From Clostridia bacterium (GTDB taxonomy: Bacteria > Bacillota > Clostridia > Lachnospirales > Lachnospiraceae): a DNA stretch of 64,000 nucleotides. Within the stretch, counting starts at the first letter, position 1. Each line of letters starts with the position of its first letter. The stretch lies in assembly GCA_910574835.1 (NCBI GenBank), contig CAJTDE010000022.1, positions 1-64,000 on the forward strand, written 5' to 3'. The notes under the pieces were generated by a model that was not told the DNA's origin, did no database searches, and saw nothing but the letters and a program-made list of their open reading frames with translations. The position numbers and the translations under genes are program-made. Below are positions 1-64,000 of this stretch, piece by piece.

Positions 1-753
1 GGATAAAATTGACAAATAGTCCATTATTAGGCTGTGATCAAGGATTGATGATGCCATAATCCACAGGCCAAAAGCACTTGGCAGTTATATTGAAAAGTTA
101 TCCACTTTTCGTGATAAAGCAATGGTAAAACAGAAATTTTATTTTCTCTGTTTTGATCAAAAATCAATATGCCCTAAACGGGGTGCTGAATAGTTACAGT
201 ATATCTTTATTTAATTGCATTGGATTTTCCGACGTCGGATAATCCGGTATCGGAAAATCCAATATCGGGTTATCCGGTGTCGGGTTCCCAATATCGAGCA
301 ATATCGGTTGAGGTTCTTTTGGAAAACAGCCATAGCTTCAGCACTCCTTTTGCTGTGGGTATGTTACGCAATAGAATGCCATTTTGGCGGGGATAGGCAT
401 AAATCCTTATCTCTGGCAGAAACACACCCGCAAAACCGCTTGTAGCAAGTCTCTTTTTGCTTCTATCGCGTAACATGAGGGTATATAAAGCGGCGTTCCC
501 GTTTTCCCTGTTATGGGATAGAGAAACGCCGTGTCTGTGTCGTATTCAGTTTTCATTTATTCTTTCAATGTCGTACTGATATTGGAGTTTGCAGGATTCC
601 GGGCGGCATATCAAGGCTCTTTCCCTTAAAAGTAGTAAATTGGTAGTAAATTCAGCTTGAAATCCTGCTTGTACGCCCGTAAATCAAGGCTTTTTTGAGA
701 TAATCAAGCGTTTTAGCAGAAAAAAGAGAGTCATTTAAAGCCTAATCTCCATC
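1..753. other. Intergenic region without a supported gene
   Basis: No convincing coding region is visible. The short ORFs here lack good ribosome binding sites and run through repeats. The stretch holds a hairpin with U-tract at about 127-154 (AAAACAG/CTGTTTT), two 30-bp direct repeats at 242-300, a hairpin at 491-531 (CGGCGTT/AACGCCG), and a doubled GTAGTAAATT motif near 634-652. It probably ends with the terminator of the minus-strand ABC operon near 690-725 (CTTTTTTG/CAGAAAAAAG). Confidence 0.5.
242..300. repeat. Two 30-bp tandem repeats
   Basis: The unit ATCCGGTaTCGG...CCAATATCG occurs twice head to tail (242-271 and 272-300), preceded by a related palindrome (GGATTTTCCGA ... TCGGAAAATCC, about 222-260). 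Two units only, so it is not a CRISPR array. It may be the edge of a dispersed repeat or a pair of binding sites; nothing nearby identifies a function. Confidence 0.5.
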
Positions 754-1362
754 CTAACACTTCTCCAAATCCTCCACCCGTGTACACACCTGCTGAAGAA
801 GCGGCGTGCTGTGGCTCACAGCCAGAAGTCCGATGCCCCGCTCCTCTACCTCCCGGACAAGAAAGCTCCAGATCTGGCTCTGCGTAATAAGGTCCAGCAT
901 AGTACTGATCTCATCCGCCAAGATAAACTGCGTCCGCTCTCCCAAAGCCCTTGCAATGCAGAATCTTTGAAGCTCGCCGCCGGACAGCTCCGCCGGATAA
1001 CGGTTCAGCCAGTCCGGTTCGATGCCAAGTCCCTCCACGATACGCTGCTTTGGGTGATCGCCATCCGCCAAAACATCTTTCATCCGAAGCCTGGGATTCA
1101 CCACCTGCTCCGGATGCTGCCAGATCATCTGCACCGGACAATAATCCTTATATACGGACAATGGGCGCCCGTCTAAAAGAACCTCACCCTCATCCGGTTT
1201 CTCATAGCCGGCCAGAATCTTGCAAAAGGTCGTCTTTCCAAAACCGCTGGGAGCGATCAGACCAACCCGCTCCTCCTGGGTCAGCTTTAAACTGAAATCA
1301 TCTAAAATCTGCCTGCTGTCCGTTCCGTAGCGGAAGGAAATATGCTTTGCTTCCAATATCAT
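754..1362 (-). CDS. ABC transporter ATP-binding protein, DppF/NikE type
   Basis: Second ATPase of a peptide/nickel-type importer; it hydrolyses ATP on the cytoplasmic face to drive uptake. Visible motifs are Walker A APSGFGKTT near residue 38, the signature LSGGELQRF near 126, Walker B FILADEIS near 147 and the switch histidine in AVSHS near 181. At 202 residues it lacks the roughly 60-100 residue C-terminal oligopeptide-transporter extension of full DppF, which is common for NikE/CntF-like proteins. ATG with AGGAGG upstream. It is the last gene of a five-gene minus-strand operon and starts about 10 nt after the partner ATPase ends. The family is certain; substrate is not. Confidence 0.9.
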   Translation of the reverse strand: MILEAKHISFRYGTDSRQILDDFSLKLTQEERVGLIAPSGFGKTTFCKILAGYEKPDEGEVLLDGRPLSVYKDYCPVQMIWQHPEQVVNPRLRMKDVLADGDHPKQRIVEGLGIEPDWLNRYPAELSGGELQRFCIARALGERTQFILADEISTMLDLITQSQIWSFLVREVEERGIGLLAVSHSTPLLQQVCTRVEDLEKC

Positions 1363-1371
1363 GTCTGCCTC

Positions 1372-2301
1372 CTATTCCGCGCTTATGCACCGTACCTTCC
1401 CGCCCCGGACCTCCCGGTAGGGAATCTCCCTTTCGCATGCCTCGCAAAAATACTCGCACCTCGGCCCAAAAGGGCACCCCTTGGGCAGCTCCTTCACATA
1501 GGGCTGTGTCCCGCTGATAAACTGAAATCCATTCTGGGGCAATGCCCTCCAAAGCGCTTTGGAATAGGGATGCCGCAAGGTTTCCTCTCTGGCAAAATCC
1601 TTCACATCCGCATCCTCCACCGTAGTCCCGGCATAGAACACTGCCACTCGATCCGCCACTTCCAAAGCCTGTTCCAGATCATGGGTAATCAGCAGCACTC
1701 CGGCCCCTTGATCCGCCAGCTCCCGAAAATGGCTCATCACCCGCCGCACCATTTTCATATGAAGGCCCGGCGTCGGCTCGTCGGCTATCACCAGGCGGGG
1801 ATTTCCCATCATAGCCGTGGAAACAAGTACACGCCGATTCATTCCCCCGGACAGCTCAAAGGGATAAAGCTCCTGAACCTCCTGTTTCAGATGATATCCT
1901 TCAAAAATCCTATCCAGCTTCCTCTTTGATTCCGAATCATTTTTCCCCTTGCGGATCTGAGGTCCGATTTTCATCAGGGGGTCCAGAAATGCCACGCTCT
2001 GAGGCACCAGAACAATCTCATTTCCCCGAAGCTCCTCCTTCCGCTTTTGGGTCAGTTCCTCCCCGTCATACAAAATGGTTCCGCCAAGAACGCTGTTGTA
2101 AGGAAGAATCCCCAGGACTGCGTGAGCCAGCAGACTTTTTCCGGAGCCGCTGGACCCTACCACCGCCACCATCTCACCTTCATTGATTGTCACATTGAGA
2201 TCCCGAATCACATCCAGATCCGTCCGCCCAAAGCCCTTGTCATACTGCTGAAAAGAAACGGACAGGTTTTGTATTTCCAATATTATTTTTTTCTCATCCA
2301 T
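1372..2301 (-). CDS. ABC transporter ATP-binding protein, DppD/NikD type
   Basis: First ATPase of the same importer. It has Walker A GSSGSGKS near residue 50, a slightly unusual signature LSGGMNRR near 150, Walker B LVIADEPT, and the C-terminal OppD-like segment with the cysteine-rich motif CPFGPRCEYFCEAC that often carries an Fe-S or metal site in this family. I chose the start at 2301 (MDEKK) because GGGAGG lies 7 nt before it; an ATG six codons upstream overlaps that Shine-Dalgarno. Length of 309 residues is normal for DppD. Together with the neighbouring DppF-like protein it forms the heterodimeric ATPase. Confidence 0.9.
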   Translation of the reverse strand: MDEKKIILEIQNLSVSFQQYDKGFGRTDLDVIRDLNVTINEGEMVAVVGSSGSGKSLLAHAVLGILPYNSVLGGTILYDGEELTQKRKEELRGNEIVLVPQSVAFLDPLMKIGPQIRKGKNDSESKRKLDRIFEGYHLKQEVQELYPFELSGGMNRRVLVSTAMMGNPRLVIADEPTPGLHMKMVRRVMSHFRELADQGAGVLLITHDLEQALEVADRVAVFYAGTTVEDADVKDFAREETLRHPYSKALWRALPQNGFQFISGTQPYVKELPKGCPFGPRCEYFCEACEREIPYREVRGGKVRCISAE

Positions 2302-2333
2302 CCTATGACCTCCCGCCATTCCGTTCCCGCTGT

Positions 2334-3158
2334 TTACACATGCGCGCTCCCCGGATCTAAAAGCTTCCGAAGGCTCTCCCCTGCCACATCAAAAAGCATC
2401 ACTGTCAGCACCAGCAGCAAACCGGGAAACAGCGCCAGCCACCATTTTCCCATAGCCAGATACCGCATACTCTCCGAAAGAATAACCCCGATAGCCGGCT
2501 GCTCCGGGGACAGGCCGAAGCCCAGAAAGGTTATGCTCGCCTCATGCAGTATGGCATGGGGAAACAGCAGGATCAAGCCCACCAAAAACTGCGGAAACAA
2601 ATGGGGAACCATATGCTTCCAGGCAATCTGCCAGGAGCTAAGACCAAGCTTTTTTGCCACCTTAATATAAGGCGCCTCCTTAAGCTGCAGAACCTCCCCC
2701 CGAATCAGCCTGGCAAGAGAGGTCCAGTGAGTAAGCGACACTCCGATGGCTACGCCCCGAAAGCCCTTGCCGCAGGCATAGGAAATAAGTATCAGCAGCA
2801 GAATATGGGGAATCCCCATAACCAAATCAATCACCCAGGTTACCGCGGAATCCACCGCTCGCCCCATTGTTGCCGAAACAATGCCGAGAACCAAAGCCAA
2901 AAGCGCGCTCACCCCCGCAGCCAGAAGTCCGATACGGATGCTCATGGACAGACCCGTAAGGGTACGCACAAACATATCCCGGCCCATCCAGTCTGTTCCA
3001 AAGACATATTCCCCGCAGGGAGCCAGGTTCTTTCTCGTAAAATCCGTCGCCATAGCCTCTTTAGCAAACACCTGTCCCGCAGCGGTAATCAGCGCCAGAA
3101 AAAGCACTGCCATGCCGAATAAAAGAACCGTTTTCTGCCTTCCATTCATACTTCTCAC
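2334..3158 (-). CDS. ABC transporter permease, DppC/NikC type
   Basis: Inner-membrane permease of the binding-protein-dependent family (BPD_transp_1). About six hydrophobic helices are visible, and the cytoplasmic coupling loop reads EAPYIKVAKKLGLSSWQIAWKH, close to the family EAA consensus. The N-terminal segment before the second helix contains the typical FGTDWMGRDMF motif of DppC proteins. The start is a GTG overlapping the stop of the upstream permease gene (GTGA), with GGGAGG 9 nt before it, which suggests translational coupling. 274 residues fits the family. Confidence 0.88.
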   Translation of the reverse strand: MRSMNGRQKTVLLFGMAVLFLALITAAGQVFAKEAMATDFTRKNLAPCGEYVFGTDWMGRDMFVRTLTGLSMSIRIGLLAAGVSALLALVLGIVSATMGRAVDSAVTWVIDLVMGIPHILLLILISYACGKGFRGVAIGVSLTHWTSLARLIRGEVLQLKEAPYIKVAKKLGLSSWQIAWKHMVPHLFPQFLVGLILLFPHAILHEASITFLGFGLSPEQPAIGVILSESMRYLAMGKWWLALFPGLLLVLTVMLFDVAGESLRKLLDPGSAHV

Positions 3159-4147
3159 AGTCCGGCACCTCCCTTGCGGATCCGGGGATCCACGATTCCA
3201 TACAACATATTTGCGATGAGATTCCCGCCAAATACAATTGCCGCGCTGATCACAGTTATCCCAAGCAGCAGAGGCACGTCGCTTCCGATTCCCGCCGTCA
3301 CGGCAGCCTGTCCAAGCCCCGGATAGGAAAAAATCTCCTCCACCAAAACAGAACCGCCGAAAATCTCACTGATAGACGCAAACTGCAAAGTCAGTGCCGG
3401 GAGAATCACATTGCGAAAGCCATGATTTTTAAAAATACTCCACCCGCTTTCCCCTCTTGCCCGGGCAAAAAGCACATAATCGCTCTCCATAATATCAATC
3501 ATTTTTTCCCTAGTGTGCAGGGTAATATTGGAAATACCCGTAATGCTTAAGGTAAGCGCCGGAAGGATGGCATGGCGAATCCGATCCGCAAAGGTCACAC
3601 CCGCAGCCTCCATTCCAATCGGAACACTGAGTCCCACAGGCAGCGCCTTCAGCCACACCGCAAATACCATCAGAAGCACCAGGGCCAGCCAGAAGGCGGG
3701 CGTACTGGCAATTACCAGAGAATAGCCCTTGATGGCCTTATCCACCCAGGTTCCCTGCTTCATCCCGGCCAAAGCCCCCAGGCAGAAGCCAACCGCACCG
3801 GAAATCACCCAGGCAATGGCCAGAAGCCAGATGGAATTGGCGAATTTCACGGCAATCACTTCCGACACCGGCCTGCGGTACAACAGAGAAAGCCCCATAT
3901 CGCCCCGAAAGAAATCCGAAGCCCAGGCCAAAAACCGCTCTGCGGCCGGCTGCCCTACACCCCAATACTCATTCAGCTTTGCAATCTGCTCCTGGCTCAT
4001 GCTTCCCAGAGCCGCCTGGCCGATATTGGCCTGCAGGGGATCTACCGGGGATAAGGACACCAGGAAAAATGCGGCAATGCTGACGCATATCAGCAGTAAC
4101 ATCATGCGGACTGCCTGTTTCGTTAAAAATAATAAATGTTGCTTCAC
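3155..4147 (-). CDS. ABC transporter permease, DppB/NikB type
   Basis: Partner permease, 330 residues with six predicted membrane helices, the DppB-type N-terminus (LLLICVSIAAFFLVSLSPVDP) and the coupling loop region DYVLFARARGESGWSIFK. Starts with GTG at 4147; the ribosome binding site AGAGGTG belongs to the 3' edge of a hairpin repeat that fills the leader. About 350 nt separate it from the binding-protein gene upstream, and the hairpin elements there could adjust expression of the membrane part relative to the abundant binding protein. Confidence 0.9.
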   Translation of the reverse strand: MKQHLLFLTKQAVRMMLLLICVSIAAFFLVSLSPVDPLQANIGQAALGSMSQEQIAKLNEYWGVGQPAAERFLAWASDFFRGDMGLSLLYRRPVSEVIAVKFANSIWLLAIAWVISGAVGFCLGALAGMKQGTWVDKAIKGYSLVIASTPAFWLALVLLMVFAVWLKALPVGLSVPIGMEAAGVTFADRIRHAILPALTLSITGISNITLHTREKMIDIMESDYVLFARARGESGWSIFKNHGFRNVILPALTLQFASISEIFGGSVLVEEIFSYPGLGQAAVTAGIGSDVPLLLGITVISAAIVFGGNLIANMLYGIVDPRIRKGGAGL

Positions 4148-4160
4148 TCGGTCACCTCTA

Positions 4161-4310
4161 TTCCAGTACCGTAATACCCATATGATACATCTTACACAGA
4201 AGCATTTCCGGCCACAAAGCCATGTGTCCGTAAATCCTTCTATGTATCATATGGGTATTACTGTTTTCCAGTACCGTAATACCCATACGATACATCTTAC
4301 ACTTCTTATA
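4161..4310 (-). repeat. 5'UTR hairpin repeat (family 1), one full and one half copy
   Basis: Read in gene sense, the full copy (4264 to 4161) has outer arms GTAATACCCATATGATACAT and ATGTATCATATGGGTATTAC, a perfect 20-bp stem, around an inner hairpin containing GATTTACGGACACAT and TGTGGCCGGAAAT. It ends in TACTGGAATAGAGGTG, the Shine-Dalgarno of the permease gene at 4147. A half copy of the 3' arm with one C/T difference lies at 4266-4310. The rest of 4311-4501 shows no gene. Confidence 0.8.
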
Positions 4311-4501
4311 GAATCACATACATGCAAAGGGGAGCCGCCGAAAACAGCTCCTTCTCTGCATTTTACCACAACGGGCGACATCCGCCAATCCCACAGGAAT
4401 ATGCGTTGATAAGATACCCGTAAGGTAAAGTTGGTTATTATAGGTTATTTATAATGGGTTTACTTATAATAGGCTTGCTTATTAAGCCGCAGCAGTTTCC
4501 T

Positions 4502-6139
4502 TTACTGCCATATCCACTGATCCACATTGTTGACAATGGACCATCCATGCCCGTGCGGGTGAAGCTTCTGCTCCGCCACCTTGAGATTTTCTCTAGACCA
4601 GTACAGATGATCGATATTCACAAGCCAGATCCAGGGAATATCTCCCTCCTGAGTAATTCCGGTGGTTCCGTCCCACTGTGCCTTCTGCCAAAGCTCATAG
4701 GAAGTATCAAGATCACCGGCCGCCAGGGCTTCGTCCATATACCGGTCAACCGTCTCATTGGAATAGGGTGAAAAACCGGCCAGTCCATTTTCCAGAGTAT
4801 GGTAAATATTGTAAAGCTCCATAGGCGAATGTGCCCCCCAGCCCCACATCAAAGGCTCCGCCTGAGCACGATCATAGGCCGTATCCCAGCCCACACCCTC
4901 GATAGTCACCTCAATGCCAAGCTCTTTAAGCTGATTCTGCGTATCCGCCGCCAGAGCCTGACGCAGAGAATCGCTGGCCGGATACAGCAGATTGAAGGCC
5001 GCCCTTATCCCGTTCTTTTCCCGGATACCATCCGCCCCCGGCGTCCACCCTGCATTTTCCAGAATAGTCTTCGCTTCCTCCGGGTTATATTCTACCTCCG
5101 CCGCACTGTTATACCAGGGCATCTTATCGCATACGCTGTAAGCGGGCGTTCCGTAGCCGTTTACCACATTTTCCAGCATTTCCTGACGATCCAGGCCGAT
5201 GTTAATTGCACGGCGCACCTGAGAATCCGCGGTGAAATCATTTCCAACGGCATTGCCGCCTTCGTCCGTCCCTGCCGGAACTGCCGGAAGGTTAAAGCCT
5301 CTGTTGTCCACCGTCTCAAAGGCCAAAAGCTCATAGCCGTCAATGGTCTGATCCGAGTAGGCCGCCGCCGTGTACGCCAGATCCACCTGGCCGGCCATTG
5401 CCGCCGCAAAAGCCGCGTCCTCCTCCATAAAGACAATCGTAACCTGCTTCATCTTTATTTCCTCTCCATAATAATCCGGATTGGCTTCAAAGATAATCTG
5501 CTGTCCCTTGTCCCACTGTTTCATCAGATACCGTCCGGAACCGATGGGATGCTCTCCGTAATCGGAACCGTATGCATGCTCCGGCACGATACCCACAATG
5601 GCCATTGTATACGGCCAGATGGAATACGCCTGCGCCATATGAAATTCCACCGTTGTGTCGTCCACCGCCACAGCCTCCGCAAGCATGGTAAAATCATTCA
5701 CCGAGCTTGTTTCCTTCACCGTATTATAAGTAAACGCCACATCCGAAGCCGTAAGCGCCTCGCCGTCCGTAAACTTTACATCATCCCGAATCGTCACGGT
5801 CCAAATCATGCCGTCCTCACTCACCTGCATATCCGTTGCCAGATCGTATTCGATGGAAAGATCGGGATTGGTAACGGTCAAGGTGCTCTGAATCAACGGT
5901 TCATGCACATGCTCTCCGGCTCCCCAGCCGTAAGCCGGGTCAAAGCCTGCCTCCGGCTCCGAGTTCGGCCCCATCGCGACAATCACCGAGTCCCCGGCTC
6001 CGCCTCCCGAAAGCTCCGTCCCCTGTTCTTCCTGCTGCCGCCCATCCCCCCTGGGGGCTTCCTGTCCGGAACCGCAGGCAGAAAGAAGGTTTATGCCAAG
6101 CATCATAGCTATAATAAAAGAAAGTTTTCTGCTTTTCAT
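4502..6139 (-). CDS. Solute-binding lipoprotein of peptide/nickel ABC importer (SBP family 5)
   Basis: Extracellular lipid-anchored substrate receptor for the permease and ATPases downstream. The N-terminus is a lipoprotein signal with lipobox LLSAC (cysteine near residue 22), followed by an acidic/Gly-rich spacer and a family-5 binding fold of normal length (545 aa). Family hallmarks include LTASDVAFTYN near 110 and NPDYYG near 220. The C-terminus is rich in His and Trp (HPHGHGW), and the mid-C region has WGWGAH; such His/Trp patterns are compatible with binding a metal-chelator complex such as nickel, which an acetogen needs, but peptide or opine binding is equally allowed by sequence. Confidence 0.88.
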   Translation of the reverse strand: MKSRKLSFIIAMMLGINLLSACGSGQEAPRGDGRQQEEQGTELSGGGAGDSVIVAMGPNSEPEAGFDPAYGWGAGEHVHEPLIQSTLTVTNPDLSIEYDLATDMQVSEDGMIWTVTIRDDVKFTDGEALTASDVAFTYNTVKETSSVNDFTMLAEAVAVDDTTVEFHMAQAYSIWPYTMAIVGIVPEHAYGSDYGEHPIGSGRYLMKQWDKGQQIIFEANPDYYGEEIKMKQVTIVFMEEDAAFAAAMAGQVDLAYTAAAYSDQTIDGYELLAFETVDNRGFNLPAVPAGTDEGGNAVGNDFTADSQVRRAINIGLDRQEMLENVVNGYGTPAYSVCDKMPWYNSAAEVEYNPEEAKTILENAGWTPGADGIREKNGIRAAFNLLYPASDSLRQALAADTQNQLKELGIEVTIEGVGWDTAYDRAQAEPLMWGWGAHSPMELYNIYHTLENGLAGFSPYSNETVDRYMDEALAAGDLDTSYELWQKAQWDGTTGITQEGDIPWIWLVNIDHLYWSRENLKVAEQKLHPHGHGWSIVNNVDQWIWQ

Positions 6140-6210
6140 TTCGTGTCATACCTCGCTCTCTGGTACATCCTTACATTCATTTCGAAGTAAAATGTGAATC
6201 AACAATTCTG

Positions 6211-6239
6211 ATTATACACATGTGTTAAAACCTTCACAA
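6211..6239 (-). promoter_or_regulatory. Sigma-A type promoter of the importer operon
   Basis: On the minus strand, -35 TTGTGA (6239-6234) and -10 TATAAT (6216-6211) are separated by 17 bp, about 75 bp upstream of the binding-protein start codon. Confidence 0.7.
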
Positions 6240-6334
6240 GCCACCCCGGGGGATATTTTTTCACATTTTTTCATATTTTTTTTCACCCCTACTTTTTCAA
6301 TCGCTGTTTTAATATCCAGACATACATCTTACAT

Positions 6335-6380
6335 AAAAAGCGCCCGGGAACAAAAGCCGCATGGCCTCTGTCCCCGGACT
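6335..6380 (-). terminator. Intrinsic terminator after the FtsX permease gene
   Basis: In minus-strand sense GTCCGGGGACA pairs with TGTTCCCGGGC and is followed by GCTTTTTATG. It lies directly behind the permease stop codon. Confidence 0.7.
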
Positions 6381-6386
6381 CCTTCT

Positions 6387-9095
6387 CTACAAGCTCTCCT
6401 GCCGGATACTGTCAATAATATTCTCCCCTTTCATCCGGCTTCTGGCATACATCATCGTGGCAAACACCACCAGAAACACACTGCACACGGCAATCAAAAT
6501 ACTGGCCGTCGGAATATAAAAGCCCACATCCATACTCCTTTCCACCACCTGATAGATCCGCAAGGTAACCAAAAGCGACACCGGAAGCCCATAGAGCAAA
6601 GCCTTGCACCCATAGAGCACACATTCATAATTCAGCATCCGCCGAAGTCCCTTAGGCGTCATACCCACAGAGCTTAGAACCGCAAACTCCTTCCTCCGCA
6701 GCAGCACTCCCGTGGAAATGGTATTAAACACATTGGCCACCGCAATCAGCGAAATCAGTGTAATAAATCCAAAGGTAAACACATCCACCGTCAAAAGCAG
6801 GCTTCTGTGAGTCTGGCGCGTCTCCGCCTCATCCATCACAATGAAATAACTCTCATAGCCTCCGTCCAGAGCCAGCGCCTCCAGACGCTTTGCCGTCTCC
6901 CGGTGATTCTCGGCCTGTATATAGAACCGCACGGCACTAAAATAAGGATACTCCTCCCCTGTCAGCCTTTGAAGCATACTCTCCGAGAGAAAGACAGAGA
7001 AACCTCCGCCCCACTCCCCATAGAGATTCATAGGCGCGTGCTCGGCAAATGTCCCCACCGTTACCCTGCAGGGCTTCTGGAAATCGGTCCGTGCCAAATC
7101 CTTCCCCGCTGCCCTTTCCGCCTCATTCCAGGCATCGTAATCCGTCATCAGCATCTCAATCTCCATTCCGGGAGCCTTCAAAATATCATAAAGCCGGAAA
7201 CGCTGCTGTTCGGAAATATACCCCTTTAGCTGATTGAGGGCAATCACCTTATCCGTCTCCGCCCCCAGATATTCCTCCTTCGAAAGTCCAAGCTCCTCCA
7301 CATAAGCCTCATACGCCGCGTCCTCCAGAACCAGAATCCGGGAATCATAAAACATCAGCTTTCCATCCTCACGGTAAAGCCCTCCCCATCCCGTATCATC
7401 CCCATTATATTGTGTTTCCAGAAAAGCCCGGTAGTCCTCCGACACCAATTCCGGGTCGATGGGAACATCCATGTTGATGCAGCTCTCGGAAAGCATATGA
7501 TCCACTCCTTGCGTCCCCCGCACACGCTCCCGGATTTCCTCTATCTCGCCTTCCTTCTCTTCCTCAATATACATGGAAATATCATTTTCCGAAATATCAT
7601 TAACCGTGTCCACACTGCTCTTCACATAAGAGGAAAAGGAGCTTGCGGAGATAAAGAGCACAATACTGATAAATAAGGAAAAAATCGTCGTCCGGTACTG
7701 CTTTTTGCTCCGGCTGAAATGCTTCCCGGCAATCATCCCCTCCAATCCAAACAGGCGGTAGGAAAGCTTTCCCTTCCGGGCAATCCCCCTGGCCACCTTA
7801 ATATCCCCTGCCTGGCGTATCGCTTCCATAGGCGAAACCCTGGCCGCGCGTCTGGAGGGAATCCAGGCCGAAATGAGAACCGTAACCAGAGCCGTCACAG
7901 CGGCAATCACCACCGCCGGCCAGGAAACGGAAAGCCGCAATACCTCCGAGGAAGAATAATACAGGTAAGAAAAAGCGTTTCCCGTAAAATGCAGCGTAAT
8001 TCCAATCCCCACAATACCGCTGAAAATCCCCAGCGGAATCCCAACAGCGCTTACAAGAAGGGCTTCCCGAAGCACCATCCCCCGAAGCTGTCTCGGCGTC
8101 GCCCCGGTAGAAGCCAGCAGCCCGAACTGCTTCGTCCGATCACTGACCGAAATAGCAAAGGAATTGTACACCAGAGAAATGCCTCCCATCATAATCAGAA
8201 CAATCAATATCGACGCCAGCCCATAAAGCATCCGCATAAAAGGCCGGTTCAGAGATACCCCCTGGTAGCGCAGAAGCTCCGAATTATTCGTAGCATAGGA
8301 GCTTCCCGCCATATACGTATCCGCAACCTCATATACATCCGACGATTTGCGGCACCGGTAGAAACCGACAAAACGGCTGTCTTCCCCCGGCTCTTGATCC
8401 GCCGCAGTAATAGCCAGGTAAGCCTCCCTGCCTCCGGCATCCATAAAGCCAGGCGTCTCCATAAGTCCCACTACGTTATAAGTCCGCGTTTCCCGGGGAA
8501 TCAGCTCTTCTGCAACCTCAAGCTCCGCACCGTCATCCTCCTTTGTCATAAGCAGCGGATTGTACAGAAAAAGCTCCTCCGGTTCCTTCCCCGTAGACAT
8601 ACGTTTCCCGATTTCCAGAGTCACCGTATCTCCAACCTCAACATCCGCCCGTCCCGAGGCAATCGCCATCGAAGCAACCACCAATTCCCCCTCATTCTGA
8701 GGCATCCGCCCCTTACTCAGACGCACAGGAAGCATTTCCCCTGCCTCCTCCGCCATGCCCAGCACAAACAGGTAGGGCGCCTGTCTGTCCAGCCAGCTTT
8801 CATCCGTCGCACCGGGAAGCACAGCAAAGCCAATCTCCTGAATGGCCGCCGTCTCCTCCACCCTCTCATCACCTTCCAGCTCCCCCATCTGTTCCCCGGA
8901 AAGCTCATAGACCGCTCCATGCCAATCGCCCATCTGCGCAACCACCGCCCGCAGCATATAATTCTGCAGGCTGGAAATAAAGGTCGTCACTGCCGTCAGC
9001 ATAGCAGTAGCCAAAACAATCCCTATAATGGTCACCAGCGTCCGCATTTTATTCTTCTTCAAGGTCTTAATCGTCGTCTTCGTAAATACATTCAT
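6387..9095 (-). CDS. FtsX-like ABC transporter permease with two FtsX domains
   Basis: Large membrane protein (902 aa) of the MacB/LolC superfamily. An N-terminal membrane anchor (residues about 18-40) is followed by a MacB-like extracellular domain to about 285, then a three-helix FtsX domain (about 290-425) with the motif DRTKQFGLLASTGATPRQL. A second anchor near 465-485 precedes another extracellular domain and a second FtsX domain (about 770-895) with RRKEFAVLSSVGMTPKGL. This is the fused two-half architecture seen in peptide-sensing/resistance or lipoprotein-related exporters. ATGA overlap with the ATPase gene upstream; a histidine kinase/regulator pair a few kb away could control it. 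Substrate unknown. Confidence 0.85.
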   Translation of the reverse strand: MNVFTKTTIKTLKKNKMRTLVTIIGIVLATAMLTAVTTFISSLQNYMLRAVVAQMGDWHGAVYELSGEQMGELEGDERVEETAAIQEIGFAVLPGATDESWLDRQAPYLFVLGMAEEAGEMLPVRLSKGRMPQNEGELVVASMAIASGRADVEVGDTVTLEIGKRMSTGKEPEELFLYNPLLMTKEDDGAELEVAEELIPRETRTYNVVGLMETPGFMDAGGREAYLAITAADQEPGEDSRFVGFYRCRKSSDVYEVADTYMAGSSYATNNSELLRYQGVSLNRPFMRMLYGLASILIVLIMMGGISLVYNSFAISVSDRTKQFGLLASTGATPRQLRGMVLREALLVSAVGIPLGIFSGIVGIGITLHFTGNAFSYLYYSSSEVLRLSVSWPAVVIAAVTALVTVLISAWIPSRRAARVSPMEAIRQAGDIKVARGIARKGKLSYRLFGLEGMIAGKHFSRSKKQYRTTIFSLFISIVLFISASSFSSYVKSSVDTVNDISENDISMYIEEEKEGEIEEIRERVRGTQGVDHMLSESCINMDVPIDPELVSEDYRAFLETQYNGDDTGWGGLYREDGKLMFYDSRILVLEDAAYEAYVEELGLSKEEYLGAETDKVIALNQLKGYISEQQRFRLYDILKAPGMEIEMLMTDYDAWNEAERAAGKDLARTDFQKPCRVTVGTFAEHAPMNLYGEWGGGFSVFLSESMLQRLTGEEYPYFSAVRFYIQAENHRETAKRLEALALDGGYESYFIVMDEAETRQTHRSLLLTVDVFTFGFITLISLIAVANVFNTISTGVLLRRKEFAVLSSVGMTPKGLRRMLNYECVLYGCKALLYGLPVSLLVTLRIYQVVERSMDVGFYIPTASILIAVCSVFLVVFATMMYARSRMKGENIIDSIRQESL

Positions 9096-9775
9096 CTGCG
9101 GATCACCTCATCTCTGGCAATCTTCCCATCCTCAATAGAAATAATCCGATCCGCCTGCAGCGCCAGGCTTTCATCATGAGTAATCACAAGAAGCGTCTGC
9201 CCATACTTCTGATTGGAAAGCTTCAAAAGCTCCATAATCTCCTGACTATTCTTCGAATCCAGATTCCCGGTCGGCTCATCCGCCAGCACAATCGCCGGCG
9301 CATTCATAAGCGCCCGCCCGATAGACACCCTCTGCTGCTGTCCCCCGGAAAGCTGATTGGGAAGATGCCGTTTCCGTCCCTCCAGCCCCAGCACATGAAG
9401 AAGCTCTAAAAGCCGCTCCTCATTCACCTCCCGCCCGTCCATCAGCACAGGCAGCGTCATATTCTCCTCCACATCCAGCACCGGAATCAAATTATAAAAC
9501 TGATAAATAAGCCCAATCTCCCTGCGCCGGAAAATCGCCAGCTGCTCCTCATTCTGACTATAAATATCCTTCCCATCCAGATACACATGCCCCGAGGTCG
9601 GCCGATCCACCCCTCCCAAAATATGAAGCAGCGTAGACTTCCCCGACCCCGAAGGCCCGATAATAGCCACAAACTCCCCCTGCTGCACCAAAAAAGACAC
9701 ATCATCCAGCGCTTTCACTTCATTTTCACCTTTGCCATACACCTTAGACAAATGCTCCACCTTCAACAATTCCAT
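9092..9775 (-). CDS. ABC transporter ATP-binding protein, LolD/MacB type
   Basis: ATPase partner of the FtsX permease; 227 aa as usual for LolD/BceA-like proteins. Motifs: Walker A GPSGSGKST near 39, Q-loop IYQFYNL, signature LSGGQQQRV near 142, Walker B IVLADEPTGNLDSK, and TLLVITHDE. The wording of the Walker B region is the MacB/LolD consensus, which uses ATP hydrolysis for mechanotransmission rather than substrate import. ATG has AGGAGG upstream, provided at the end of a family-2 hairpin repeat. Confidence 0.92.
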   Translation of the reverse strand: MELLKVEHLSKVYGKGENEVKALDDVSFLVQQGEFVAIIGPSGSGKSTLLHILGGVDRPTSGHVYLDGKDIYSQNEEQLAIFRRREIGLIYQFYNLIPVLDVEENMTLPVLMDGREVNEERLLELLHVLGLEGRKRHLPNQLSGGQQQRVSIGRALMNAPAIVLADEPTGNLDSKNSQEIMELLKLSNQKYGQTLLVITHDESLALQADRIISIEDGKIARDEVIRR

Positions 9776-9785
9776 AATCTTCCTC

Positions 9786-10013
9786 CTATAAAAAGTCGCT
9801 GCGCGACAGCACTAAAGGGTAAAGCTGCTTCGACACACCGGTAATGAGAGAAACTTTTATTCGAAAAAGCACTCATAAAAGTTCCTCTCGTGCGCCTTTG
9901 CAGCTTTACCTGGTTGTAGTCGCTGCTCGACAGCACTAAAGAGTAAAGCTGCTTCGACACACCGGTAATGAGAGAAACTTTTATTCGAAAAAGCACTCAC
10001 AAAAGTTCCTCAA
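9786..10013 (-). repeat. 5'UTR hairpin repeat (family 2), one full and one partial copy
   Basis: In gene sense the full copy contains GGTAAAGCTGC ... GCAGCTTTACC arms, inner arms AACTTTTAT/ATAAAAGTT and a short GTCGCGCAGCGAC hairpin, then TTTTTATAGGAGG leading into the ATPase start at 9775. The second copy (about 9917-10013) keeps only the 3' half. Related copies lie at 32634-32713 and 44325-44495, also immediately upstream of start codons. Confidence 0.8.
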
Positions 10014-10117
10014 TATCCTAATTTCAATTCCAAAGTATAACCCCCCGCAATGACATTCCGGTGACGCCAAAATAACAAAATTGTCACTTACCACTCAAAC
10101 TTGCAGCAACAAACAGC

Positions 10118-10308
10118 AAAATAAGCCGGCAGACATTTCCGATATCCGGTGTCCGGCTATTCGCGCACACGCTGTCTGATAGGAACAGACATTGCCCTCA
10201 AAACCTCACCATCCGAAAAAAACATCCCGGGTAATGTCTGTTCATAGCAGACGGCGTGTACGCGAATCGTCCGAACACAGGATATGGAAATGTCTGCCGG
10301 CTTATTTT
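10118..10308 (-). repeat. 3'-end long hairpin repeat (family 3)
   Basis: An imperfect palindrome of about 190 bp: AAAATAAGCCGGCAGACATT at one end pairs with AATGTCTGCCGGCTTATTTT at the other, and inner arms include GATATCCGGTGTCCGG / CCGAACACAGGATAT and CAGACATTG/TAATGTCTG. It lies 18 bp behind the stop codon of the PilZ gene. Copies at 30870-31016 and 53601-53785 also follow stop codons. Confidence 0.75.
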
Positions 10309-10325
10309 GCGTCCGTCCGTCCCCT

Positions 10326-10868
10326 CTACCCCCTTAACTCCCACCGCAGCCTAGTAACACTCTCCAGCAGCCTCCCCTGCTCCTCACGATCCAATTCAAT
10401 AAACTGGCACCCATAAACAAACCCCGAAACCCCATGCTCCTCAATCCGCACCACCTTGCAAAACAGCTTCCACTCCTCTTCCTTCGCAAGCAGCTTCACC
10501 TTCAGCAAAATCTTATCCCCCGTACAGCACTGACATTTCGTCCCAATAGCCGCTCCGCCCGCACTGATATTACGCACCCTCGCCGGCACCTCCCCCGCTC
10601 CGAACCGTTCCATATGAAGAATCTGCGCCTTCAGATTTGTCTCCACACGAAAAAAAGCTCTGTCATTCTCAACCCTGACAAGCTTCAAATCCTCCCGGCG
10701 CCAGAAAAATTCATGCTGCGAAGCAATCTCCCCCTCAATCGGTCCAACCCTCGCCTGCCTGCTGCCATAACCGCCTCTCTCGCCTATGGGAACAACCGTC
10801 TGATTTCTTCCCGGCCCCCGATCCGCTTCCCGTCCATCCGTCCTTTCCAATATATCGCGAAACCCCAT
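10326..10868 (-). CDS. PilZ domain protein, probable c-di-GMP effector
   Basis: A 180-residue protein whose C-terminal two thirds form a PilZ domain. The two c-di-GMP binding signatures are present: RxxxR as RAFFR near residue 85 and the N/DxSxxG motif as NISAGG near 118. An N-terminal segment of about 60 residues resembles no domain I can name. I start at 10868 because AAGGAG precedes that ATG; the longer version would need a TTG inside the Shine-Dalgarno region. PilZ proteins transmit c-di-GMP levels to motility, exopolysaccharide or transcription targets; the partner here is not evident. Confidence 0.8.
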   Translation of the reverse strand: MGFRDILERTDGREADRGPGRNQTVVPIGERGGYGSRQARVGPIEGEIASQHEFFWRREDLKLVRVENDRAFFRVETNLKAQILHMERFGAGEVPARVRNISAGGAAIGTKCQCCTGDKILLKVKLLAKEEEWKLFCKVVRIEEHGVSGFVYGCQFIELDREEQGRLLESVTRLRWELRG

Positions 10869-10935
10869 TCCTCTCTCCTTCAATCCCAAAGTATTATTTC
10901 ATTCATACCAAAGCAAATCATACCAATTATCTTAC

Positions 10936-11949
10936 TTACACCACGCCTTTATAAAACCGCATCGTAAACCGCGCGCCTCCCTCTGCCCGGTTTTCCGCCT
11001 TTAAGGTCCCGTTCTGAGCACAGACAATCATTCTCGAAAGCGCCAGCCCAATGCCCACACTGGAATCGGAGGCATTTTTCCCCTTATAAAACCGCTCAAA
11101 CAGATGAGGCAAATCCTCCGGATCAATGCCGGAACCATTGTCCTCTATCTGAAATTCCGTGTAAAGATAATTTTCCGACACACAAATCCACAGGGTTCCC
11201 CCCTGGCCCGTATGCTCCATACAGTTTTTCAGAATATTTCCCAAAGCCTCCACGGTCCAGGCCGCGTCTCCCGTAAATCCTGCCCTGTCCTCCATCTCCC
11301 TGACAACCGCCTGCTCCCGCAGCTCCATAGGGATACTAAGAGGCTTAAGGGCTTTCTCCACCAAAGCTTCGGCGTCCACTCTCTCCTTTGCAAATACGGC
11401 AGTTCCCGCGTCAATCTTCGAAATCTTTAAAAGGGCGTTCACCAGCCAGTCCACCCTTCCTAAGAGCTGTGCGCCCTCATAGGCCAGCCGGCGCTTCTCC
11501 CGCTCATCCTCCGCCTCCTGAAGCCGTGTCAGTAAAAGATGCAAAGAGGTGAGAGGCGTGCGAAGCTGATGGGAAATATCCGCCAGGGAATCGCTGAGAT
11601 AACGCTTCTCCTTAAGCAGATTATCCGACTGCTCTGTCAAACGCCAAAGAAGCTTCTCCACCTCGTTAGCCAGGATAGCCAGCTCGCCCTCCTGGTAGCT
11701 TGTGAAGTTCAGATTGCGCTCTCCGTGGAGCATCCTGTCTGCGTCTGCGGCCAGATTTTTCAGATGGCTGTAACGCATTTTTGTAAAAATAAGCCAGAGC
11801 AGACACATAGCCAGACAGCACCAAAAAGCGTATGCTATACCGGCTCGGTTGTCCGGAAAAAGGTAAAAGCCTATGCCTCCTGTAAAAATCAGCAGCAGTA
11901 AGGAAATTATTATCTGCTTTCGAATTTCCTGATTTCGAAAAAAGCTCAT
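10936..11949 (-). CDS. Two-component sensor histidine kinase
   Basis: Membrane kinase with two helices near residues 14-32 and 40-58 and almost no extracellular loop, as in intramembrane-sensing kinases. A linker with HAMP-like features leads to the HisKA box ADISHQLRTPLTSL (phospho-acceptor His near 130), N box NILKNCMEHT near 238, DNGSGIDPED and GIGLALSRMI. 337 aa is complete. It follows the response-regulator gene by about 60 nt, so both are one operon. The short sensor part and the nearby two-domain FtsX transporter suggest a transporter-coupled antimicrobial-peptide or envelope-stress system; the physical link is inferred from location only. Confidence 0.92.
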   Translation of the reverse strand: MSFFRNQEIRKQIIISLLLLIFTGGIGFYLFPDNRAGIAYAFWCCLAMCLLWLIFTKMRYSHLKNLAADADRMLHGERNLNFTSYQEGELAILANEVEKLLWRLTEQSDNLLKEKRYLSDSLADISHQLRTPLTSLHLLLTRLQEAEDEREKRRLAYEGAQLLGRVDWLVNALLKISKIDAGTAVFAKERVDAEALVEKALKPLSIPMELREQAVVREMEDRAGFTGDAAWTVEALGNILKNCMEHTGQGGTLWICVSENYLYTEFQIEDNGSGIDPEDLPHLFERFYKGKNASDSSVGIGLALSRMIVCAQNGTLKAENRAEGGARFTMRFYKGVV

Positions 11950-12011
11950 TATGAATCCCCCCTATTTTTCCCTACGGGTATCCCGTTAAGACATACTCTA
12001 CAGTCCCCCTA

Positions 12012-12713
12012 TCAATTCATACCCTTTCGAAGCGGGCGGACTTCATCCGCTAAAGTATATCCCATTCCCCGAACAGTGCGGATGATCTGGGGATTCTGAG
12101 GATCTGTCTCTATTTTTTCCCGAAGACGCTTGATGTAAACGGTGAGGGTATTGTCATTGACAAATTCTCCTGCCGCATCCCAGATTTCTTCCAAAAGCTG
12201 ATTTCTCGTAAGAATCATGCCCTTATGGTTGAGGAAAAAGAGCAGCAGGCGGTATTCCAGGGCGGAAAGAAAGCACTCCTGTCCTCCCTTTGTCACCAAA
12301 GCGCGTACCGTATCCACCCGCAAATCTCCGATCTCCATTATCGCCTGAGTCTTTCCGCAGCGGCGAAGAACGCTGCGTATCCGGGACACAAGCTCTCTGG
12401 GACGGAAGGGCTTGCTGATATAATCCTCCGCTCCCAGCTCCAATCCGGTCACCACACTGTATTCGTCCCCGGAGGCTGTCAGGAAAATCACGGGCAGATC
12501 TCCGCTTCCCTTTACGGCAGAGCAAACCGCAAAGCCGTTGCCGTCCTTTAAGGATACGTCCAGAAGCAGCAGGTCAAAGCTCTCCTGCTCCACAGCCTCC
12601 AGGGCTTCCCTCTGTCCGGAGGCCGTCTTTACCTGAAAGCCCTCGCCTCCCAATACGGCGCTTAAATTTTCCACAATATTTTTGTCGTCCTCTACAAGCA
12701 GTATCTTTGTCAT
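12012..12713 (-). CDS. OmpR/PhoB family response regulator
   Basis: 233-residue DNA-binding regulator, partner of the kinase downstream. The receiver domain shows acidic pocket VEDD, phospho-acceptor Asp in LLLLDVSL near residue 52, the switch Thr in FLTAS and Lys in ISKPF near 101. The C-terminal winged helix (about 130-225) ends with the family motif IIRTVRGMGYTL. ATG preceded by AGAGAGGA. Likely regulates its own neighbourhood, including possibly the ABC transporter. Confidence 0.93.
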   Translation of the reverse strand: MTKILLVEDDKNIVENLSAVLGGEGFQVKTASGQREALEAVEQESFDLLLLDVSLKDGNGFAVCSAVKGSGDLPVIFLTASGDEYSVVTGLELGAEDYISKPFRPRELVSRIRSVLRRCGKTQAIMEIGDLRVDTVRALVTKGGQECFLSALEYRLLLFFLNHKGMILTRNQLLEEIWDAAGEFVNDNTLTVYIKRLREKIETDPQNPQIIRTVRGMGYTLADEVRPLRKGMN

Positions 12714-12728
12714 TGTCTCAAATCCTCT

Positions 12729-13004
12729 CTAAATGCAGCAAACTTCCATTCCTGTCAATCGCTCGTTCCAACTTCTCATAGCTTTTCCCCACCACTCAAA
12801 GTCCTGCCGCACTTTGCAGTGAGGGCATAGGATTCTCTCCAAATTGCTCCCGCAGTCAACAAAAACCGGGGAATCTTGAATGAGGCTCTCTATTTTTTCA
12901 GATTTTATATTTGCTTTCAGAAATTCCAAAACACTTTGCGCCTGCTTCTCTGTAATTTGGTAAGCTGCATCCGCAGGAATAATTTTTACAATATAATCTG
13001 ACAT
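12729..13004 (-). CDS. Short CxxC-containing hypothetical protein, possibly C-terminally truncated
   Basis: A 91-residue soluble protein starting MSDYIVKIIP with AAGGAA upstream. The middle has FVDCGSNLERILCPHC followed by FEWWGKAM, a zinc-finger-like CPHC knuckle. The reading frame stops with EVCCI only 15 nt before the next start codon. Proteins I remember with this CPxC...FxWWGKAM pattern run on for several dozen more residues with further cysteines, so this copy may have lost its C-terminal part; that is memory, not comparison. Function unknown. Confidence 0.6.
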   Translation of the reverse strand: MSDYIVKIIPADAAYQITEKQAQSVLEFLKANIKSEKIESLIQDSPVFVDCGSNLERILCPHCKVRQDFEWWGKAMRSWNERLTGMEVCCI

Positions 13005-13038
13005 TGCGGTTCCTTCTTTCTTCCCGGCAACTGTTGAT

Positions 13039-13410
13039 TTACATCCCAATTATCTTATATCCGGCTCTTCCCAGCCTGCTTAACGCCTTCTCCTCCTGTT
13101 CCTTTTTTACAAAAATGTAATCCGTATTGTATGTGGAAACTGCGAGGATTCCGATTTCTTCCTCCGCTAACAATGCGGAAATTTTAGCAAGAACGCCTAT
13201 TAAAGAAAAATCCAATACGCCTTCTATGCGAAAACCTCTCCATCCGTCCACACGTTCCACTATATTCTCCGGTACATCCTTTGTCTGGCAGATCAGAGAG
13301 TTTTCCTTGTCCGTTTTGCCTGTAAAGCAATATTCCGCATCAAGCCTCACTTGAGAAAAATCAGCAGTTTTACACACCGTAAAATCACCGTGAAGTCTCT
13401 TTATCTCCAT
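13039..13410 (-). CDS. ACT domain protein
   Basis: 123-residue cytoplasmic protein. The second half forms an ACT fold recognisable from RIEGVLDFSLIGVLAKIS followed by LLAEEEIGILAVSTYNTDYIFVKKE, the pattern of CASTOR/ACT_7-type amino-acid sensors. These small stand-alone ACT proteins bind amino acids and regulate unknown partners. AAGGAG precedes the ATG. It is the first gene of a run with the CxxC protein and the two-component pair. Confidence 0.8.
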   Translation of the reverse strand: MEIKRLHGDFTVCKTADFSQVRLDAEYCFTGKTDKENSLICQTKDVPENIVERVDGWRGFRIEGVLDFSLIGVLAKISALLAEEEIGILAVSTYNTDYIFVKKEQEEKALSRLGRAGYKIIGM

Positions 13411-13670
13411 GACTGTTTATCTCCTTAACGCCCGTATTGTCCCTATTCCTCACTCCATGAAACGGAGATGAGCAAAGACAAATGAAAGAGCGCAATGATA
13501 AAACTCCATATTCTTTTCCGCAAATCTCCACATCATTTTCATATTGAAAATCAATTCTATCTGTTCTTATAACCTTTTTCATACCAGGCAGCATCCCGGA
13601 AGTATATCTGCCTAAAATTTATTCTATTGAGAAACAACTTCCACGTCAAGAATATTTTTCAATATGATTC
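13411..13670. other. Intergenic stretch, nothing recognised
   Basis: A 69-codon ORF on the minus strand (13385-13594) overlaps the start of the ACT gene in another frame and has no ribosome binding site, so I do not call it. The remainder is AT-rich spacer between divergent transcription units. Confidence 0.5.
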
Positions 13671-13699
13671 TTGCAAATCACACTCCCTTGTGTTATGAT
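13671..13699 (+). promoter_or_regulatory. Promoter of the rtcB-prfH leader
   Basis: -35 TTGCAA (13671-13676) and -10 TATGAT (13694-13699) with a 17-bp spacer. Transcription would begin near 13706, about 500 nt before the rtcB start codon. Confidence 0.6.
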
Positions 13700-13869
13700 C
13701 TATCCGTCGCTAAGAAATCAGGATTTAAAACATCCTATATGTTTGGATAGCATATGCAAATAAAAACATCCCACGGGCAAGGTGAATTTGTCTAAAAGGC
13801 AAAAAAGCACCCTGGGGCATATATCTATATAAAAGAAGCATATGCGAACAAATGAAAGGAGGGCTTACT

Positions 13870-13950
13870 ATGCAGAAGTATTATAAAGCAGACAGCAACA
13901 TATTGAAACTGACAATCAAAGGTACAATGGCCCTCATGATATACGGATAA
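13870..13950 (+). CDS. 26-residue putative leader peptide
   Basis: ATG at 13870 preceded by AAAGGAGGG with 8 nt spacing, one of the strongest ribosome binding sites in the region. The peptide is basic at its start (MQKYYKAD) and hydrophobic at its end (MALMIYG). It sits between the candidate antiterminator and the terminator, a position typical for a regulatory leader peptide of the rtcB-prfH operon. It could also be a short-lived small membrane peptide; there is no comparison to support either. Confidence 0.55.
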   Translation: MQKYYKADSNILKLTIKGTMALMIYG

Positions 13951-14019
13951 CTCTGTTCTGCCGGGTGAAGTCTGCCCTCGCACCATAACATTGCTATCTG
14001 CGCTCATCATTCGTATGCC

Positions 14020-14041
14020 GCACCTTTGAGGTGCTTTTTTT
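14020..14041 (+). terminator. Intrinsic terminator in the rtcB leader
   Basis: GCACCT-TTG-AGGTGC followed by seven T residues, 170 bp upstream of the rtcB ATG. Read-through would be needed to express rtcB from the promoter at 13671. Confidence 0.85.
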
Positions 14042-14209
14042 GTACCCATTTTTCCCTTATATTGACTTGTGTACGTCTGACAAACCTTCAAACCGTACAT
14101 CAAAGGCACTCGCCTTATTCAATGTAAGCAAGGATTTTCCGAAAATAAATTATAAAAATCAACTGATTTTTCCAACCATTTTACAACCAACAAGGAGAGA
14201 AATAATTAT

Positions 14210-15319
14210 ATGAAAATAGTAAACGGCATTTATGCCAATGCAGCAATATTTACAGATGATGTGGAAAGCTACGCGGAGGCCCAAGTGAAGCTAATCTGCG
14301 ATCAGGAAGCAGCCAAAGGCAGCGCCATCTGCCTGATGCCCGATATCCATCCGGGGAAGGCAGGCCCTATCGGGCTTTCCATGACTGTAACGGAGCAGGT
14401 CATCCCACAGCTATTAGGCGTGGACATCGGCTGCGGAATGACTTGTGTAAAACTAAATAAGCAAAAGGCGGAATTTCAAAAGCTGGACGCCGTGATTCGT
14501 CAGCAGATACCGGCCGGATTTGCTATCCGAAAAGACATCCATCCTATGGCCCTGGAATTTCCCTATGAAGCGCTCCGCTGCTTCCGGCACATCCGGGAGG
14601 ACAAAGCCCTGCAAAGCCTTGGCACCCTGGGCGGAGGAAATCATTTTATTGAGCTGGACAAAGGACCTGACGAATCCCTTTATCTCATCATCCATACCGG
14701 CAGCCGGCATCTGGGCCAGGAAATGGCGGAGTACTATACAAAGCTGGCTTCAAAAAAGCTCAAAAAGCAAGGGAAGAATGTTCCCTATTTTCTGAGCTAT
14801 CTGGAGGGCGACGATAAGAATGCCTATCTGGAGGATGTGGCTCTGATTCAGCAGTACGCAGAATTAAACAGGGAGATCATCGCCCGGGAAATCTTAAAAG
14901 CCATGAAATGGAAGGCGGCGGACCAATTTTCCGTGGCCCATAATTACCTGGATGCCCTTGGTATTCTGCGCAAAGGCGCGATTTCCGCTAAAGCGGGGGA
15001 ACGGGTGATAATCCCGGTAAATATGAGAGACGGCGTGATTCTCGGTCTTGGAAAGGGCAACGCCGCCTGGAACTTTTCCGCACCCCACGGCTCCGGGCGG
15101 CGGCTTAAACGCACGGATGTAAAGAGCCGTCATACCGTGTCGGAATTTAAAAAGGAAATGAAAGGCATCTACAGCACATGCGTGGGAAGCGATACCTTAG
15201 ATGAGGCTCCCTTTGCCTACCGTGCTATGGAAGATATTTTGAAGCAGATCGGGGACACCGTGGAGGTTACGGAAATTTTAAAGCCGGTTTACAGCTTCAA
15301 AGCAGGAAGCAGAAAATAA
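14210..15319 (+). CDS. rtcB: RtcB-family RNA ligase/repair protein
   Basis: GTP- and Mn2+-dependent 3'-phosphate RNA ligase, 369 aa. Conserved pieces in order: MPDIHPGKAGPIGLS near residue 43, DIGCG with the metal-binding Cys near 78, GTLGGGNHFIEL, the HTGSRHLG metal site near 165, SVAHNYLD, and APHGSGR near 291 with the histidine that is guanylated. This is the shorter RtcB subgroup paired with release-factor homologue PrfH, which follows 100 nt downstream. For such pairs the published role is repair of cleaved 16S rRNA decoding-centre ends together with rescue of the damaged ribosomes. ATG has AAGGAGAGA upstream. Confidence 0.93.
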   Translation: MKIVNGIYANAAIFTDDVESYAEAQVKLICDQEAAKGSAICLMPDIHPGKAGPIGLSMTVTEQVIPQLLGVDIGCGMTCVKLNKQKAEFQKLDAVIRQQIPAGFAIRKDIHPMALEFPYEALRCFRHIREDKALQSLGTLGGGNHFIELDKGPDESLYLIIHTGSRHLGQEMAEYYTKLASKKLKKQGKNVPYFLSYLEGDDKNAYLEDVALIQQYAELNREIIAREILKAMKWKAADQFSVAHNYLDALGILRKGAISAKAGERVIIPVNMRDGVILGLGKGNAAWNFSAPHGSGRRLKRTDVKSRHTVSEFKKEMKGIYSTCVGSDTLDEAPFAYRAMEDILKQIGDTVEVTEILKPVYSFKAGSRK

Positions 15320-15322
15320 AAT

Positions 15323-15411
15323 CAGCAATATCCTGACAATACCGGAAGGATTTATGAACACTTCTGCTAAAGGTATTGAAGGGATATTGCGGTACAGACT
15401 ACTGGAATGGA
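15323..15411 (+). repeat. 5'UTR hairpin repeat (family 1, short form) before prfH
   Basis: CAGCAATATCC ... GGATATTGCGG outer arms and CAATACC/GGTATTG inner arms flank GGATTTATG; the element ends in ACTGGAATGGAG, the Shine-Dalgarno of prfH. This is the only plus-strand copy, and it again reads in the sense of the gene it precedes. Confidence 0.7.
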
Positions 15412-15421
15412 GAAATAAAAT

Positions 15422-16021
15422 ATGATCATACAAATCAGCGCAGGCCAAGGACCCTGCGAATGTCAGCTTGCGGTTGCAAAGCTGTACGAAGCACTGAAAC
15501 GAGAATACAAAGATCTCACACTGCTGTCAAGCACCAAGGGCGCCAAAAAAGACTGTTTTGATTCCCTCCGCTTCCGGACCGATCAAAATCTGAGCCATCT
15601 GGAGGGCACGGTGCTGTGGATCTGCAAAAGCCCCTTCCGAAAGAATCACAAACGGAAAAACTGGTATGTAGACGTAAGCATCCTCCCGGAGCAGACGGAA
15701 ATTGCAAAGGATGAGCAATACCGCATAGAAAAATTCCACTGCGGAGGAAAAGGCGGCCAGAATGTAAATAAGGTTGAAACAGGCGTACGCATCATTCACC
15801 TCCCTACCGGCCTTACGGCAGAATCTACCGAGGAACGCAGCCAATTTCAAAACAAACAGCGCGCTTTTGCAAAACTGGCAGATAAATTAAACCGGCTGGA
15901 GCAGGAACAGCAGGCCCGGCAGACCAACACCGCATGGCGGGAACATAACCGCATCATCCGCGGCAATCCGGTGCGTATCTATGAAGGAGAGCATTTCATA
16001 CGTAAACAAAAAGCTCCCTAG
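15422..16021 (+). CDS. prfH: Peptide chain release factor H homologue
   Basis: 199-residue class-I release-factor-like protein that keeps the catalytic GGQ loop (CGGKGGQNVNKVETGVR near residue 110) but lacks the domain that reads stop codons. The N-terminal 95 residues are PrfH-specific (MIIQISAGQGPCECQ). After the GGQ, the basic QFQNKQRAFAKL helix is present, as in PrfB/ArfB. In PrfH-RtcB pairs the factor releases peptides from ribosomes nicked in the decoding centre before RtcB reseals the rRNA. ATG preceded by GGAATGGAG from the hairpin element. Confidence 0.92.
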   Translation: MIIQISAGQGPCECQLAVAKLYEALKREYKDLTLLSSTKGAKKDCFDSLRFRTDQNLSHLEGTVLWICKSPFRKNHKRKNWYVDVSILPEQTEIAKDEQYRIEKFHCGGKGGQNVNKVETGVRIIHLPTGLTAESTEERSQFQNKQRAFAKLADKLNRLEQEQQARQTNTAWREHNRIIRGNPVRIYEGEHFIRKQKAP

Positions 16022-16327
16022 AACGTATTTAAAAAATCATCTGCACCGCACATCTGACAGGAAGCATTTTCAAACGCGATCCGGCAGAAATATTTTTATA
16101 CCATATTTGATTTAGATATCTTTATACTATACCTTTATACTATATTTTTATACTATATTTATATCCTGACATTGACTGTCAAGTTTTTTGCGCTATACTA
16201 AAAATAAAGTACTACAATCATTACCCAAGACGCTTATGCACGAATATTGTATTTCCAAATTACCAAAACGAATTACCTGCCGAAAACGGCATCCGTGTAC
16301 GGACGCTTAGAAAACGAGGGAACACAT
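16022..16327 (+). promoter_or_regulatory. Intergenic region with promoter of the WYL regulator gene
   Basis: A run of four TTTATACTATA-like units lies at about 16094-16163. It is followed by TTGACT (16172-16177), a 16-bp spacer and TATACT (16194-16199). The -35 is embedded in the palindrome TGACATTGACTGTCA, a possible operator for the regulator encoded downstream. No further gene is visible here; an in-frame ATG at 16247 lacks a ribosome binding site. Confidence 0.5.
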
Positions 16328-17218
16328 ATGCAGGAAAGCAGACTATTTCAAATTTTATATCACCTGCTGCAGCACGGCCGGGCGACAGCTCCCCAGCTTG
16401 CCGAAAAGCTTGAAGTGTCCGTGAGAACCATTTACCGCGACATTGATGCCTTGAGCAGCGCAGGCATTCCCGTTTATACGGAAGCAGGTCGAAATGGCGG
16501 TATTTATTTAATGGAGGACTTTGTTCTGGACCGCGCTCTGCTGTCCAGGCAGGAGAAACAGGAAATTCTCTCCGCCCTCCAAAGTCTGGCCGTGGTAGGC
16601 CATGATCCGGGTATCCTTGAAAAACTGTCCGGGCTTTTCCAGGTTTCTTCGGAAAACTGGTTTGAGGTGGACTTCTCCCGGTGGTGGGAACCGAAACGGC
16701 AGAATGATACCTTTACCCTGTTGAAATCAGCAATTCTCCGGTGCAAATGTGTACGAATTTCTTATGCAAACTCCTATGGAGCCTTAAGCCAGCGGACAGT
16801 GCATCCTTTAAAGCTGTCCTACAAGGGCGCGGCCTGGTATCTCAAGGCGTATTGCACCGGAAGGCAGGATTACCGTATCTTTAAGCTGAACCGTATTCTG
16901 GATTTGGAGGTTTTGGAGGAAGACTTTGTGCCCCATGCGTTTCCTGAATCAGAGACAGGGTCGGATGCAGTCTGTACCCAGCTTACATTTCGTTTTCCAA
17001 AGGAGCTGGCATACCGGGTTTATGATGAATTTGACAGGGACTACGTTACCCAGGAAGAAAACGGAGATCTCCTTGTGTCCGCTTATATGCCTGCGGACGC
17101 ATGGCTGGTGAGCTTTCTTTTGTCCTTCGGGAATCAGGTGGATGTGATCGAGCCGGCCTATTTAAAGGAGATTTTGGCGGAGCAGGGGAAATTAATTTAT
17201 GAAAAATTTAAAACCTGA
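16328..17218 (+). CDS. WYL-domain transcriptional regulator (YafY/DeoR-like)
   Basis: N-terminal winged helix (residues 1-60, with LAEKLEVSVRTIYRDIDALS) followed by a WYL ligand-sensing domain (about 140-225, with YKGAAWYLKAYCTGRQDYRIFKL in the core) and the WCX C-terminal extension ending in LSFGNQVDVIEP. 296 aa. I start at 16328 where GAGGGA precedes the ATG. A palindrome directly at the stop codon (CTGACAT/ATGTCAG) and a related one in the promoter may be operator sites. It could regulate the ClbS-like gene downstream. Confidence 0.88.
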   Translation: MQESRLFQILYHLLQHGRATAPQLAEKLEVSVRTIYRDIDALSSAGIPVYTEAGRNGGIYLMEDFVLDRALLSRQEKQEILSALQSLAVVGHDPGILEKLSGLFQVSSENWFEVDFSRWWEPKRQNDTFTLLKSAILRCKCVRISYANSYGALSQRTVHPLKLSYKGAAWYLKAYCTGRQDYRIFKLNRILDLEVLEEDFVPHAFPESETGSDAVCTQLTFRFPKELAYRVYDEFDRDYVTQEENGDLLVSAYMPADAWLVSFLLSFGNQVDVIEPAYLKEILAEQGKLIYEKFKT

Positions 17219-17231
17219 CATCAGATGTCAG
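17215..17231. promoter_or_regulatory. Palindrome at the end of the WYL regulator gene
   Basis: CTGACAT-CAG-ATGTCAG overlaps the TGA stop codon. It resembles the TGACA/TGTCA palindrome over the regulator's own -35 box, so it may be a second operator, here in front of the ClbS-like gene. A weak terminator hairpin is the alternative. Confidence 0.35.
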
Positions 17232-17417
17232 TATTTTGGTTTTATACTGTGTTTAACAGTACACTTAACCTGTCTTATGAAACTGCTGACGATCCGTCAA
17301 TGCCCGCAGGAATGACTGTAAAGCGTACCTTCATGAACGAAAGTCCCTCCAACTCAAAGGGATGTATATGGGGGATATATATGGGGTACATACAATGTAA
17401 AAGAATGGAGAATCAAT

Positions 17418-17966
17418 ATGGGAAGACCAGCCACCAAATCAGATTTACTTACTGCCGCCGCTGTCAACTTTGAAAAATTAAACCAGCTTATTTCCTCACT
17501 CACCGAGGAGGAGCGAAACACTCCCTTTGACTTTTCCGGGGATGAGAAAAAGAAGGAAAACCACTGGAAACGCGACAAAAATCTCCGGGATATTTATATC
17601 CACCTCTATGAATGGCATCAGCTTCTTCTGCGCTTTGTGGCATCCAATGAAAACGGAGATCCGAAGCCCTTTATTCCCCGGCCTTATACCTGGAAAACCT
17701 ATGGCGATATGAATCTGGCCCTCTGGAAAAGGCATCAGGATACGACCTTGGAAGATGCACGGGATATGTTTTATAAGTCTCATGAAGAAGTTCTTCGCCT
17801 GGCGGAGCGTTATTCCAATGAAGAGCTTTTCACAAAAGGCGTATACAAATGGGTGGGCGGAAGCACCCTGGGTTCTTACTTTGTCAGTACCACATCCAGT
17901 CATTATGACTGGGCTATGAAAAAGCTGAAGGCTCACAAGAAGAATTGTAAAAATCAAACTGCATAA
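17418..17966 (+). CDS. ClbS/DfsB family four-helix bundle protein
   Basis: 182 residues, DinB-like helical fold of the ClbS/DfsB family. Family features are the MGRPATKSDLL start, the NLRDIYIHLYEWHQLLL helix near residue 54 with putative catalytic His, and the TWKTYGDMN segment. ClbS itself hydrolyses the cyclopropane of colibactin to protect the producer's DNA; most family members, like this, occur without a colibactin cluster and have unknown substrates. GGAG-like site (AATGGAG) upstream. Its position after a WYL regulator suggests ligand-controlled expression. Confidence 0.88.
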   Translation: MGRPATKSDLLTAAAVNFEKLNQLISSLTEEERNTPFDFSGDEKKKENHWKRDKNLRDIYIHLYEWHQLLLRFVASNENGDPKPFIPRPYTWKTYGDMNLALWKRHQDTTLEDARDMFYKSHEEVLRLAERYSNEELFTKGVYKWVGGSTLGSYFVSTTSSHYDWAMKKLKAHKKNCKNQTA

Positions 17967-17987
17967 TATTTCTATTATTTGTATACT

Positions 17988-18047
17988 TATCCGTACCCTT
18001 AGTGGACAAGGAGACACACGGTCCCTTGTCCACTGAGGGTACGGATA
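17988..18047 (+). repeat. Long hairpin after the ClbS-like gene
   Basis: TATCCGTACCCTTAGTGGAC pairs with GTCCACTGAGGGTACGGATA, with only one or two mismatches over about 24 bp. There is no T-tract, so it is either a processing/stability hairpin or a repeat rather than a classic terminator. The rest of the gap to 18221 shows no gene. Confidence 0.6.
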
Positions 18048-18221
18048 CCCATAAAGAACCATCTGAAAGAGCTATATGTTAAGGTACTCCTTTGAATAAG
18101 TTATCAAGAGGCCGCTGCGGAATACGCCGTCCGTCATTTTGCAGCCGCCTCTTCCATATCTTGTTGTTCCTAAATCAATAGAGTTTTGATAGATCCTGCG
18201 GCTGATCTCATTTTTAATTTC

Positions 18222-18914
18222 TCACCTTCTCCACGGCCGCTTTCTCCCAAGCCATCCCTTTTCCCTCCAATACGCTGCATCCACCGGATTCCAACCGCTT
18301 TTTTGTGCCAGTCTCATAATGTAAAAATAACATTTTGTCTTGAAAGAGGGCTTCACCCTGCCGTGATTCCTTCGGATCTCCTGTGCCAGTGCGGTTGTCC
18401 TTGCATCAATGCGCCGTTTAATCCTTGGCTTGACCTTGGCCCAGGATACCGCCGCAACACCTACGCCGTACCGGTAAGTCTTTGCAACGCCCCAGAAAAA
18501 AGTACTGTCCGCCATATCCTTGTTGGTACTCCTCATCCCGCCCCCTGCGGCAGTTGAAATGCAGACAGCCTGCTTTCGGAACATCCGCTCCTCCGGACGG
18601 TGCACCATCCACCGATATCCGTAATGATCCAAAAAGCTCTTCATCGCTCCCGTCACATGATATACATACACCGGACTTGCCAGAATGATCACATCCGCAC
18701 TGTCAATCGCTTCCGTAATGGGCTTCAAAGTCTCGTAATGCGGACACATTGATTCCGATTTTTCAAAACACCTGGTGCATCCGATACAGAAAGCCCCGAA
18801 ATCCCTGGGCAGGAAAAATTCCGTGATATCGCCCTCCAGTTTTTCCGCAAGCATTCTTGCAATATGATAGGTGGAGCCTTTATGACTTTGGCCGTGTATT
18901 ATAGTGATTTTCAT
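18222..18914 (-). CDS. Flavodoxin-like NAD(P)H-dependent FMN reductase
   Basis: 230 residues starting MKITIIHGQSHKGST, the FMN-phosphate loop of the NADPH-dependent FMN reductase/flavodoxin superfamily. Further along are IGCTRCFEKSESMCPHY, a cysteine-containing segment typical of the iron-sulfur flavoprotein-like branch, and ILASPVYVYHVTGAMKSFLDHY, the flavin ring loop. I start at 18914 because AAGGAGAG precedes it; the longer frame has no such site. Probably a cytoplasmic redox enzyme of unknown substrate. It lies 75 nt behind the antitoxin gene. Confidence 0.88.
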   Translation of the reverse strand: MKITIIHGQSHKGSTYHIARMLAEKLEGDITEFFLPRDFGAFCIGCTRCFEKSESMCPHYETLKPITEAIDSADVIILASPVYVYHVTGAMKSFLDHYGYRWMVHRPEERMFRKQAVCISTAAGGGMRSTNKDMADSTFFWGVAKTYRYGVGVAAVSWAKVKPRIKRRIDARTTALAQEIRRNHGRVKPSFKTKCYFYIMRLAQKSGWNPVDAAYWREKGWLGRKRPWRR

Positions 18915-18988
18915 TGTTACTCTCCTTGTTGATTTTTCTTCCGTTCTCCCGGCTTCAAGATGACAATCTCCGCTCAAATTATCACTTC

Positions 18989-19306
18989 TCATGCCTTCAC
19001 AATCTTCAAATCATACCCCAAAGCTTTGACCATACTATAAAACAGCTTCAAAGACGGACTGTGCTCCTTATTCTCTATGCGGGAAATCGCCTGCTGCTTA
19101 TTCCCTGTCAGCTTTGCCAGCTGGCTCTGAGACATTTTCTGTGCTTTTCGCAGACGGACGATTTCATCAATCAGCTCCTTCTCTTTGTCATAAGCAGTAA
19201 ATGTCGGCACCGGCATATCTTCCTTTTGTACCAAAGGAATCTCTCCTCTTTCGATCTCAGCCGCCTCCAACAGCCCCTGGATGGTATTGTCAAAAAAATC
19301 GCCCAT
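18989..19306 (-). CDS. XRE-family antitoxin of a HigB/RelE-type toxin-antitoxin pair
   Basis: 105-residue DNA-binding protein. A flexible N-terminal region (about 1-45) is followed by a Cro/C1 helix-turn-helix (RLRKAQKMSQSQLAKLTGNK ... ISRIENKEHSPSL, about 50-95). The start codon lies 3 nt behind the remains of a toxin gene, the usual toxin-first order of HigBA-like loci. Because the toxin is broken, this antitoxin is probably an orphan that may still repress its promoter. Confidence 0.85.
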   Translation of the reverse strand: MGDFFDNTIQGLLEAAEIERGEIPLVQKEDMPVPTFTAYDKEKELIDEIVRLRKAQKMSQSQLAKLTGNKQQAISRIENKEHSPSLKLFYSMVKALGYDLKIVKA

Positions 19307-19309
19307 GAA

Positions 19310-19524
19310 CTATCCCTCCTTCAAAATTTTTACCGCGGCTTTAAATGCCTTTTTCTCATCCTCCGTCAAATCATCTTTCTTATACCGCCTGTTCCCTGGA
19401 TCGTATCACCGGTCTTCGGATTCCGTAATAATGCATTCTCCAATTCTCTTAAATTTTCATCAGTCAAGCCTAACTCCTTCCATCTGTTGGTAAATATCGG
19501 AACTTCTATAAAAGTCCTTTTCAT
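19310..19524 (-). pseudogene. HigB/RelE-family toxin gene with internal deletion
   Basis: The first part encodes MKRTFIEVPIFTNRWKELG ... KTGDTIQGTGGIRK, the N-terminus of a RelE/HigB-like toxin, then stops at a TGA. In a shifted frame the same stretch continues KKDDLTEDEKKAFKAAVKIL and ends at TAG just before the antitoxin ATG, exactly the C-terminus expected for this family. The central 35-40 residues of the RelE fold, with the catalytic strand (usually RxIYYVDF-like), are missing. The junction sits on AGAAAGATG, which could encode both flanks (RKM and KKD), so the loss fits a microhomology deletion. A palindromic element has also landed 17 bp upstream. Confidence 0.8.
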
Positions 19525-19540
19525 ACGCTCTAATTCCTTT

Positions 19541-19706
19541 CTAGTAGTCCGTATCGGAAATCCTTGTGCATATTTCCGGTCTATTTCTCCGATAGCACAG
19601 GTCAAAAAGCCTCGCCGTAGCACCACTACGTCTGCGTTTTTTGACCTGCACTCTCGGAAAAATATCCTCAGAAATATGCACAAGGATTTCCAGTACGGAC
19701 TACTAG
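19541..19706. mobile_element. 166-bp palindromic MITE-like element, copy 1
   Basis: Bounded by CTAGTAGTCCGTA and its complement TACGGACTACTAG. Inside, GGAAATCCTTGTGCATATTTC pairs with the complementary stretch near the other end, and GTCAAAAA pairs with TTTTTTGAC around the centre. The whole element can fold into one hairpin. It has no coding capacity of its own. An identical copy, also 166 bp and in the same orientation, lies at 41310-41475. Both ends carry CTAG, which may be a target duplication or part of the terminal repeat. Confidence 0.85.
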
Positions 19707-19876
19707 TTTTATAGTATACAACATTTTTGTTGTAATATCAATAAGTTTTTTCATAAAATGGGTAAATCAGCAGAAAACAACTGACAGATAAACCAAGAAT
19801 CGTAAATAGAAAATCAAAGCCCCCGAGGGGAATCAAAAATCTCAATGAATCAAACGCAATTACGCAGATAACACCA

Positions 19877-19913
19877 AAAGAAGGACACCCCACCTCACGG
19901 GGTATCCTTCTTT
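19877..19913 (-). terminator. Terminator of the acs operon
   Basis: Minus-strand sense AAAGAAGGATACCCC-gtgaggt-GGGGTGTCCTTCTTTTGG, a strong hairpin ending in a T-run 78 nt behind the acsE stop. The 71-codon ORF across it (19738-19953) is not credible. Confidence 0.85.
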
Positions 19914-19990
19914 CGTACAGCTTACGCCTCTTATCAAACCAATCTAAAACCAATACCAGGAAAACGATCTAAAACTTAATTTTCCTTGTA

Positions 19991-20779
19991 CTAGATCTCC
20001 AGATAAGAATCCGCATAAAGATTATTATTCTTAATAATATCACAGGACTTAATGGTCTCCATCAACCGCAGATCATTGGGGTTTACAATAGCGGAGGTCA
20101 GACCGTTCATCATAGCCATAGCAACCATAGCAGAGTCCATAATCGGACGAATGTGCTTGGGCATACCATTGGAGTTGTTGGACAGGCCGCCGGTGCTCTG
20201 CATACCCATATCGGAGATCATCTTAATAAACTCCAAAACCTGCATCTGCTTATCCTGCATACCCTTGATAACCAGGAACAGCGGGTCAAACCACATATCC
20301 TCGTCAACAGCCATGCCATGCTCCATGCCGCGCTCCATCATGGTCTGCATATACATCATACGCTCGTCATTATCCTTGGCAATACCCTCGCCGTTGCAAA
20401 GAGCGATTACAATCGCATCATTGGCTGCTGCCAGGTCAATGTACTCGATTCTGCCTGCTGCGTCAGCAGAGTTTACAATCGGCTTTCCCTTGGAACGATT
20501 ATAAACGGAAATACCGGCCTCGATAGCTGCCACATTGGAGGTATCCAGTGCCAGAGGAACATTATCAAAATTGCCCTGCAAAAGCTCAACGGCCCACTTC
20601 ATCAGCTCCGGTCCGTCATTCTCAGCCGGCCCGATGTTTACATCCAGATAGGTTGCGCCTGCATCCAGCTGCTGCTTTGCACGCTTTAAGATCGGCTCCG
20701 GATCTCTCTCTGTAAATGCACGGTTAATTGCCGGTGCTGTTGTAGAAAGTCTCTCGCCAATAACAACAAATTTTGCCAT
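19991..20779 (-). CDS. acsE: Methyl-THF:corrinoid iron-sulfur protein methyltransferase
   Basis: Transfers the methyl group of methyl-tetrahydrofolate to the cobalt of the corrinoid protein AcsCD in the Wood-Ljungdahl pathway. 262 residues, the same length as the Moorella enzyme. Pterin-binding TIM-barrel signatures: FVVIGERLSTTAPAI at the N-terminus, ATYLDVNIGPAENDG near 55, and GLSNNSNGMP near 195 with the Asn that contacts the folate. I start at 20779 with AAGGAGAAG upstream. Last gene of the acs cluster; a 150-nt gap with a GTCAAGC/GCTTGAC hairpin separates it from acsC. Confidence 0.96.
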   Translation of the reverse strand: MAKFVVIGERLSTTAPAINRAFTERDPEPILKRAKQQLDAGATYLDVNIGPAENDGPELMKWAVELLQGNFDNVPLALDTSNVAAIEAGISVYNRSKGKPIVNSADAAGRIEYIDLAAANDAIVIALCNGEGIAKDNDERMMYMQTMMERGMEHGMAVDEDMWFDPLFLVIKGMQDKQMQVLEFIKMISDMGMQSTGGLSNNSNGMPKHIRPIMDSAMVAMAMMNGLTSAIVNPNDLRLMETIKSCDIIKNNNLYADSYLEI

Positions 20780-20977
20780 AGTTCTTCTCCTTTTTTCGGG
20801 CTGACAGCCGCCCGGAAGCAAATCCGGGCAGCTCCATCCCGTCCTATTTTCATTAAAATCATATTATAAGCGTCAAGCCCGGAAGCTTCCCTCCAAGCTT
20901 GACCATCACAGTTACTTTCAGTATACGTTCAGCCACACCGCTTGTAAAACCTCACCTACGATGTTCCAAACTATATC

Positions 20978-21697
20978 TTAGATCTCGCCGTTAGCCTGCA
21001 TGTCCTTTAAGAACTTCACAAGCTGAACTGCCTCGTTGGGCGCTACGATTACTTCCCATCCCGGAAGCTTCGCCTCAATATCACCCTTCAGAACAGCTAC
21101 CTTACCGGGAATGATAAGCTTTCTGCTCTTTACCTTCGGCTCCACGTTCTCAATGATGAACTTGGAAACAGAGGTAGAGGACAGCTTGCCTGCCGCCCAT
21201 GCGGTCAGTACGGAAAGTCCGCCTGCATCGCTGATTACCAGGTTACAGGGAACGCCGGAGCGCTCCAGCTCGCCGGATACAACGAAGTAGGTCAGAGCAA
21301 AGTCAACGGTAGTCAGACATACGGAATTTTCATCCGCGCCGTTGAGGGCATAGATGCCCGGCTCCACCTTCATGGGCTTCTGCGGATCGGTAAATACGTT
21401 CTGACGCAGGCCGTAAAGCGGAAGCGCCTGTGCATAGTTCATGCTCTCCATTACAATTACGGAACCATATTTCACGGTAAACAGGGAAGCCAAAGCTGCC
21501 TGCATAACGGAATCTCCGGGAGCCAGAGCGCCCACATTTACGATGGAGGGATAACCAAAGGTACGATCCGTATTCTTCAGAGCCGCCCGGCGAATCTGAA
21601 CGGTAGTAGCAAATGCATCCTTAACGGAAGCCGTTCCCACATTCAGAACCAGGTTCTTGTTGCCGAGCTTCTCAATGGCAGCAACGGTATCATACAA
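20978..21697 (-). CDS. acsC: C-terminal half of AcsC (corrinoid iron-sulfur protein large subunit), frameshifted
   Basis: Encodes the second half of the TIM barrel and the cobalamin-binding C-terminal domain of AcsC (RTFGYPSIVNV, GIYALNGADENSVCLTT, SDAGGLSVLTAWAAGKLS and the final GWEVIVAPNEA). It opens with a TTG (LYDTVAAIEKLGNKN) that has no ribosome binding site and lies within the end of the N-terminal half, in another frame. Together the halves give about 450 residues, the normal AcsC length. The break is inside the barrel, not between domains, so it looks like a true frameshift or a sequence error rather than two natural genes. Confidence 0.9.
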   Translation of the reverse strand: MYDTVAAIEKLGNKNLVLNVGTASVKDAFATTVQIRRAALKNTDRTFGYPSIVNVGALAPGDSVMQAALASLFTVKYGSVIVMESMNYAQALPLYGLRQNVFTDPQKPMKVEPGIYALNGADENSVCLTTVDFALTYFVVSGELERSGVPCNLVISDAGGLSVLTAWAAGKLSSTSVSKFIIENVEPKVKSRKLIIPGKVAVLKGDIEAKLPGWEVIVAPNEAVQLVKFLKDMQANGEI

Positions 21698-22325
21698 TTA
21701 TGTCCGCGCCGCGAACACCCAGAACCACGCCTGCCTCAGTCGCCAGCTTGCTCATTGCCTCGTAGTTGGAAGCGTCAGCGCCGTCTAAGATCGGCTTGCT
21801 GTCCTTGCATACGTCCAGAGCGGCCTTAGCCACATCTACGTTGGTACAGTTCAGAACCAGAGTCTTTCCGCTCTCCGCCGCCTTCTTTACGAACTCCGCA
21901 TAGCCTTCCGGTGTGCAGCCGCCGCAGTAATCCAGATACAGCATCTCCACGTGCATACGCTCGCCGATACGGTCATAGTCTACGGTTTTAGCCGCCTCAA
22001 GCTTGGCGTCCATATTTTCCTCGCAGCAGGAAACGGAAACCGCATAGCGGGATTTGCTCACATATGTTTTCTCGTGACGGAACAGCACAGTCTCGCCGCC
22101 CAGTGTGTACTCTGCGTCGCCGGTACCTGCCTTGATGGTCTTCATAGGCGGTGCGGTAGCCTCGGAAAGCGTTGCCAGTGCGTCGTCGGACATGTGGGGA
22201 CACTTAGTAATGTCAACCGCGCCCTGTGCCACCTTCATCGCAAATGCCATACAGGTAGGACTTCCACACTCCTTACAGTTTGTCTTCGGTGTTAATTTAA
22301 AAATGTCTAAGCCTTTTAATGCCAT
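21690..22325 (-). CDS. acsC: N-terminal half of AcsC (corrinoid iron-sulfur protein large subunit), frameshifted
   Basis: Encodes the [4Fe-4S] domain of AcsC with its four cysteines (NCKECGSPTC near residues 16-25 and CPHM near 42) and the first half of the TIM barrel. The frame ends GVRGADIIV-stop, whereas homologues continue GAD-x-x-x-L-Y. Compared with the expected codon path, the junction GACATAATTGTATGAT is short by a number of bases not divisible by three (probably 5 lost). Start ATG preceded by GGAGGAG, 24 nt behind acsD. AcsC with AcsD carries the methyl group on cobalamin to acetyl-CoA synthase; loss would block acetogenesis. Confidence 0.92.
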   Translation of the reverse strand: MALKGLDIFKLTPKTNCKECGSPTCMAFAMKVAQGAVDITKCPHMSDDALATLSEATAPPMKTIKAGTGDAEYTLGGETVLFRHEKTYVSKSRYAVSVSCCEENMDAKLEAAKTVDYDRIGERMHVEMLYLDYCGGCTPEGYAEFVKKAAESGKTLVLNCTNVDVAKAALDVCKDSKPILDGADASNYEAMSKLATEAGVVLGVRGADIIV

Positions 22326-22349
22326 AGTAATTTCTCCTCCTTCCCTCGA

Positions 22350-23291
22350 TTAAACCAGTTCTTTGATTAATTTCGAAATCGTTGCAACCGATGTGGGATG
22401 TTTCAAAATTACGGCATTGGAACCAGACGCCAGTACTGCTGCAGCCGTTTCTACTTCCATATCGATACCACGCTCTTCCTGGGAACCCCATTCCGGCATG
22501 TCAGCCTCGGAAGCCATAGCCTCCTTCACGCTCCATGCTTCTTCCGCAACGGGAGTGATGATAGGCATCTGAAGCTGTGCGTCGTTCTGGGACAGAGCCG
22601 CCGCCTTGATACGATCCATTGTGGATACCACATACTCAAAGCCGTAGCCTGCTGCTGCGGAACCTACGTTCATCACAACATTTGCCTGATCTACGCCAAG
22701 CTGTCCGATAAGTACGTTAAGCTGCTTTGCAAGGTTGATATCTACGGCGGACTCTGCGCCTACCTTCTGATTGTAAGCCAGTCCTGCAGCGGCGGCTACG
22801 CCCTTGTAGTTCTCTTCTCTTGCAGATAAAATAAGTACGTTCTTTCCCTGGAGAGCCTCAGCAACCTTGGCAAACAGCTCTGCGTCCTTCTCCACGTGCT
22901 TGCAGCCCTCGATCACAAGGGGAGCTGTGACAGCGTCGCCCACTTCCTTTGCGATGGCAACACAATCCTCCACGGACTTGTTCTCGCCGTTGGGGTCCGC
23001 ACCCTCAAAACGAAGTACAACAAAGTCTGCGCCCGGCATCTCCTCAGCCTTCTTTGCAATCTCCGCAAAGCTTGTGCATCCGTTGTAGTAGTCCTTGATC
23101 CCAGCAGGCTCATTTTCCAGACCCATGTCCGTAATCATAACTCCTACCTTGGGTGCGTTCTCGATTGGCGCGTCAAATGTGTAGAAAGGCAGTACATTCT
23201 CTCCGCCAAGCTTTACTGCTTTGTCTCCGGTACCGATCTCTACGGTACGGATAGCAGCGTTAAACTTTCCTGATTTTCCATTAAACGGCAT
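22350..23291 (-). CDS. acsD: Corrinoid iron-sulfur protein small subunit
   Basis: 313-residue TIM-barrel subunit of the AcsCD heterodimer, which accepts the methyl group from AcsE and passes it to AcsB. Characteristic pieces: the FNAAIRTVEIGTG start, GVMITDMGLENEPAGIKDYY near 50, FVVLRFEGADPNGENKS near 93 and the C-terminal EEAWSVKEAMASE. Length agrees with the family (about 310-325). GGAGG-type site before the ATG. It lies between acsC and acsB; a perfect 16-bp hairpin separates it from acsB. Confidence 0.96.
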   Translation of the reverse strand: MPFNGKSGKFNAAIRTVEIGTGDKAVKLGGENVLPFYTFDAPIENAPKVGVMITDMGLENEPAGIKDYYNGCTSFAEIAKKAEEMPGADFVVLRFEGADPNGENKSVEDCVAIAKEVGDAVTAPLVIEGCKHVEKDAELFAKVAEALQGKNVLILSAREENYKGVAAAAGLAYNQKVGAESAVDINLAKQLNVLIGQLGVDQANVVMNVGSAAAGYGFEYVVSTMDRIKAAALSQNDAQLQMPIITPVAEEAWSVKEAMASEADMPEWGSQEERGIDMEVETAAAVLASGSNAVILKHPTSVATISKLIKELV

Positions 23292-23320
23292 TTCTTAGTT
23301 ACCTCCTTTATCTTTTACAC

Positions 23321-23360
23321 GGTTTTAAGCATAGGGTCTTGCCTCCCTATGCTTAAAACC
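23321..23360 (-). promoter_or_regulatory. Perfect 16-bp hairpin between acsB and acsD
   Basis: GGTTTTAAGCATAGGG and CCCTATGCTTAAAACC flank an 8-nt loop. No T-tract follows, so it is more likely an mRNA-processing or stabilising hairpin, or a partial attenuator, than a terminator. It could set different levels of AcsB and AcsCD. Confidence 0.65.
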
Positions 23361-23381
23361 TAAATGCTAACACATATTATA

Positions 23382-25520
23382 CTACATCATCGGGTCCATG
23401 CCAAGTGCCGGATGTCCTTTTTCTGTTAAGAACTCCAGTAAGGTTTCCGGATCTTCCGCTATGGTCTCGTCTCCCACCATATCGGTGAAGTTCTCGATGC
23501 CGTAAAGCTCCTTGGCTGTCTCATTGAGACGCTCCGCAACGGTTTCTTTCAGCTCTTTGGGCATCCATACGATACGCTCGATTCCGCCCTCGGCCTTCAT
23601 AAACTTCTTGGAAGCGATGAAGTGCTTTCCGTGTCCCATAAAGCCCGGTGTCTGCACGCCGCCGCCCGTCATGGAAGCCAGCTCCGGGAAGGTCATTCCA
23701 AGAGGAGTCATGCCTGCATACTCACGGTTTGCAATGATAACGCCGTTGGAGAATGGCTCAATACCGCAGATACACTCAAAGCATCCGCAGGAGGTCATGG
23801 GGTTCTCCATAATGGAGTACAGAGATACGTTCTCCAGTGCTCCCTGAGAGTACATCTTCACAGCCTCATTTACATCCTCATACTCGCCGGTGCGCTCGTC
23901 GATCACGCGCTCCTTGGTGATAACCTGGCAGGGTCCCTGAGGATCCAGCTCGTTGGTTGCCTTAGCGTCAAGCCATGAAACGGCTCCGCACAGACCCAGA
24001 CGCTCCGGAGTTACCACGCATACGTGGGACGGGGAGAATGCCTGACACAGGATACAGCTGTAGTAAACCTCTACGGACTCGTCGGTCAGAGTGCGCAGAC
24101 GGTCGTCACGCTTATCAAAGGACGGAACAGCCAGATTGTGGCGAAGCTCCGTACACTTCTCCGGATCGGTGATAACCTTTACCTGGCACTTGTCAACAAC
24201 GGCGTCAAACTCATTCTTAATCTTTGCGTAGAGCACTTCTCCGATATGTTTTGCACGGAAGCCCGCCTCAAATGCAGCCTTGCCCACACGCACGCGGATC
24301 ATGTCACGCTGTCCGGTATGCATTACGCCCTCGATACAGTTCAGGTAGCTGTGGAACTTACGCTCAAATACCGGCTCAAAGTCGGACTGCATGTTCCGTC
24401 CGGCAACTTCTACGATGTAGCCGATGCTGTGCTTTGTTCCTACCTCGAACTCGTCAAAGTCCGGTCCGATTACTTCAATCTTGTGATCCTCTACCTCGGA
24501 AGCCTCCTTGGTCTGTACCAGCTCGAAGCAGTCTACGCGGGAGCCGTCAAACTCAACCTGCATATCGCCCCGGCGGATAATCTCGCCCTCAAATGCGGAT
24601 GCAAATGCAACGGGAATATCAATATCCGTTACCTTGATCTTCACATCTCTTGCCTCAATGGAGGTAGGATTGAATTTCTCGGTATCGCCCTGGAGAATTA
24701 AGCTCTTGGGTACGTTCATTCCCTTCAGGCTTTCCAGATCGTTGGAGATAACCGGGAAGCCGAATGCGATTGCGCCGGCGCCGCAGCCTACGGTCAAATC
24801 GTCAACAGGAGCAAATGCATTTACAAATGCAAATACACGCTCAAAGGTGTACTTCATCAGATTCGGCAAATCCCCCGGTGTAATGTTGCCGAAGATCAGT
24901 GCCGCACGAAGTGCGATGGAAACTACGTGAGCAGCGGAGGTGATGTCCTTGCCCATCAGAGTTACACGTACATTGAAGCCTGTGTTGTAGCCGGCCTCAA
25001 TCAGCTGATCGCAGATGCCGCCTACGCAGGTTACGAAGTTGCCCTGTGCCTGGTAGCTCTTTACCAGTGCAACGGCTTCCTCTACGGAAGGAGCTGCGTT
25101 AATGATAACCGGAACGCCGGGGATATCGCCTGTTACCAGGGGAACGCCCAGCTCACGGATCATGGCGTCTGTGAAATGTCCTACGTATGGCTCTTCGTAG
25201 GGCACGGCACCGTCCATGTACTTCATAGTCTCGATGATCTCCGCAGCCAGAGCTGTTGCGATACCGGACTGGAATACATTATGTAAACGTTCCTTTCTTG
25301 TCATCATTTCCTTGATTCTTCCCTCAAGAGCGGCCTTCACCTCTCCTAAGGTGGTCAGCTTCTCTCCTGTTACCGCATAGTAGCAGGGAAGGCTGTATGC
25401 GGTGCTCGGCAGGGATACTGCCGCATCGGCGCCATGCTTTTCCAATGCTTCTGCAACCGATTTCTCAGCCCAGGCATACATTTCACCTGAACCGCTGAAT
25501 ACTCTGTCAAATAATGTCAC
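23382..25520 (-). CDS. acsB: Acetyl-CoA synthase (CODH/ACS complex ACS subunit)
   Basis: Makes acetyl-CoA from CO, the methyl group on AcsC and CoA at the Ni-Ni-[4Fe-4S] A-cluster. 712 residues (Moorella 729). A-cluster ligands are all visible: YYSCILCQAFSPSHVC followed by GLCGA for the cubane and bridging cysteines, and the CGC motif in TSCGCFEC for the distal nickel. The N-terminal CODH-contact domain and middle domain are present. GTG start with AGGAGG 8 nt upstream. Its leader holds two tandem 109-bp hairpin repeats. Confidence 0.97.
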   Translation of the reverse strand: MTLFDRVFSGSGEMYAWAEKSVAEALEKHGADAAVSLPSTAYSLPCYYAVTGEKLTTLGEVKAALEGRIKEMMTRKERLHNVFQSGIATALAAEIIETMKYMDGAVPYEEPYVGHFTDAMIRELGVPLVTGDIPGVPVIINAAPSVEEAVALVKSYQAQGNFVTCVGGICDQLIEAGYNTGFNVRVTLMGKDITSAAHVVSIALRAALIFGNITPGDLPNLMKYTFERVFAFVNAFAPVDDLTVGCGAGAIAFGFPVISNDLESLKGMNVPKSLILQGDTEKFNPTSIEARDVKIKVTDIDIPVAFASAFEGEIIRRGDMQVEFDGSRVDCFELVQTKEASEVEDHKIEVIGPDFDEFEVGTKHSIGYIVEVAGRNMQSDFEPVFERKFHSYLNCIEGVMHTGQRDMIRVRVGKAAFEAGFRAKHIGEVLYAKIKNEFDAVVDKCQVKVITDPEKCTELRHNLAVPSFDKRDDRLRTLTDESVEVYYSCILCQAFSPSHVCVVTPERLGLCGAVSWLDAKATNELDPQGPCQVITKERVIDERTGEYEDVNEAVKMYSQGALENVSLYSIMENPMTSCGCFECICGIEPFSNGVIIANREYAGMTPLGMTFPELASMTGGGVQTPGFMGHGKHFIASKKFMKAEGGIERIVWMPKELKETVAERLNETAKELYGIENFTDMVGDETIAEDPETLLEFLTEKGHPALGMDPMM

Positions 25521-25536
25521 GGTATAAACCTCCTAT

Positions 25537-25756
25537 TTATAAGTTCCGCTTCCGCCCTTCCAGTACACCCTTTTCCAGAACAATTTCCGGCCGCAAAAGG
25601 CATACGTCCGTAAATCCTTCTGTGCACTGTCTGGGCTTCGCTGTTTTATAAGTTCCGCTTCCGCCCTTCCGGTACACCCTTTTCCAGAACAATTTCCGGC
25701 CGCAAAAGGCATACGTCCGTAAATCCTTCTGTGCACTGTCCGGGCTTCGCTGTTTT
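25537..25756 (-). repeat. Two tandem 109-bp family-1 hairpin repeats before acsB
   Basis: Units at 25537-25645 and 25646-25754 differ at only two positions. In gene sense each contains GGATTTACGGACGTATGCC and TTTTGCGGCCGGAAATT, flanked by imperfect outer arms (GCGAAGCCC/GGGCGGAAGC); the proximal copy runs into TAAATAGGAGG of acsB. Near identity points to a recent duplication. Confidence 0.85.
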
Positions 25757-25825
25757 ATTAGCTGCAAGCAGTACATGGCGGAAACTCAAATGCTTTTCCG
25801 GCTTGTGCACTGCGTAAACTATTCA

Positions 25826-26587
25826 TTACTTTTCTAACAATTCCTTTATTTTCCGAATCTCCTCCGTAGCCTCCCGGCTGATATCATAGGGGGATTTCCC
25901 CTGCCGGTCTGCGTCGATGACATCCGTATTGTAATGGATAAAGCCCAGTAAGTCTTCCGCCGGAATCTTGGAACGGACAAAGTCCTCGTCTTCGGGGCCG
26001 CGCACCTTGTTGGCCACCACGCGAACCCTTTTCACGCCCAGATCCATCGCCAGACGCTTTACGTTCTTGTAGGTCTGTACGCTTCTTGCTCCCGGCTCAA
26101 TGACTACCACAAACTGATCCACACCCTCGCAGGTGCCCCGCCCCAGGTGCTCCAGGCCGGCCTCCATGTCCATGATGACCGCGTCCTTGCTCCGAAGGCT
26201 TAAGTAATTGAGAATCCGTTTCAGCATCACATGCTCGGGACAGACACAGCCGCCTCCGCCTGTTTCCACAGTTCCCAGGGTCAGAAGCTTGACACCGTTG
26301 TAGGTCTTGCTGTAGGTATCCGGTATGTCGTCCACCTTGGGGTTCAAGGTGTAAAAGGTATTGTCGGCTCCCGCACCCGTGCGCTCCTCAATCAGCTTGC
26401 GCATCCGGGAAATGGGAATAATGGAATCAAGAACCTCCTCCGGAAATCCCAGTGCCAGGCCCAGATTTGCATCCGGGTCCACATCCGCTGCCAGCACGGT
26501 CCTGCCTTCCTCCGCACAGAGTCTTGCAAGCGTTGCCGCAAATGTGGTCTTTCCCACGCCGCCCTTGCCGGTTATTGCAATCTTCAT
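25826..26587 (-). CDS. cooC: CooC/AcsF-type nickel-insertion ATPase
   Basis: Cytoplasmic MinD-like ATPase that helps put nickel into CO dehydrogenase/acetyl-CoA synthase. 253 residues with the deviant Walker A GKGGVGKTT at residue 7, DVDPDANLG, and the metal-binding CxC in GGGGCVCPEHVM near 112, the signature of CooC proteins. Between acsA and acsB, so it may be the AcsF-like member that matures the A-cluster. GGAG upstream of the ATG. A second, diverged CooC lies on the other side of acsA. Confidence 0.92.
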   Translation of the reverse strand: MKIAITGKGGVGKTTFAATLARLCAEEGRTVLAADVDPDANLGLALGFPEEVLDSIIPISRMRKLIEERTGAGADNTFYTLNPKVDDIPDTYSKTYNGVKLLTLGTVETGGGGCVCPEHVMLKRILNYLSLRSKDAVIMDMEAGLEHLGRGTCEGVDQFVVVIEPGARSVQTYKNVKRLAMDLGVKRVRVVANKVRGPEDEDFVRSKIPAEDLLGFIHYNTDVIDADRQGKSPYDISREATEEIRKIKELLEK

Positions 26588-26739
26588 ACGTCTACACTCC
26601 TAACTGCCGCTTATCCATGTTTTAAAGATTCAGCTAACTCAAACGCAGCTGAACTGTTTACCACTCACTCCGGATTACGTTTCGTAATCTGTCGTTAATG
26701 CTCGAAAAATACCCTTGCAAGCAAGCATTTTTCTTCACA

Positions 26740-28632
26740 TTAGATTCCAAGAGCCGTTCTCTTCTCTTCAATCCGGTCGATCATTGCGTCAACCAGCTTG
26801 TCGATATCCTTCTCTACGGTATAGGAAGCCTCTACCCAATCTTTGATGCCGTGCTTCAAAAGGTTATCTACCTCCGTAGAACCGCATACATAGGGATCTA
26901 CGCCCAGGAAGGTGTCAATACCGGTAGCCACTACGTAGTTTCCGATGGAAACGGCCTTCTCGGACATCCACTCAGGCGCACAGCCCACAACGGGAACCTG
27001 GGAAATGTTCCAGCCGGAATCCTTGGCAATGTCGGCTGCCAGAATCATCATACGGCTGATATCCACGCAGGAACCCATATGAAGTACAGGAGGAATGTTA
27101 GCAAGCTCGCAAACTCTCTTTAAGCCTGCGCCGCAAAGCTCCTTGGCATCCTTGTTCATCAGACCTGCCTTGGCAGCTGCCTGTGCGGAACATCCTGAAG
27201 CGATGATAATGATATCATTTGCAATCAGCTTCTTCATCAGCTCAATATGAGCAACGTCCGGGCGAATCTTCGGGTTATTGCAGCCTACCATAGCAACGGC
27301 GCCGCGGAGAACACCGGACTTCACGCACTCTACAAGGGGCTTGGTGGTTCCTGTCTCGTCCACATAGGAGTTTGTAACCGTATCCAGCGTTTTCTTGATC
27401 GCCTCTACGGAATATCCAACGGTAGCCTTCTGCTTCATATCCGGGATATAAACCAGTTCGGGCTTCCGATTCTTGAAGTTGTCAATGGCCATCTTCACGA
27501 TTGCCTTGGCGTTCTCGCCTGCTGTCTCCGCCGTGAAATGCATAAACTCGGAATCGGGCATCTGTGCAATCTTAGAAGTGGTTACGAATTTTGTATGGAA
27601 GCACTTGCTTAAGGGTCCCAAAGCCGGGAAAATACACTGTACGTCTACGACAATGGCCTCGCAAGCGCCTGTCAGTACGACATTTTCCTGCTGTAAGAAG
27701 TTACCGGCCATCGGGATTCCCCGACGCATGGCAACCTCGTTGGAGGTACAGCATACACCGGAAATGGTGATGCCCTTTGCGCCTACGCTCTTGGCATATG
27801 CGATCATCTCCGGATCATCTGCGTACTCACAGATCATCTCGGAAAGTGACGGGTCATGTCCGTGAACTACGATATTGACATTCTCTGCTACCATAACGCC
27901 CAGGTTTGCCTCGGTGTCAATGGGCTTCGGTGTTCCAAACAGCACGTCTGAGAACTCCGTACCCATCATGGAGCCGCCCCATCCATCGCAGAGACCGGTA
28001 CGCAAGGACTGACGAATCAGTGCTTCCGGCTTGGAGGAACATCCCATATGAGTCATATGTAAGGAGCTTGCAACCTCACGGTCAATGGCGCGGGGAGCGA
28101 TCTCTTCTCTCTCCCAAAGCTCCTGGGTATGCTGCGGCGCTCTCTTTAAGAAACGCTGATGTCCGAAGGGCTTTCCATACTCCATAAGGCCCTCTACGGC
28201 TACCTCATGAGCCAGATCGTAGATATCCTTGCCCTCTGTCTCGATACCCCATTCCTTGGCAATGCGGATCAGCTTCTCCGGATCTTTTACCTTGTAGTTT
28301 CCGTCCGGCGCCGTGCAGTGCAGGGTGTGGCAGATCTCACGGCCGTGGTCAGAGTGGGTTGCGGCTCCGCCGGCTGTGAACTTCAGATAGTTACGTCCTA
28401 CGATGCCGTGTACGTCACATCCGCAGATACCTCTCGGCGCCTTGGGTGTAATACGGCAGGGACCCATAGAACAGATACGGCAGCAGACGCCCTGCTCACC
28501 GAACTTACAGTGGGGGGTCTGGTTCTTCACACGAAGCTGCCAGGAATCGGCACCCACCTTCGCTCCTGTTTCCAACAGTCTGGCTGTTGCGGCTTCAAAT
28601 TCTTCCACCGTTGTTAATTTAAAGTCTCCCAT
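26740..28632 (-). CDS. acsA: Anaerobic carbon monoxide dehydrogenase catalytic subunit
   Basis: Reduces CO2 to CO for acetyl-CoA synthase (or oxidises CO) at the Ni-4Fe-5S C-cluster. 630 residues. The N-terminal B/D-cluster cysteines lie in GVCCRICSMGPC and GICGCDVHG. C-cluster ligands are recognisable: the His in VHGHDPSLSEM near 260, Cys in GVCCTSNEV and GACEAI, GCNNPK, ASGCSAQAA and GSCVDISRM. AGGAGG sits 7 nt before the ATG. Flanked by two CooC nickel ATPases and followed by acsB, the standard acetogen arrangement. Confidence 0.97.
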   Translation of the reverse strand: MGDFKLTTVEEFEAATARLLETGAKVGADSWQLRVKNQTPHCKFGEQGVCCRICSMGPCRITPKAPRGICGCDVHGIVGRNYLKFTAGGAATHSDHGREICHTLHCTAPDGNYKVKDPEKLIRIAKEWGIETEGKDIYDLAHEVAVEGLMEYGKPFGHQRFLKRAPQHTQELWEREEIAPRAIDREVASSLHMTHMGCSSKPEALIRQSLRTGLCDGWGGSMMGTEFSDVLFGTPKPIDTEANLGVMVAENVNIVVHGHDPSLSEMICEYADDPEMIAYAKSVGAKGITISGVCCTSNEVAMRRGIPMAGNFLQQENVVLTGACEAIVVDVQCIFPALGPLSKCFHTKFVTTSKIAQMPDSEFMHFTAETAGENAKAIVKMAIDNFKNRKPELVYIPDMKQKATVGYSVEAIKKTLDTVTNSYVDETGTTKPLVECVKSGVLRGAVAMVGCNNPKIRPDVAHIELMKKLIANDIIIIASGCSAQAAAKAGLMNKDAKELCGAGLKRVCELANIPPVLHMGSCVDISRMMILAADIAKDSGWNISQVPVVGCAPEWMSEKAVSIGNYVVATGIDTFLGVDPYVCGSTEVDNLLKHGIKDWVEASYTVEKDIDKLVDAMIDRIEEKRTALGI

Positions 28633-28789
28633 TATAAACCTCCTAAAATATTTATGATAAAAATCTGCAAGCTCATTTTAAATCTGTAAAGCAATGGGCC
28701 TGCTCTTATCATGTTCCGCATTTGTAAGAATATCTGCTTATGTTCCCGCAGGTATTCCTCTGTTCCGATGAATCGGAACGAAACTCCTG

Positions 28790-29563
28790 TTATGACAAGT
28801 CTAATTGGCCCATGATGTCATACAATGCTTTGCGCACCGGGGAATCCTCCGGAAGTTTGACCGTAGGCACTCCGTCGCAGTCAAATTCAAAAACCTGCTC
28901 ATCCTGGGGAACTACGCCCAGCAGGGTTAAGCCCTGTTTCTCAATCTCTTCCTTTGTTCCCTCATTTAAGACGCCGCCCGGGGCACGGTTTACAATCAAT
29001 CCTACCGTATTGGGCTTTAAGCCGCACTCAGGAATCAATTTGGCAATACGGCCTACTGCCTGGACGCCTCTTCTGGAGCAGTCGCTGACCAGAATAATGG
29101 TGTCAACCTTGGGAAGTATCCCGCGGCTGATATGCTCCATTCCGGCTTCATTGTCCACCACTACGTATTTGTAATTCTGGGCGTACTTGGAAATCTGGGC
29201 TGTCAGTAGTCCGTTTACAAAACAGTAGCAGCCTTTGCCCTGGGTATGACCCATAACAAGAAGATCGTAGTCGTCCTCCTCTACCAGTGCGGAGCTGAAC
29301 TTCATTTCCGCATAATCCTGCTTGGACATCCCCAGAGGAATGGGATTGGTATTGGAAATCTCCGCCTGGGCTATCTCTTCCCGGATCTCGCCCAATGTGG
29401 CTTCTACCTCTACTCCAAGTACTTCATTTAAATTGGAATTAGCATCCGCATCTACCGCCAGTACGGGTCCCTGCTTTTTCTGGCACAGGTATTCAATCAA
29501 AAGACCTGTCAGGGTTGTCTTACCTACGCCGCCCTTACCGGCTACCGCTATCGTGTGTGCCAT
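28790..29563 (-). CDS. cooC: Second CooC-type nickel-insertion ATPase
   Basis: 257 residues, Walker A GKGGVGKTTLTG, DADANSNLNEV, and the nickel-binding CxC as GKGCYCFVNG near 112. Only about moderately similar by eye to the other CooC in this cluster, so the two probably serve different sites (CODH C-cluster versus ACS A-cluster). The position directly upstream of acsA and downstream of cooT favours CODH maturation. Its leader is a full family-1 hairpin repeat ending in GGAATAGGAG. Confidence 0.92.
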   Translation of the reverse strand: MAHTIAVAGKGGVGKTTLTGLLIEYLCQKKQGPVLAVDADANSNLNEVLGVEVEATLGEIREEIAQAEISNTNPIPLGMSKQDYAEMKFSSALVEEDDYDLLVMGHTQGKGCYCFVNGLLTAQISKYAQNYKYVVVDNEAGMEHISRGILPKVDTIILVSDCSRRGVQAVGRIAKLIPECGLKPNTVGLIVNRAPGGVLNEGTKEEIEKQGLTLLGVVPQDEQVFEFDCDGVPTVKLPEDSPVRKALYDIMGQLDLS

Positions 29564-29576
29564 TTTTCATCTCCTA

Positions 29577-29683
29577 TTCCAGTTCCGCAATATCCCATTC
29601 CGTACGCAAATATCGGAGATGAATTTCCGGCCACAAAAATATGTGTCCGTAAATCCATCTGGGTACTGAATGGGATATTGCTG
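29577..29683 (-). repeat. 5'UTR hairpin repeat (family 1) before cooC
   Basis: Outer arms GCAATATCCCATTC and GAATGGGATATTGC, inner arms AGATG/CATCT, core GATTTACGGACACAT and TGTGGCCGGAAATT. Compared with the copy before the importer permease, the arms have changed on both sides so that pairing is kept. Confidence 0.85.
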
Positions 29684-29724
29684 TTTCATAGTTCCATTAT
29701 ATCTATCCACAATCAATACGGCTT

Positions 29725-29916
29725 TTAAGCCGGGCAGTTCAGTTTTACAACGGAACCGGTCAGATCTACAAAGGAAATGCTTCCCTCCACTACTGTCTCG
29801 GCTCCCATGATATCTACCAGGCGCACCTGGCTTCCCTCTACGTAAATCTTGCTTACATTTTTTAATACGACTTCTTCCGTATCCTTGGTGGTTTTATAAA
29901 CCGTTGCCAGACACAT
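29725..29916 (-). CDS. cooT: CooT family nickel-binding protein
   Basis: 63-residue protein with the CooT signature MCLATVY at its start; in the known dimeric CooT the N-terminal cysteine at position 2 helps bind one nickel per dimer. The rest is a small beta fold (VVLKNVSKIYVEGSQVRLVDI). GGAGGTG upstream. Located between the His-rich protein and cooC, consistent with nickel delivery to CO dehydrogenase. Confidence 0.9.
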   Translation of the reverse strand: MCLATVYKTTKDTEEVVLKNVSKIYVEGSQVRLVDIMGAETVVEGSISFVDLTGSVVKLNCPA

Positions 29917-29945
29917 AAGTACACCTCCATTCCGGTTCTTCCGCT

Positions 29946-30326
29946 CTACTGCGGAGCCTTCACACTGGAAAGTGCCACGCTCAGATACAGGTTGCCCTTC
30001 TCAAAGTTCTCAACAGCCTTCTCAATCTGTGACGCCGCCTCTTCCTTTCCGTCCTTGCGGAACTGCTTTGCAATCTCTGCCAGCTCTGCCGCGTGATGCT
30101 TGTTGTGATCCAGCATATACGCTAAGATTGCCTCCTGCTCATTGGCCGGACGCTCCCCGCCGCATCCGCCGCAGCCTTCACAATTTTCATGAGTATGGGT
30201 GTGCTCATGCTCCTCCTCATGGCCGTGGGCGTGCTCGTGTGCATGGGTATGGGTGCAGCCGTCCTTGTGGGTATGTTCATGTGTATGACCATGCGTATGT
30301 CCATGATCGCCGTCTACGATATGCAT
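29946..30326 (-). CDS. Histidine-rich metal-binding protein
   Basis: 126 residues. The first about 60 residues are extraordinarily rich in His and Glu/Thr (HGHTHGHTHEHTHKDGC repeats), followed by CEGCGGCGG, then a helical domain (EAILAYMLDHNKHHAAELAE ...) to the end. It looks like a nickel (or cobalt/zinc) buffer or chaperone, similar in style to the His-stretch of HypB or CooJ, but without a GTPase domain. I start at 30326 with AGGAGGAG upstream. As first gene of the acs cluster it probably feeds metal to CooT and CooC; this is inference from context. Confidence 0.8.
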   Translation of the reverse strand: MHIVDGDHGHTHGHTHEHTHKDGCTHTHAHEHAHGHEEEHEHTHTHENCEGCGGCGGERPANEQEAILAYMLDHNKHHAAELAEIAKQFRKDGKEEAASQIEKAVENFEKGNLYLSVALSSVKAPQ

Positions 30327-30350
30327 AACTACTCCTCCTGCTATTTTAAA

Positions 30351-30554
30351 TCCCGCAATACTCCTCAAAACACTGAAACAAAATCAATTCCCAGCCGCAA
30401 GTGCATGTGCCTGTTAATCAATTTGCGTACTTTGAGAAATATTATTGTTTAAAGTTCCGTAATATTTCCAAATCACACCAATATAAAATTAATTTTCAGC
30501 CGCAAGACCATGTGCCCGCAAATCAACTTGTATATGGCAAGGAATATTACAGTT
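30351..30554 (-). repeat. Two diverged family-1 hairpin repeats in the acs operon leader
   Basis: Copies at about 30351-30451 and 30454-30554. In gene sense the distal one has arms GTAATATTCC/GGAAATATTAC and core GATTTGCGGGCACATGG ... TTGCGGCTGAAAAT; the proximal one has AATAATATTTCTC/GAGGAGTATTGC and ends in AATAGCAGGAGG before the His-rich gene. Confidence 0.75.
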
Positions 30555-30608
30555 TCTGGTCTCGTAACACTCACTATATTGTGTTAATTTCATCACAAAC
30601 TTAGAGTT

Positions 30609-30637
30609 ATTATACCCTATATGGGGGATTTAATCAA
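30609..30637 (-). promoter_or_regulatory. Promoter of the acs/coo operon
   Basis: Minus strand: -35 TTGATT (30637-30632), 17-bp spacer, -10 TATAAT (30614-30609). The transcript would carry a leader of about 275 nt containing two hairpin repeats. Confidence 0.7.
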
Positions 30638-30869
30638 GTTCATTTCCTTTGGGGAATTGCTTTTTTTTCAATACATTTTTGCATCCGCTCCTATTTTTCC
30701 GGCTATGCGCAGGTACGCTTTTGAAAGCACCTTTTATGTCAACCACATCATAATTGATTATAAGAGGAAAGTCCAGATGCAACTTTTGATATTTTTGTAA
30801 AATTTTGTAATCAAAAAGTTATTTTCCTTCCGCACGGAAGAGGTATTGGGAAATGATACAACCAACTTT

Positions 30870-31016
30870 TCCAGCATCTAGTGTCCGGCTATTTGCATAC
30901 GGACTGTCTGATGTGGACGGACATTGTTTCTGCAATGTACGCAAAAAACAGACAAAATATAGATAAATTGTCCGAACACAAGATATAAAAATAATGGCTG
31001 TCTCATTTTCTGACAG
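30870..31016 (-). repeat. 3'-end long hairpin repeat (family 3)
   Basis: Shares TGTTCGGAC and AGCCGGACAC blocks and CAATGTCCG/CAGAC arms with the copies at 10118 and 53601. It lies just behind the stop codon of the cyclophilin-like lipoprotein gene. The region 30638-30870 has no gene. Confidence 0.65.
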
Positions 31017-31038
31017 CCATTCAAAATTCCGTTCTGTT

Positions 31039-31638
31039 TTATTCCGGTATTTCAATGGAGAATGTAACCGTAACATCCTCGTCACCAAATGCGGCCAGCA
31101 GCTCTTCTTTGGTAACATCATAGATTTTCCCCAGGCGGGTAAAATTCCATGAATTTGTGTCATAATAAATTGTGATACTTGTGCCAAGATAGAGAATCAC
31201 ATCCCCTGGTTCCGTTGTAATCCGCTCGTCGTTCGAGGGCAGCGTGCTTCCGATTTCTCCAACCTTTTCAAAATTGCCGTAATCATGCATTTTAATTGTG
31301 AGGGGGTTTTCGGCAAGCAGCTCCCGAAATGCCTCAGCGCTGGAATTATCACAAAAAGCCGCTGTAAACATCGTCTCTCCCACCATAATATAAAACTGCT
31401 TCTGATCCACTTTTTCTTCCTCCTGCGGTGTACTCTGCCGCCCATCGTATCCCTCTTCCGAACGTGTGCCGGTTTCTGCCGATACATCTTCCAAGGATGC
31501 CGTGTCTGGTATTTCTTCCGCTTCTACGGCCCTCACTGTGTCCGCCGTCTGCCCGTCCACAGGCTTTTGTGATGAACAGGCCGCAAATCCGAACAGCAGA
31601 AATGCCGCAAACAACAACGCATATATTTTCTGTCTCAA
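31039..31638 (-). CDS. Cyclophilin-like domain lipoprotein
   Basis: 199 residues: lipoprotein signal peptide with lipobox GFAAC (Cys near 21), a Glu/Thr-rich linker to about 80, then a cyclophilin-like beta barrel (FYIMVGETMFTAAFCDNSSA ... EPGDVILYLGTSITIYYD ... TRLGKI) of the Cyclophil_like2/DUF family. In this family the barrel is not shown to be a prolyl isomerase. TTG start with GGGGGG upstream. Extracytoplasmic, function unknown. Confidence 0.82.
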   Translation of the reverse strand: MRQKIYALLFAAFLLFGFAACSSQKPVDGQTADTVRAVEAEEIPDTASLEDVSAETGTRSEEGYDGRQSTPQEEEKVDQKQFYIMVGETMFTAAFCDNSSAEAFRELLAENPLTIKMHDYGNFEKVGEIGSTLPSNDERITTEPGDVILYLGTSITIYYDTNSWNFTRLGKIYDVTKEELLAAFGDEDVTVTFSIEIPE

Positions 31639-31719
31639 ATATAGCCCCCCTAACGTGCAATTTTACTCACATAATCATTCGGAAAACACCCTCCGCCTAT
31701 TATCATGCTCCCTTTCCTA

Positions 31720-32616
31720 TCATGCAATTGCTCTGCAAGGTTTTGATTTGCCACCGCACTCCGGCGTTGCTCCCTGCTTTTGGACACAGGCGATAATTTC
31801 CCCCTTTGACGCCGTGTCATCACGGATAATCCTGCCCACGGACGGTACAAAGATTCTCCCGGAAAGCGGATTCTTAATACTGTCAACCGGCGTTGTGATG
31901 CACGCCTCCACCTCAGATTTTTCAAAGCACAGATCCGTGCCGTACATCTTGCAGTTTATGAGCTTTAAATTTTTGCAGTAGCAGAAAGGCTGTGTCCCGA
32001 TAATCTTACAATTTTCTAATGTAAGCCCATCCGAATACCATGCAAGATATTCACCTTTGATCGTACTGTCGCGGACGGTTATATTTTCACCATGCCAGAA
32101 TGCATCCTTGGTGTCAAAGGTACAATTTTCAAAAACCGCATTTTTGATATACTGAAAGGAATACTTCCCCTGGAAAGTTACCTCTCTGAACGTCAGATTT
32201 TCGGATCGCATCATAAAATATTCGCTGACCGCCCTGGTATCCTCCATGCGTATGCCCCGCACAGACCAGCCAAATTCGGGTGAAATAATATCGCAGCCCC
32301 GTATAACCGCATTGCTGCACTCCCGAAGCGCCTTAATCCCATGCATCTTTGTATCCGCAATCTCTATGTCATCGGAATACCAGAGGGAAGCACGGCAAAG
32401 CTCTGTCATTTCGGAACCGGAAATTTTAAGCCCGTGAGCATGCCAGAAGGGATAGCGCAGATTAAAGAAGCAATGTTCCGCCGCAACATCAGAGCTTTCT
32501 TTAAAGGCGCTTTCCCCGTCTGCCGGTCCGTCAAAGGCGCAGTCCTTTACATATACATCTTTGCTCCCATATAACGCTCTTTCCATGTCAAATATCTGAT
32601 TTTCAATGTTTCTCAT
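31720..32616 (-). CDS. DUF3737 family right-handed beta-helix protein
   Basis: 298 residues dominated by short repeats of the type 'x-x-F-E-N-C-x-F' (VKDCAFDG, AEHCFFNL, FENCTFDTKDAFW, LENCKIIG, LINCKMYG), typical of a pentapeptide/beta-helix protein of the DUF3737 family. The AFWHGENI and PFWHAHGLKI motifs are characteristic. No signal peptide, so cytoplasmic. Function unknown; relatives are often near LysR regulators, as here. AGGAGG upstream comes from a family-2 hairpin. Confidence 0.85.
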   Translation of the reverse strand: MRNIENQIFDMERALYGSKDVYVKDCAFDGPADGESAFKESSDVAAEHCFFNLRYPFWHAHGLKISGSEMTELCRASLWYSDDIEIADTKMHGIKALRECSNAVIRGCDIISPEFGWSVRGIRMEDTRAVSEYFMMRSENLTFREVTFQGKYSFQYIKNAVFENCTFDTKDAFWHGENITVRDSTIKGEYLAWYSDGLTLENCKIIGTQPFCYCKNLKLINCKMYGTDLCFEKSEVEACITTPVDSIKNPLSGRIFVPSVGRIIRDDTASKGEIIACVQKQGATPECGGKSKPCRAIA

Positions 32617-32633
32617 TACTGATTACCTCCTAT

Positions 32634-32713
32634 AAAAGTCGCTGCGCGACAGCACTAAAAGGTAAAGCTGCTTCGACACACCGGTAATGAGAGGAACTTT
32701 GCGACTTTACCTG
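32634..32713 (-). repeat. 5'UTR hairpin repeat (family 2), short form
   Basis: GGTAAAGTCGC and GCAGCTTTACC arms plus GTCGCGCAGCGAC, running into TTTTATAGGAGG of the DUF3737 gene. The inner hairpin of the long copies has been lost. Confidence 0.7.
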
Positions 32714-32770
32714 CCAACAGAAATTATTTTTCAAACTCACTTGACATTTCTTGGCCGGACTTTTCATATC

Positions 32771-32971
32771 TCATTGTGTCTGTTTCTTTCTGTTCCGAAT
32801 CCGGTAAACCAGATAGTCCAGGCAGATAATCTTCCTCTCTTCCTCATGTACCCTGCCAAGAATTGTCTCTCTGTGCTCCTCCAGCAAGCTTAGCTTATTC
32901 ACTCTCCATGATAACAGCGATTTTCTCCCCCTGTCCCTGAACCGTTCTGTCAAATCTGCTGTTGACTTCAT
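32771..32971 (-). CDS. Small basic hypothetical protein
   Basis: 66 residues, MKSTADLTERFRDRGRKSLL..., rich in Arg and Lys, no membrane segment or known motif. GAGGAG lies 6 nt before the ATG. It is divergent from the LysR gene, so it may be regulated by it. Expression is plausible but unproven. Confidence 0.5.
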   Translation of the reverse strand: MKSTADLTERFRDRGRKSLLSWRVNKLSLLEEHRETILGRVHEEERKIICLDYLVYRIRNRKKQTQ

Positions 32972-33109
32972 TATATTCTCCTCATAATATAATAGCAAAT
33001 ATTTATATTTAATACTTTTCCATAGTTGAAACCTATACATTTTTGTGCTAATCTGGGATCTGTAAAAGAAAAGTAAAAGAAAAGCAAAAACCGCAAAAGG
33101 AGAACACTC

Positions 33110-34021
33110 ATGGAATTACGCGTACTTCAATATTTTCTTGCAATAGCAAGGGAACAAAGCATTGTTCGTGCGGCAGAATCTCTCCATCTGTCTCAGCCGA
33201 CTCTTTCCATACAGATAAAAGCGATGGAGGAAGAACTGGGCAAGAAGCTCTTGATTCGCGGATCCAAAGGCTCCAGAAAGGTCACATTGACAGAGGAAGG
33301 CATGATCCTCCGAAAGCGGGCGGAGGAAATCTTAAACCTCGTCCACAAAACAGAACGTGAAATTTCACTGTCAGACGAAGTTGTTATGGGGGATGTTTAT
33401 ATTGGGGCCGGCGAAACTGACGCGGTTCGTCTGATTGCAAGAACTGCAAGGAAGCTCTACCGGACATATCCCGGAATCCATTACCACATCGCAAGCGGAA
33501 ATGCGGCATTTGTAATGGAACAGCTGGAAAAAGGGCTGATTGATTTCGGTCTTGTATTCGGAGACGTGGATCAGACAAAATATAACTCCATGAAGCTCCC
33601 CCTTACCGAAGTCTGGGGCGTTCTGATGCGCAAAGACTCGCCTCTTGCCGGAAAAGCAGCCATTTCCCCGGAAGATTTATGGGACAAGCCCCTTATTCTG
33701 TCAAGACAGGAAAATTCATCCGACGGACTGGCGTCCTGGATAGGCCGTGAGACATCGGAACTGGAGATTGTCGCAACTTATAATTTGCTTTTTAATGCTT
33801 CCCTAATGGTTGAAGAAGGCTTGGGATATGCCATCGGCTTTGACAAAATCATTCATACCTCCGGCAGCAGTAAGCTAAGTTTCCGTCCCCTCTCTCCTCG
33901 CAGAGAAGCCGGAATGAGCATTATATGGAAAAAATATCAGGTATTTTCCAAAGCATCCGATAAGTTTATGAAGCAGTTAAAAGAGATACAGACACAGGAT
34001 ATGGAAATAGCTGCCCATTGA
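33110..34021 (+). CDS. LysR-family transcriptional regulator
   Basis: 303 residues with the N-terminal winged helix (MELRVLQYFLAIAREQSIVRAAE ... LSQPTLSIQIKAMEEELG) and a substrate-binding domain (about 92-295). AAAAGGAG precedes the ATG. It is divergent from the small basic protein and the DUF3737 gene, its likely targets. The sensor domain shows no motif that identifies the inducer. Confidence 0.92.
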   Translation: MELRVLQYFLAIAREQSIVRAAESLHLSQPTLSIQIKAMEEELGKKLLIRGSKGSRKVTLTEEGMILRKRAEEILNLVHKTEREISLSDEVVMGDVYIGAGETDAVRLIARTARKLYRTYPGIHYHIASGNAAFVMEQLEKGLIDFGLVFGDVDQTKYNSMKLPLTEVWGVLMRKDSPLAGKAAISPEDLWDKPLILSRQENSSDGLASWIGRETSELEIVATYNLLFNASLMVEEGLGYAIGFDKIIHTSGSSKLSFRPLSPRREAGMSIIWKKYQVFSKASDKFMKQLKEIQTQDMEIAAH

Positions 34022-34041
34022 TTCTGCGGCAGCCTTATAAA

Positions 34042-34080
34042 ATGGGAGAAGGCTGTCCACACGGCCTTCTCCCATTCCTT
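34042..34080. terminator. Bidirectional terminator
   Basis: AATGGGAGAAGGC and GCCTTCTCCCATT with a short loop, followed by CCTTTTT on the plus strand. It lies between the convergent LysR and DUF6709-like genes. Confidence 0.85.
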
Positions 34081-34081
34081 T

Positions 34082-35179
34082 TTAGTATTCGTTTTCCCTT
34101 GCTGCGGGATTGTATTTTAATTCCAAAAATCCATTGAAATCTTTGTTATACATCTTTTCCAGTTCCCCGCTGTATCCAATCACCATATGAGGCTGTTCCT
34201 CCCCATAGATTCTTAAAGCTTCCTGGGTATTCCCTTCCGACAGGTTAATGCCGAACCGGTCTTTTTCTTTGGTAAAAAGACGCATCTCGCTTACACTGTT
34301 CCGTCCGGTACGTCTGAAATAATATCCCCAAACCAAATCCTTATTAGCCAGAATCTTAGCCTTGTTGCCCTGCATATAGATCGTCCACCTTTTTCCGACC
34401 CATACCTCTGACCCAATGAGCCGGGCCTGGTGAAAGTCCTCCTCAATGGCTGCCATAGAAACAGAGCTGTCCCTCTGGAGATACTGTTGAATCGGCTTGG
34501 AATAGGAATCGCTGAAAAGGCCGGCAACGCTTAAAGCGGCAAATACGGCAAGACCCACAGCGCCTGCCATCATAACCCAGAATAACAGGGCGTTCACACC
34601 GCCGATATTTTTCGTATCCAGTTCATAAAAGTAAAACAGGTCGAGATCTGTCTCCGTAATTTCCATTTCTGCCAGAGATTCCCTGAAATACCTCTCCGTC
34701 TGGGAATCCATCTTATTCCAGACGCCGGTAACCGTAACCGGCTCGGGAGGAGCGGTGTTTCCTGTCTCGTCAAACAGAAATTCAAAAGCCTCGTCCATCT
34801 TGACATTCATTTCCGACTGTCTGTCTTTCTTCAGGAAAACACTGTAAAAATACCAGACAGACGAATTATTTTCATAATCATCCACCCACTGGAACGCGAT
34901 ATAGCTGTATCCGTCCGTGGAGGTCGTGCTGCCGCCGTATTTCTTTTTCGTAGTGGTGGTATGCTCTATGTAATCGTACAGGAAAAAGTCTGCGTCGATG
35001 GTTACATACTTTCCCTCATAGGTTGCCGGATCTGCGGTAATGTCCATATGGGTCGGTCCCGTAATGACGTCAAAGATGGCAAATTTCGTAATCGCCAACA
35101 GTACCACAATACCGATGATGGATAAAACAATCCGCCAAATGTTTGATTTTTTTGCCTTTTTTCTCAATGTCTCTAACAT
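34082..35179 (-). CDS. Membrane protein resembling DUF6709
   Basis: 365 residues. First membrane helix at about 15-37 (WRIVLSIIGIVVLLAITKF), an extracellular domain of about 170 residues, a second helix near 196-220 (LLFWVMMAGAVGLAVFAAL), then a cytoplasmic C-terminal domain. The outside part has a Thr-rich TTTTKKKYGG loop. I do not know a function; the layout is one often found in Lachnospiraceae. GGGGGGAAC upstream of the ATG. Confidence 0.7.
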   Translation of the reverse strand: MLETLRKKAKKSNIWRIVLSIIGIVVLLAITKFAIFDVITGPTHMDITADPATYEGKYVTIDADFFLYDYIEHTTTTKKKYGGSTTSTDGYSYIAFQWVDDYENNSSVWYFYSVFLKKDRQSEMNVKMDEAFEFLFDETGNTAPPEPVTVTGVWNKMDSQTERYFRESLAEMEITETDLDLFYFYELDTKNIGGVNALLFWVMMAGAVGLAVFAALSVAGLFSDSYSKPIQQYLQRDSSVSMAAIEEDFHQARLIGSEVWVGKRWTIYMQGNKAKILANKDLVWGYYFRRTGRNSVSEMRLFTKEKDRFGINLSEGNTQEALRIYGEEQPHMVIGYSGELEKMYNKDFNGFLELKYNPAARENEY

Positions 35180-35268
35180 ATTGTTCCCCCCTGAACCCGG
35201 AATACTCCGTGCGGTTTTATCAAGGCTTCCCTTATCCTATGAAGCCAAAGGTATTACCGAAATATGTG

Positions 35269-35303
35269 AGTGACTGCCGCATTCCTTTGCGGCAGCCACT
35301 TCT
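35269..35303 (-). terminator. Hairpin behind the metF operon
   Basis: GTGGCTGCCGC-aaaggaat-GCGGCAGTCAC in minus sense, about 120 nt after the metF stop; the T-tract is weak. Confidence 0.5.
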
Positions 35304-35423
35304 TTACATTTCACTTCGCACTTATCATGTTTGATAAATGCCCAAACTAATTACGCCGAATATTTTCAGGCAGGTAAGCGTCCGGTTATTTCAGAAACGC
35401 GATACCCGATGAATGATCCCCGA

Positions 35424-36302
35424 TTAGATCCCTGCCTGCCTAAGAAGCTCCGGCACCTTGGACTCCCATCCCATTGCCATAATATGTACGCCCTGGCAGT
35501 AAGGCCGGCATTCCTTAATCACACGGGCCGCAATCTCCACGCCGGTGATGCCTGCCTTCGTCTTTTCCTTATCCGCCTTCAATTCCTCAATCATTTCCTC
35601 GGGAACATGGATTCCTGCAACATTTGCATTCATATATCTGCACATTCCCACAGATTTCGGAATCACGATTCCAAGCTGTACCGGCTTGCCGAACTGCTTT
35701 GCCTTCTCCATAAATTGGATGAACTTCTCCGGCTCATAAACCGCCTGGGTCTGGAAATATTCCGCTCCTGCGGCGACCTTGCGCTCCATCTTCGCAAGCT
35801 GAACATCCACAGAATCGCTGCAGGGAGATACAACCGCTCCCTTGGCAAACTTTGGCGGCTCTCCAACCAGCTCATTTCCGCCCAAGTCAACCCCTGACTC
35901 CAACTGCTTTACCGCGTGGATCAGGGACACGGAATCCAGATCAAACACCGGCTTCGCCTGGGGATGATCGCCTAGCTTCGTATGATCTCCCGTCAGCAGC
36001 AGCAGATTTTCGATTCCGAACAGTGCGGCGCTTAAAAGATCGGACTCCAGTGCAATCCGGTTTCTGTCACGGCAGGTCATCTGGAAAATAGGAGTCAGTC
36101 CTTCATCCTTCAAAGCCTTACAGGTTGCCAGAGAACCAAGGCGCATCACGGAGGACTGATTGTCCGTTACATTTACTGCCGTAATGCCGCTTAAGTAGGT
36201 TTTCGCCTCCTCCAGCATATGTTCAATATGAAATCCTTTCGGCGGTCCTACTTCCGCCGTAACTACAAATTCACCGCGTTCAAACGCTTCCGTAATTTTC
36301 AT
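35424..36302 (-). CDS. metF: Methylenetetrahydrofolate reductase, MetF
   Basis: Flavoprotein that reduces methylene-THF to methyl-THF, the last step of the methyl branch. 292 residues. MetF signatures: VVTAEVGPPKG near 13, NVTDNQSSVMRLG near 44, the folate/FMN loop FQMTCRDRNRIALES near 73 and LLLLTGDHTKLGDHP near 100. It works with MetV and RnfC2 encoded just upstream in the same operon. GGAGGAGG before the ATG. Confidence 0.96.
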   Translation of the reverse strand: MKITEAFERGEFVVTAEVGPPKGFHIEHMLEEAKTYLSGITAVNVTDNQSSVMRLGSLATCKALKDEGLTPIFQMTCRDRNRIALESDLLSAALFGIENLLLLTGDHTKLGDHPQAKPVFDLDSVSLIHAVKQLESGVDLGGNELVGEPPKFAKGAVVSPCSDSVDVQLAKMERKVAAGAEYFQTQAVYEPEKFIQFMEKAKQFGKPVQLGIVIPKSVGMCRYMNANVAGIHVPEEMIEELKADKEKTKAGITGVEIAARVIKECRPYCQGVHIMAMGWESKVPELLRQAGI

Positions 36303-36377
36303 GATTTCCTCCTCCTTGACATACTTGCTGTGTCATCTAAGTAAATTTGGAAGTTTACTTCCAAACTTTCACTCTCC

Positions 36378-37001
36378 TTATTCTGCTGTTTCCTGATCCG
36401 TTGCGAAATTGCGAACCTGTGTGGGGCATTTTAACAGATCAAGACGTCCAATCTGTGCAAGCCGCCGGTAGATGCGTTCCCAGCCGCATTCCATCTCGCT
36501 GTCTACCTCGCATTTTCCATTCTTGGAACCGCCGCACTGTCCGTTGACCAGGCTCTTGGAGCAGGCGGTAATAGGGCAGATTCCGCCGGTGATATTCAGG
36601 TAACATTCCCCGCACTGATCACAATCGTATTCCAATGGCGTCACTCCCTGAAAACCCGGCTGCGGATAAGTATCGCATGCCGCATAGACCGGCTTATCCT
36701 CCAGATATTCGGAAATGGTCTGCACGCCGACGCCGCAGGAAAATACAAGCACCGCATCGGCAGCTTCTATCTTGGCCATATTTTTTTCAAGACGCAGCTT
36801 CATATTTTCCGGATTGCAGATATAGTCCGTTGTAATACTTCCGGTTACATGGCCGGCGGACTCCATTTCTTTCTGAAGCGCCTCTGCCTCTTCCAACGGG
36901 AAATAAACCTCTCTGCATCCATGACAGTTGATGATAAAAACTTTTTTGCCATCTGCCAGTGACAGAATTGCTTCCTTCTCTTTTAACTCAGTTATCAACA
37001 T
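36378..37001 (-). CDS. metV: MetV, zinc/iron-sulfur partner subunit of methylene-THF reductase
   Basis: 207-residue MTHFR C-terminal-domain protein with many cysteines: FSCGVGVQTI near 100, CDTYPQ, YDCDQCGECYLNITGGICPITACSKSL near 135-160 and GQCGGSKNGKCEV. In acetogens MetV binds MetF and supplies Fe-S or zinc sites. The start almost overlaps the stop of the rnfC2 gene, suggesting coupling. The same cysteine pattern is repeated in the N-terminal domain of RnfC2 upstream. Confidence 0.94.
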   Translation of the reverse strand: MLITELKEKEAILSLADGKKVFIINCHGCREVYFPLEEAEALQKEMESAGHVTGSITTDYICNPENMKLRLEKNMAKIEAADAVLVFSCGVGVQTISEYLEDKPVYAACDTYPQPGFQGVTPLEYDCDQCGECYLNITGGICPITACSKSLVNGQCGGSKNGKCEVDSEMECGWERIYRRLAQIGRLDLLKCPTQVRNFATDQETAE

Positions 37002-37002
37002 A

Positions 37003-38964
37003 TCACTTCATCCCCCTTACTGCATTTTTGCCCGCTTTTATCTTGGTAACAAGCGGAATCTTGGAGGAACAGATGTACTCGCAGCACCTGCATTCCAGAC
37101 AATCCATTACATTCTTGTCCTTCATGCCCTGCCAGTTCTCGTCATCCGCATATTTTGCGAAATACAGCGGAGACAGCTCCATCGGACAGACATCCACGCA
37201 GCGTCCGCATTTGATGCAGGGCTGCTCGGCCGTATGGTCGGTATCCACGGCAATGATTCCGTTGGAACCCTTCATAATCGGTACATTTGTGTCGGTCAGA
37301 ACAAATCCCATCATAGGTCCGCCTGCCTTAACGGTAACGTCCTCTCCCGTGATGCCGCCGCAGTAGTCGATAAGCTCCTTTGTATTCGTTCCAATCTTTA
37401 CAATATAGTTGCCCGGATTCTGAATATGCTCGCCGGTAACGCTCACCACGCGCTCTACCAGAGGCATACCCGTTTGGATTGCATCGGAGATTGCCTTTGT
37501 GGTGCTGATATTGCTTACCACGCAGCCCACATCTGCCGGCAGCCCGCCGCTTGGAACCTGACGCTTCATCACACGCTTGATGAGCATCTTCTCAGCGCCC
37601 TGGGGATACTTTGTCCTGGCCGTAACCACCTCAAGCTCCGGAATATCCGCCGTCTTGGACTCCAGCAATTCGATGGCGTCAGGCTTATTGTCCTCGATAA
37701 CGATGATGCCTTTTTGTGCGCCTACGGTTTTGACTATGGCCTTAAGGCCGAAAATTACATCGTCCGCAAATTCTAACAGCACTCTGTGGTCCGCAGTCAG
37801 ATACGGCTCGCACTCACAGCCGTTGAGCAAAACGGTGTCTATGGGCTTCGGCGGCTTTAATTTTACGGATGTGGGGAAGCCTGCGCCTCCCATACCTACA
37901 ATTCCTGCCTCCCTGACAATCTCTACGATCTCGTCCGGCGTCAGGCTGTCCAGGTCCTTATGGGGCTTCACGGACTCATGGAGCGTATTCTTTTTGTCGG
38001 AGCGGATTACCACGGAGAGACACTCGCCTCTTGTGGCATGCTTATGTACCTCGATGGCCGTTACGGTTCCGCTGACGCTGGAATGAACGGGACTGCTGAT
38101 AAATCCGGCCGATTCTCCGATCTTCTGCCCCACCTTAACGGTATCGCCTACCTCCACGATTGGGTTGGCCGGTGCCCCCGCATGCATGGACAGGGGAATC
38201 ACCACAACCTCCGGCTCCGGGAATCTCTTAAGTGCAAGATGCTCGGTAAATTCCTTGTGCTCCAGGGGATGTACGCCGCCGTAATAGCCGGCCAGTCGGT
38301 TCTCCCGGATGGATGTTACGTAATCCTGAATGGTTTTATGATTGATCTTGGAGAAGTCCCGCATCTGTATGGGCTGTGCCAAAAACTCGGCGAGACGTCC
38401 CTGTTTTTCCAAACGCTCGTATATCTTTTCCCATGCGCAGTCTTTGTTCTCGTCTACTTCGCATTTTCCGTTCTTGGCGCCTCCGCACTGTCCGTTCAGC
38501 AGGCTCTTGGAGCAGTCTACTACGGGGCAGATACCGCCGGTGACATTGAGATAACACTGGGCGCATGCGCCGCAGGCTTTCTTTGTCAGGGCCATGCCGT
38601 GATGTCCTCTGTAGTTAAGGGAGTTGGCTGCCGCGTACACGGGCTTATCCGCCAGACCCGCGACTGTTTGAACGCCCAGGCCGCAGGAAATCACGATTAC
38701 ATTCTCGGTTTCCTCCGAAATCATACCCTTAAGCTTTTTCTCTGTCTGTACCTTGTTGCACAAAAAGTCAACCTTCACGCTGCCTGTGACCGTTTTTCCC
38801 TGCTCGAGAGCCAGCTTTTCAAATGCTTCGCAATCCGGCTCGTCAACGGTCTCAAATTCCTTGAAGCACTTGTTACATGCGATAAGGAACAGCCTGTCCT
38901 TTCCGTCCAGCAACGATGACAGCTCATCCTTGCTCTTCAACTTATACTTCGTATAGTTTTCCAA
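37003..38964 (-). CDS. rnfC2: RnfC2-like electron-transfer subunit with N-terminal MetV-like domain
   Basis: 653 residues. Residues 1-215 copy the MetV pattern (VISCGLGVQTV, ACGACAQCYLNVTGGICPVVDCSKSLLNGQCGG). The rest is RnfC/NuoF-like: lipoyl-like HAGAPANPIVEVGDTV near 275, FMN/NADH site GIVGMGGAGFPTSVKL near 368, and two C-terminal ferredoxin-type clusters (CIKCGRCVDVCPM, CLECRCCEYICS). In acetogens this subunit links NADH to MetVF. TTG start with GGAAGGTGA upstream. First gene of the rnfC2-metV-metF operon. Confidence 0.93.
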   Translation of the reverse strand: MENYTKYKLKSKDELSSLLDGKDRLFLIACNKCFKEFETVDEPDCEAFEKLALEQGKTVTGSVKVDFLCNKVQTEKKLKGMISEETENVIVISCGLGVQTVAGLADKPVYAAANSLNYRGHHGMALTKKACGACAQCYLNVTGGICPVVDCSKSLLNGQCGGAKNGKCEVDENKDCAWEKIYERLEKQGRLAEFLAQPIQMRDFSKINHKTIQDYVTSIRENRLAGYYGGVHPLEHKEFTEHLALKRFPEPEVVVIPLSMHAGAPANPIVEVGDTVKVGQKIGESAGFISSPVHSSVSGTVTAIEVHKHATRGECLSVVIRSDKKNTLHESVKPHKDLDSLTPDEIVEIVREAGIVGMGGAGFPTSVKLKPPKPIDTVLLNGCECEPYLTADHRVLLEFADDVIFGLKAIVKTVGAQKGIIVIEDNKPDAIELLESKTADIPELEVVTARTKYPQGAEKMLIKRVMKRQVPSGGLPADVGCVVSNISTTKAISDAIQTGMPLVERVVSVTGEHIQNPGNYIVKIGTNTKELIDYCGGITGEDVTVKAGGPMMGFVLTDTNVPIMKGSNGIIAVDTDHTAEQPCIKCGRCVDVCPMELSPLYFAKYADDENWQGMKDKNVMDCLECRCCEYICSSKIPLVTKIKAGKNAVRGMK

Positions 38965-39284
38965 TTGATCACCTTCCTGTCAAATTGATTCACAAATCTT
39001 TTATCAATATATCATATATCGTCGGTTCTTTCCAGTCTAAAAATATTCTATTTTATATCTTTTTGCCGCCTTTTTTCCGTTTCCTGGTAAGAGTTCGGAC
39101 GGGACCCGGCAAAATCCGCTGTCAGTCATTTGTGTTTTAACGGCAGACTTCTTCTCCTTGACTTTTTCTCAAAACTTCGATAGCATAAGCCATAATAGAA
39201 AAAACCGGCCCTTGACCTGTAACCCTGGGAACCGCTCTGCTGTTTTTATGCGGTTCTTTCAGACTTTCTTTGGAGGCATTTCCC

Positions 39285-40154
39285 ATGAAAAATATGATTT
39301 CCGGAACAACGAAACTCACCGCATTGCTTGGAAGTCCGGTGGAGCACAGCATTTCCCCGGCCATGCACAATGAAGCCTTCCGGCTTCTGGGGCTTGACTA
39401 TGCTTATCTGGCCTTTGACGTCACAGAGGATACCTTTTCGAAGGCTGTGGACGGTCTGATTGCCCTCGGCGCCGCCGGGTGGAACTGTACGATGCCCTTA
39501 AAGCGGCTGATGCACCAGAGAGCGGATGTCCTTTCGGATACGGCTCTTCTCACCGGCTCTGTCAATACGGTGGTAAACCGGGACGGTGTTCTCTATGGAG
39601 ACAATACGGACGGATATGGCTTTATGCAGTCTATGAAGGACGCCGGGCTCCGCGCCGCCGGAAAGCGGCTCACCGTTCTCGGCTCCGGAGGGGCGGCCGC
39701 CTCTATCATTGCTCAGGCTGCTCTGGACGGCGTGTATTCCATTGATATTTTTTCCCGGCAAAAAAGCGCTTCTACCCGGCTGATTGAGCAGGAGGCCGAG
39801 CTTATCCGCAGTAAGACGGCGTGCCTTTTGAATCTGTATGATTTGAAAGATCAGGTGCGGCTTTCCAAAAGCCTGGAGCAAAGCTACTGCCTGATCAATG
39901 CTTCCTCCGTAGGCATGGCGCCTAATACGGAAGCCTGCCTCATTCCCGATGCTTCCATGCTTCGGCGGGATCTGGCTGTCGGGGATGTGATTTACAATCC
40001 AAGGGAGACGGCCCTTTTGCATATGGCGAAGGAGCAAGGCTGTATGGTGTTCAACGGGCTTTATATGCTGCTTCACCAAGGGGCTATGGCCTTCCGGCTT
40101 TGGACCGGGCAGGATATGCCGGTTGAGGAGATTCGGGAGAAATTTTTTCAATAA
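39285..40154 (+). CDS. aroE: Shikimate dehydrogenase
   Basis: NADPH-dependent reduction of dehydroshikimate in aromatic amino acid synthesis. 289 residues. LLGSPVEHSISPAMHN near residue 12 binds shikimate; the catalytic Lys is in NCTMPLKR near 70; DNTDGYGF near 110; the nucleotide site is LTVLGSGGAAASI near 133. Start at 39285 because GGAGG lies 8 nt before; a TTG five codons upstream overlaps that site. It stands alone between the rnfC2 operon and ribU. Confidence 0.94.
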   Translation: MKNMISGTTKLTALLGSPVEHSISPAMHNEAFRLLGLDYAYLAFDVTEDTFSKAVDGLIALGAAGWNCTMPLKRLMHQRADVLSDTALLTGSVNTVVNRDGVLYGDNTDGYGFMQSMKDAGLRAAGKRLTVLGSGGAAASIIAQAALDGVYSIDIFSRQKSASTRLIEQEAELIRSKTACLLNLYDLKDQVRLSKSLEQSYCLINASSVGMAPNTEACLIPDASMLRRDLAVGDVIYNPRETALLHMAKEQGCMVFNGLYMLLHQGAMAFRLWTGQDMPVEEIREKFFQ

Positions 40155-40175
40155 TGGCCGGAGCTGTAATTTGAG

Positions 40176-40214
40176 TTTTGGTTGTTACTGAGTACGTAGT
40201 GAATAGCAACCTTT
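40176..40214 (+). terminator. Hairpin terminator behind aroE
   Basis: GGTTGTTACTGAG-tac-gtagtgaatagcaacc forms an imperfect hairpin followed by TTTGATTTG, 20 nt after the aroE stop. Confidence 0.5.
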
Positions 40215-40249
40215 GATTTGTAAATTTTTGTAAGGTTTATTTTTTGTGA

Positions 40250-40278
40250 TTGACAGCGGGGAAACACATTGCTATAAT
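40250..40278 (+). promoter_or_regulatory. Promoter of the FMN riboswitch-ribU unit
   Basis: -35 TTGACA (40250-40255), 17-bp spacer, -10 TATAAT (40273-40278): a consensus sigma-A promoter, about 15 nt before the riboswitch. Confidence 0.9.
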
Positions 40279-40299
40279 ATGTTTGACATTTGAATACGG

Positions 40300-40487
40300 A
40301 AAGTCTTCAGGGCAGGGTGAGATTCCCGATCGGCGGTATAGTCCGCGAGCGTGTATGCGCAGGAACTGACAGAAGGTTATGCAAGGGCAGAGATGTTTTT
40401 GGATTTGTCTTAGGATTTGTTTTTGGTTCAGTTCAGGATTTGGTGAGATTCCAAAACCGACAGTATAGTCTGGATGGAAGAAGATGT
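40300..40487 (+). ncRNA. FMN riboswitch (RFN element)
   Basis: Hallmarks in order: TCTTCAGGGCAGGGTGAGATTCCC, GATCGGCGGTATAGTCCGCGAGC, GGTGAGATTCCAAAACCGACAG and the closing GTCTGGATGGAAGAAGA. The helix between the halves is longer than usual and T-rich. It senses FMN and, through the terminator at 40550-40586, turns off the riboflavin transporter gene. Confidence 0.96.
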
Positions 40488-40549
40488 GTACAAGGTCAGA
40501 ATTGTTTTGGCAGAGTTTTTGTTATATTGCTTTTTATTCTGATGAGAAT

Positions 40550-40586
40550 GACACCTGGAAGACGAACGTTTTTTAGGTGTCTTTTG
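40550..40586 (+). terminator. Riboswitch-controlled terminator before ribU
   Basis: GACACCT ... AGGTGTC followed by TTTTGTT. A further short hairpin (ATGATTC/GAATCAT) follows before the ribU ribosome binding site. Confidence 0.85.
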
Positions 40587-40655
40587 TTATGATTCGGCCT
40601 AAGCGCAGGCGGATGAATCATAAGAGCTGCAAAATCAGAACGGAGGTATATAACA

Positions 40656-41300
40656 ATGAACCAGAAAACTCAAAGAATCGCTTTAATCGGCATGTTTTGT
40701 GCCATCGCCTACGCCTTGATGGTGGTGGGGCGCATCCCGGTGGTCCTTTTCCTGAAATATGACCCCAAGGATGTAATGATTGCCATCGGGGGCTTCCTGT
40801 TGGGGCCGTTTGCCTCTCTTGTTATCTCGGTGGTGGTTTCCTTTATTGAGATGCTCTCGGCCAGTGATACCGGTATTATTGGTTTTATTATGAATGTGCT
40901 GTCAAGCTGCAGCTTTGCCTGTACTGCTGCTTTTATTTATAAGAAAAAGCACACCAAGTCCGGCGCTATGATTGGACTCTTTGCAGGCTGCGGCGTAATG
41001 GTTGCGGTGATGCTGCTGTGGAATTATCTGATTACTCCGATTTATATGGGGTATCCCAGGGAAGCTGTTGCAGAGCTTTTGCTGCCTGCTTTTCTGCCTT
41101 TTAATCTCTTAAAGGGCGGGCTGAATACGGCTATTACGCTTCTCTTCTATAAACCGGTGGTAACGGCTCTCAGGAAAGCGAAGCTGGCGCTTCCGTCTGC
41201 TGCGGAGCAGACGGGGGATTCTAAGGGAGTGATTGTATTTTCCCTGTTTCTGTTCGTGACTTGCGCGGTTTCGGTGCTGGTGATGAAAGGGGTTATCTGA
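40656..41300 (+). CDS. ribU: Riboflavin ECF transporter S component RibU
   Basis: 214-residue integral membrane protein with about six helices; binds riboflavin outside and passes it in with the ECF ATPases, which are encoded elsewhere. Family features: GMFCAIAYALMVVGRIPV near residue 8, YDPKDVMIAIGGFLLGP near 38, and NVLSSCSFACTAAF. CGGAGG before the ATG. The FMN riboswitch upstream confirms the substrate. Confidence 0.95.
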   Translation: MNQKTQRIALIGMFCAIAYALMVVGRIPVVLFLKYDPKDVMIAIGGFLLGPFASLVISVVVSFIEMLSASDTGIIGFIMNVLSSCSFACTAAFIYKKKHTKSGAMIGLFAGCGVMVAVMLLWNYLITPIYMGYPREAVAELLLPAFLPFNLLKGGLNTAITLLFYKPVVTALRKAKLALPSAAEQTGDSKGVIVFSLFLFVTCAVSVLVMKGVI

Positions 41301-41309
41301 TATTGACAT

Positions 41310-41475
41310 CTAGTAGTCCGTATCGGAAATCCTTGTGCATATTTCCGGTCTATTTCTCCGATAGCACAGGTCAAAAAGCCTCGCCGTAGCACCACTACGT
41401 CTGCGTTTTTTGACCTGCACTCTCGGAAAAATATCCTCAGAAATATGCACAAGGATTTCCAGTACGGACTACTAG
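41310..41475. mobile_element. 166-bp palindromic MITE-like element, copy 2
   Basis: Identical over all 166 bp to the copy at 19541-19706, with the same orientation and the same CTAGTAGTCCGTA ends. It lies 9 bp behind the ribU stop codon and 20 bp from the end of the convergent lipoprotein gene, where its hairpin could also act as a terminator. Confidence 0.88.
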
Positions 41476-41494
41476 TCAGGGTGCATGGCATCTG

Positions 41495-42448
41495 CTATGC
41501 CCCTGATTTTGTAAATAAAAGCTCCTTCGGCTCAATCAATCCGCCGGTTCCCAAATAGTTGATCTCATGCACAAGCTCCTGGTCCGTCACAGCCTCATTC
41601 CAATCATACAAGCTCCTCCGTATCTGACCGTCTGTCTTCTCTTCTTCTACTATTATATAAGCGGTTTCTCTTTGCAGCATCACCTTGTCGGCCGCTTTGG
41701 TTATCTCTTGTGTCCCCAACAGCATATTTTGTTCATTATACATATAGACACGCACTTTCTCCACCGGCACTGCCATTTCGAGAGAAACCTTTATTTCCCT
41801 GGAATTTTTTTCCTCTTTCCCGTTTACCTCCTCTGTCACTTCCCATTGAAGACTCTGACTGTATATCTCGCCTTCCCCGCGAACTCCGCCCATAAGGAAT
41901 CCGCAGGAATCCAAAACCGTATAATAGCTTCCGTCGCCCCTATGGTAAACGGGATACATACAAACAGGCTCTTCCAAGCTCTCTGCCGCCAATATCGTTC
42001 CTGAAATTGTATCTGCCTTTCCCGTATCTGTCACAGTTGTATTTGCCTTTACCTTTGTAAAAAAGCCGTCGTTTACAAAATGGGTAGTAGGGGCTCCCTC
42101 CGTCTCTTCCTCCACTATGCCCAGCATATGTCCTTCCACTCCCGCAAAGGTAAAAGTGCGGTCCGCCTGATAAGTCCCCTCTGCCACAACAGAGTCCGCA
42201 AGAGCCTTCTCCAGCTCTCTTATACCGGAAAAGCTCTTTCCTTCCAAAGCCTTCTCCTGTTCTCGCTCCGCCTCCTGCTCTCCTACCACAACAAGAATAC
42301 CGCAAAGCTCCTCTTCTTCTGTCTGCTGAAGCTCCGGGCGGGCCAAGGTACAGCCGCTAAGAGACAGACAAAGAAGCAGAAATATGCACAAACTTTTGAA
42401 AGCAGAATAGTTGCTTATGGTAATGCTGCCGTTCTTCTTTTCATTCAT
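41495..42448 (-). CDS. Hypothetical lipoprotein
   Basis: 317 residues. A hydrophobic signal (SLCIFLLLCLSLSGC) ends in a lipobox with Cys near 33, unusually far from the start because about 17 polar residues precede it. The mature part is acidic with no domain I recognise. It overlaps the end of the XRE regulator gene by 8 nt and belongs to the same small operon. Probably a surface protein of unknown role. Confidence 0.75.
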   Translation of the reverse strand: MNEKKNGSITISNYSAFKSLCIFLLLCLSLSGCTLARPELQQTEEEELCGILVVVGEQEAEREQEKALEGKSFSGIRELEKALADSVVAEGTYQADRTFTFAGVEGHMLGIVEEETEGAPTTHFVNDGFFTKVKANTTVTDTGKADTISGTILAAESLEEPVCMYPVYHRGDGSYYTVLDSCGFLMGGVRGEGEIYSQSLQWEVTEEVNGKEEKNSREIKVSLEMAVPVEKVRVYMYNEQNMLLGTQEITKAADKVMLQRETAYIIVEEEKTDGQIRRSLYDWNEAVTDQELVHEINYLGTGGLIEPKELLFTKSGA

Positions 42449-42698
42449 CCCTGTCTTCTCTCCTTATTTCAATTTCATCTGATTCTTCCTCTAACTGTCC
42501 GTCAAAGCGGAGAATCTCGCCTACGTCACATTGCAGATAATAACAAATCTTATTAAGCGTACCGAAGCGGACGCCCTTCGCCTTTCCGCTTCGCAAAATC
42601 GAAAGATTTGCTTCGGTAATGCCAATATATCCGCATAATTCTTTCGATGTCATTTTCCGGCTTTTCAGCATTTCATCCAGATAAATACAAATCGCCAT
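42441..42698 (-). CDS. Cro/C1-type helix-turn-helix regulator (YozG-like)
   Basis: 85 residues. MAICIYLDEMLKSRKMTSKELCGYIGITEANLSILRSGKAKGV is the compact XRE domain typical of YozG regulators. These are usually coded next to DUF2975 membrane proteins, as here. The acidic tail is extra. GGAGG-type site upstream. Likely represses its own operon through the inverted repeats at 43649-43697. Confidence 0.88.
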   Translation of the reverse strand: MAICIYLDEMLKSRKMTSKELCGYIGITEANLSILRSGKAKGVRFGTLNKICYYLQCDVGEILRFDGQLEEESDEIEIRREDRDE

Positions 42699-42720
42699 CC
42701 GAGCCTCCTATGAAACTATT

Positions 42721-43623
42721 TTAAATAATCATTTCATGATCCCTATGCAATTCCCCTGCCTCCCTTAGATACCGGGCCATAATCAAAGAACCGAAGGCCG
42801 CCAAAAGAGGAAACAGGGAAAACTCCCACCGATAATCTATGCTCGTAAGACTTCCCGCACAGAAAAATAATGCCCCATTCCAAATAAGATTACATAGCAC
42901 AGACGCCGTCACTGCCATTCGGCTGATCCCTGCCAGCCGTTCTGCCTGCCGTACCCCGCTTTCTCCATAAGGCTCTCTGTCCATCGCCTGAAACAAGCGC
43001 TTTATCTGGTATAAAATAGCTATCAAAAATCCGGATGGAATGAGGCGGCTTCCCTCTCCCAAAAAGGTAAACACAATATCACCGCCAGTTTTACCCGCAT
43101 TGTCCCTAAGCTTTATAAGCCTTTCCCAAAGCTCTATTCCGGTCGTCCGTATAAGCCCAAGGGTCAGGATGATCATGGCGGCTGTCAGCAGCATACTCAT
43201 TCCCTGATACAGAAACTTCTTTCTATCCAAAACCTCCCTGCTGTTTAAAGAGCGAATCCAGGTCATAAGCAGCCAGGACGCTATGATAGACAGCCACAAT
43301 CCCCCGTATATCGCTTTTACATAAGACATACTTATATCACCGCCAAGTCCTTTGGGAAGCTGTCTGCCAAAAAGTCCGGGATTGACAAACGCATAAAGGA
43401 GATAAAATGTATACGCGCTCAGCAACACCGGTAATATGTCCGTTCCATAAAACTTCCTCTTCCCCTTCCGAATCCAAACGCCCAACGACAGTGCCGGAAG
43501 TAAGGAGAGCAGAACATATAAAAAGAAAGCAAGCGCATTTCCCATATCTCCGCTTAAGGATAACGCCCGCAAGCCTGCACCGATGCTTTCCCAAAAAATG
43601 TACAAAGCTTTCAGCTCCTTCAT
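42721..43623 (-). CDS. Multi-pass membrane protein with DUF2975-like C-terminal half
   Basis: 300 residues and about seven or eight helices. The last about 110 residues (FLIAILYQIKRLFQAMDREPY ... YLREAGELHRDHEMII) look like DUF2975, whose members are normally half this size, so this is an extended form. The neighbouring YozG-like regulator supports the assignment. AGGAGG precedes the ATG. Function unknown. Confidence 0.72.
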   Translation of the reverse strand: MKELKALYIFWESIGAGLRALSLSGDMGNALAFFLYVLLSLLPALSLGVWIRKGKRKFYGTDILPVLLSAYTFYLLYAFVNPGLFGRQLPKGLGGDISMSYVKAIYGGLWLSIIASWLLMTWIRSLNSREVLDRKKFLYQGMSMLLTAAMIILTLGLIRTTGIELWERLIKLRDNAGKTGGDIVFTFLGEGSRLIPSGFLIAILYQIKRLFQAMDREPYGESGVRQAERLAGISRMAVTASVLCNLIWNGALFFCAGSLTSIDYRWEFSLFPLLAAFGSLIMARYLREAGELHRDHEMII

Positions 43624-43648
43624 TGTTTACCTCCTTTATATAATTATT

Positions 43649-43699
43649 GTAAAACGATAATTTTGATAAAAGTATATCATAAAAATTATTGTTTTACAA
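43649..43699 (-). promoter_or_regulatory. Promoter and inverted-repeat operator of the DUF2975/XRE operon
   Basis: Minus strand -35 TTGTAA (43699-43694), 17-bp spacer, -10 TATACT (43676-43671). The arms GTAAAACGATAATTTT (43649-43664) and AAAATTATTGTTTTAC (43682-43697) are complementary but for one base and flank the -10, one arm covering the -35. This is a good candidate binding site for the XRE protein. Confidence 0.65.
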
Positions 43700-43771
43700 T
43701 ATTTTTTTGTTATGAGAAATGCAATAGAGAAAATTTAGTTACCGGCCACAAAGTGAACAGTAATTAAATTT

Positions 43772-43809
43772 AAGGCAGTGTCCGGAACTTACTCCTCAGA
43801 CACTGCCTT
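43772..43809 (-). terminator. Terminator behind the Nim-type gene
   Basis: AAGGCAGTGTC ... GACACTGCCTT, an 11-bp stem with a 16-nt loop, 31 nt beyond the stop codon; the T-tract is short. Confidence 0.7.
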
Positions 43810-43839
43810 AATCTTTTCTAACATATGACGACAATCCCT

Positions 43840-44310
43840 CTACTTCGCCCGTCTCTTCCCTGTCATCCTCTCCACTCTCAGCCTCAGCAGCCGCGTCTTA
43901 GGCACTGCGGCTTCATTATATCGAAACCCCGCAGGAACCGGGTAATGCTCCATTAAAATATCCAGAGCCGCCGTTTTTTCCTCCTCCGGCACCTCCTCCA
44001 CCACGCCAAAGCCTATGATGCTCTCATAGCACATTGTACAATTCCCCTGCTCCATATCCGTATACAGCATATGACCGCAGTCCATCTCAAAACAGACCTT
44101 ACTGTTCCTTGCCAGAAGTTCATACTTCCTTCCCTCCATTGCCCCATGAAAATACAGCGTCACCTGGCTGTCTTCCACTTCCATGCCAAAGTTCAGCGGC
44201 ACCATATAGGGATATTCCTCCCCCTGCATAGCAATCCGGCAGACATCACACTTCTTTATTACCTCTATCATCTCATCAAAATCTGAAATTTCTCTGTCTT
44301 TTCTCCGCAT
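43840..44310 (-). CDS. Pyridoxamine 5'-phosphate oxidase-like flavoprotein, Nim family
   Basis: 156 residues of the split-barrel FMN-binding fold. RKDREISDFDEMIEVIKKCDVCRIAM and YPYMVPLNFGMEV at the start, and LYFHGAMEGRKYELLARNSKVCFE in the middle, match the NimA/nitroimidazole-resistance-like branch. Members probably reduce or bind small redox compounds; real nitroimidazole resistance cannot be predicted from sequence. AGGAGG upstream comes from the end of a family-2 hairpin. Confidence 0.88.
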   Translation of the reverse strand: MRRKDREISDFDEMIEVIKKCDVCRIAMQGEEYPYMVPLNFGMEVEDSQVTLYFHGAMEGRKYELLARNSKVCFEMDCGHMLYTDMEQGNCTMCYESIIGFGVVEEVPEEEKTAALDILMEHYPVPAGFRYNEAAVPKTRLLRLRVERMTGKRRAK

Positions 44311-44324
44311 GTTTCCTCCTAATT

Positions 44325-44495
44325 ATAGTCGCTGCGCGACGGCACTAAAGGGTAAAGTCACTTCGGCGCACCTGTAATGAGAGAAACTTTCATTCGAAAG
44401 GACACTCATGAAAGTTCCTCTCGTGCGCCTTTGCGACTTTACCGGTCCGCAAAAATTATTTGGTAAAGTCACTTGACATTTCTTAGCCGGACTAC
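44325..44495 (-). repeat. 5'UTR hairpin repeat (family 2), full copy
   Basis: Nested arms in gene sense: GGTAAAGTC/GACTTTACC, GGCGCAC/GTGCGCC, GAGAGGAACTTTCA/TGAAAGTTTCTCTC, and GTCGCGCAGCGAC, then AATTAGGAGG before the Nim-type ATG. Two of the arms differ from the copy at 9786 on both sides while keeping the pairing. Confidence 0.85.
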
Positions 44496-44501
44496 TTAAA
44501 G

Positions 44502-44529
44502 AACAGGGTGGAAATATCTCCCACCCTGT
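44502..44529 (-). terminator. Terminator behind the 60-residue membrane protein gene
   Basis: ACAGGGTGG-gagatattt-CCACCCTGT followed by TCTTT in minus sense. The stretch 44530-44691 has no gene. Confidence 0.75.
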
Positions 44530-44691
44530 GATTAACTCTACTATGACGTTTTCCTTCGTTCTTGTCAAGCATTTCAAAAATATTTAACAATATTTAACAT
44601 TTCTGCAAAACTCTGCGGAATATTTGCTTTCAGAAAAACAGATTGCGGTATTGCAAAGTAACAGCAAGAATTTCTATAAGCTGCCCGCCGG

Positions 44692-44874
44692 CTATTTGGC
44701 TGCTGCGGCTTTCCCATGTACTTTAGCTGCTTTAAATACATAATAGTAAAACAAAGCCATAACACACACTTTTGAAAACACCTCTGCAGCATGGTACGTA
44801 AATACATGTGATAACACCATCTGCACTGCGATAATAACTGCCATTAATACGGTTGCCTTTAATATTTCTTTCAT
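44692..44874 (-). CDS. Small membrane protein
   Basis: 60 residues with two hydrophobic segments (ATVLMAVIIAVQMVLSHVF and VFSKVCVMALFYYYVF) and a Lys/Ala-rich tail. AGAGGG lies 8 nt before the ATG. No family recognised; it follows the decarboxylase gamma-like gene by about 150 nt and precedes a terminator. Confidence 0.6.
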   Translation of the reverse strand: MKEILKATVLMAVIIAVQMVLSHVFTYHAAEVFSKVCVMALFYYYVFKAAKVHGKAAAAK

Positions 44875-45020
44875 TTTGAAACCCTCTTTTCTTTTTTATT
44901 TATCAACTGATATAAGAATACCAGCTTTCGTTTTCTTGTTCCATTGATTTACCTTACAATTTTTACGCAGCAGCTTACATTTTTGTAAGTTAACGGAATC
45001 AAAAAACTTCGAGGCTTTCA

Positions 45021-45167
45021 TCAATCTCTTTCTTCCTGTTTCCCTTCTTCCCTGTGGGACAGCCTTCCCATTATGCTGACTGCCAGAGTTAAAAGCCCGA
45101 TGACCACAAAGATCCCAAGCATTCCCTTTCCCATAATTTCCAACGAAATAATAAAATTCTGCAGCAT
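45021..45167 (-). CDS. Short OadG-like gamma subunit of a sodium-pump decarboxylase
   Basis: 48 residues, MLQNFIISLEIMGKGMLGIFVVIGLLTLAVSIMG followed by a charged tail. One membrane helix preceded by MGKGM is the pattern of OadG/gamma chains, which anchor the decarboxylase complex. AGGAGG lies 8 nt before this ATG. It follows the beta-subunit gene by 55 nt in the same direction. A longer ORF in another frame here is not the real gene. Confidence 0.7.
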   Translation of the reverse strand: MLQNFIISLEIMGKGMLGIFVVIGLLTLAVSIMGRLSHREEGKQEERD

Positions 45168-45222
45168 ATCTTCCACCTCCTGCTCCATAAGCCGCTTCAC
45201 AATACGCCTTAATGAAATCCAT

Positions 45223-46359
45223 TTACAAATATGCGGACACCAGCCCGATAATTAAGCCGCCTGCTATCACTGATGCAATCTGCCCGGACACATTGGCCCC
45301 GATTGCATGCATCAGTATGATATTTCCCTGGTCCTCCTCCAGAGCCATTTTCTGCACCACACGGGCCGACATGGGAAATGCGGAAATTCCGGCAGCGCCA
45401 ATCATCGGATTCACCTTCTTTTTTCGAAACAGATTCAAAAGCTTCGCCAGCAGCACCCCTCCGATGCTGTCAAAGACAAACGCAATCAAACCAATGCCCA
45501 TGATCAAAAGCGTGTCCATATTTACAAAAGTCTCTGCCCGCATACTGAAAGAAATAGTAATCCCCAGAAGCAGCGTAATCAGATTGGCCAGAACATTTTG
45601 AGCCGTGTCCGAGAGTGTTCCCAATACGCCGCACTCCCGAATCAGATTTCCAAACATCAGGAATCCTACCAGAGCCACAGACTGAGGCGCCACCAGCCCC
45701 ACCAGGAAAGTAGTCAGTATCGGAAATGCAATCCGCATCCCCTTGGACACGATGCCCGGCGTATAGTCCATTCGAATACCGCGCTCCTTCTTCGTTGTTA
45801 CCAAGCGGATGGCAAAGGGCTGAACAATAGGCACCAGAGCCATATAAGAATAAGCAGCTACCGCAATGGCTCCCACATATTTTGAATGAAGAATCTGGGA
45901 TACCAGAATGGATGTGGGTCCATCCGCCGCTCCGATGATTCCAATAGACGCCGCATCCTTCAAATCAAAGCCCAGAAGCACTGCCACACTAAGGGCAAAG
46001 AAAATGCCGAACTGGGCGCCTGCGCCGAACAGAAACATGGAAGGCATAGACAGCAGCGGCCCAAAATCAATCATAGCCCCGATTCCGATAAAAAGCAGGA
46101 TAGGCAATGCCTCCGAAGCCTCGATACCTACCTCAAAGAGCCATTCAATAATTCCATTTACCACTCCGATGCCCTCGACATTTTGGTTAACTGCACCGGA
46201 CAGGGGCAGATTCACAAGAATTGCTCCAAAGCCCATAGGCAGAAGCAGTGCAGGTTCGTAGCCCTTTTTTACCGCCAGATAAATCAGCAAAATTCCGATG
46301 CCGTACATCACCGCCTGCTGCCAGGTGATTTGCAATAATCCCTCCCATAAAAATCCCAT
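45223..46359 (-). CDS. oadB: Sodium ion-translocating decarboxylase beta subunit
   Basis: 378-residue membrane protein that couples decarboxylation of a carboxybiotin intermediate to Na+ export. Family motifs: LLLPMGFGAILVNLPLSG near 40, IGIGAMIDFGPLLSMPSMFLFGAGAQFGIF near 90, and AADGPTSILVSQ near 143, with the Asp and Ser residues of the sodium path. About nine to eleven helices. No alpha (carboxyltransferase) or biotin carrier gene is in the window, so whether the pump is for oxaloacetate, methylmalonyl-CoA or glutaconyl-CoA is open. GGAGGAGG start site lies within the end of the LRR gene. Confidence 0.92.
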   Translation of the reverse strand: MGFLWEGLLQITWQQAVMYGIGILLIYLAVKKGYEPALLLPMGFGAILVNLPLSGAVNQNVEGIGVVNGIIEWLFEVGIEASEALPILLFIGIGAMIDFGPLLSMPSMFLFGAGAQFGIFFALSVAVLLGFDLKDAASIGIIGAADGPTSILVSQILHSKYVGAIAVAAYSYMALVPIVQPFAIRLVTTKKERGIRMDYTPGIVSKGMRIAFPILTTFLVGLVAPQSVALVGFLMFGNLIRECGVLGTLSDTAQNVLANLITLLLGITISFSMRAETFVNMDTLLIMGIGLIAFVFDSIGGVLLAKLLNLFRKKKVNPMIGAAGISAFPMSARVVQKMALEEDQGNIILMHAIGANVSGQIASVIAGGLIIGLVSAYL

Positions 46360-47957
46360 AATCCTCCTCCTGTCTCAATGGAATATGTTAATTCCTCACC
46401 GCTCTCCTCCTCACGCACTGTCACATCACAGCCCTCTATAGCTCCTTTATCACATACTGTCGTAGTGCGCGACAATTTCAGTGCTTCATCTTGATAGCTG
46501 TAAAGCGAAGTTTCCCAGGAATGCTGCAGCAAGAAACATCCTTTTTCCATCCAGATTCCCCGATAAGACTCTCCTTTTGTCCCGCCGGAATCCTTATCAC
46601 TTACATCAGCCTCATGTTCTACTTCCTTAAAGGAACCGTCAGCCTGTCCTAAAAGTATGACCAGACGGCGCGGGTAATTGTTCCCATACTCTCCTTCAAT
46701 CTTCCCAAACGCCCCGTCCACAACAAAAGCCACATCCATCCGGCCGTCGCCGTCCAGGTCTCCTTCCATATAATCCACACACTCATATTCTTCCAGTTTC
46801 GGCCACTTATTTTTGATCTGAACTGCTGCTGTTTTCAACTGCTCTTCTGACGGACTATGTCTCCAAACGGAAAGCAGAGGGACAAACAATACCGGCTTCA
46901 AGCTTTTACATGGGTTCCCAAAAACCGATGCCATCAGCAATTCTTCCTTGCCTTCCAGATAAGAAAAATCTTCAATCTCATTATCAAAAAGCTCTGCCTG
47001 TTTTAAATGCGAAAGCTCTGCTAATGGAGAAATATCACAAACCCTATTTTCGTCTAAGAACAGACAAAACAAATTTTTCAGACTGGCAAGAGGTGTCAGA
47101 TCACAGACTTCATTTTGGCTCAGCAACAGCTGTTTCAGTCTGCTTAAATTAGCCAGCGGTGTTATATCCGAAATAGAATTGTCGCTTAAATCCAAGCTGT
47201 GAAGTCCTGTCAGCCCGCCTAAAAATTGAATATCACGGATTCCGCAATCCTGAAGACGCAGCGCTTCCAATTTATGCAGTTTTCCGACTGCCTCCATATG
47301 AATTGCCCCTTCATTTCTGACAACGGACAGCTCTTTAAGCTCTGTAAGATTCTCCAGAACCGCCATATCCTCAAGGGGCGTCATTTCCAAATACAAGTAC
47401 TCAAGCTGAGGCATTTCCCTTAAAAATAAGGTATCCTTCAAATTACAGTCAAAGAGAAAAAGCTCCGTAACAGTATTCATTTCTCCCAAAACGGACAAAT
47501 CACTCTTCTCACCTTTGGGATTGCGTATGCTAAGCCTATTTAACTCGGTCAGCTCCGCAAGCGGTGTAAAATCTTCAATACAAGCAGCATCCCATTGACT
47601 AAAATCAATCGACAGACTTTCCAAATGGGGCAGATACTTCAACCCCTTCAGTGAATAGCCGGCATTTTCCTCCTTAGAGCCGTGCAGCACCAGGCTTTTA
47701 CATTGCTCCAATTTCTCACAAATCATTGCCGGCGTATCCCCCTCTTTAATTCCTGCGTCATAAAAGACACTATTCCAAAATCTCGGCGTTATAGTCAATG
47801 CATCTTTTATATCCGAAACAGCTCTATCCCTTTCTTCTGCCTTTACACTCTTTGTGCCATTTTCAAAAGCCGGCGGGGAGCATCCTGCCAAAAGCAGCAC
47901 ACAGAACAGAATCAGGCACAAAAGCATTTTTGGCTTCTTCCTCCGCCACATCTTCAT
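46308..47957 (-). CDS. Leucine-rich-repeat lipoprotein
   Basis: 549 residues. Lipoprotein signal with lipobox LLLAGC (Cys near 26). Residues about 85-340 contain some ten LRR units of the internalin/SDS22 style (LHSLDLSDNSISDITPLANL, LKQLLLSQNEVCDLTPL). The C-terminal part has an FG-GAP-like calcium motif (GDLDGDGRMDVAFVVDG). Probably binds a surface or extracellular partner. The last 52 bp overlap the start of the oadB gene in another frame. ATG preceded by GGAGGGGGT; a riboswitch-like leader lies upstream. Confidence 0.85.
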   Translation of the reverse strand: MKMWRRKKPKMLLCLILFCVLLLAGCSPPAFENGTKSVKAEERDRAVSDIKDALTITPRFWNSVFYDAGIKEGDTPAMICEKLEQCKSLVLHGSKEENAGYSLKGLKYLPHLESLSIDFSQWDAACIEDFTPLAELTELNRLSIRNPKGEKSDLSVLGEMNTVTELFLFDCNLKDTLFLREMPQLEYLYLEMTPLEDMAVLENLTELKELSVVRNEGAIHMEAVGKLHKLEALRLQDCGIRDIQFLGGLTGLHSLDLSDNSISDITPLANLSRLKQLLLSQNEVCDLTPLASLKNLFCLFLDENRVCDISPLAELSHLKQAELFDNEIEDFSYLEGKEELLMASVFGNPCKSLKPVLFVPLLSVWRHSPSEEQLKTAAVQIKNKWPKLEEYECVDYMEGDLDGDGRMDVAFVVDGAFGKIEGEYGNNYPRRLVILLGQADGSFKEVEHEADVSDKDSGGTKGESYRGIWMEKGCFLLQHSWETSLYSYQDEALKLSRTTTVCDKGAIEGCDVTVREEESGEELTYSIETGGGLWDFYGRDYCKSPGSRR

Positions 47958-48044
47958 CCGTACCCCCTCCCTTCGGCTCCCTCCTTCCTGCTACAACATT
48001 CGGACGAGGCACGCCGATACCCGCTCTGTGCCATTTACGGTTAA

Positions 48045-48180
48045 AAAAAGAGACTCCCGGCATCCTCTGCCAAAAGTCTCGTTCTTTCTTATCTGAAAGT
48101 GTACAACCATGACGCAATACGGTTTTATACCAATATCCGCGCCAGGGAATGTTGATTGCACCTTTTAACTACTCCCTTTT
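48045..48180 (-). ncRNA. Candidate yybP-ykoY (Mn2+) riboswitch with terminator
   Basis: In minus sense the leader has AAAAGGGAGTAG, ACATTCCCTGG, then CGAGACTTTTGGCAGAGG and TGCCGGGAGTCTCTTTTTTT, which is a clear intrinsic terminator (GAGACT ... AGTCTC plus T7). The GGGAGTAG and GAGACtTTTGgC blocks resemble the manganese-sensing yybP-ykoY motif, although it has three rather than four Gs. A promoter TTGACA-17-TAAGGT lies near 48200-48225. The downstream gene is the LRR lipoprotein. The terminator is firm; the class is tentative. Confidence 0.5.
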
Positions 48181-48330
48181 GTTCTTTTCACCTTAACACA
48201 CTCCCTGAAATCTGTCAATCACGAAAAAATCATTTTTCCTTAAATCTTTATAAATTTCAGTTATGATGGTATAATGGAAATCTACAGAAACAAAGACAAC
48301 AATCCTTCAGATAAGCACAGGGTAAAAATA

Positions 48331-49233
48331 ATGAAATTATCATCCTTCCTCTATTTCGCCAACTTCGGAATCAAAACCGTACTGTTCCGAAAAAAAGACC
48401 CAATTCTCGGAACCATAATACTGACGGACAAGTGTAACTTAAAGTGCAGACACTGTTCGGTAAACAACATTACGGCCGTGGTCCATCCCTATAAGCAGAT
48501 CAAGCAGGAAATGACGCTCCTGTACAAAATGGGCGTGCGCATTTTATTCTTCTGCGGCGGAGAAACCTTTTTGTGGCGGGAAAGCGGGAAAACCCTGCGC
48601 GATCTGGTAATCGAGGCCAAACAGACCGGATTTTTAATTGTAAATACAGTCACAAACGGCACATTCCCCATTGATTTGCCGGAAGCGGATCTGATCCTCC
48701 TCAGCCTCGACGGAAACCGGGAAAAGCACAATCAGATCCGCGGCAACACCTACGATACCATAATGAACAACATTCAACATGCTTCCTCCGACAACATCTG
48801 CTTCTATATGGCAGTAAATCAGATCAACAAGAATACCATAAAAGACGTATGCCAAAAAGCAATGAAGCTTCCCAATGTCCGGGCCGTTTCCTTTAACTTT
48901 CATACGCCCTACCCCGACACAAAAGAGCTGGCTCTAAGCCGTGAGGAAAAGTCCCGCTGCTGTGCCGTGATTACCCAAATGATGAAAAAAGGTGCGCCTG
49001 TTTTTAACCTGAAGAGCGCCTTTCCATACCTGATCAACAATACCTTTCCAACTCCCTGCCATCAATGCGTAGTTATGGAAAATGGAAAGCTAAGCGTCTG
49101 CGGACGCTGCATCGACGTTCCGGGGCTGTGCAGTCAATGCGGGTATTTCTTTGTAGCGGAATATACGCTATTGTTCCGGGGAAATGTAAAAATCATCTGG
49201 GAAATGCTGCGGACCTACTTGAAATACATATAA
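48331..49233 (+). CDS. Radical SAM protein
   Basis: 300 residues. The [4Fe-4S]/SAM motif CNLKCRHC is near residue 35, followed by GVRILFFCGGETFLW (GGE loop) and LILLSLDGNREKHNQIRG, as in peptide-modifying and SPASM-type enzymes. The C-terminus has extra cysteines (CHQCVVMENGKLSVCGRCIDV ... CSQCG), possibly an auxiliary Fe-S cluster. I reject the earlier ATG at 48274 because it overlaps a -10 box (TATAAT at 48270-48275). It is followed 10 nt later by a second radical SAM gene. Substrate unknown. Confidence 0.85.
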   Translation: MKLSSFLYFANFGIKTVLFRKKDPILGTIILTDKCNLKCRHCSVNNITAVVHPYKQIKQEMTLLYKMGVRILFFCGGETFLWRESGKTLRDLVIEAKQTGFLIVNTVTNGTFPIDLPEADLILLSLDGNREKHNQIRGNTYDTIMNNIQHASSDNICFYMAVNQINKNTIKDVCQKAMKLPNVRAVSFNFHTPYPDTKELALSREEKSRCCAVITQMMKKGAPVFNLKSAFPYLINNTFPTPCHQCVVMENGKLSVCGRCIDVPGLCSQCGYFFVAEYTLLFRGNVKIIWEMLRTYLKYI

Positions 49234-49243
49234 AGGAGGCACT

Positions 49244-50497
49244 ATGAGCACAATAACAAATTTAACACGGATGTGGCTGACCCGCTCCCGGAAACCCTTC
49301 ATATTTACAAATGAATTTGATCAACACCTTCCCTTCGAAGCCTGCGAAAATCTGGGTCTGTACGTCCATATCCCATTTTGCAGAAGCATCTGCAATTTTT
49401 GCCCCTATTGCAAGGTTCTATATTCCAAAGAATTATGCGACCATTATATAGATACCCTCTTAAAAGAAATCCACATAGTCGGCAGACAATCATCCGCAAA
49501 GAAAACCGTCACCAGTCTCTATTTCGGCGGCGGAACACCGGCTCTCGCAGCAGAACGCCTGCCGGAAATCATCGAAGCCCTTAAGCAGTATTTCATCATA
49601 ACAGAAGGAATCGGAATCGAGCTGCACCCGGAGGATGTAACAGCCCCCCTACTGCAAAAACTCAAAACTGCCGGCATAACAAAAATCAGCATCGGCATAC
49701 AATCCTTCCAAAAAAAATATCAAACACTCCTGGGCCGCAAAAGCATAGATCCTTCCGCAATACACCACGCCCTAAAAACCGTCACCTTTGAAACCGTTTC
49801 AATGGACTTCATCTTCGCCCTGCCAGGCCAAACCTTCGAAGATTTAAAAACAGACGTCAACACCGCCTTCACACATGGAGCCAACCACATCGCCATCTAC
49901 CCCTTTATCGACTTCACTTTTACGGCAAGCCCTCTTTGCCCCATGAAAAAGAAAGAAAAATACAACCTGCTCAACAACATAACCAACTACTGCCAAAGCC
50001 AGGGATACACACGCACCTCCATCTGGACCTTCTCAAGCCAAAAAAACGCCCGCTACTCCTCCATGACAAGAGATAACTTCCTCGGCTTCGGATGCTCCGC
50101 CACCACCCTATTACGGGACCAATTCAAAATCAACACCTTTTCCATAGAAGAATATTGCCGCCGAATCGACTGCCAACAGCTTCCAACCTCCCTGACACTC
50201 CGATTCACCTTACGCCAGAGAATGATATACTACCTCTTCTGGACCGTCTACAGCACCCAAATAAACGAAGCCGACTTCGAACACTTTTTCAACATCCCCC
50301 TAAAAAAAATGTACGGCCTCGAGCTAACAGCCGCAAAACTCCTCGGCTATATAACAAAAGAAGGCCCCCTATACCGCATGACCCTAAAAGGCGCCTTCTA
50401 CTACCACTACTACGAAAACTTTTACACCCTATCCTACATCGACAAAATGTGGGGAATCATGCGAAAAGAAGCTTTCCCGCCCCATATAGAACTGTAA
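49244..50497 (+). CDS. HemW/HemN-like radical SAM protein
   Basis: 417 residues with the HemN-type motif in VHIPFCRSICNFCPYC near 42 (CxxxCxxC), the SLYFGGGTPA loop near 90, ISIGIQSF near 150 and DFIFALPGQTFEDL near 188. The C-terminal HemN domain (about 300-400) is present. True coproporphyrinogen dehydrogenase or HemW chaperone activity cannot be assumed, since the sequence is diverged and the gene is paired with another radical SAM enzyme. AAAGGAGG before the ATG. The 3' half has strikingly C- and A-rich codons compared with its neighbours. Confidence 0.85.
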   Translation: MSTITNLTRMWLTRSRKPFIFTNEFDQHLPFEACENLGLYVHIPFCRSICNFCPYCKVLYSKELCDHYIDTLLKEIHIVGRQSSAKKTVTSLYFGGGTPALAAERLPEIIEALKQYFIITEGIGIELHPEDVTAPLLQKLKTAGITKISIGIQSFQKKYQTLLGRKSIDPSAIHHALKTVTFETVSMDFIFALPGQTFEDLKTDVNTAFTHGANHIAIYPFIDFTFTASPLCPMKKKEKYNLLNNITNYCQSQGYTRTSIWTFSSQKNARYSSMTRDNFLGFGCSATTLLRDQFKINTFSIEEYCRRIDCQQLPTSLTLRFTLRQRMIYYLFWTVYSTQINEADFEHFFNIPLKKMYGLELTAAKLLGYITKEGPLYRMTLKGAFYYHYYENFYTLSYIDKMWGIMRKEAFPPHIEL

Positions 50498-50662
50498 ACT
50501 GCGAACCGTTCCCGGAAACCGTCCCGGCGGAGGGCAGGAGGGCCGCCCCGATCAGGGGTGGAGGTTCCTGCCCGCAGCCTTCACAGCCTTCCGCCCCGCC
50601 AAAAACCTCCCCACCCCAAAGCGCCCCCTAAACCACCTAAACGTCATGACTCCCGCCCCTCT

Positions 50663-51331
50663 CTACGCAAACGGCCTCCTCACATCCGAAAGCCCCGCCT
50701 CCTCCACCAGTCTCCGAAAAAGATCCGTCGCCGCACAAACCACCGTCTCCTCATGGAGAAAATCCGTAATATCCGCATCAAACAAAATATTCGCCTGCGC
50801 CGGAAACTCCTCATCCCCATCCCAAAACACCACCATCAGCGGCATACAATCAAAAGCCGAAACCCGATACCCCACATCCCCCTGTGAAACAGCCTCCCCG
50901 CCAAGAGCAACGCAAGCCCGCCGAAGCTCCTCCGCCTTCCCATCAAAAGCCTTCGCCAAAGGCTCCAGAATATTCCTCCGAAAAGCCCCGTCAAAAGGCG
51001 CCGCCCGCTTCACCTGACGAAAAGGCACAAACTCCCCTTTCACCCTGGCCTCCGGCTTCGAATAATAAAACAGATGATAAATCGTCATCACCGTATGAAA
51101 CCCCAGTTCCTGATCCGGATCCGAAACCAGTGTCAGCATACCGCTCTTTTTATCCAACCGGTATTTCTCATGAAAATAAGTAACATAGCGCGCCTCCTCA
51201 TCACACTCCAGTCCAAACTGCCGTTCCAGCGCATCATGATCCAGATCCCGGTAAATCTCACGCCATTTTTCACAAAGCATTTTATAATTATCCGTATTCT
51301 TCTCTTCCTTATCCAAAAAACTATTCCTCAT
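50663..51331 (-). CDS. DUF3786 domain protein
   Basis: 222 residues. The pattern NYKMLCEKWREIYRDLDHDALERQFG near the N-terminus, TVMTIYHLFYYSKPEARVKGEFVPFRQVKR and the PLMVVFWDGDEEFPAQANILFDADITDFLHEE block match DUF3786, a family found in acetogens and methanogens and sometimes fused to the AcsC-type Fe-S domain. No enzyme activity is known. ATG at 51331 with GGAGCGG upstream. It is convergent with the radical SAM pair. Confidence 0.85.
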   Translation of the reverse strand: MRNSFLDKEEKNTDNYKMLCEKWREIYRDLDHDALERQFGLECDEEARYVTYFHEKYRLDKKSGMLTLVSDPDQELGFHTVMTIYHLFYYSKPEARVKGEFVPFRQVKRAAPFDGAFRRNILEPLAKAFDGKAEELRRACVALGGEAVSQGDVGYRVSAFDCMPLMVVFWDGDEEFPAQANILFDADITDFLHEETVVCAATDLFRRLVEEAGLSDVRRPFA

Positions 51332-51378
51332 CAAAGCCGCTCCTTAACAATTTTATACCTTTATCCCTCAATTTCTCC

Positions 51379-51711
51379 CTATAAACCGACATAAAAAAGT
51401 CCGCTTCCCCCATTTCCCAAAACGTTACCGTTCACTCCCAGCATCCCCCCAACCTCCCCGGCATGAGATTTCGCCTCTTTAAAAGCATCATTCAATTCAA
51501 AAGATATCTCATATATCAAATCTTCATCATTCTCTCCGCCAGCATATATGGAATCCTTTACAATATGAGAACCCGCCGCCGGGACAATATCCTCCGCCTG
51601 CTGCCTGTCTCTGACCTTCTTTGCAGCTCTCCCCTCTTTCTGTTCCTCACCCCGGCCCTCGTCCTTGCCTTCCATGCCAATCATATTGGCAAATTTTTTA
51701 AATAATCCCAT
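51379..51711 (-). CDS. Hypothetical acidic protein
   Basis: 110 residues starting MGLFKKFANMIGMEGKDEGRG; a charged, probably disordered stretch to about 45, then a short folded part and a Gly-rich tail (GGMLGVNGNVLGNGGSG). GAGGAGG precedes the ATG. No family recognised and no motif that suggests function. Confidence 0.6.
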   Translation of the reverse strand: MGLFKKFANMIGMEGKDEGRGEEQKEGRAAKKVRDRQQAEDIVPAAGSHIVKDSIYAGGENDEDLIYEISFELNDAFKEAKSHAGEVGGMLGVNGNVLGNGGSGLFYVGL

Positions 51712-51893
51712 ATCAGACCTCCTCTGTAAAACGAAGTACCCAAATTTTCCAACTACAATTATAAATATACTTCATTTCCCATCAGATTACAATTCAAATC
51801 CCTGCAGGCACACCTTAACAACAGGATACCATACATACCCTTTAAGGATCGGCAGACTTCATCCATAAAAACAAAAAACCGCAAATAAATACA

Positions 51894-51925
51894 GGGCCGT
51901 CCGCAAACCGGACAGCCCCGCTCTC
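51894..51925 (-). terminator. Terminator of the symporter gene
   Basis: GGGCTGTCCGGTTTGCGGAC-GGCCC in minus sense, followed by TGTATTTATTTGC, just after the stop codon. Confidence 0.65.
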
Positions 51926-51930
51926 ATTTC

Positions 51931-53280
51931 CTATTTCCCAAACTTCTTACAGATATTCACCACCACGCCGCTCAAAGCCAAAAGCGCCAGTGCATTGGGA
52001 ATCACCATCAGACCATTAAAGAAGTCCGCCAATTCCCACACCAGATCCACCTTCAAGGTAGACCCGACCACAATAAACACCACCACAATCAGAGAATACA
52101 CCTTCACCGCCTTCGGTCCAAAGAGATACTTCACATTCACCTCTCCAAAGAAATGCCAGCTCAAAATCGTAGAAAATGCAAAAAACAGCAGACACACAGC
52201 CACGAAAATATCCCCAAAGCCCCAAAAGCTCGTAGAAAATGCCGCCTGGGTCAGCGCAATACCGCCCTCCCCCGTGGACATAGCCCCCGTCGTCAGCACG
52301 GAAAACACCGTCAGATTCAGCACCACAAAGGTATCAATAAACACACTGATCATAGCTGTCAAGCCCTGCTCATGAGGATTCTTAGCCGCCGCCCTTGCAT
52401 GAGCATGAGGGGTAGAACCCATTCCTGCCTCATTCGAAAACAGTCCTCTGGCCACACCATAACGGATAGCCTCCCGCACCGTAATACCTGCCGCCGCGCC
52501 TGCAACAGCCTGAGGCTGAAACGCCCCCACAAAAATCATACCAATGGCCCCCGGAAGCGCCGTAATATGTAAGCAAATCAAAATCAGGCTCCCCACAATA
52601 TAAACCCCCGCCATAAAAGGAACCATCTTCTCCACAACCGCCGCCAGACGCTTCGTCCCGCCGATAAACACAAAAAACGCCAGAACCGCCAGAATCACGC
52701 CAATCACAACCGGCGACAAATCAATATTCCGCGCCCGGAACACCCCTGCAAAAGCCGTGCCAATCGAATTGGACTGCACCATATTTCCCATAAAGCCCAG
52801 GGCCAAAATAATAAACACCGCAAACAGCCCCGCCAAAACCTTGCCAAAGGTTCCCTGAAAAGCCTTCCGAATATAATAAACCGGTCCGCCCGTAACCTCT
52901 CCATTCTCCGTAGTCTTATACTCCTGAGCCAGAGCCGCCTCCCCGTAAATCGTAGCCATACCAAAAAAGGCGCTCACCCACATCCAGAAAATAGCCCCGG
53001 GCCCTCCGGAAATCAAAGCCGTAGCCGCTCCCGTCAGATTTCCCGTTCCCACCTGAGCCGCAATCGCCGTGGCCAGAGACTGCAGAGGCGTCATTTCCCC
53101 ATGCTCCCGCTTCTCCCCATTCAGCTTAAAATGCCCAAACACCAGCCGGCATCCCTCGCCAAACTTCCGCACCTGAATAAACTTCAGACGCACCGTAAAA
53201 TAAACACCCGTCCCGCAGAGAATAACGAGAAGCACATAGCTCCACATAATCCCATTCGCACTTTTCACAAATTCCAACAT
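51931..53280 (-). CDS. Alanine/glycine:sodium symporter (AGCS family)
   Basis: 449-residue membrane transporter with about eleven helices. AGCS signatures: GTGNLTGAATALISGGPGAIFWMWVSAFFGMATIYGEA near 80-115, NSIGTAFAG near 180 and RGLFSNEAGMGSTPHAHA near 295. I start at 53280 (MLEFVKSANG) with AGAGAGG upstream; the 38 extra codons of the longer frame fall in the riboswitch expression region. The glycine riboswitch upstream makes glycine (or alanine) the likely substrate. Confidence 0.94.
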   Translation of the reverse strand: MLEFVKSANGIMWSYVLLVILCGTGVYFTVRLKFIQVRKFGEGCRLVFGHFKLNGEKREHGEMTPLQSLATAIAAQVGTGNLTGAATALISGGPGAIFWMWVSAFFGMATIYGEAALAQEYKTTENGEVTGGPVYYIRKAFQGTFGKVLAGLFAVFIILALGFMGNMVQSNSIGTAFAGVFRARNIDLSPVVIGVILAVLAFFVFIGGTKRLAAVVEKMVPFMAGVYIVGSLILICLHITALPGAIGMIFVGAFQPQAVAGAAAGITVREAIRYGVARGLFSNEAGMGSTPHAHARAAAKNPHEQGLTAMISVFIDTFVVLNLTVFSVLTTGAMSTGEGGIALTQAAFSTSFWGFGDIFVAVCLLFFAFSTILSWHFFGEVNVKYLFGPKAVKVYSLIVVVFIVVGSTLKVDLVWELADFFNGLMVIPNALALLALSGVVVNICKKFGK

Positions 53281-53401
53281 GATTTTTCCCTCTCTTTTCC
53301 CATTGTGATATTCCATGCCCAGGCACCCAAAGCACCGGACACTCTCGTCCCGCCAAAACGGAACATTGCACAAAAATAAGAGCCGATTTATCATCAGCCC
53401 T

Positions 53402-53530
53402 CCAAAGAGTTAGAACATCTGCATCTAAGCCCTGTCCTTTTGCCTGAGAGATAGACAGCCCTCCCACATTCCAACAGAGGTACTGCGTTACACCTTCGGC
53501 GCTCACTTACTGAGACTCTCCAGAGTTTGT
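53402..53530 (-). ncRNA. Glycine riboswitch
   Basis: In minus sense: CTCTGGAGAGTCTC, GAGCGCCGAAGGTGTAA, CTCTGTTGG, then ATCTCTCAGGCAAAAGGACAG and a closing TCTTTGGAGGG. These are the conserved blocks of the glycine aptamer; only one aptamer and a ghost of the second (GGAGGGC) are visible, the singlet form. It controls the AGCS symporter, where high glycine is expected to change expression. Confidence 0.93.
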
Positions 53531-53600
53531 CAATTTTTGTCCGACAGAGAGTATCATAGCACAATCCCCTCAAAAGTGCAACACAATTGTTCCTTTCTAA

Positions 53601-53785
53601 TAGCGGCTTTTCCGATATCCGGTGTCCGGCTGTTCACGCACACACAGTCTGATACGGGCGGACATTGGCCTAAAAAACCTCCCGAATCCAAAAGATCCGA
53701 GAGGTCAATGTCCGTCCGGAGCAGACTGTGTGTGCGTGAACCGTCCGAACACAGGATATGGAAATGGCTGCGGTCTTATTTTGTG
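53601..53785 (-). repeat. 3'-end long hairpin repeat (family 3) with internal terminator
   Basis: Outer arms GGATATgGAAATGGCTGCGG and CGGCTTTTCCGATATCC, inner arms CACGCACACACAGTCTG/CAGACTGTGTGTGCGTGA, and in the centre ACCTCtCGGATC-ttttG-GATtCGgGAGGT followed by TTTTTT, a terminator in the sense of the upstream kinase gene. It overlaps the last 10 bp of that gene. Confidence 0.75.
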
Positions 53786-56484
53786 CGAAACCCGTCCGCC
53801 CCTCCAGACCCCTGCAAAAAATCCACCAACACTTCATTCTTCTTCATATACAACAACCCAAACGACCCCGGCCCGCAATTACAAGCAATCGCCGAAGAAG
53901 CCTTCTGCAGATAAACCCGCTCAAAGGGACAATACTGCTTCACCAGCTTCTGAATATAAGCAATACTCCGATCCTCCAACCCCGCATAAGTAATAAACAA
54001 GATCCTCCGATCAATATTCCTCGCATCCAAAAGCGCCTTGCGCACATACCGCTTAATCATATGCACGAAATCCCCCATCTCCACGCCGGTCACTACCATC
54101 TTACTCTTCTTAAGCTCAATAACCGGATGAAGAAGCAGCGCATCACAGGCAATCTGAATCCGCTTCGGAATCTGCCCCGCCTGACACATGGTATGCGTAC
54201 TCTTAATAATAAAAGCCGACGAAATATACCGCTTCATCTCATTAACCATATTTACAATCTCAGTCTTGGTAGCATGCTGCTCCGCCATAGAAGCGGCATG
54301 AAGCACAAGCAAACCCAAGCTGCTGGAAAGATGCCCGGAATCAATCACCGTTACATTTTCAAAAGACTTCGCCGCCTCAAGCGCATTCTGATACCCCAGA
54401 CTGGCATTCTTAGCCATCGTAATATGAATCACATTCTGTGCCTCCGTAAGCTTCTCCGCAAAAAACCGCTCATAGTCCTCCACACCCGGCGCCTCCGAGT
54501 GAGCCGACTGTCCCTCTAACATATGCAGCAGCAGTTCATCCGCTTTCAGCTCCACCTCATCCAAAAACCGCCCCTTATCCGTGCGGACATAATAAGGGCA
54601 TACGGAAATGTTGAACTCCTTCCGAAGGGATTCGGGAAGATCACAGACACTGTCCGTGGTAACCATAACAGACAGACGCTGCGTCTGCTCAAAGATCAAG
54701 ATATCCTTTCCAATCTCCGACAGCTCCACATCCTCCGTCAAATTCACCAGTTCCTTGGGAAGAGCGCTCAGCACGGCCGCCTCAAGAAGCGCACCGCTGA
54801 CCGGCTTCGCCAGATAGCCGCTGAAGCCCTCCTTCCGGTACAGAAGCTGGTTGTCGCTTCCCGCATTCGCAGTAAGGGCAATCACAGGCGTATCCTGGCA
54901 CAGACCGCCCGGCTGTGTCCGCAGCCTGTGAAGACACTGAATCCCATCCATCCCCGGCATCAGATGATCCATTAAAATCGCATCGTAATGCTGATCCTGG
55001 GTCATTCTAAGACACTCGGCGCCGCTTAATACCGTATCAAGCTGAATCTTCGTCTCTGACAGCAGCTTGCGCACTACCATCAGATTCATTTCATTGTCAT
55101 CCACTACAAGTATATGGGCATCCGGCGCCTCAAAGCTCTGCTGATACTGCTTGCCCTCATGAATCTTGGCCCGGGAAGCCAGTGTAAAGGTTCCAAGCTC
55201 CTTGTCATCCACAATATCCTGCTCCAGCATAACAATAAACGTAGAACCCTTGGTGTAGACACTGTTGACACTGATCTCACCGCCCATCAGCTCCACCAAC
55301 TGCTGAACAATGCTTAAGCCCAGACCTGTGCCTTCAATATGACGGTTTTTCTCCTGATCCACACGTTTAAAAGCGTTAAAAATATAGGGAATACTCTCCT
55401 TCTTTACTCCCTGGCCCGTATCCTCCACCATATACCACACACGCACCCGGTTAAGCCCCAGACGCTCACAGCGGACGGAAAGGGTAATGGAGCCTTCGCT
55501 GGTGTATTTCAAAGCATTATTTAACAGATTGATCAAAACCTGCTTAATACGTACCTCGTCGCCGCAGAGCATACTGGGAATGGAAGAATCCACATGAAGC
55601 CGAAATTCCAGTCCCTTCTCCTTGGCCTTGACCCAGATCATATTGACAATCTCCGAAAAAAGACTTCCCGTCTCATAGGAAACATTCACAATCTCCATTT
55701 TTCCGGATTTAATCTTGGACAGATCCAAGATATCATTGATAAGCGTAAGCAGAATCTTACTTGCGCCCTGGATATTTCTTGCATTTTCCGCAACATCCGG
55801 AGGATTATCTCCTCTTAGTATGATTTCATTCAACCCAATAATGGTGTTAATGGGAGTGCGGATCTCATGGCTCATACTGGCAAAAAAGTGATTTTCCGCT
55901 TTGTTAAGCTCCTCGATCTCCTTTTTCTGCTGCCGGGACAGCTCATTTTCCTCCTCATAAAGCTTGTTTAAAAACATCAGCATCACACTGGTCAGTATTC
56001 CCACCATAATAACGGAGGCCGCGGAATCAAAGAAGGAATGTCCCTGTGTGTTCCTGGCCACTAATTCCGGATAATAATAGGCCAGATAGTAGCAGGACAG
56101 CGTCTCCAATGTACAGAGCAGGAAAAATCCCACCTTCCGCTTTCCCTCCAGGGTAATGCTGATATAAACAAAGCAGAGCACGAACCACTCCGGCATTCCG
56201 CTGTAAAATCCTCCTGCCGTAAAAAAGCTGATGGGAAACAGCACCAGAAGCAATATGGAGATAAAGGTGGCTCCCGTATTGATACGCTCTTTTTTAATAC
56301 TGAACTTTACTACCAATGCCATCATAATAAGGCCCGCTGCCAGCAGCAGCATATTAACCCAGCTTTTGCCCATAGGCATAATAAAAATCAATGCAAGCAT
56401 GCAGATGCCTGTGACCACACGGAACATACGCTCCCGCAGCCTGATCCTATGGTCAAAGATGATCTCAAACCATTTTTCCAACAC
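53776..56484 (-). CDS. Hybrid histidine kinase-receiver-DegV fusion protein
   Basis: 902 residues. Six N-terminal membrane helices (about 20-180) and a short coiled coil lead to HisKA (FFASMSHEIRTPINTII near 205), HATPase (EDTGQGVKKES, GTGLGLSIVQQ near 390), then a receiver domain (ILVVDDNEMN near 460, phospho-Asp in ILMDHLMPGMDG, ALTANAG). From about 605 to the end is a complete DegV fatty-acid-binding domain (VMVTTDSVCDLPESL, AHSEAPGVEDYERFF, TMAKNASLG, VTVIDSGHLSSSLG). DegV/FakB proteins normally deliver fatty acids to FakA kinase. A kinase with lipid-binding output or sensor is unusual. GTG start with AGGAGGG upstream. Confidence 0.87.
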   Translation of the reverse strand: MLEKWFEIIFDHRIRLRERMFRVVTGICMLALIFIMPMGKSWVNMLLLAAGLIMMALVVKFSIKKERINTGATFISILLLVLFPISFFTAGGFYSGMPEWFVLCFVYISITLEGKRKVGFFLLCTLETLSCYYLAYYYPELVARNTQGHSFFDSAASVIMVGILTSVMLMFLNKLYEEENELSRQQKKEIEELNKAENHFFASMSHEIRTPINTIIGLNEIILRGDNPPDVAENARNIQGASKILLTLINDILDLSKIKSGKMEIVNVSYETGSLFSEIVNMIWVKAKEKGLEFRLHVDSSIPSMLCGDEVRIKQVLINLLNNALKYTSEGSITLSVRCERLGLNRVRVWYMVEDTGQGVKKESIPYIFNAFKRVDQEKNRHIEGTGLGLSIVQQLVELMGGEISVNSVYTKGSTFIVMLEQDIVDDKELGTFTLASRAKIHEGKQYQQSFEAPDAHILVVDDNEMNLMVVRKLLSETKIQLDTVLSGAECLRMTQDQHYDAILMDHLMPGMDGIQCLHRLRTQPGGLCQDTPVIALTANAGSDNQLLYRKEGFSGYLAKPVSGALLEAAVLSALPKELVNLTEDVELSEIGKDILIFEQTQRLSVMVTTDSVCDLPESLRKEFNISVCPYYVRTDKGRFLDEVELKADELLLHMLEGQSAHSEAPGVEDYERFFAEKLTEAQNVIHITMAKNASLGYQNALEAAKSFENVTVIDSGHLSSSLGLLVLHAASMAEQHATKTEIVNMVNEMKRYISSAFIIKSTHTMCQAGQIPKRIQIACDALLLHPVIELKKSKMVVTGVEMGDFVHMIKRYVRKALLDARNIDRRILFITYAGLEDRSIAYIQKLVKQYCPFERVYLQKASSAIACNCGPGSFGLLYMKKNEVLVDFLQGSGGADGFRTK

Positions 56485-56500
56485 CCCAATGCCCTCCTAT

Positions 56501-56602
56501 TCCAGTCCCGCAGCCCTTTCCCCGTACACCTCTATGAGAAGGAATTTCAGTCACCTAATGCTGTGCCTGCATTTCCTTCTGTGCACGGGCAAAGGTCTGC
56601 TG
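56501..56602 (-). repeat. 5'UTR hairpin repeat (family 1) before the DegV-fused kinase
   Basis: Outer arms GCAGACCTTTGCCCGTGCAC and GTGTACGGGGAAAGGGCTGC, inner arms AGAAGGAAAT/ATTCCTTCT. The core differs from the other copies (AAATGCAGGCACAGC) but the 3' edge GGGACTGGAATAGGAGGG is the same and supplies the Shine-Dalgarno. Confidence 0.8.
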
Positions 56603-56606
56603 TTTT

Positions 56607-59600
56607 TTATTCCAGTTCCATAATACTATTGCAGACCTTATCGTAGATCTCTAAAAGCTCGGAATGATTCTCCCTGATGTAGTCCGTATCACCGTTTCGT
56701 CCTGCCTGCTCTAAAAGTCTGGCCTTCTCGGAAAGCTCTTCCGCTCCGATAGTCAGGGAGGTGCTCTTCAAAGCATGAACCTTGATGGCATAGTCTCCCC
56801 AATTGGCAGCCTCATACAGACTCTCAATCTCTTCCTTCTTTACTCCGCTCTGCTCCGCGAAGGTCTGAAGCATCTCCAGATAAAATTCCTTCTCTCCACA
56901 GCAGTAATCCAGGCCCAGCCTCACATTCATACCGGCCTCCACAAGCGGCGTAAGCTGCAGGAATGAAATACCTGCCGAAGAAGCATCCGGCTTCTCCGCT
57001 TCCTCCCTCACGGGTGTTCTTTGTATCGGCTCTCTCCGTGAGGACTTTTCCTGCACGGATTCTCCGCGGGCCGGTCTCTCCTGCGGGGATTCCCTGCGCT
57101 CGGATCTCTCCTGGACAGGCTCCTTTTGTCCCGGTCTTCCCTGTACCGGATCTCTGCGCTCTGCCTTCTCCTGCACAGGCTCCCTGCGCACCGGCTTTTC
57201 CTGTACCGGTTCTCTGCGGACCGTTTTCTCCTCCGCCGGCTCTCTGCGGACTGTTCTCTCCTCTGCGGCTTCTCTTCGCACCGCTCTTTCCTCTGTCCGA
57301 TCCCTGCGTGCTGCCTTCTCCTCCGCCGGGTCCCTGCGTTCCGCTCTTTCCTCCGCCCGATCCCTGCGTGCCGCTTTCTCCTCCGCCGAATCTTTCCGGG
57401 CTGCTTTCTCCTCCGCCCGCTCTTTGCTCGCCGGTTTCTCCTGCACGGTCTCTATATGTACTGCCTTCTCCGGCAGCGACTCTTTCTGCGCCGGTTTTTC
57501 CCGCAGTGGTTCCCTGCGTTCCGATTTTTTCCGGGGAGGCTCTCTGCGGGCCTGCTTCTCCTTTGCCGGCTCTCTCCTCTCCGCTCTGTTCTCCGCAGCT
57601 CCTCTATCGGCTGTTTTCTCCCGGACAGTCTCGTCTTTCACCGCTTTTTCCCGTGCCGGCTCTTCTCTGTGCCGGATAACCACTGACTTCGGCTGCTCCG
57701 GCTGCTTCTGCTGCGCTTCCATACCATACTGGATAGATTCCTCCGGCAGAACCTTGCGCAGCACTCTCTCAAGTACGGAACGCTCAATGGGCTTGGGAAT
57801 AAATTCCGTAAATCCTTCATGGCGGAACATCTCTCTGGCGCCGCTTATGGTATTGGCCGTCAGCGCCACTACCGGCAGCTCCTGATACATTCCGTTGTTG
57901 ATCTCGCGGATGCGCCTCAGGGTTTCCACGCCGTCGAAGCCCGGCATCATATGATCCAGGAAAATCATATCGTACTCTTCCTGGCTCAGCCGCTCCACGG
58001 CCTCTTTTCCGCTTGAACATGTATCCACGTCGATACCATAGGTGCCCAGAACACCCTTGGCCACCAGAAGATTCATCTCCTCGTCGTCAACGGCCAGAGC
58101 CTTGACCCCCGCACAGGTAAACGGCCTGCTTCCTTCCCCACCCATATAGCCGTTTTCTTCCATATCTCCATTCAGAAGATTCGCTACGGAAAGAGCGGAG
58201 AACGGCTTGTGGATCATCAGAAGCCTGCTGTTCCTGCTCAGTACATACTCCCTTTCCGCAATTACAACCACCCGGATTTTACCTGCCAAATCCTCATAGT
58301 AGCTACTGTTTTCCTCATATTCCGATTGGGCGATAAATACATGCGTCACGGAATGGCTGCTCAATAGCTTGATCAGGCCGTCAAAGTTGTGAGCCTGATA
58401 GCCCTCCAAGCCAAGTCCGTCCACCAGATGCAGAATCATTCTGTCGTAATATCCCTTCACCTCTTCACAGGAATATTTATCCGGGCGGAAATAGCAGGCA
58501 ATACAGAGCTGCTCCGCATTAGACACTACAATGGACGGGGAATCATCCGCCACTCCCTGGGGAATGGTAATATGCGCCTCCAGCCCTTCATTCTCCTTAC
58601 TGGCAAAATGAATAAAACCGCCCATTGACTCCAGAAGCCCCCGGGCGATGGGAATCCCAAGACCCAATCCGCCTGCAAAGCGGCTGCTCCCGGAATCCGC
58701 CTGATAAAAATCATCAAACATCTGATTAATCTGGGAGTCCGTCATACCGATACCCGTATCGTAAATATCAATGGTCAGATTAACGCCGTAGCTCTCCTTG
58801 CGGCATTCAATGCAGACATGGACGCCGCCCTTTTCCGTAAACTTGATGGAATTTTCCAGAAGAATCTTCAGTACATGGGAAATTTTCTCCGAATCTCCAA
58901 GCAGCACCGCCGGTATTCTGGGGTCCATATCAAACACCAGCTCCAGGTGGTTCTTGTTCCCCTGCATGGCTGTCATTGTAATCACGTCATTGAGCACGGA
59001 AGTGAGCATATACTCCTGCTTTATGGATGTCAGCGTTCCCTCCACAATCTCCGTATAATCCAGCATATTGTTGATTTGGCTGGAAAGACGCTTGCCGGCA
59101 AGCTGTATGGAATGCATATCCTCCCGAAACTCATAAGGAATATCCTTCTCCAGTATCACGTCGCTGATTCCAAGCACCATATTGATCGGCGTGCGCAGCT
59201 CATGGGATACATTTGACAGGAAAACCGCGTTCTGCCGCCCTGCCTTCTCAAGCTCTTTAAAAGCAGCGTCGTACTCCTTTCTTGCATCCAGTCTCCGCTT
59301 AATCCGATATCTGGCAATGGTCAGCGCCCCTACCGTCACACACACATCAACCCCCAGACGTATGAAATCCTGAGTTGACATATCTCCCGTAATGGTATGC
59401 AGGATCAGAATATGATACAGCAGCTCAGCCACATACAAGGCGGCCGTCATATACAACAGCCGCTTTTTATCAAACATGGAAAAAATAAGAATCACCATAC
59501 AAGCCACGGCCGGTATATCATACAGGCTGCTTGGATGAACCCCAAAGAAAAAGAATCCGATCATCAGCAGCCCGGCACACAGATTTTTGTAAAATGATTC

Positions 59601-59774
59601 CGTTCCAAACCTTCCGATGTGAAGACACCACACAAGGGTATTGCCTACTAAAATAACGGGAATCATCCAATATTCCCATGACAGCGCCAGCGTAATCACC
59701 ATCAAAAATACGCCGAATACCGTAACAATGACAGCCAGCAGAAGATGAATACTAGTCTGATCCTCGGTTCTCAT
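56607..59774 (-). CDS. Hybrid sensor histidine kinase with receiver, decapeptide-repeat linker and Hpt domain
   Basis: 1055 residues. Membrane sensor of about six helices (1-165); HisKA with VFLSNVSHELRTPINMVLG near 190; HATPase with YDTGIGMTDSQI and GLGLGIPIARGL to about 410; a receiver-like region without clear phospho-Asp (425-545); a receiver with ALAVDDEEMN and MIFLDHMMPGFDG (560-690); a linker of about 22 imperfect decapeptides (RREPVQEKPV type, about 700-930); and a C-terminal Hpt with VHALKSTSLTIGAEEL. All steps of a His-Asp-His relay are thus in one chain. ATGA overlap with the receiver gene upstream. Confidence 0.88.
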   Translation of the reverse strand: MRTEDQTSIHLLLAVIVTVFGVFLMVITLALSWEYWMIPVILVGNTLVWCLHIGRFGTESFYKNLCAGLLMIGFFFFGVHPSSLYDIPAVACMVILIFSMFDKKRLLYMTAALYVAELLYHILILHTITGDMSTQDFIRLGVDVCVTVGALTIARYRIKRRLDARKEYDAAFKELEKAGRQNAVFLSNVSHELRTPINMVLGISDVILEKDIPYEFREDMHSIQLAGKRLSSQINNMLDYTEIVEGTLTSIKQEYMLTSVLNDVITMTAMQGNKNHLELVFDMDPRIPAVLLGDSEKISHVLKILLENSIKFTEKGGVHVCIECRKESYGVNLTIDIYDTGIGMTDSQINQMFDDFYQADSGSSRFAGGLGLGIPIARGLLESMGGFIHFASKENEGLEAHITIPQGVADDSPSIVVSNAEQLCIACYFRPDKYSCEEVKGYYDRMILHLVDGLGLEGYQAHNFDGLIKLLSSHSVTHVFIAQSEYEENSSYYEDLAGKIRVVVIAEREYVLSRNSRLLMIHKPFSALSVANLLNGDMEENGYMGGEGSRPFTCAGVKALAVDDEEMNLLVAKGVLGTYGIDVDTCSSGKEAVERLSQEEYDMIFLDHMMPGFDGVETLRRIREINNGMYQELPVVALTANTISGAREMFRHEGFTEFIPKPIERSVLERVLRKVLPEESIQYGMEAQQKQPEQPKSVVIRHREEPAREKAVKDETVREKTADRGAAENRAERREPAKEKQARREPPRKKSERREPLREKPAQKESLPEKAVHIETVQEKPASKERAEEKAARKDSAEEKAARRDRAEERAERRDPAEEKAARRDRTEERAVRREAAEERTVRREPAEEKTVRREPVQEKPVRREPVQEKAERRDPVQGRPGQKEPVQERSERRESPQERPARGESVQEKSSRREPIQRTPVREEAEKPDASSAGISFLQLTPLVEAGMNVRLGLDYCCGEKEFYLEMLQTFAEQSGVKKEEIESLYEAANWGDYAIKVHALKSTSLTIGAEELSEKARLLEQAGRNGDTDYIRENHSELLEIYDKVCNSIMELE
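56985..57665 (-). repeat. In-frame 30-bp tandem repeats coding a charged linker
   Basis: About 22 consecutive 30-bp units in the kinase gene encode decapeptides close to RR-E/D-P-x-x-E-K/R-x-x. The period is exact over the whole block, with both strongly diverged and nearly identical neighbours (such as RREPVQEKPV and RREPVQEKAE), as expected from recurrent slippage. Confidence 0.85.
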
Positions 59775-60136
59775 TCCTTATCAAACTCCTTTGCAACACG
59801 TTTCAAAAGCTCCTGAGGGAAAAATGGTTTTTTCAGATAATTAACCGCTCCCAGATCAATGGCTCTCTTTACATCATCCTCATAACCCGACGCGGTGAGG
59901 AAAATTACGGGAATCTCATAGGCGGAAGCCTTCATACGCTCAAAGGTCTCAATACCGTCCATCTCCGGCATTGCAATGTCCAGAAGAACCAGGTCAAAAT
60001 CTTCTCTTCTCATCTTTTCAAGTGCTTCTATTCCGGATTCCACAAGCTCCACATCATAAGTCTTTCCCAGAATCATCTTCGTCCTCTTTAAGTTCATTGT
60101 GTCATCGTCCACTACCAAAATACGCTTTACTTCCAT
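59771..60136 (-). CDS. Single-domain response regulator (CheY-like)
   Basis: 121-residue stand-alone receiver: ILVVDDDTMN at the start, phospho-acceptor in LVLLDIAMPEMDG near 52, FLTASGY and YLKKPFFP. With no output domain it probably acts as a phosphate shuttle for the two large hybrid kinases that follow in the same operon; the downstream acceptor is not visible. AGGAGG before the ATG. Confidence 0.9.
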   Translation of the reverse strand: MEVKRILVVDDDTMNLKRTKMILGKTYDVELVESGIEALEKMRREDFDLVLLDIAMPEMDGIETFERMKASAYEIPVIFLTASGYEDDVKRAIDLGAVNYLKKPFFPQELLKRVAKEFDKE

Positions 60137-60149
60137 TATGCTGCCTCCT

Positions 60150-60180
60150 ATTTTTGTTCCAGTTCCGCAATATCTTTTCT
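60150..60180 (-). repeat. Family-1 remnant before the receiver gene
   Basis: Only the 3' edge of the element remains: GATATTGCGGAACTGGAAC followed by AAAAATAGGAGG. The matching 5' arm is absent, though GGATATT/AATATCC reappears in the terminator at 60342-60388. Confidence 0.55.
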
Positions 60181-60341
60181 ACGTATCTTATACCAGATAT
60201 CACTCTCCGCTCTTAAAGATTTTTCAAATCTCCATTACCTCTATTTTAAAGCAGGAACGCCATAAAGTCAACTATCTCCGGGCCTTTCCGCCCCTATAAC
60301 ACAAGGGTAAAAACTTTCGGAAAAATGCAGAAAAAGCAGGT

Positions 60342-60388
60342 AAAAAAAGGATATTGCTCCAAACCTTCAGCCTGTCGTAATATCCTTT
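60342..60388 (-). terminator. Terminator of the liv operon
   Basis: AAAGGATATTACG ... GCAATATCCTTTTTTT in minus sense, 35 nt after the livF stop codon. Confidence 0.85.
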
Positions 60389-60422
60389 GCCTCTACGCAT
60401 ATATTTTCCTGCCCTGCGCTTC

Positions 60423-61133
60423 CTACTCGCCCAGATAAGCCTTCTTTACCGAATCGTCGTTCAAGAGATCCTCTGCCTTTCCGTCCAATACAATCTTACC
60501 TGTCTCCAGTACATAGGCCCGGTCCGCGATTGCAAGAGCCTTCTTCGCATTCTGTTCCACCAGAAGCACCGTGGTTCCTCCCTCGCTTACCTCCCGGATA
60601 ATATCAAATATCTCATTTACAAAAATGGGGGACAGCCCCATAGACGGCTCATCCATCAGAATAATTCTGGGCCGCGACATCAGCGCCCGCCCCATCGCAA
60701 GCATCTGCTGCTCGCCGCCGGAGAGCGTTCCGGCCATCTGGTTTTTCCGCTCCTCCAGCCTTGGAAAACGCTTGTAGACACGAATCAGGCTTTCCTCAAT
60801 CTCATCCTTATCCTTCCGAGTAAAAGCGCCCATTTTCAGATTTTCCAGAACCGTAAGCTGCGCAAAGACACGGCGTCCCTCCGGCACATGGGCCATACCC
60901 ATAGATACAATTTTATGAGCCGGCGTAGAGGTAATATCCTGCCCCTCAAAGAGAATCTCACCCTTTTTCGGCGCAATCAGTCCCGTTATACTGTGGAGAA
61001 TCGTTGTCTTGCCGGCTCCGTTGGCGCCGATTAAGGCAATGACTTCCCCCTCATTTACCTCAAAAGAAACTCCTTTGATGGCCTGTATCATTCCGTAAAA
61101 TACTTCAATATCCTTGATTTCCAACATTGCCAT
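60423..61133 (-). CDS. livF: Branched-chain amino acid ABC transporter ATP-binding protein LivF
   Basis: 236 residues. Walker A GANGAGKTT near 36, signature LSGGEQQMLAMGRAL near 136, Walker B IILMDEPSMGLSP; the MGLSP wording and VEQNAKKALAIADRAYVLETG end are LivF-specific. Drives uptake of leucine, isoleucine and valine, or related amides, with LivGHM. ATAGGAG before the ATG. Confidence 0.94.
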   Translation of the reverse strand: MAMLEIKDIEVFYGMIQAIKGVSFEVNEGEVIALIGANGAGKTTILHSITGLIAPKKGEILFEGQDITSTPAHKIVSMGMAHVPEGRRVFAQLTVLENLKMGAFTRKDKDEIEESLIRVYKRFPRLEERKNQMAGTLSGGEQQMLAMGRALMSRPRIILMDEPSMGLSPIFVNEIFDIIREVSEGGTTVLLVEQNAKKALAIADRAYVLETGKIVLDGKAEDLLNDDSVKKAYLGE

Positions 61134-61160
61134 AATTCCATCTCCTATCTGTCTCTACAT

Positions 61161-61919
61161 CTATTCTCCCAGATATGCCTTAATGACCTTCGGGTCATTG
61201 AGTACCTCGCTGGTCTCCCCCTCCGTGAGAATCTGGCCGAAGTTCAGCACCGTCAGCTTCTCGCAGATTCCCGATACCAGTCTCATATCGTGCTCGATCA
61301 GAAGAATGGTCATATGAAATTCATCCCTTACAAAACGGATGGTGTTCATCAATTCCTGGGTCTCGTTGGGATTCATGCCCGCAGCCGGCTCATCCAGAAG
61401 CAAAAGCTTCGGCTCCGTGGCCAGCGCCCTTGCAATCTCAAGCTTTCTCTGCTTGCCGTAGGGCAGATTGGAAGCCTTGTAATCCGCTTCCCCGTCCAGA
61501 TCAAAGACCTTCAAAAGCTCCATCGCTTTCTCGTTCATTTCCTTTTCCACCCGATAATACTTGGGCAGACGCAGTATCCCCGTAAGGGTGGAATAGCCGT
61601 GGTGATTGTGAAGTCCCACCTTTACATTGTCCAGAACCGTCAGCTCGTCAAAGAGACGGATGTTTTGAAAGGTTCTTGCAATCCCGTGCTGATTAATCTC
61701 AATAGTTTTCTTTCCCGTAATATTTTCTCCGTCCAGGAGAATATAGCCGTCCGTGGGCTTATACACGCCTGTGAGAAGATTGAATACTGTGGTTTTTCCG
61801 GCTCCGTTGGGTCCAATCAGGCCGTAAAGCTCTCCCGGTTCTATGGTCAGATGGAAATCATCCACCGCCCGAAGGCCGCCAAAAGAGATTCCCAGTTCTT
61901 TTACTTCCAGCAATGCCAT
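61161..61919 (-). CDS. livG: Branched-chain amino acid ABC transporter ATP-binding protein LivG
   Basis: 252 residues. Walker A GPNGAGKTT near 37, the LivG motif ARTFQNIRLFDELTV near 84, signature LPYGKQRKLEIARAL near 152 (LPYG in place of LSGG, normal for LivG), Walker B LLLLDEPAAGMNP. Located between livM and livF in one operon; GGAGG upstream. Confidence 0.95.
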   Translation of the reverse strand: MALLEVKELGISFGGLRAVDDFHLTIEPGELYGLIGPNGAGKTTVFNLLTGVYKPTDGYILLDGENITGKKTIEINQHGIARTFQNIRLFDELTVLDNVKVGLHNHHGYSTLTGILRLPKYYRVEKEMNEKAMELLKVFDLDGEADYKASNLPYGKQRKLEIARALATEPKLLLLDEPAAGMNPNETQELMNTIRFVRDEFHMTILLIEHDMRLVSGICEKLTVLNFGQILTEGETSEVLNDPKVIKAYLGE

Positions 61920-61922
61920 AAG

Positions 61923-62996
61923 TTACGCCTCCTTTTTCTCATTCTTCCGTCCGAAAAGTTCCTTCAGGGAATAGCGCTCCCGGAAAGCCTGCCCGCCCGG
62001 ACTGGAGGTGAAAATCATCGTAGCAATCAGAACAACGGCATACATCAGCATACGGTAATCGTTGAGGCTTCGAAGAAGCTCCGGCAGAAGCGTCAGCACT
62101 ACGGCCGCAATGATAGAACCCCGGATATTGCCGATTCCGCCGAGAACCACAAAGACCAGAATCATAATGGACATATTGTACCCAAAGTTTTTCGGCTGAG
62201 CGGCCAGGGTGGACAGATTGTGGGCATAAAGCACGCCCGCCACGCCTGCCAGGGAAGCCGATACGGTAAAGGCCAGAAGCTTATATTTTGTAATGTTGAT
62301 TCCCACGGACTCCGCCGCAATCCGGTTGTCCCGGATGGCCATAATCGCCCGGCCCGTGCGGGAATTTACCATGTTAATCACGATAAACAGGGTAATCAGA
62401 ATCAAAATAATGCCGATCAGGAAAGAGGAATCGTGAGGCGTTCCCGTAATTCCCTGGGGACCGTTGATGAGAACCTCCCCGTCCGGCTCCATATTCATGG
62501 AAAAGGCATCCTTAAAGGATATGTGAAAGCCCCTGCTGTCATGTCCTAGGAAAATGACGTTGATGACATTTTTAATAATCTCTCCAAAGGCCAGGGTCAC
62601 GATGGCAAGGTAATCTCCCCGCAGGCGGAGAACCGGGATTCCTATGAGAAATCCGAACAGAGCTGCCGCTGCCGCGCCGATGAGAATGGCCAGGAAGAAC
62701 CGCAGGCCGCCGACTGTGATTGCTTCCTTGGTGTAATTGGAGAAAAATGCGCTGGCAAAGGCTCCCACGCACATAAAACCTGCATGGCCCAGGCTCAGCT
62801 CTCCTGAGATTCCCACTACGAGATTCAGGGATACCGCCAGAATGACATAGGTGCAAAGAGGTACAAGCAGTCCTTCAAGAAGACTGGAAACCATACCGGC
62901 CTTCATGAAAATCTCCATTACCAGATAAGCGAGTATGACCATGCCGTATGTAATAAGATTGCTCTTTGTATGCTTATTCAATGCTTTTATCTTCAT
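61923..62996 (-). CDS. livM: Branched-chain amino acid ABC transporter permease LivM
   Basis: 357-residue permease with about ten helices. LivM marks: NLVVGISGELSLGHAGFMCVGAFASAFF near 65, FLIGIPVLRLRGDYLAIVTLAFGEI near 118 (coupling region) and the C-terminal LLPELLRSL. I start at 62996 (MKIKALN), with GGTGGG before the ATG; the three extra codons upstream would need GTG. Ends 4 nt before livG starts. Confidence 0.94.
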   Translation of the reverse strand: MKIKALNKHTKSNLITYGMVILAYLVMEIFMKAGMVSSLLEGLLVPLCTYVILAVSLNLVVGISGELSLGHAGFMCVGAFASAFFSNYTKEAITVGGLRFFLAILIGAAAAALFGFLIGIPVLRLRGDYLAIVTLAFGEIIKNVINVIFLGHDSRGFHISFKDAFSMNMEPDGEVLINGPQGITGTPHDSSFLIGIILILITLFIVINMVNSRTGRAIMAIRDNRIAAESVGINITKYKLLAFTVSASLAGVAGVLYAHNLSTLAAQPKNFGYNMSIMILVFVVLGGIGNIRGSIIAAVVLTLLPELLRSLNDYRMLMYAVVLIATMIFTSSPGGQAFRERYSLKELFGRKNEKKEA

Positions 62997-63005
62997 ACGT
63001 CCCAC

Positions 63006-63890
63006 CTACACTTTCTCTTGAATCTGCTTTCCAAGCAGTCCCGTAGGCTTCACCAGAAGCACGATAATCAATACGGCGAATACAATGGCATCCGCCAGCT
63101 GAGAGGAAATATAAGCTTTTCCCAGGATCTCGATGATGCCCAGAAGGATTCCGCCGATAAATGCCCCCGGTATGGAACCGATCCCGCCGAATACGGCCGC
63201 AACGAATGCCTTGATACCGGGCATTGCTCCCGTGTAAGGGGTCAGAGCCGGGTAAGAGGAGCACAGAAGCACGCCTGCGATGGCTGCCAGGGCGGAGCCG
63301 ATGGCAAAGGTCAGGGCGATGGTTGCATTGACATTGACGCCCATAAGCTGGGCGGCGCCGCTGTCTTCGGATACGGCTAACATGGCCCGTCCTGACTTGG
63401 AGTATTTGATAAAGGAAGTCAGCGCTACCATAATCACGATACAGGTGAGAACCGTGACAATGGTTTCACCGGAGATTATGATGGCTCCGTCCGCAAGGGA
63501 GATTGGCTCCATATTTACCACGGAGGTAAAGGATTTGGTGTTGGAGCCGAAGATCAGCAGGGCCATATTCTGGAGAAAATAGCTGACTCCGATGGCTGTG
63601 ATCAGTACTGCTAACTTGGAGGCTCCGCGCAGGGGTTTGTAGGCGATGCGCTCTATCAGCACGCCCAGAGCCGTACAAGCCAGCATAGAAATTAAAATGC
63701 TTATAAGGGGCGGCAGTCCCGCACCGCTCATTGTTGTAAATACCACAAAGCCGCCCACCATGATTACATCGCCGTGAGCAAAGTTCAGCATCTTTGCAAT
63801 ACCGTATACCATTGTGTAGCCCAGGGCAATGATCGCGTAGACGCTGCCCAGACTGATTCCGTTTACCAGGTAGGATATGAATCCCATCAT
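63006..63890 (-). CDS. livH: Branched-chain amino acid ABC transporter permease LivH
   Basis: 294-residue permease, about eight helices. LivH marks: YLVNGISLGSVYAIIALGYTMVYGIAKMLNFAHGDV near the N-terminus, RIAYKPLRGASKLAVLITAIGVS near 85 and GIKAFVAAVFGGIGSIPGAFIGG near 225. ATG at 63890 with AGAGGTG six nt upstream. First gene of livHMGF here; the binding-protein gene is not between promoter and livH, so it lies elsewhere. Confidence 0.94.
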   Translation of the reverse strand: MMGFISYLVNGISLGSVYAIIALGYTMVYGIAKMLNFAHGDVIMVGGFVVFTTMSGAGLPPLISILISMLACTALGVLIERIAYKPLRGASKLAVLITAIGVSYFLQNMALLIFGSNTKSFTSVVNMEPISLADGAIIISGETIVTVLTCIVIMVALTSFIKYSKSGRAMLAVSEDSGAAQLMGVNVNATIALTFAIGSALAAIAGVLLCSSYPALTPYTGAMPGIKAFVAAVFGGIGSIPGAFIGGILLGIIEILGKAYISSQLADAIVFAVLIIVLLVKPTGLLGKQIQEKV

Positions 63891-63937
63891 ACATAACACC
63901 TCTTTATCCTTTTAAAGTTGTACACAGTTTGGGTTGT

Positions 63938-63966
63938 ATTATAGCATAGATGGGGGAGTTGTACAA
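63938..63966 (-). promoter_or_regulatory. Promoter of livHMGF
   Basis: Minus strand: -35 TTGTAC (63966-63961), 17-bp spacer, -10 TATAAT (63943-63938), about 48 nt before livH. The remainder of the window holds no visible gene. Confidence 0.75.
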
Positions 63967-64000
63967 GGGGTAAATGAATGTGAGGGAGGCTGCGGAGAAA

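Follow-up and report, generated by a model that had tools for sequence, protein, structure and literature searches.

The leader of the rtcB-prfH operon in a Clostridia bacterium and its relatives, a probable ribosome-mediated transcription attenuator

Introduction

The RNA ligase RtcB and the peptide chain release factor PrfH are held to rescue and repair ribosomes that have been cut in the 16S decoding centre. An operon with this task raises the question of how its transcription is tied to the state of the ribosomes, and the long leader of the rtcB-prfH operon of a Clostridia bacterium suggests an answer. The stretch of DNA analysed here, the window, has 64,000 nucleotides and belongs to a genome of 5.0 Mb (G000). 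The initial annotation of the window had proposed a translation-linked attenuator in which an upstream open reading frame (uORF) lies between two competing RNA elements; the attenuator and its conserved uORF are upheld by the comparison of relatives, while the antiterminator strand that had been named, at 13801-13811, is not.

In the available part of PMC9223846, the RtcB2-PrfH operon is reported to shield E. coli ATCC 25922 against colicin E3. Ribosomes cleaved by colicin E3 in vitro initiate at about 75% of the control and fail in elongation through impaired decoding (available part of PMC2615495). In the literature searched, which held few subscription papers, no description of an attenuator or of any regulation of rtcB-prfH was found, and the main text of PMC1586002 and the main text of PMC9223846, as far as it is available, contain no mention of "leader" or "attenuat".

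The operon and its leader in the window

The operon lies on the forward strand, as do all parts of its leader, and consists of the two genes that the initial annotation had recognized. The first, rtcB (14210-15319), encodes an RtcB-type RNA ligase, the partner of PrfH, which passes the Pfam RtcB model and also matches RtcB models of NCBIfam but scores under their curated cut-offs. The second, prfH (15422-16021), encodes peptide chain release factor H with its GGQ motif and passes TIGR03072 with 189.8 bits at a cut-off of 166.65, so a PrfH gene stands beside an RtcB-family gene on the same strand. The closest named RtcB relatives in a GTDB scan with the window RtcB are from Clostridia bacterium, Bacterium 1XD21-13 and Lachnospiraceae bacterium. 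The other rtcB of the genome (L001) has, by eye, no uORF of the leader's kind.

The leader is preceded, as proposed, by a promoter-like site, TTGCAA-N17-TATGAT with TG before the -10 element (13671-13699), from which transcription would start near 13706. The uORF (13870-13950) has 26 codons, encodes MQKYYKADSNILKLTIKGTMALMIYG, ends with TAA and has a strong Shine-Dalgarno (SD) sequence of the AGGAGG type, GGAGGGCUUACU (13858-13869), which is region 1 and the 5' strand of the putative anti-antiterminator; 13859-13865 pair with 13929-13935 and 13866-13869 with 13921-13924. Region 2, UCAAAGGU (13916-13923), lies within the uORF and is complementary to ACCUUUGA (14022-14029), which is the 5' arm and loop of the terminator. 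Region 3, the remainder of the uORF 3' end (13928-13949), can pair with region 1 or with 13995-14020, and region 4 (13995-14019), directly upstream of the terminator, is part of the antiterminator 3' strand. These regions were delimited by folding, with column and swap tests in relatives for regions 1 and 2 and swap tests for regions 3 and 4. A second GCCCTC past the uORF stop (13974-13979) is by complementarity an alternative partner for the SD, with 0.23 pairs in the free state of the folded window.

The intrinsic terminator T1 (14020-14041), which the initial annotation had also noticed, lies between the uORF and rtcB and is formed by GCACCUUUGAGGUGC, with its stem at 14020-14034, followed by U7. 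A second hairpin, T2 (14030-14053), overlaps T1 and is present in many close relatives: the T1 3' arm pairs with GUACC across the U tract, and CAUUUUU follows.

The folding of the whole leader is no better than that of dinucleotide shuffles (z -0.11), so the signal lies in alternative pairings across relatives and not in total stability. A loose scan for the architecture on both window strands finds three places, one of which is the rtcB-prfH leader; the plan alone is therefore unspecific and it is conservation that carries the claim. Curated Rfam covariance models at gathering thresholds have no match at the leader, and their matches in the window are an FMN and a glycine riboswitch elsewhere, at 40299-40489 (forward strand) and 53422-53533 (reverse strand), respectively.

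Spread of the leader among relatives

The GTDB scan with the window RtcB gave 50 loci, and PrfH searches added loci from the family and the order. Seventy regions upstream of rtcB were examined: 47 of the 50 from the RtcB scan, 14 of 20 and 8 of 8 from the further sets, and the window. Six members of the set of 20 (L052-L055, L060 and L068) duplicate places of the RtcB scan and were not reused; L117, L119 and L120, which have no rtcB start, and L134-L147, which were added later, stand outside the 70. The plan, which consists of SD, ATG, uORF, spacer, terminator and rtcB, is found in 57 of the 70 regions (40/47, 10/14, 6/8 and the window), so a short leader ORF with an SD stands between promoter and structural gene in these. 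The 57 leaders comprise 54 distinct sequences and 56 places, since L122 is the same place as L085.

The plan is absent in the other 13 regions, which are L100 and L067 (one place), L071, L109, L110, L112-L115, L065, L069, L127 and L129. Among them, L100 (= L067) and L071 still have 59-60% RtcB identity to the window. The genome of L071 (G024) contains prfH, lacks the T1/T2 signature and has a different upstream region. At L071 a tandem rtcB pair precedes prfH; visual inspection of the region upstream of the first rtcB shows an ORF of some 50 codons and also a hairpin whose tail is T-rich.

PrfH itself is patchy. At E <= 1e-30 it is present in 4 of the 16 genomes of the genus and in 19 of the 397 sampled from the family, at E <= 1e-35 in 11 of the 392 sampled from the order and, above the TIGR03072 cut-off, in 4 of the 398 sampled from the phylum. 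Of 61 related genomes, four contain the T1/T2 signature GGTGCTTTTTTTGNNCCCATTTTT, with one mismatch allowed, as a single copy and the other 57 lack it; these four are the genus genomes that hold prfH. The window leader DNA has no match in plasmids, and that of L079 has none in phages.

More distant loci (L065, L069, L127, L129, L134, L135, L137 and L113) have uORFs of 11-18 codons, whose SD pairing is like that of shuffles in seven of the eight (p 0.14-0.49), the remaining one being L129 (p 0.016). No such uORF was seen by eye in L136 and L138-L140 or found by a scan in Skermanella and Thiodictyon. The uORFs of the phylum loci L134, L135 and L137 have 17-18 codons, end in ...EELLI and stand 31-38 nt before rtcB; no terminator is visible there by eye, and translational coupling is possible.

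Conservation of the uORF

The initial annotation had made its proposal depend on conservation of the small ORF, which is indeed conserved in frame and length: it has 24-28 codons in 52 of the 57 leaders and 23-32 in 56, the exception being L096 with 14. The uORF start was picked partly by pairing energy and was corrected by hand for four leaders. For the following comparisons, 30 representatives were used, which are leaders with less than 75% identity. In codons 2-15 of these, stops make up 0.2% in frame, versus 11.5% and 9.7% in the other frames.

The peptide is another matter. Among 27 close leaders, the three codon positions vary alike in codons 2-16 (0.19, 0.28 and 0.26), with no excess at the third position, and the pairwise codon differences in codons 2-15 are 2170 non-synonymous versus 467 synonymous; between clades the peptides differ. 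Judged by these comparisons, the uORF is kept as frame and length and not as peptide. Attenuators with an arrest peptide, of the erm and tna type, need a conserved nascent-peptide sequence, and no such sequence is found across the leaders compared. The drift of the peptide argues against an arrest peptide, and this reading is not supported.

Two mutually exclusive helices

The first helix, the putative anti-antiterminator, joins the SD and the letters that follow it to a complementary segment near the uORF 3' end, and both sides co-vary. Clade A, to which the window belongs, mostly has GGAGGGCUU or GGAGGACUU, much of clade B has GGAGGACAAU with AUUGUCC, and the partners are AGGAAGAUC with GAUCUUCCU in L057 and GAUGAUUAC with GUAAUCAUC in L056. 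When the leaders are aligned with MAFFT by sequence alone, standard pairs fill 180 of 208 cells (87%) of the seven core pairs, versus 33-64% after a slide by 1-6 columns; double changes occur at five of the seven pairs. Between the arms of the 30 representatives, native pairing has -15.25 kcal/mol versus -11.84 kcal/mol for swapped partners, a difference reached by 0 of 20000 permutations, while a control pairing between the SD and the terminator arm barely differs (-8.76 native, -8.05 swapped, p 0.014). Against letter shuffles, the helix reaches 0.05 in 26 of the 30 representatives. An anti-antiterminator is thus indicated across relatives, and in the free state of the window itself it forms only 0.23 pairs, so that the off state of the window would rest on T1 and other folds.

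The second helix, the putative antiterminator, joins the uORF end to the flank and 5' arm of the terminator. Region 2, which is AGAGGC in much of clade B, forms its pairs with T1 in 186 of 210 cells, versus 30-55% when slid and a mean of 162 cells with permuted arms, and 0 of 20000 permutations reach 186; double changes are again found at five of seven pairs. These 7-mers were aligned by eye with the pairing already known, and the unanchored swap tests are therefore the stronger evidence. In these, the uORF end with the terminator flank and arm has -23.06 native and -16.54 swapped in the 30 representatives (0/20000), and 24 of the 30 reach 0.05 against letter shuffles.

For 27 of the 57 leaders the 5' arm of the terminator was assigned manually, and the terminator is doubtful in L057, L061, L064 and L111. 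The terminator tests were repeated with the 26 representatives that remain when these four are left out, in which the antiterminator has -22.07 versus -15.76 swapped (0/20000). Its two halves, region 2 with the T1 arm and region 3 with the upstream flank, each give 0/20000 in the 26, and region 3 with the flank alone has -12.79 native and -9.65 swapped. Clade B (16 representatives) gives 0/20000 in all three swap tests. Clade A (10 representatives) is weaker, with 152 and 489 of 20000, and region 2 with T1 alone gives 18686 of 20000 there because the arms hardly vary.

Since region 3 is common to both helices, the two are mutually exclusive. The antiterminator also excludes the terminator and overlaps the leader ORF. 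Across the relatives compared, the conserved competing strand is therefore placed inside the uORF, at 13916-13949.

Folding with a modelled ribosome

The leaders were folded at equilibrium, so that pausing of RNA polymerase and kinetics do not enter, with a ribosome at the start of the uORF (early), at its end (late) or absent (free). Over the 57 leaders, the mean number of T1 pairs is 3.0 early, 6.2 late and 5.3 free, and that of antiterminator pairs is 4.3, 0.2 and 1.4. In 46 of the 57 leaders the late ribosome leaves T1 stronger than the early one does, with the reverse in 1 and no clear difference in 10; among the representatives the late state is stronger in 20 of 30, with the reverse again in 1. 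The free state likewise exceeds the early one in 42 of the 57 leaders and 18 of the 30 representatives, with the reverse in 2 in each set. In the model it is the early ribosome that weakens T1, so the predicted on-state is that of a ribosome which has initiated and has not moved.

For the window transcript 13706-14034, the early state has 5.54 antiterminator and 1.68 T1 pairs, and both the free and the late state have 0.0 and 5.7. With a longer transcript the predicted switch becomes smaller, T1 and antiterminator pairs of the early state being 3.4 and 3.16 at 14041 and 3.39 and 2.97 at 14050; the early state is nearly even at 14041, so kinetics would matter.

Proposed mechanism

The rtcB-prfH leader is probably a ribosome-mediated transcription attenuator, whose input would be the progress of any ribosome on the uORF, with no particular arrest peptide. 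The comparison of leaders supports a retained reading frame and two alternative helices that have region 3 in common; in the cell, the RNA would switch between these helices, and read-through would depend on translation of the uORF.

Three exclusive states are envisaged, the anti-antiterminator (off), the antiterminator (on) and the terminator (off). When no ribosome is present, the SD would pair with the uORF 3' end, so that the 5' strand of the antiterminator is taken, T1 forms and transcription stops. In normal elongation, the uORF 3' end would soon be covered by the ribosome, no antiterminator would form and T1 would again stop transcription. A ribosome that has initiated, covering the SD, and is stuck within about the first dozen codons would leave the uORF 3' end free. 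The free 3' end would then take both the stretch before T1 and the T1 5' arm as partners, T1 would not form, and rtcB-prfH would be transcribed. In eight relatives (L102, L103, L105, L116, L118, L070, L124 and L061), in which a hairpin arm is at or adjoins the SD of rtcB, the switch may work at the level of translation.

The natural signal presumably comes from ribosomes impaired in elongation, for instance by a cut in the 16S decoding centre. The behaviour of ribosomes cleaved by colicin E3, together with the protection from colicin E3 by the E. coli operon, suggests that damaged ribosomes may induce rtcB-prfH. We tentatively go one step further and regard the leader as self-diagnostic, a reading that is attractive and still rather doubtful: a ribosome cut in the decoding centre would initiate on the uORF and could not decode the next codons, and only in this posture, with the SD covered and the uORF 3' end bare, would the RNA permit transcription of the repair genes. 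A broken ribosome would in this way call for its own repair with neither an arrest peptide nor a protein sensor, and a related design may have arisen independently in the E. coli rtcB-prfH leader.

An attenuator that reads the progress of the ribosome, and not a peptide, would let the defect itself directly induce the genes that repair it, and the leader is a candidate reporter of elongation-impaired ribosomes. Decoding-centre nucleases and early-elongation inhibitors are the conditions predicted to reveal what the operon protects these bacteria against.

Alternative readings

It is possible, though rather unlikely, that the leader senses antibiotics in the manner of vmlR or erm: a drug would stall ribosomes on the uORF, at initiation or close to it, and the main natural signal would not be ribosome damage. 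Any early stall would turn the modelled RNA on, the three-state logic is as in vmlR (available part of PMC9226507), and E. coli Rtc has been linked to drug resistance (available part of PMC12606134). The uORF offers no conserved peptide as a drug target, yet stalling at initiation in vmlR needs none, according to the same part of PMC9226507. The genes also speak against a drug sensor, as they are rtcB and prfH, the E. coli version of which is reported, in the part of PMC9223846 that is available, to be protective against colicin E3.

That the uORF is a codon-specific attenuator is improbable. Like the leaders of amino-acid operons, it would sense the shortage or cleavage of particular tRNAs whose codons, for Asn and Thr, are common in codons 2-15, and RtcB would be induced for tRNA repair. 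In the 30 representatives, codons 2-15 contain 68 Asn and 62 Thr codons, versus 39.7 and 34.9 in mononucleotide shuffles. However, Asn makes up 16.2% in frame and 12.8% in another frame, almost as much, so an A-rich unpaired stretch may explain its excess. Two representatives, L057 and L064, have no Asn in codons 2-15, and a run of one regulatory codon is not found, the codons being mixed and no single-codon run being common to the clades. Lys is depleted in the same codons of the 30 representatives (39 versus 68.1 in mononucleotide shuffles).

It is still less probable that the hairpins are a constitutive partial terminator, the uORF being incidental and the conserved letters reflecting descent only. 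Such a reading could draw on the little variation within clade A and on a T1/T2-like element that also occurs before portal-like genes in five viral contigs and so can exist without an rtcB-prfH leader; it is opposed by the compensatory changes across clades, by the swap tests and by a uORF frame that is kept while the peptide drifts. In the viral contigs (L148-L152), some of which are near-identical, the overlap GGTGC-T7-GYRCC-CATTTTT lies directly before putative portal genes, which we take to encode the phage portal protein. Such a pair of overlapping hairpins that share a U tract may serve more generally as a leaky terminator.

The strand proposed in the initial annotation, in which AAAAAAGCACC (13801-13811) would be the antiterminator for the terminator 3' arm and be switched by uORF translation, is rejected as barely credible: its full 11-nt complementarity to GGTGCTTTTTT (14030-14040) is real, was reached in 0 of 200 shuffles of the window upstream region and has a helix energy of -14.6, but AAAAAAGCACC occurs in only 2 of the 57 leaders (the window and L072, whose RtcB is 98% identical to that of the window) and forms at most 0.78 of its 11 pairs with the T1 3' arm in any modelled state of the window. 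Among the other leaders, L073 has a complement of 8 nt, found in 0.01 of shuffles, and the remaining 54 have 0-8 nt (0.02-1.0). Because the segment precedes the uORF SD and would stay uncovered during translation of the uORF, the position of the ribosome would have no direct control over it. The stretch from promoter to uORF is 170 nt in the window and L072 and 94 nt in L073, versus 41-67 nt, measured with a loose promoter-type site, in 24 of the 27 closest loci (L073-L099; besides L073, the exceptions are L090 and L096, with no site at this distance), so AAAAAAGCACC sits in a lineage-specific longer leader.

Relation to known attenuators

In attenuators of amino-acid operons of the trp type, one of three exclusive helices is chosen by the position of the ribosome, and the absence of translation leads to termination. 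The rtcB-prfH leader is alike in its helix logic and in termination when there is no translation. Unlike the trp type, it has no run of one regulatory codon, and its peptide is unconserved.

The logic of a ribosome-mediated attenuator is thus known, and the closest described relative is the attenuator of vmlR, an ABCF resistance gene of Bacillus subtilis. In the available part of PMC9226507, the vmlR leader is likewise described with a uORF, an anti-antiterminator, an antiterminator and an intrinsic terminator; read-through occurs when a ribosome stays at the uORF and keeps the anti-antiterminator from forming, and the SD of the gene is partly sequestered. The vmlR uORF has 3 codons and its SD is single-stranded before SL-1, according to the same text, whereas the rtcB-prfH uORF mostly has 24-28 codons. 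In further contrast to vmlR, the SD of the rtcB-prfH uORF is itself the 5' strand of the putative anti-antiterminator, and the antiterminator strand comes from the 3' end of this uORF. The uORFC-6-1 motif, mainly found before hflX in Bacillales, is also a candidate element with a uORF before a gene for the rescue of stalled ribosomes, and it differs in the gene and in the order of its parts; it is likened here by its description in the available part of PMC8632094.

The E. coli rtcB-prfH leader (L141-L144) also has a uORF, of 15 codons and with AGGAGG, in which one segment is a 10-bp complement of the SD region, with an energy of -16.4 and a shuffle p of 0.002. No clear terminator was found in this leader, and it is not claimed as the same element; uORF and pairing are identical in the four E. 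coli records, which leaves no covariation to test, so the likeness is a lead only. The 15-codon uORF, MTNPLSMTLCRPFQD (about 1693-1740 in L141), is absent from the annotated features listed and is present in ATCC 25922.
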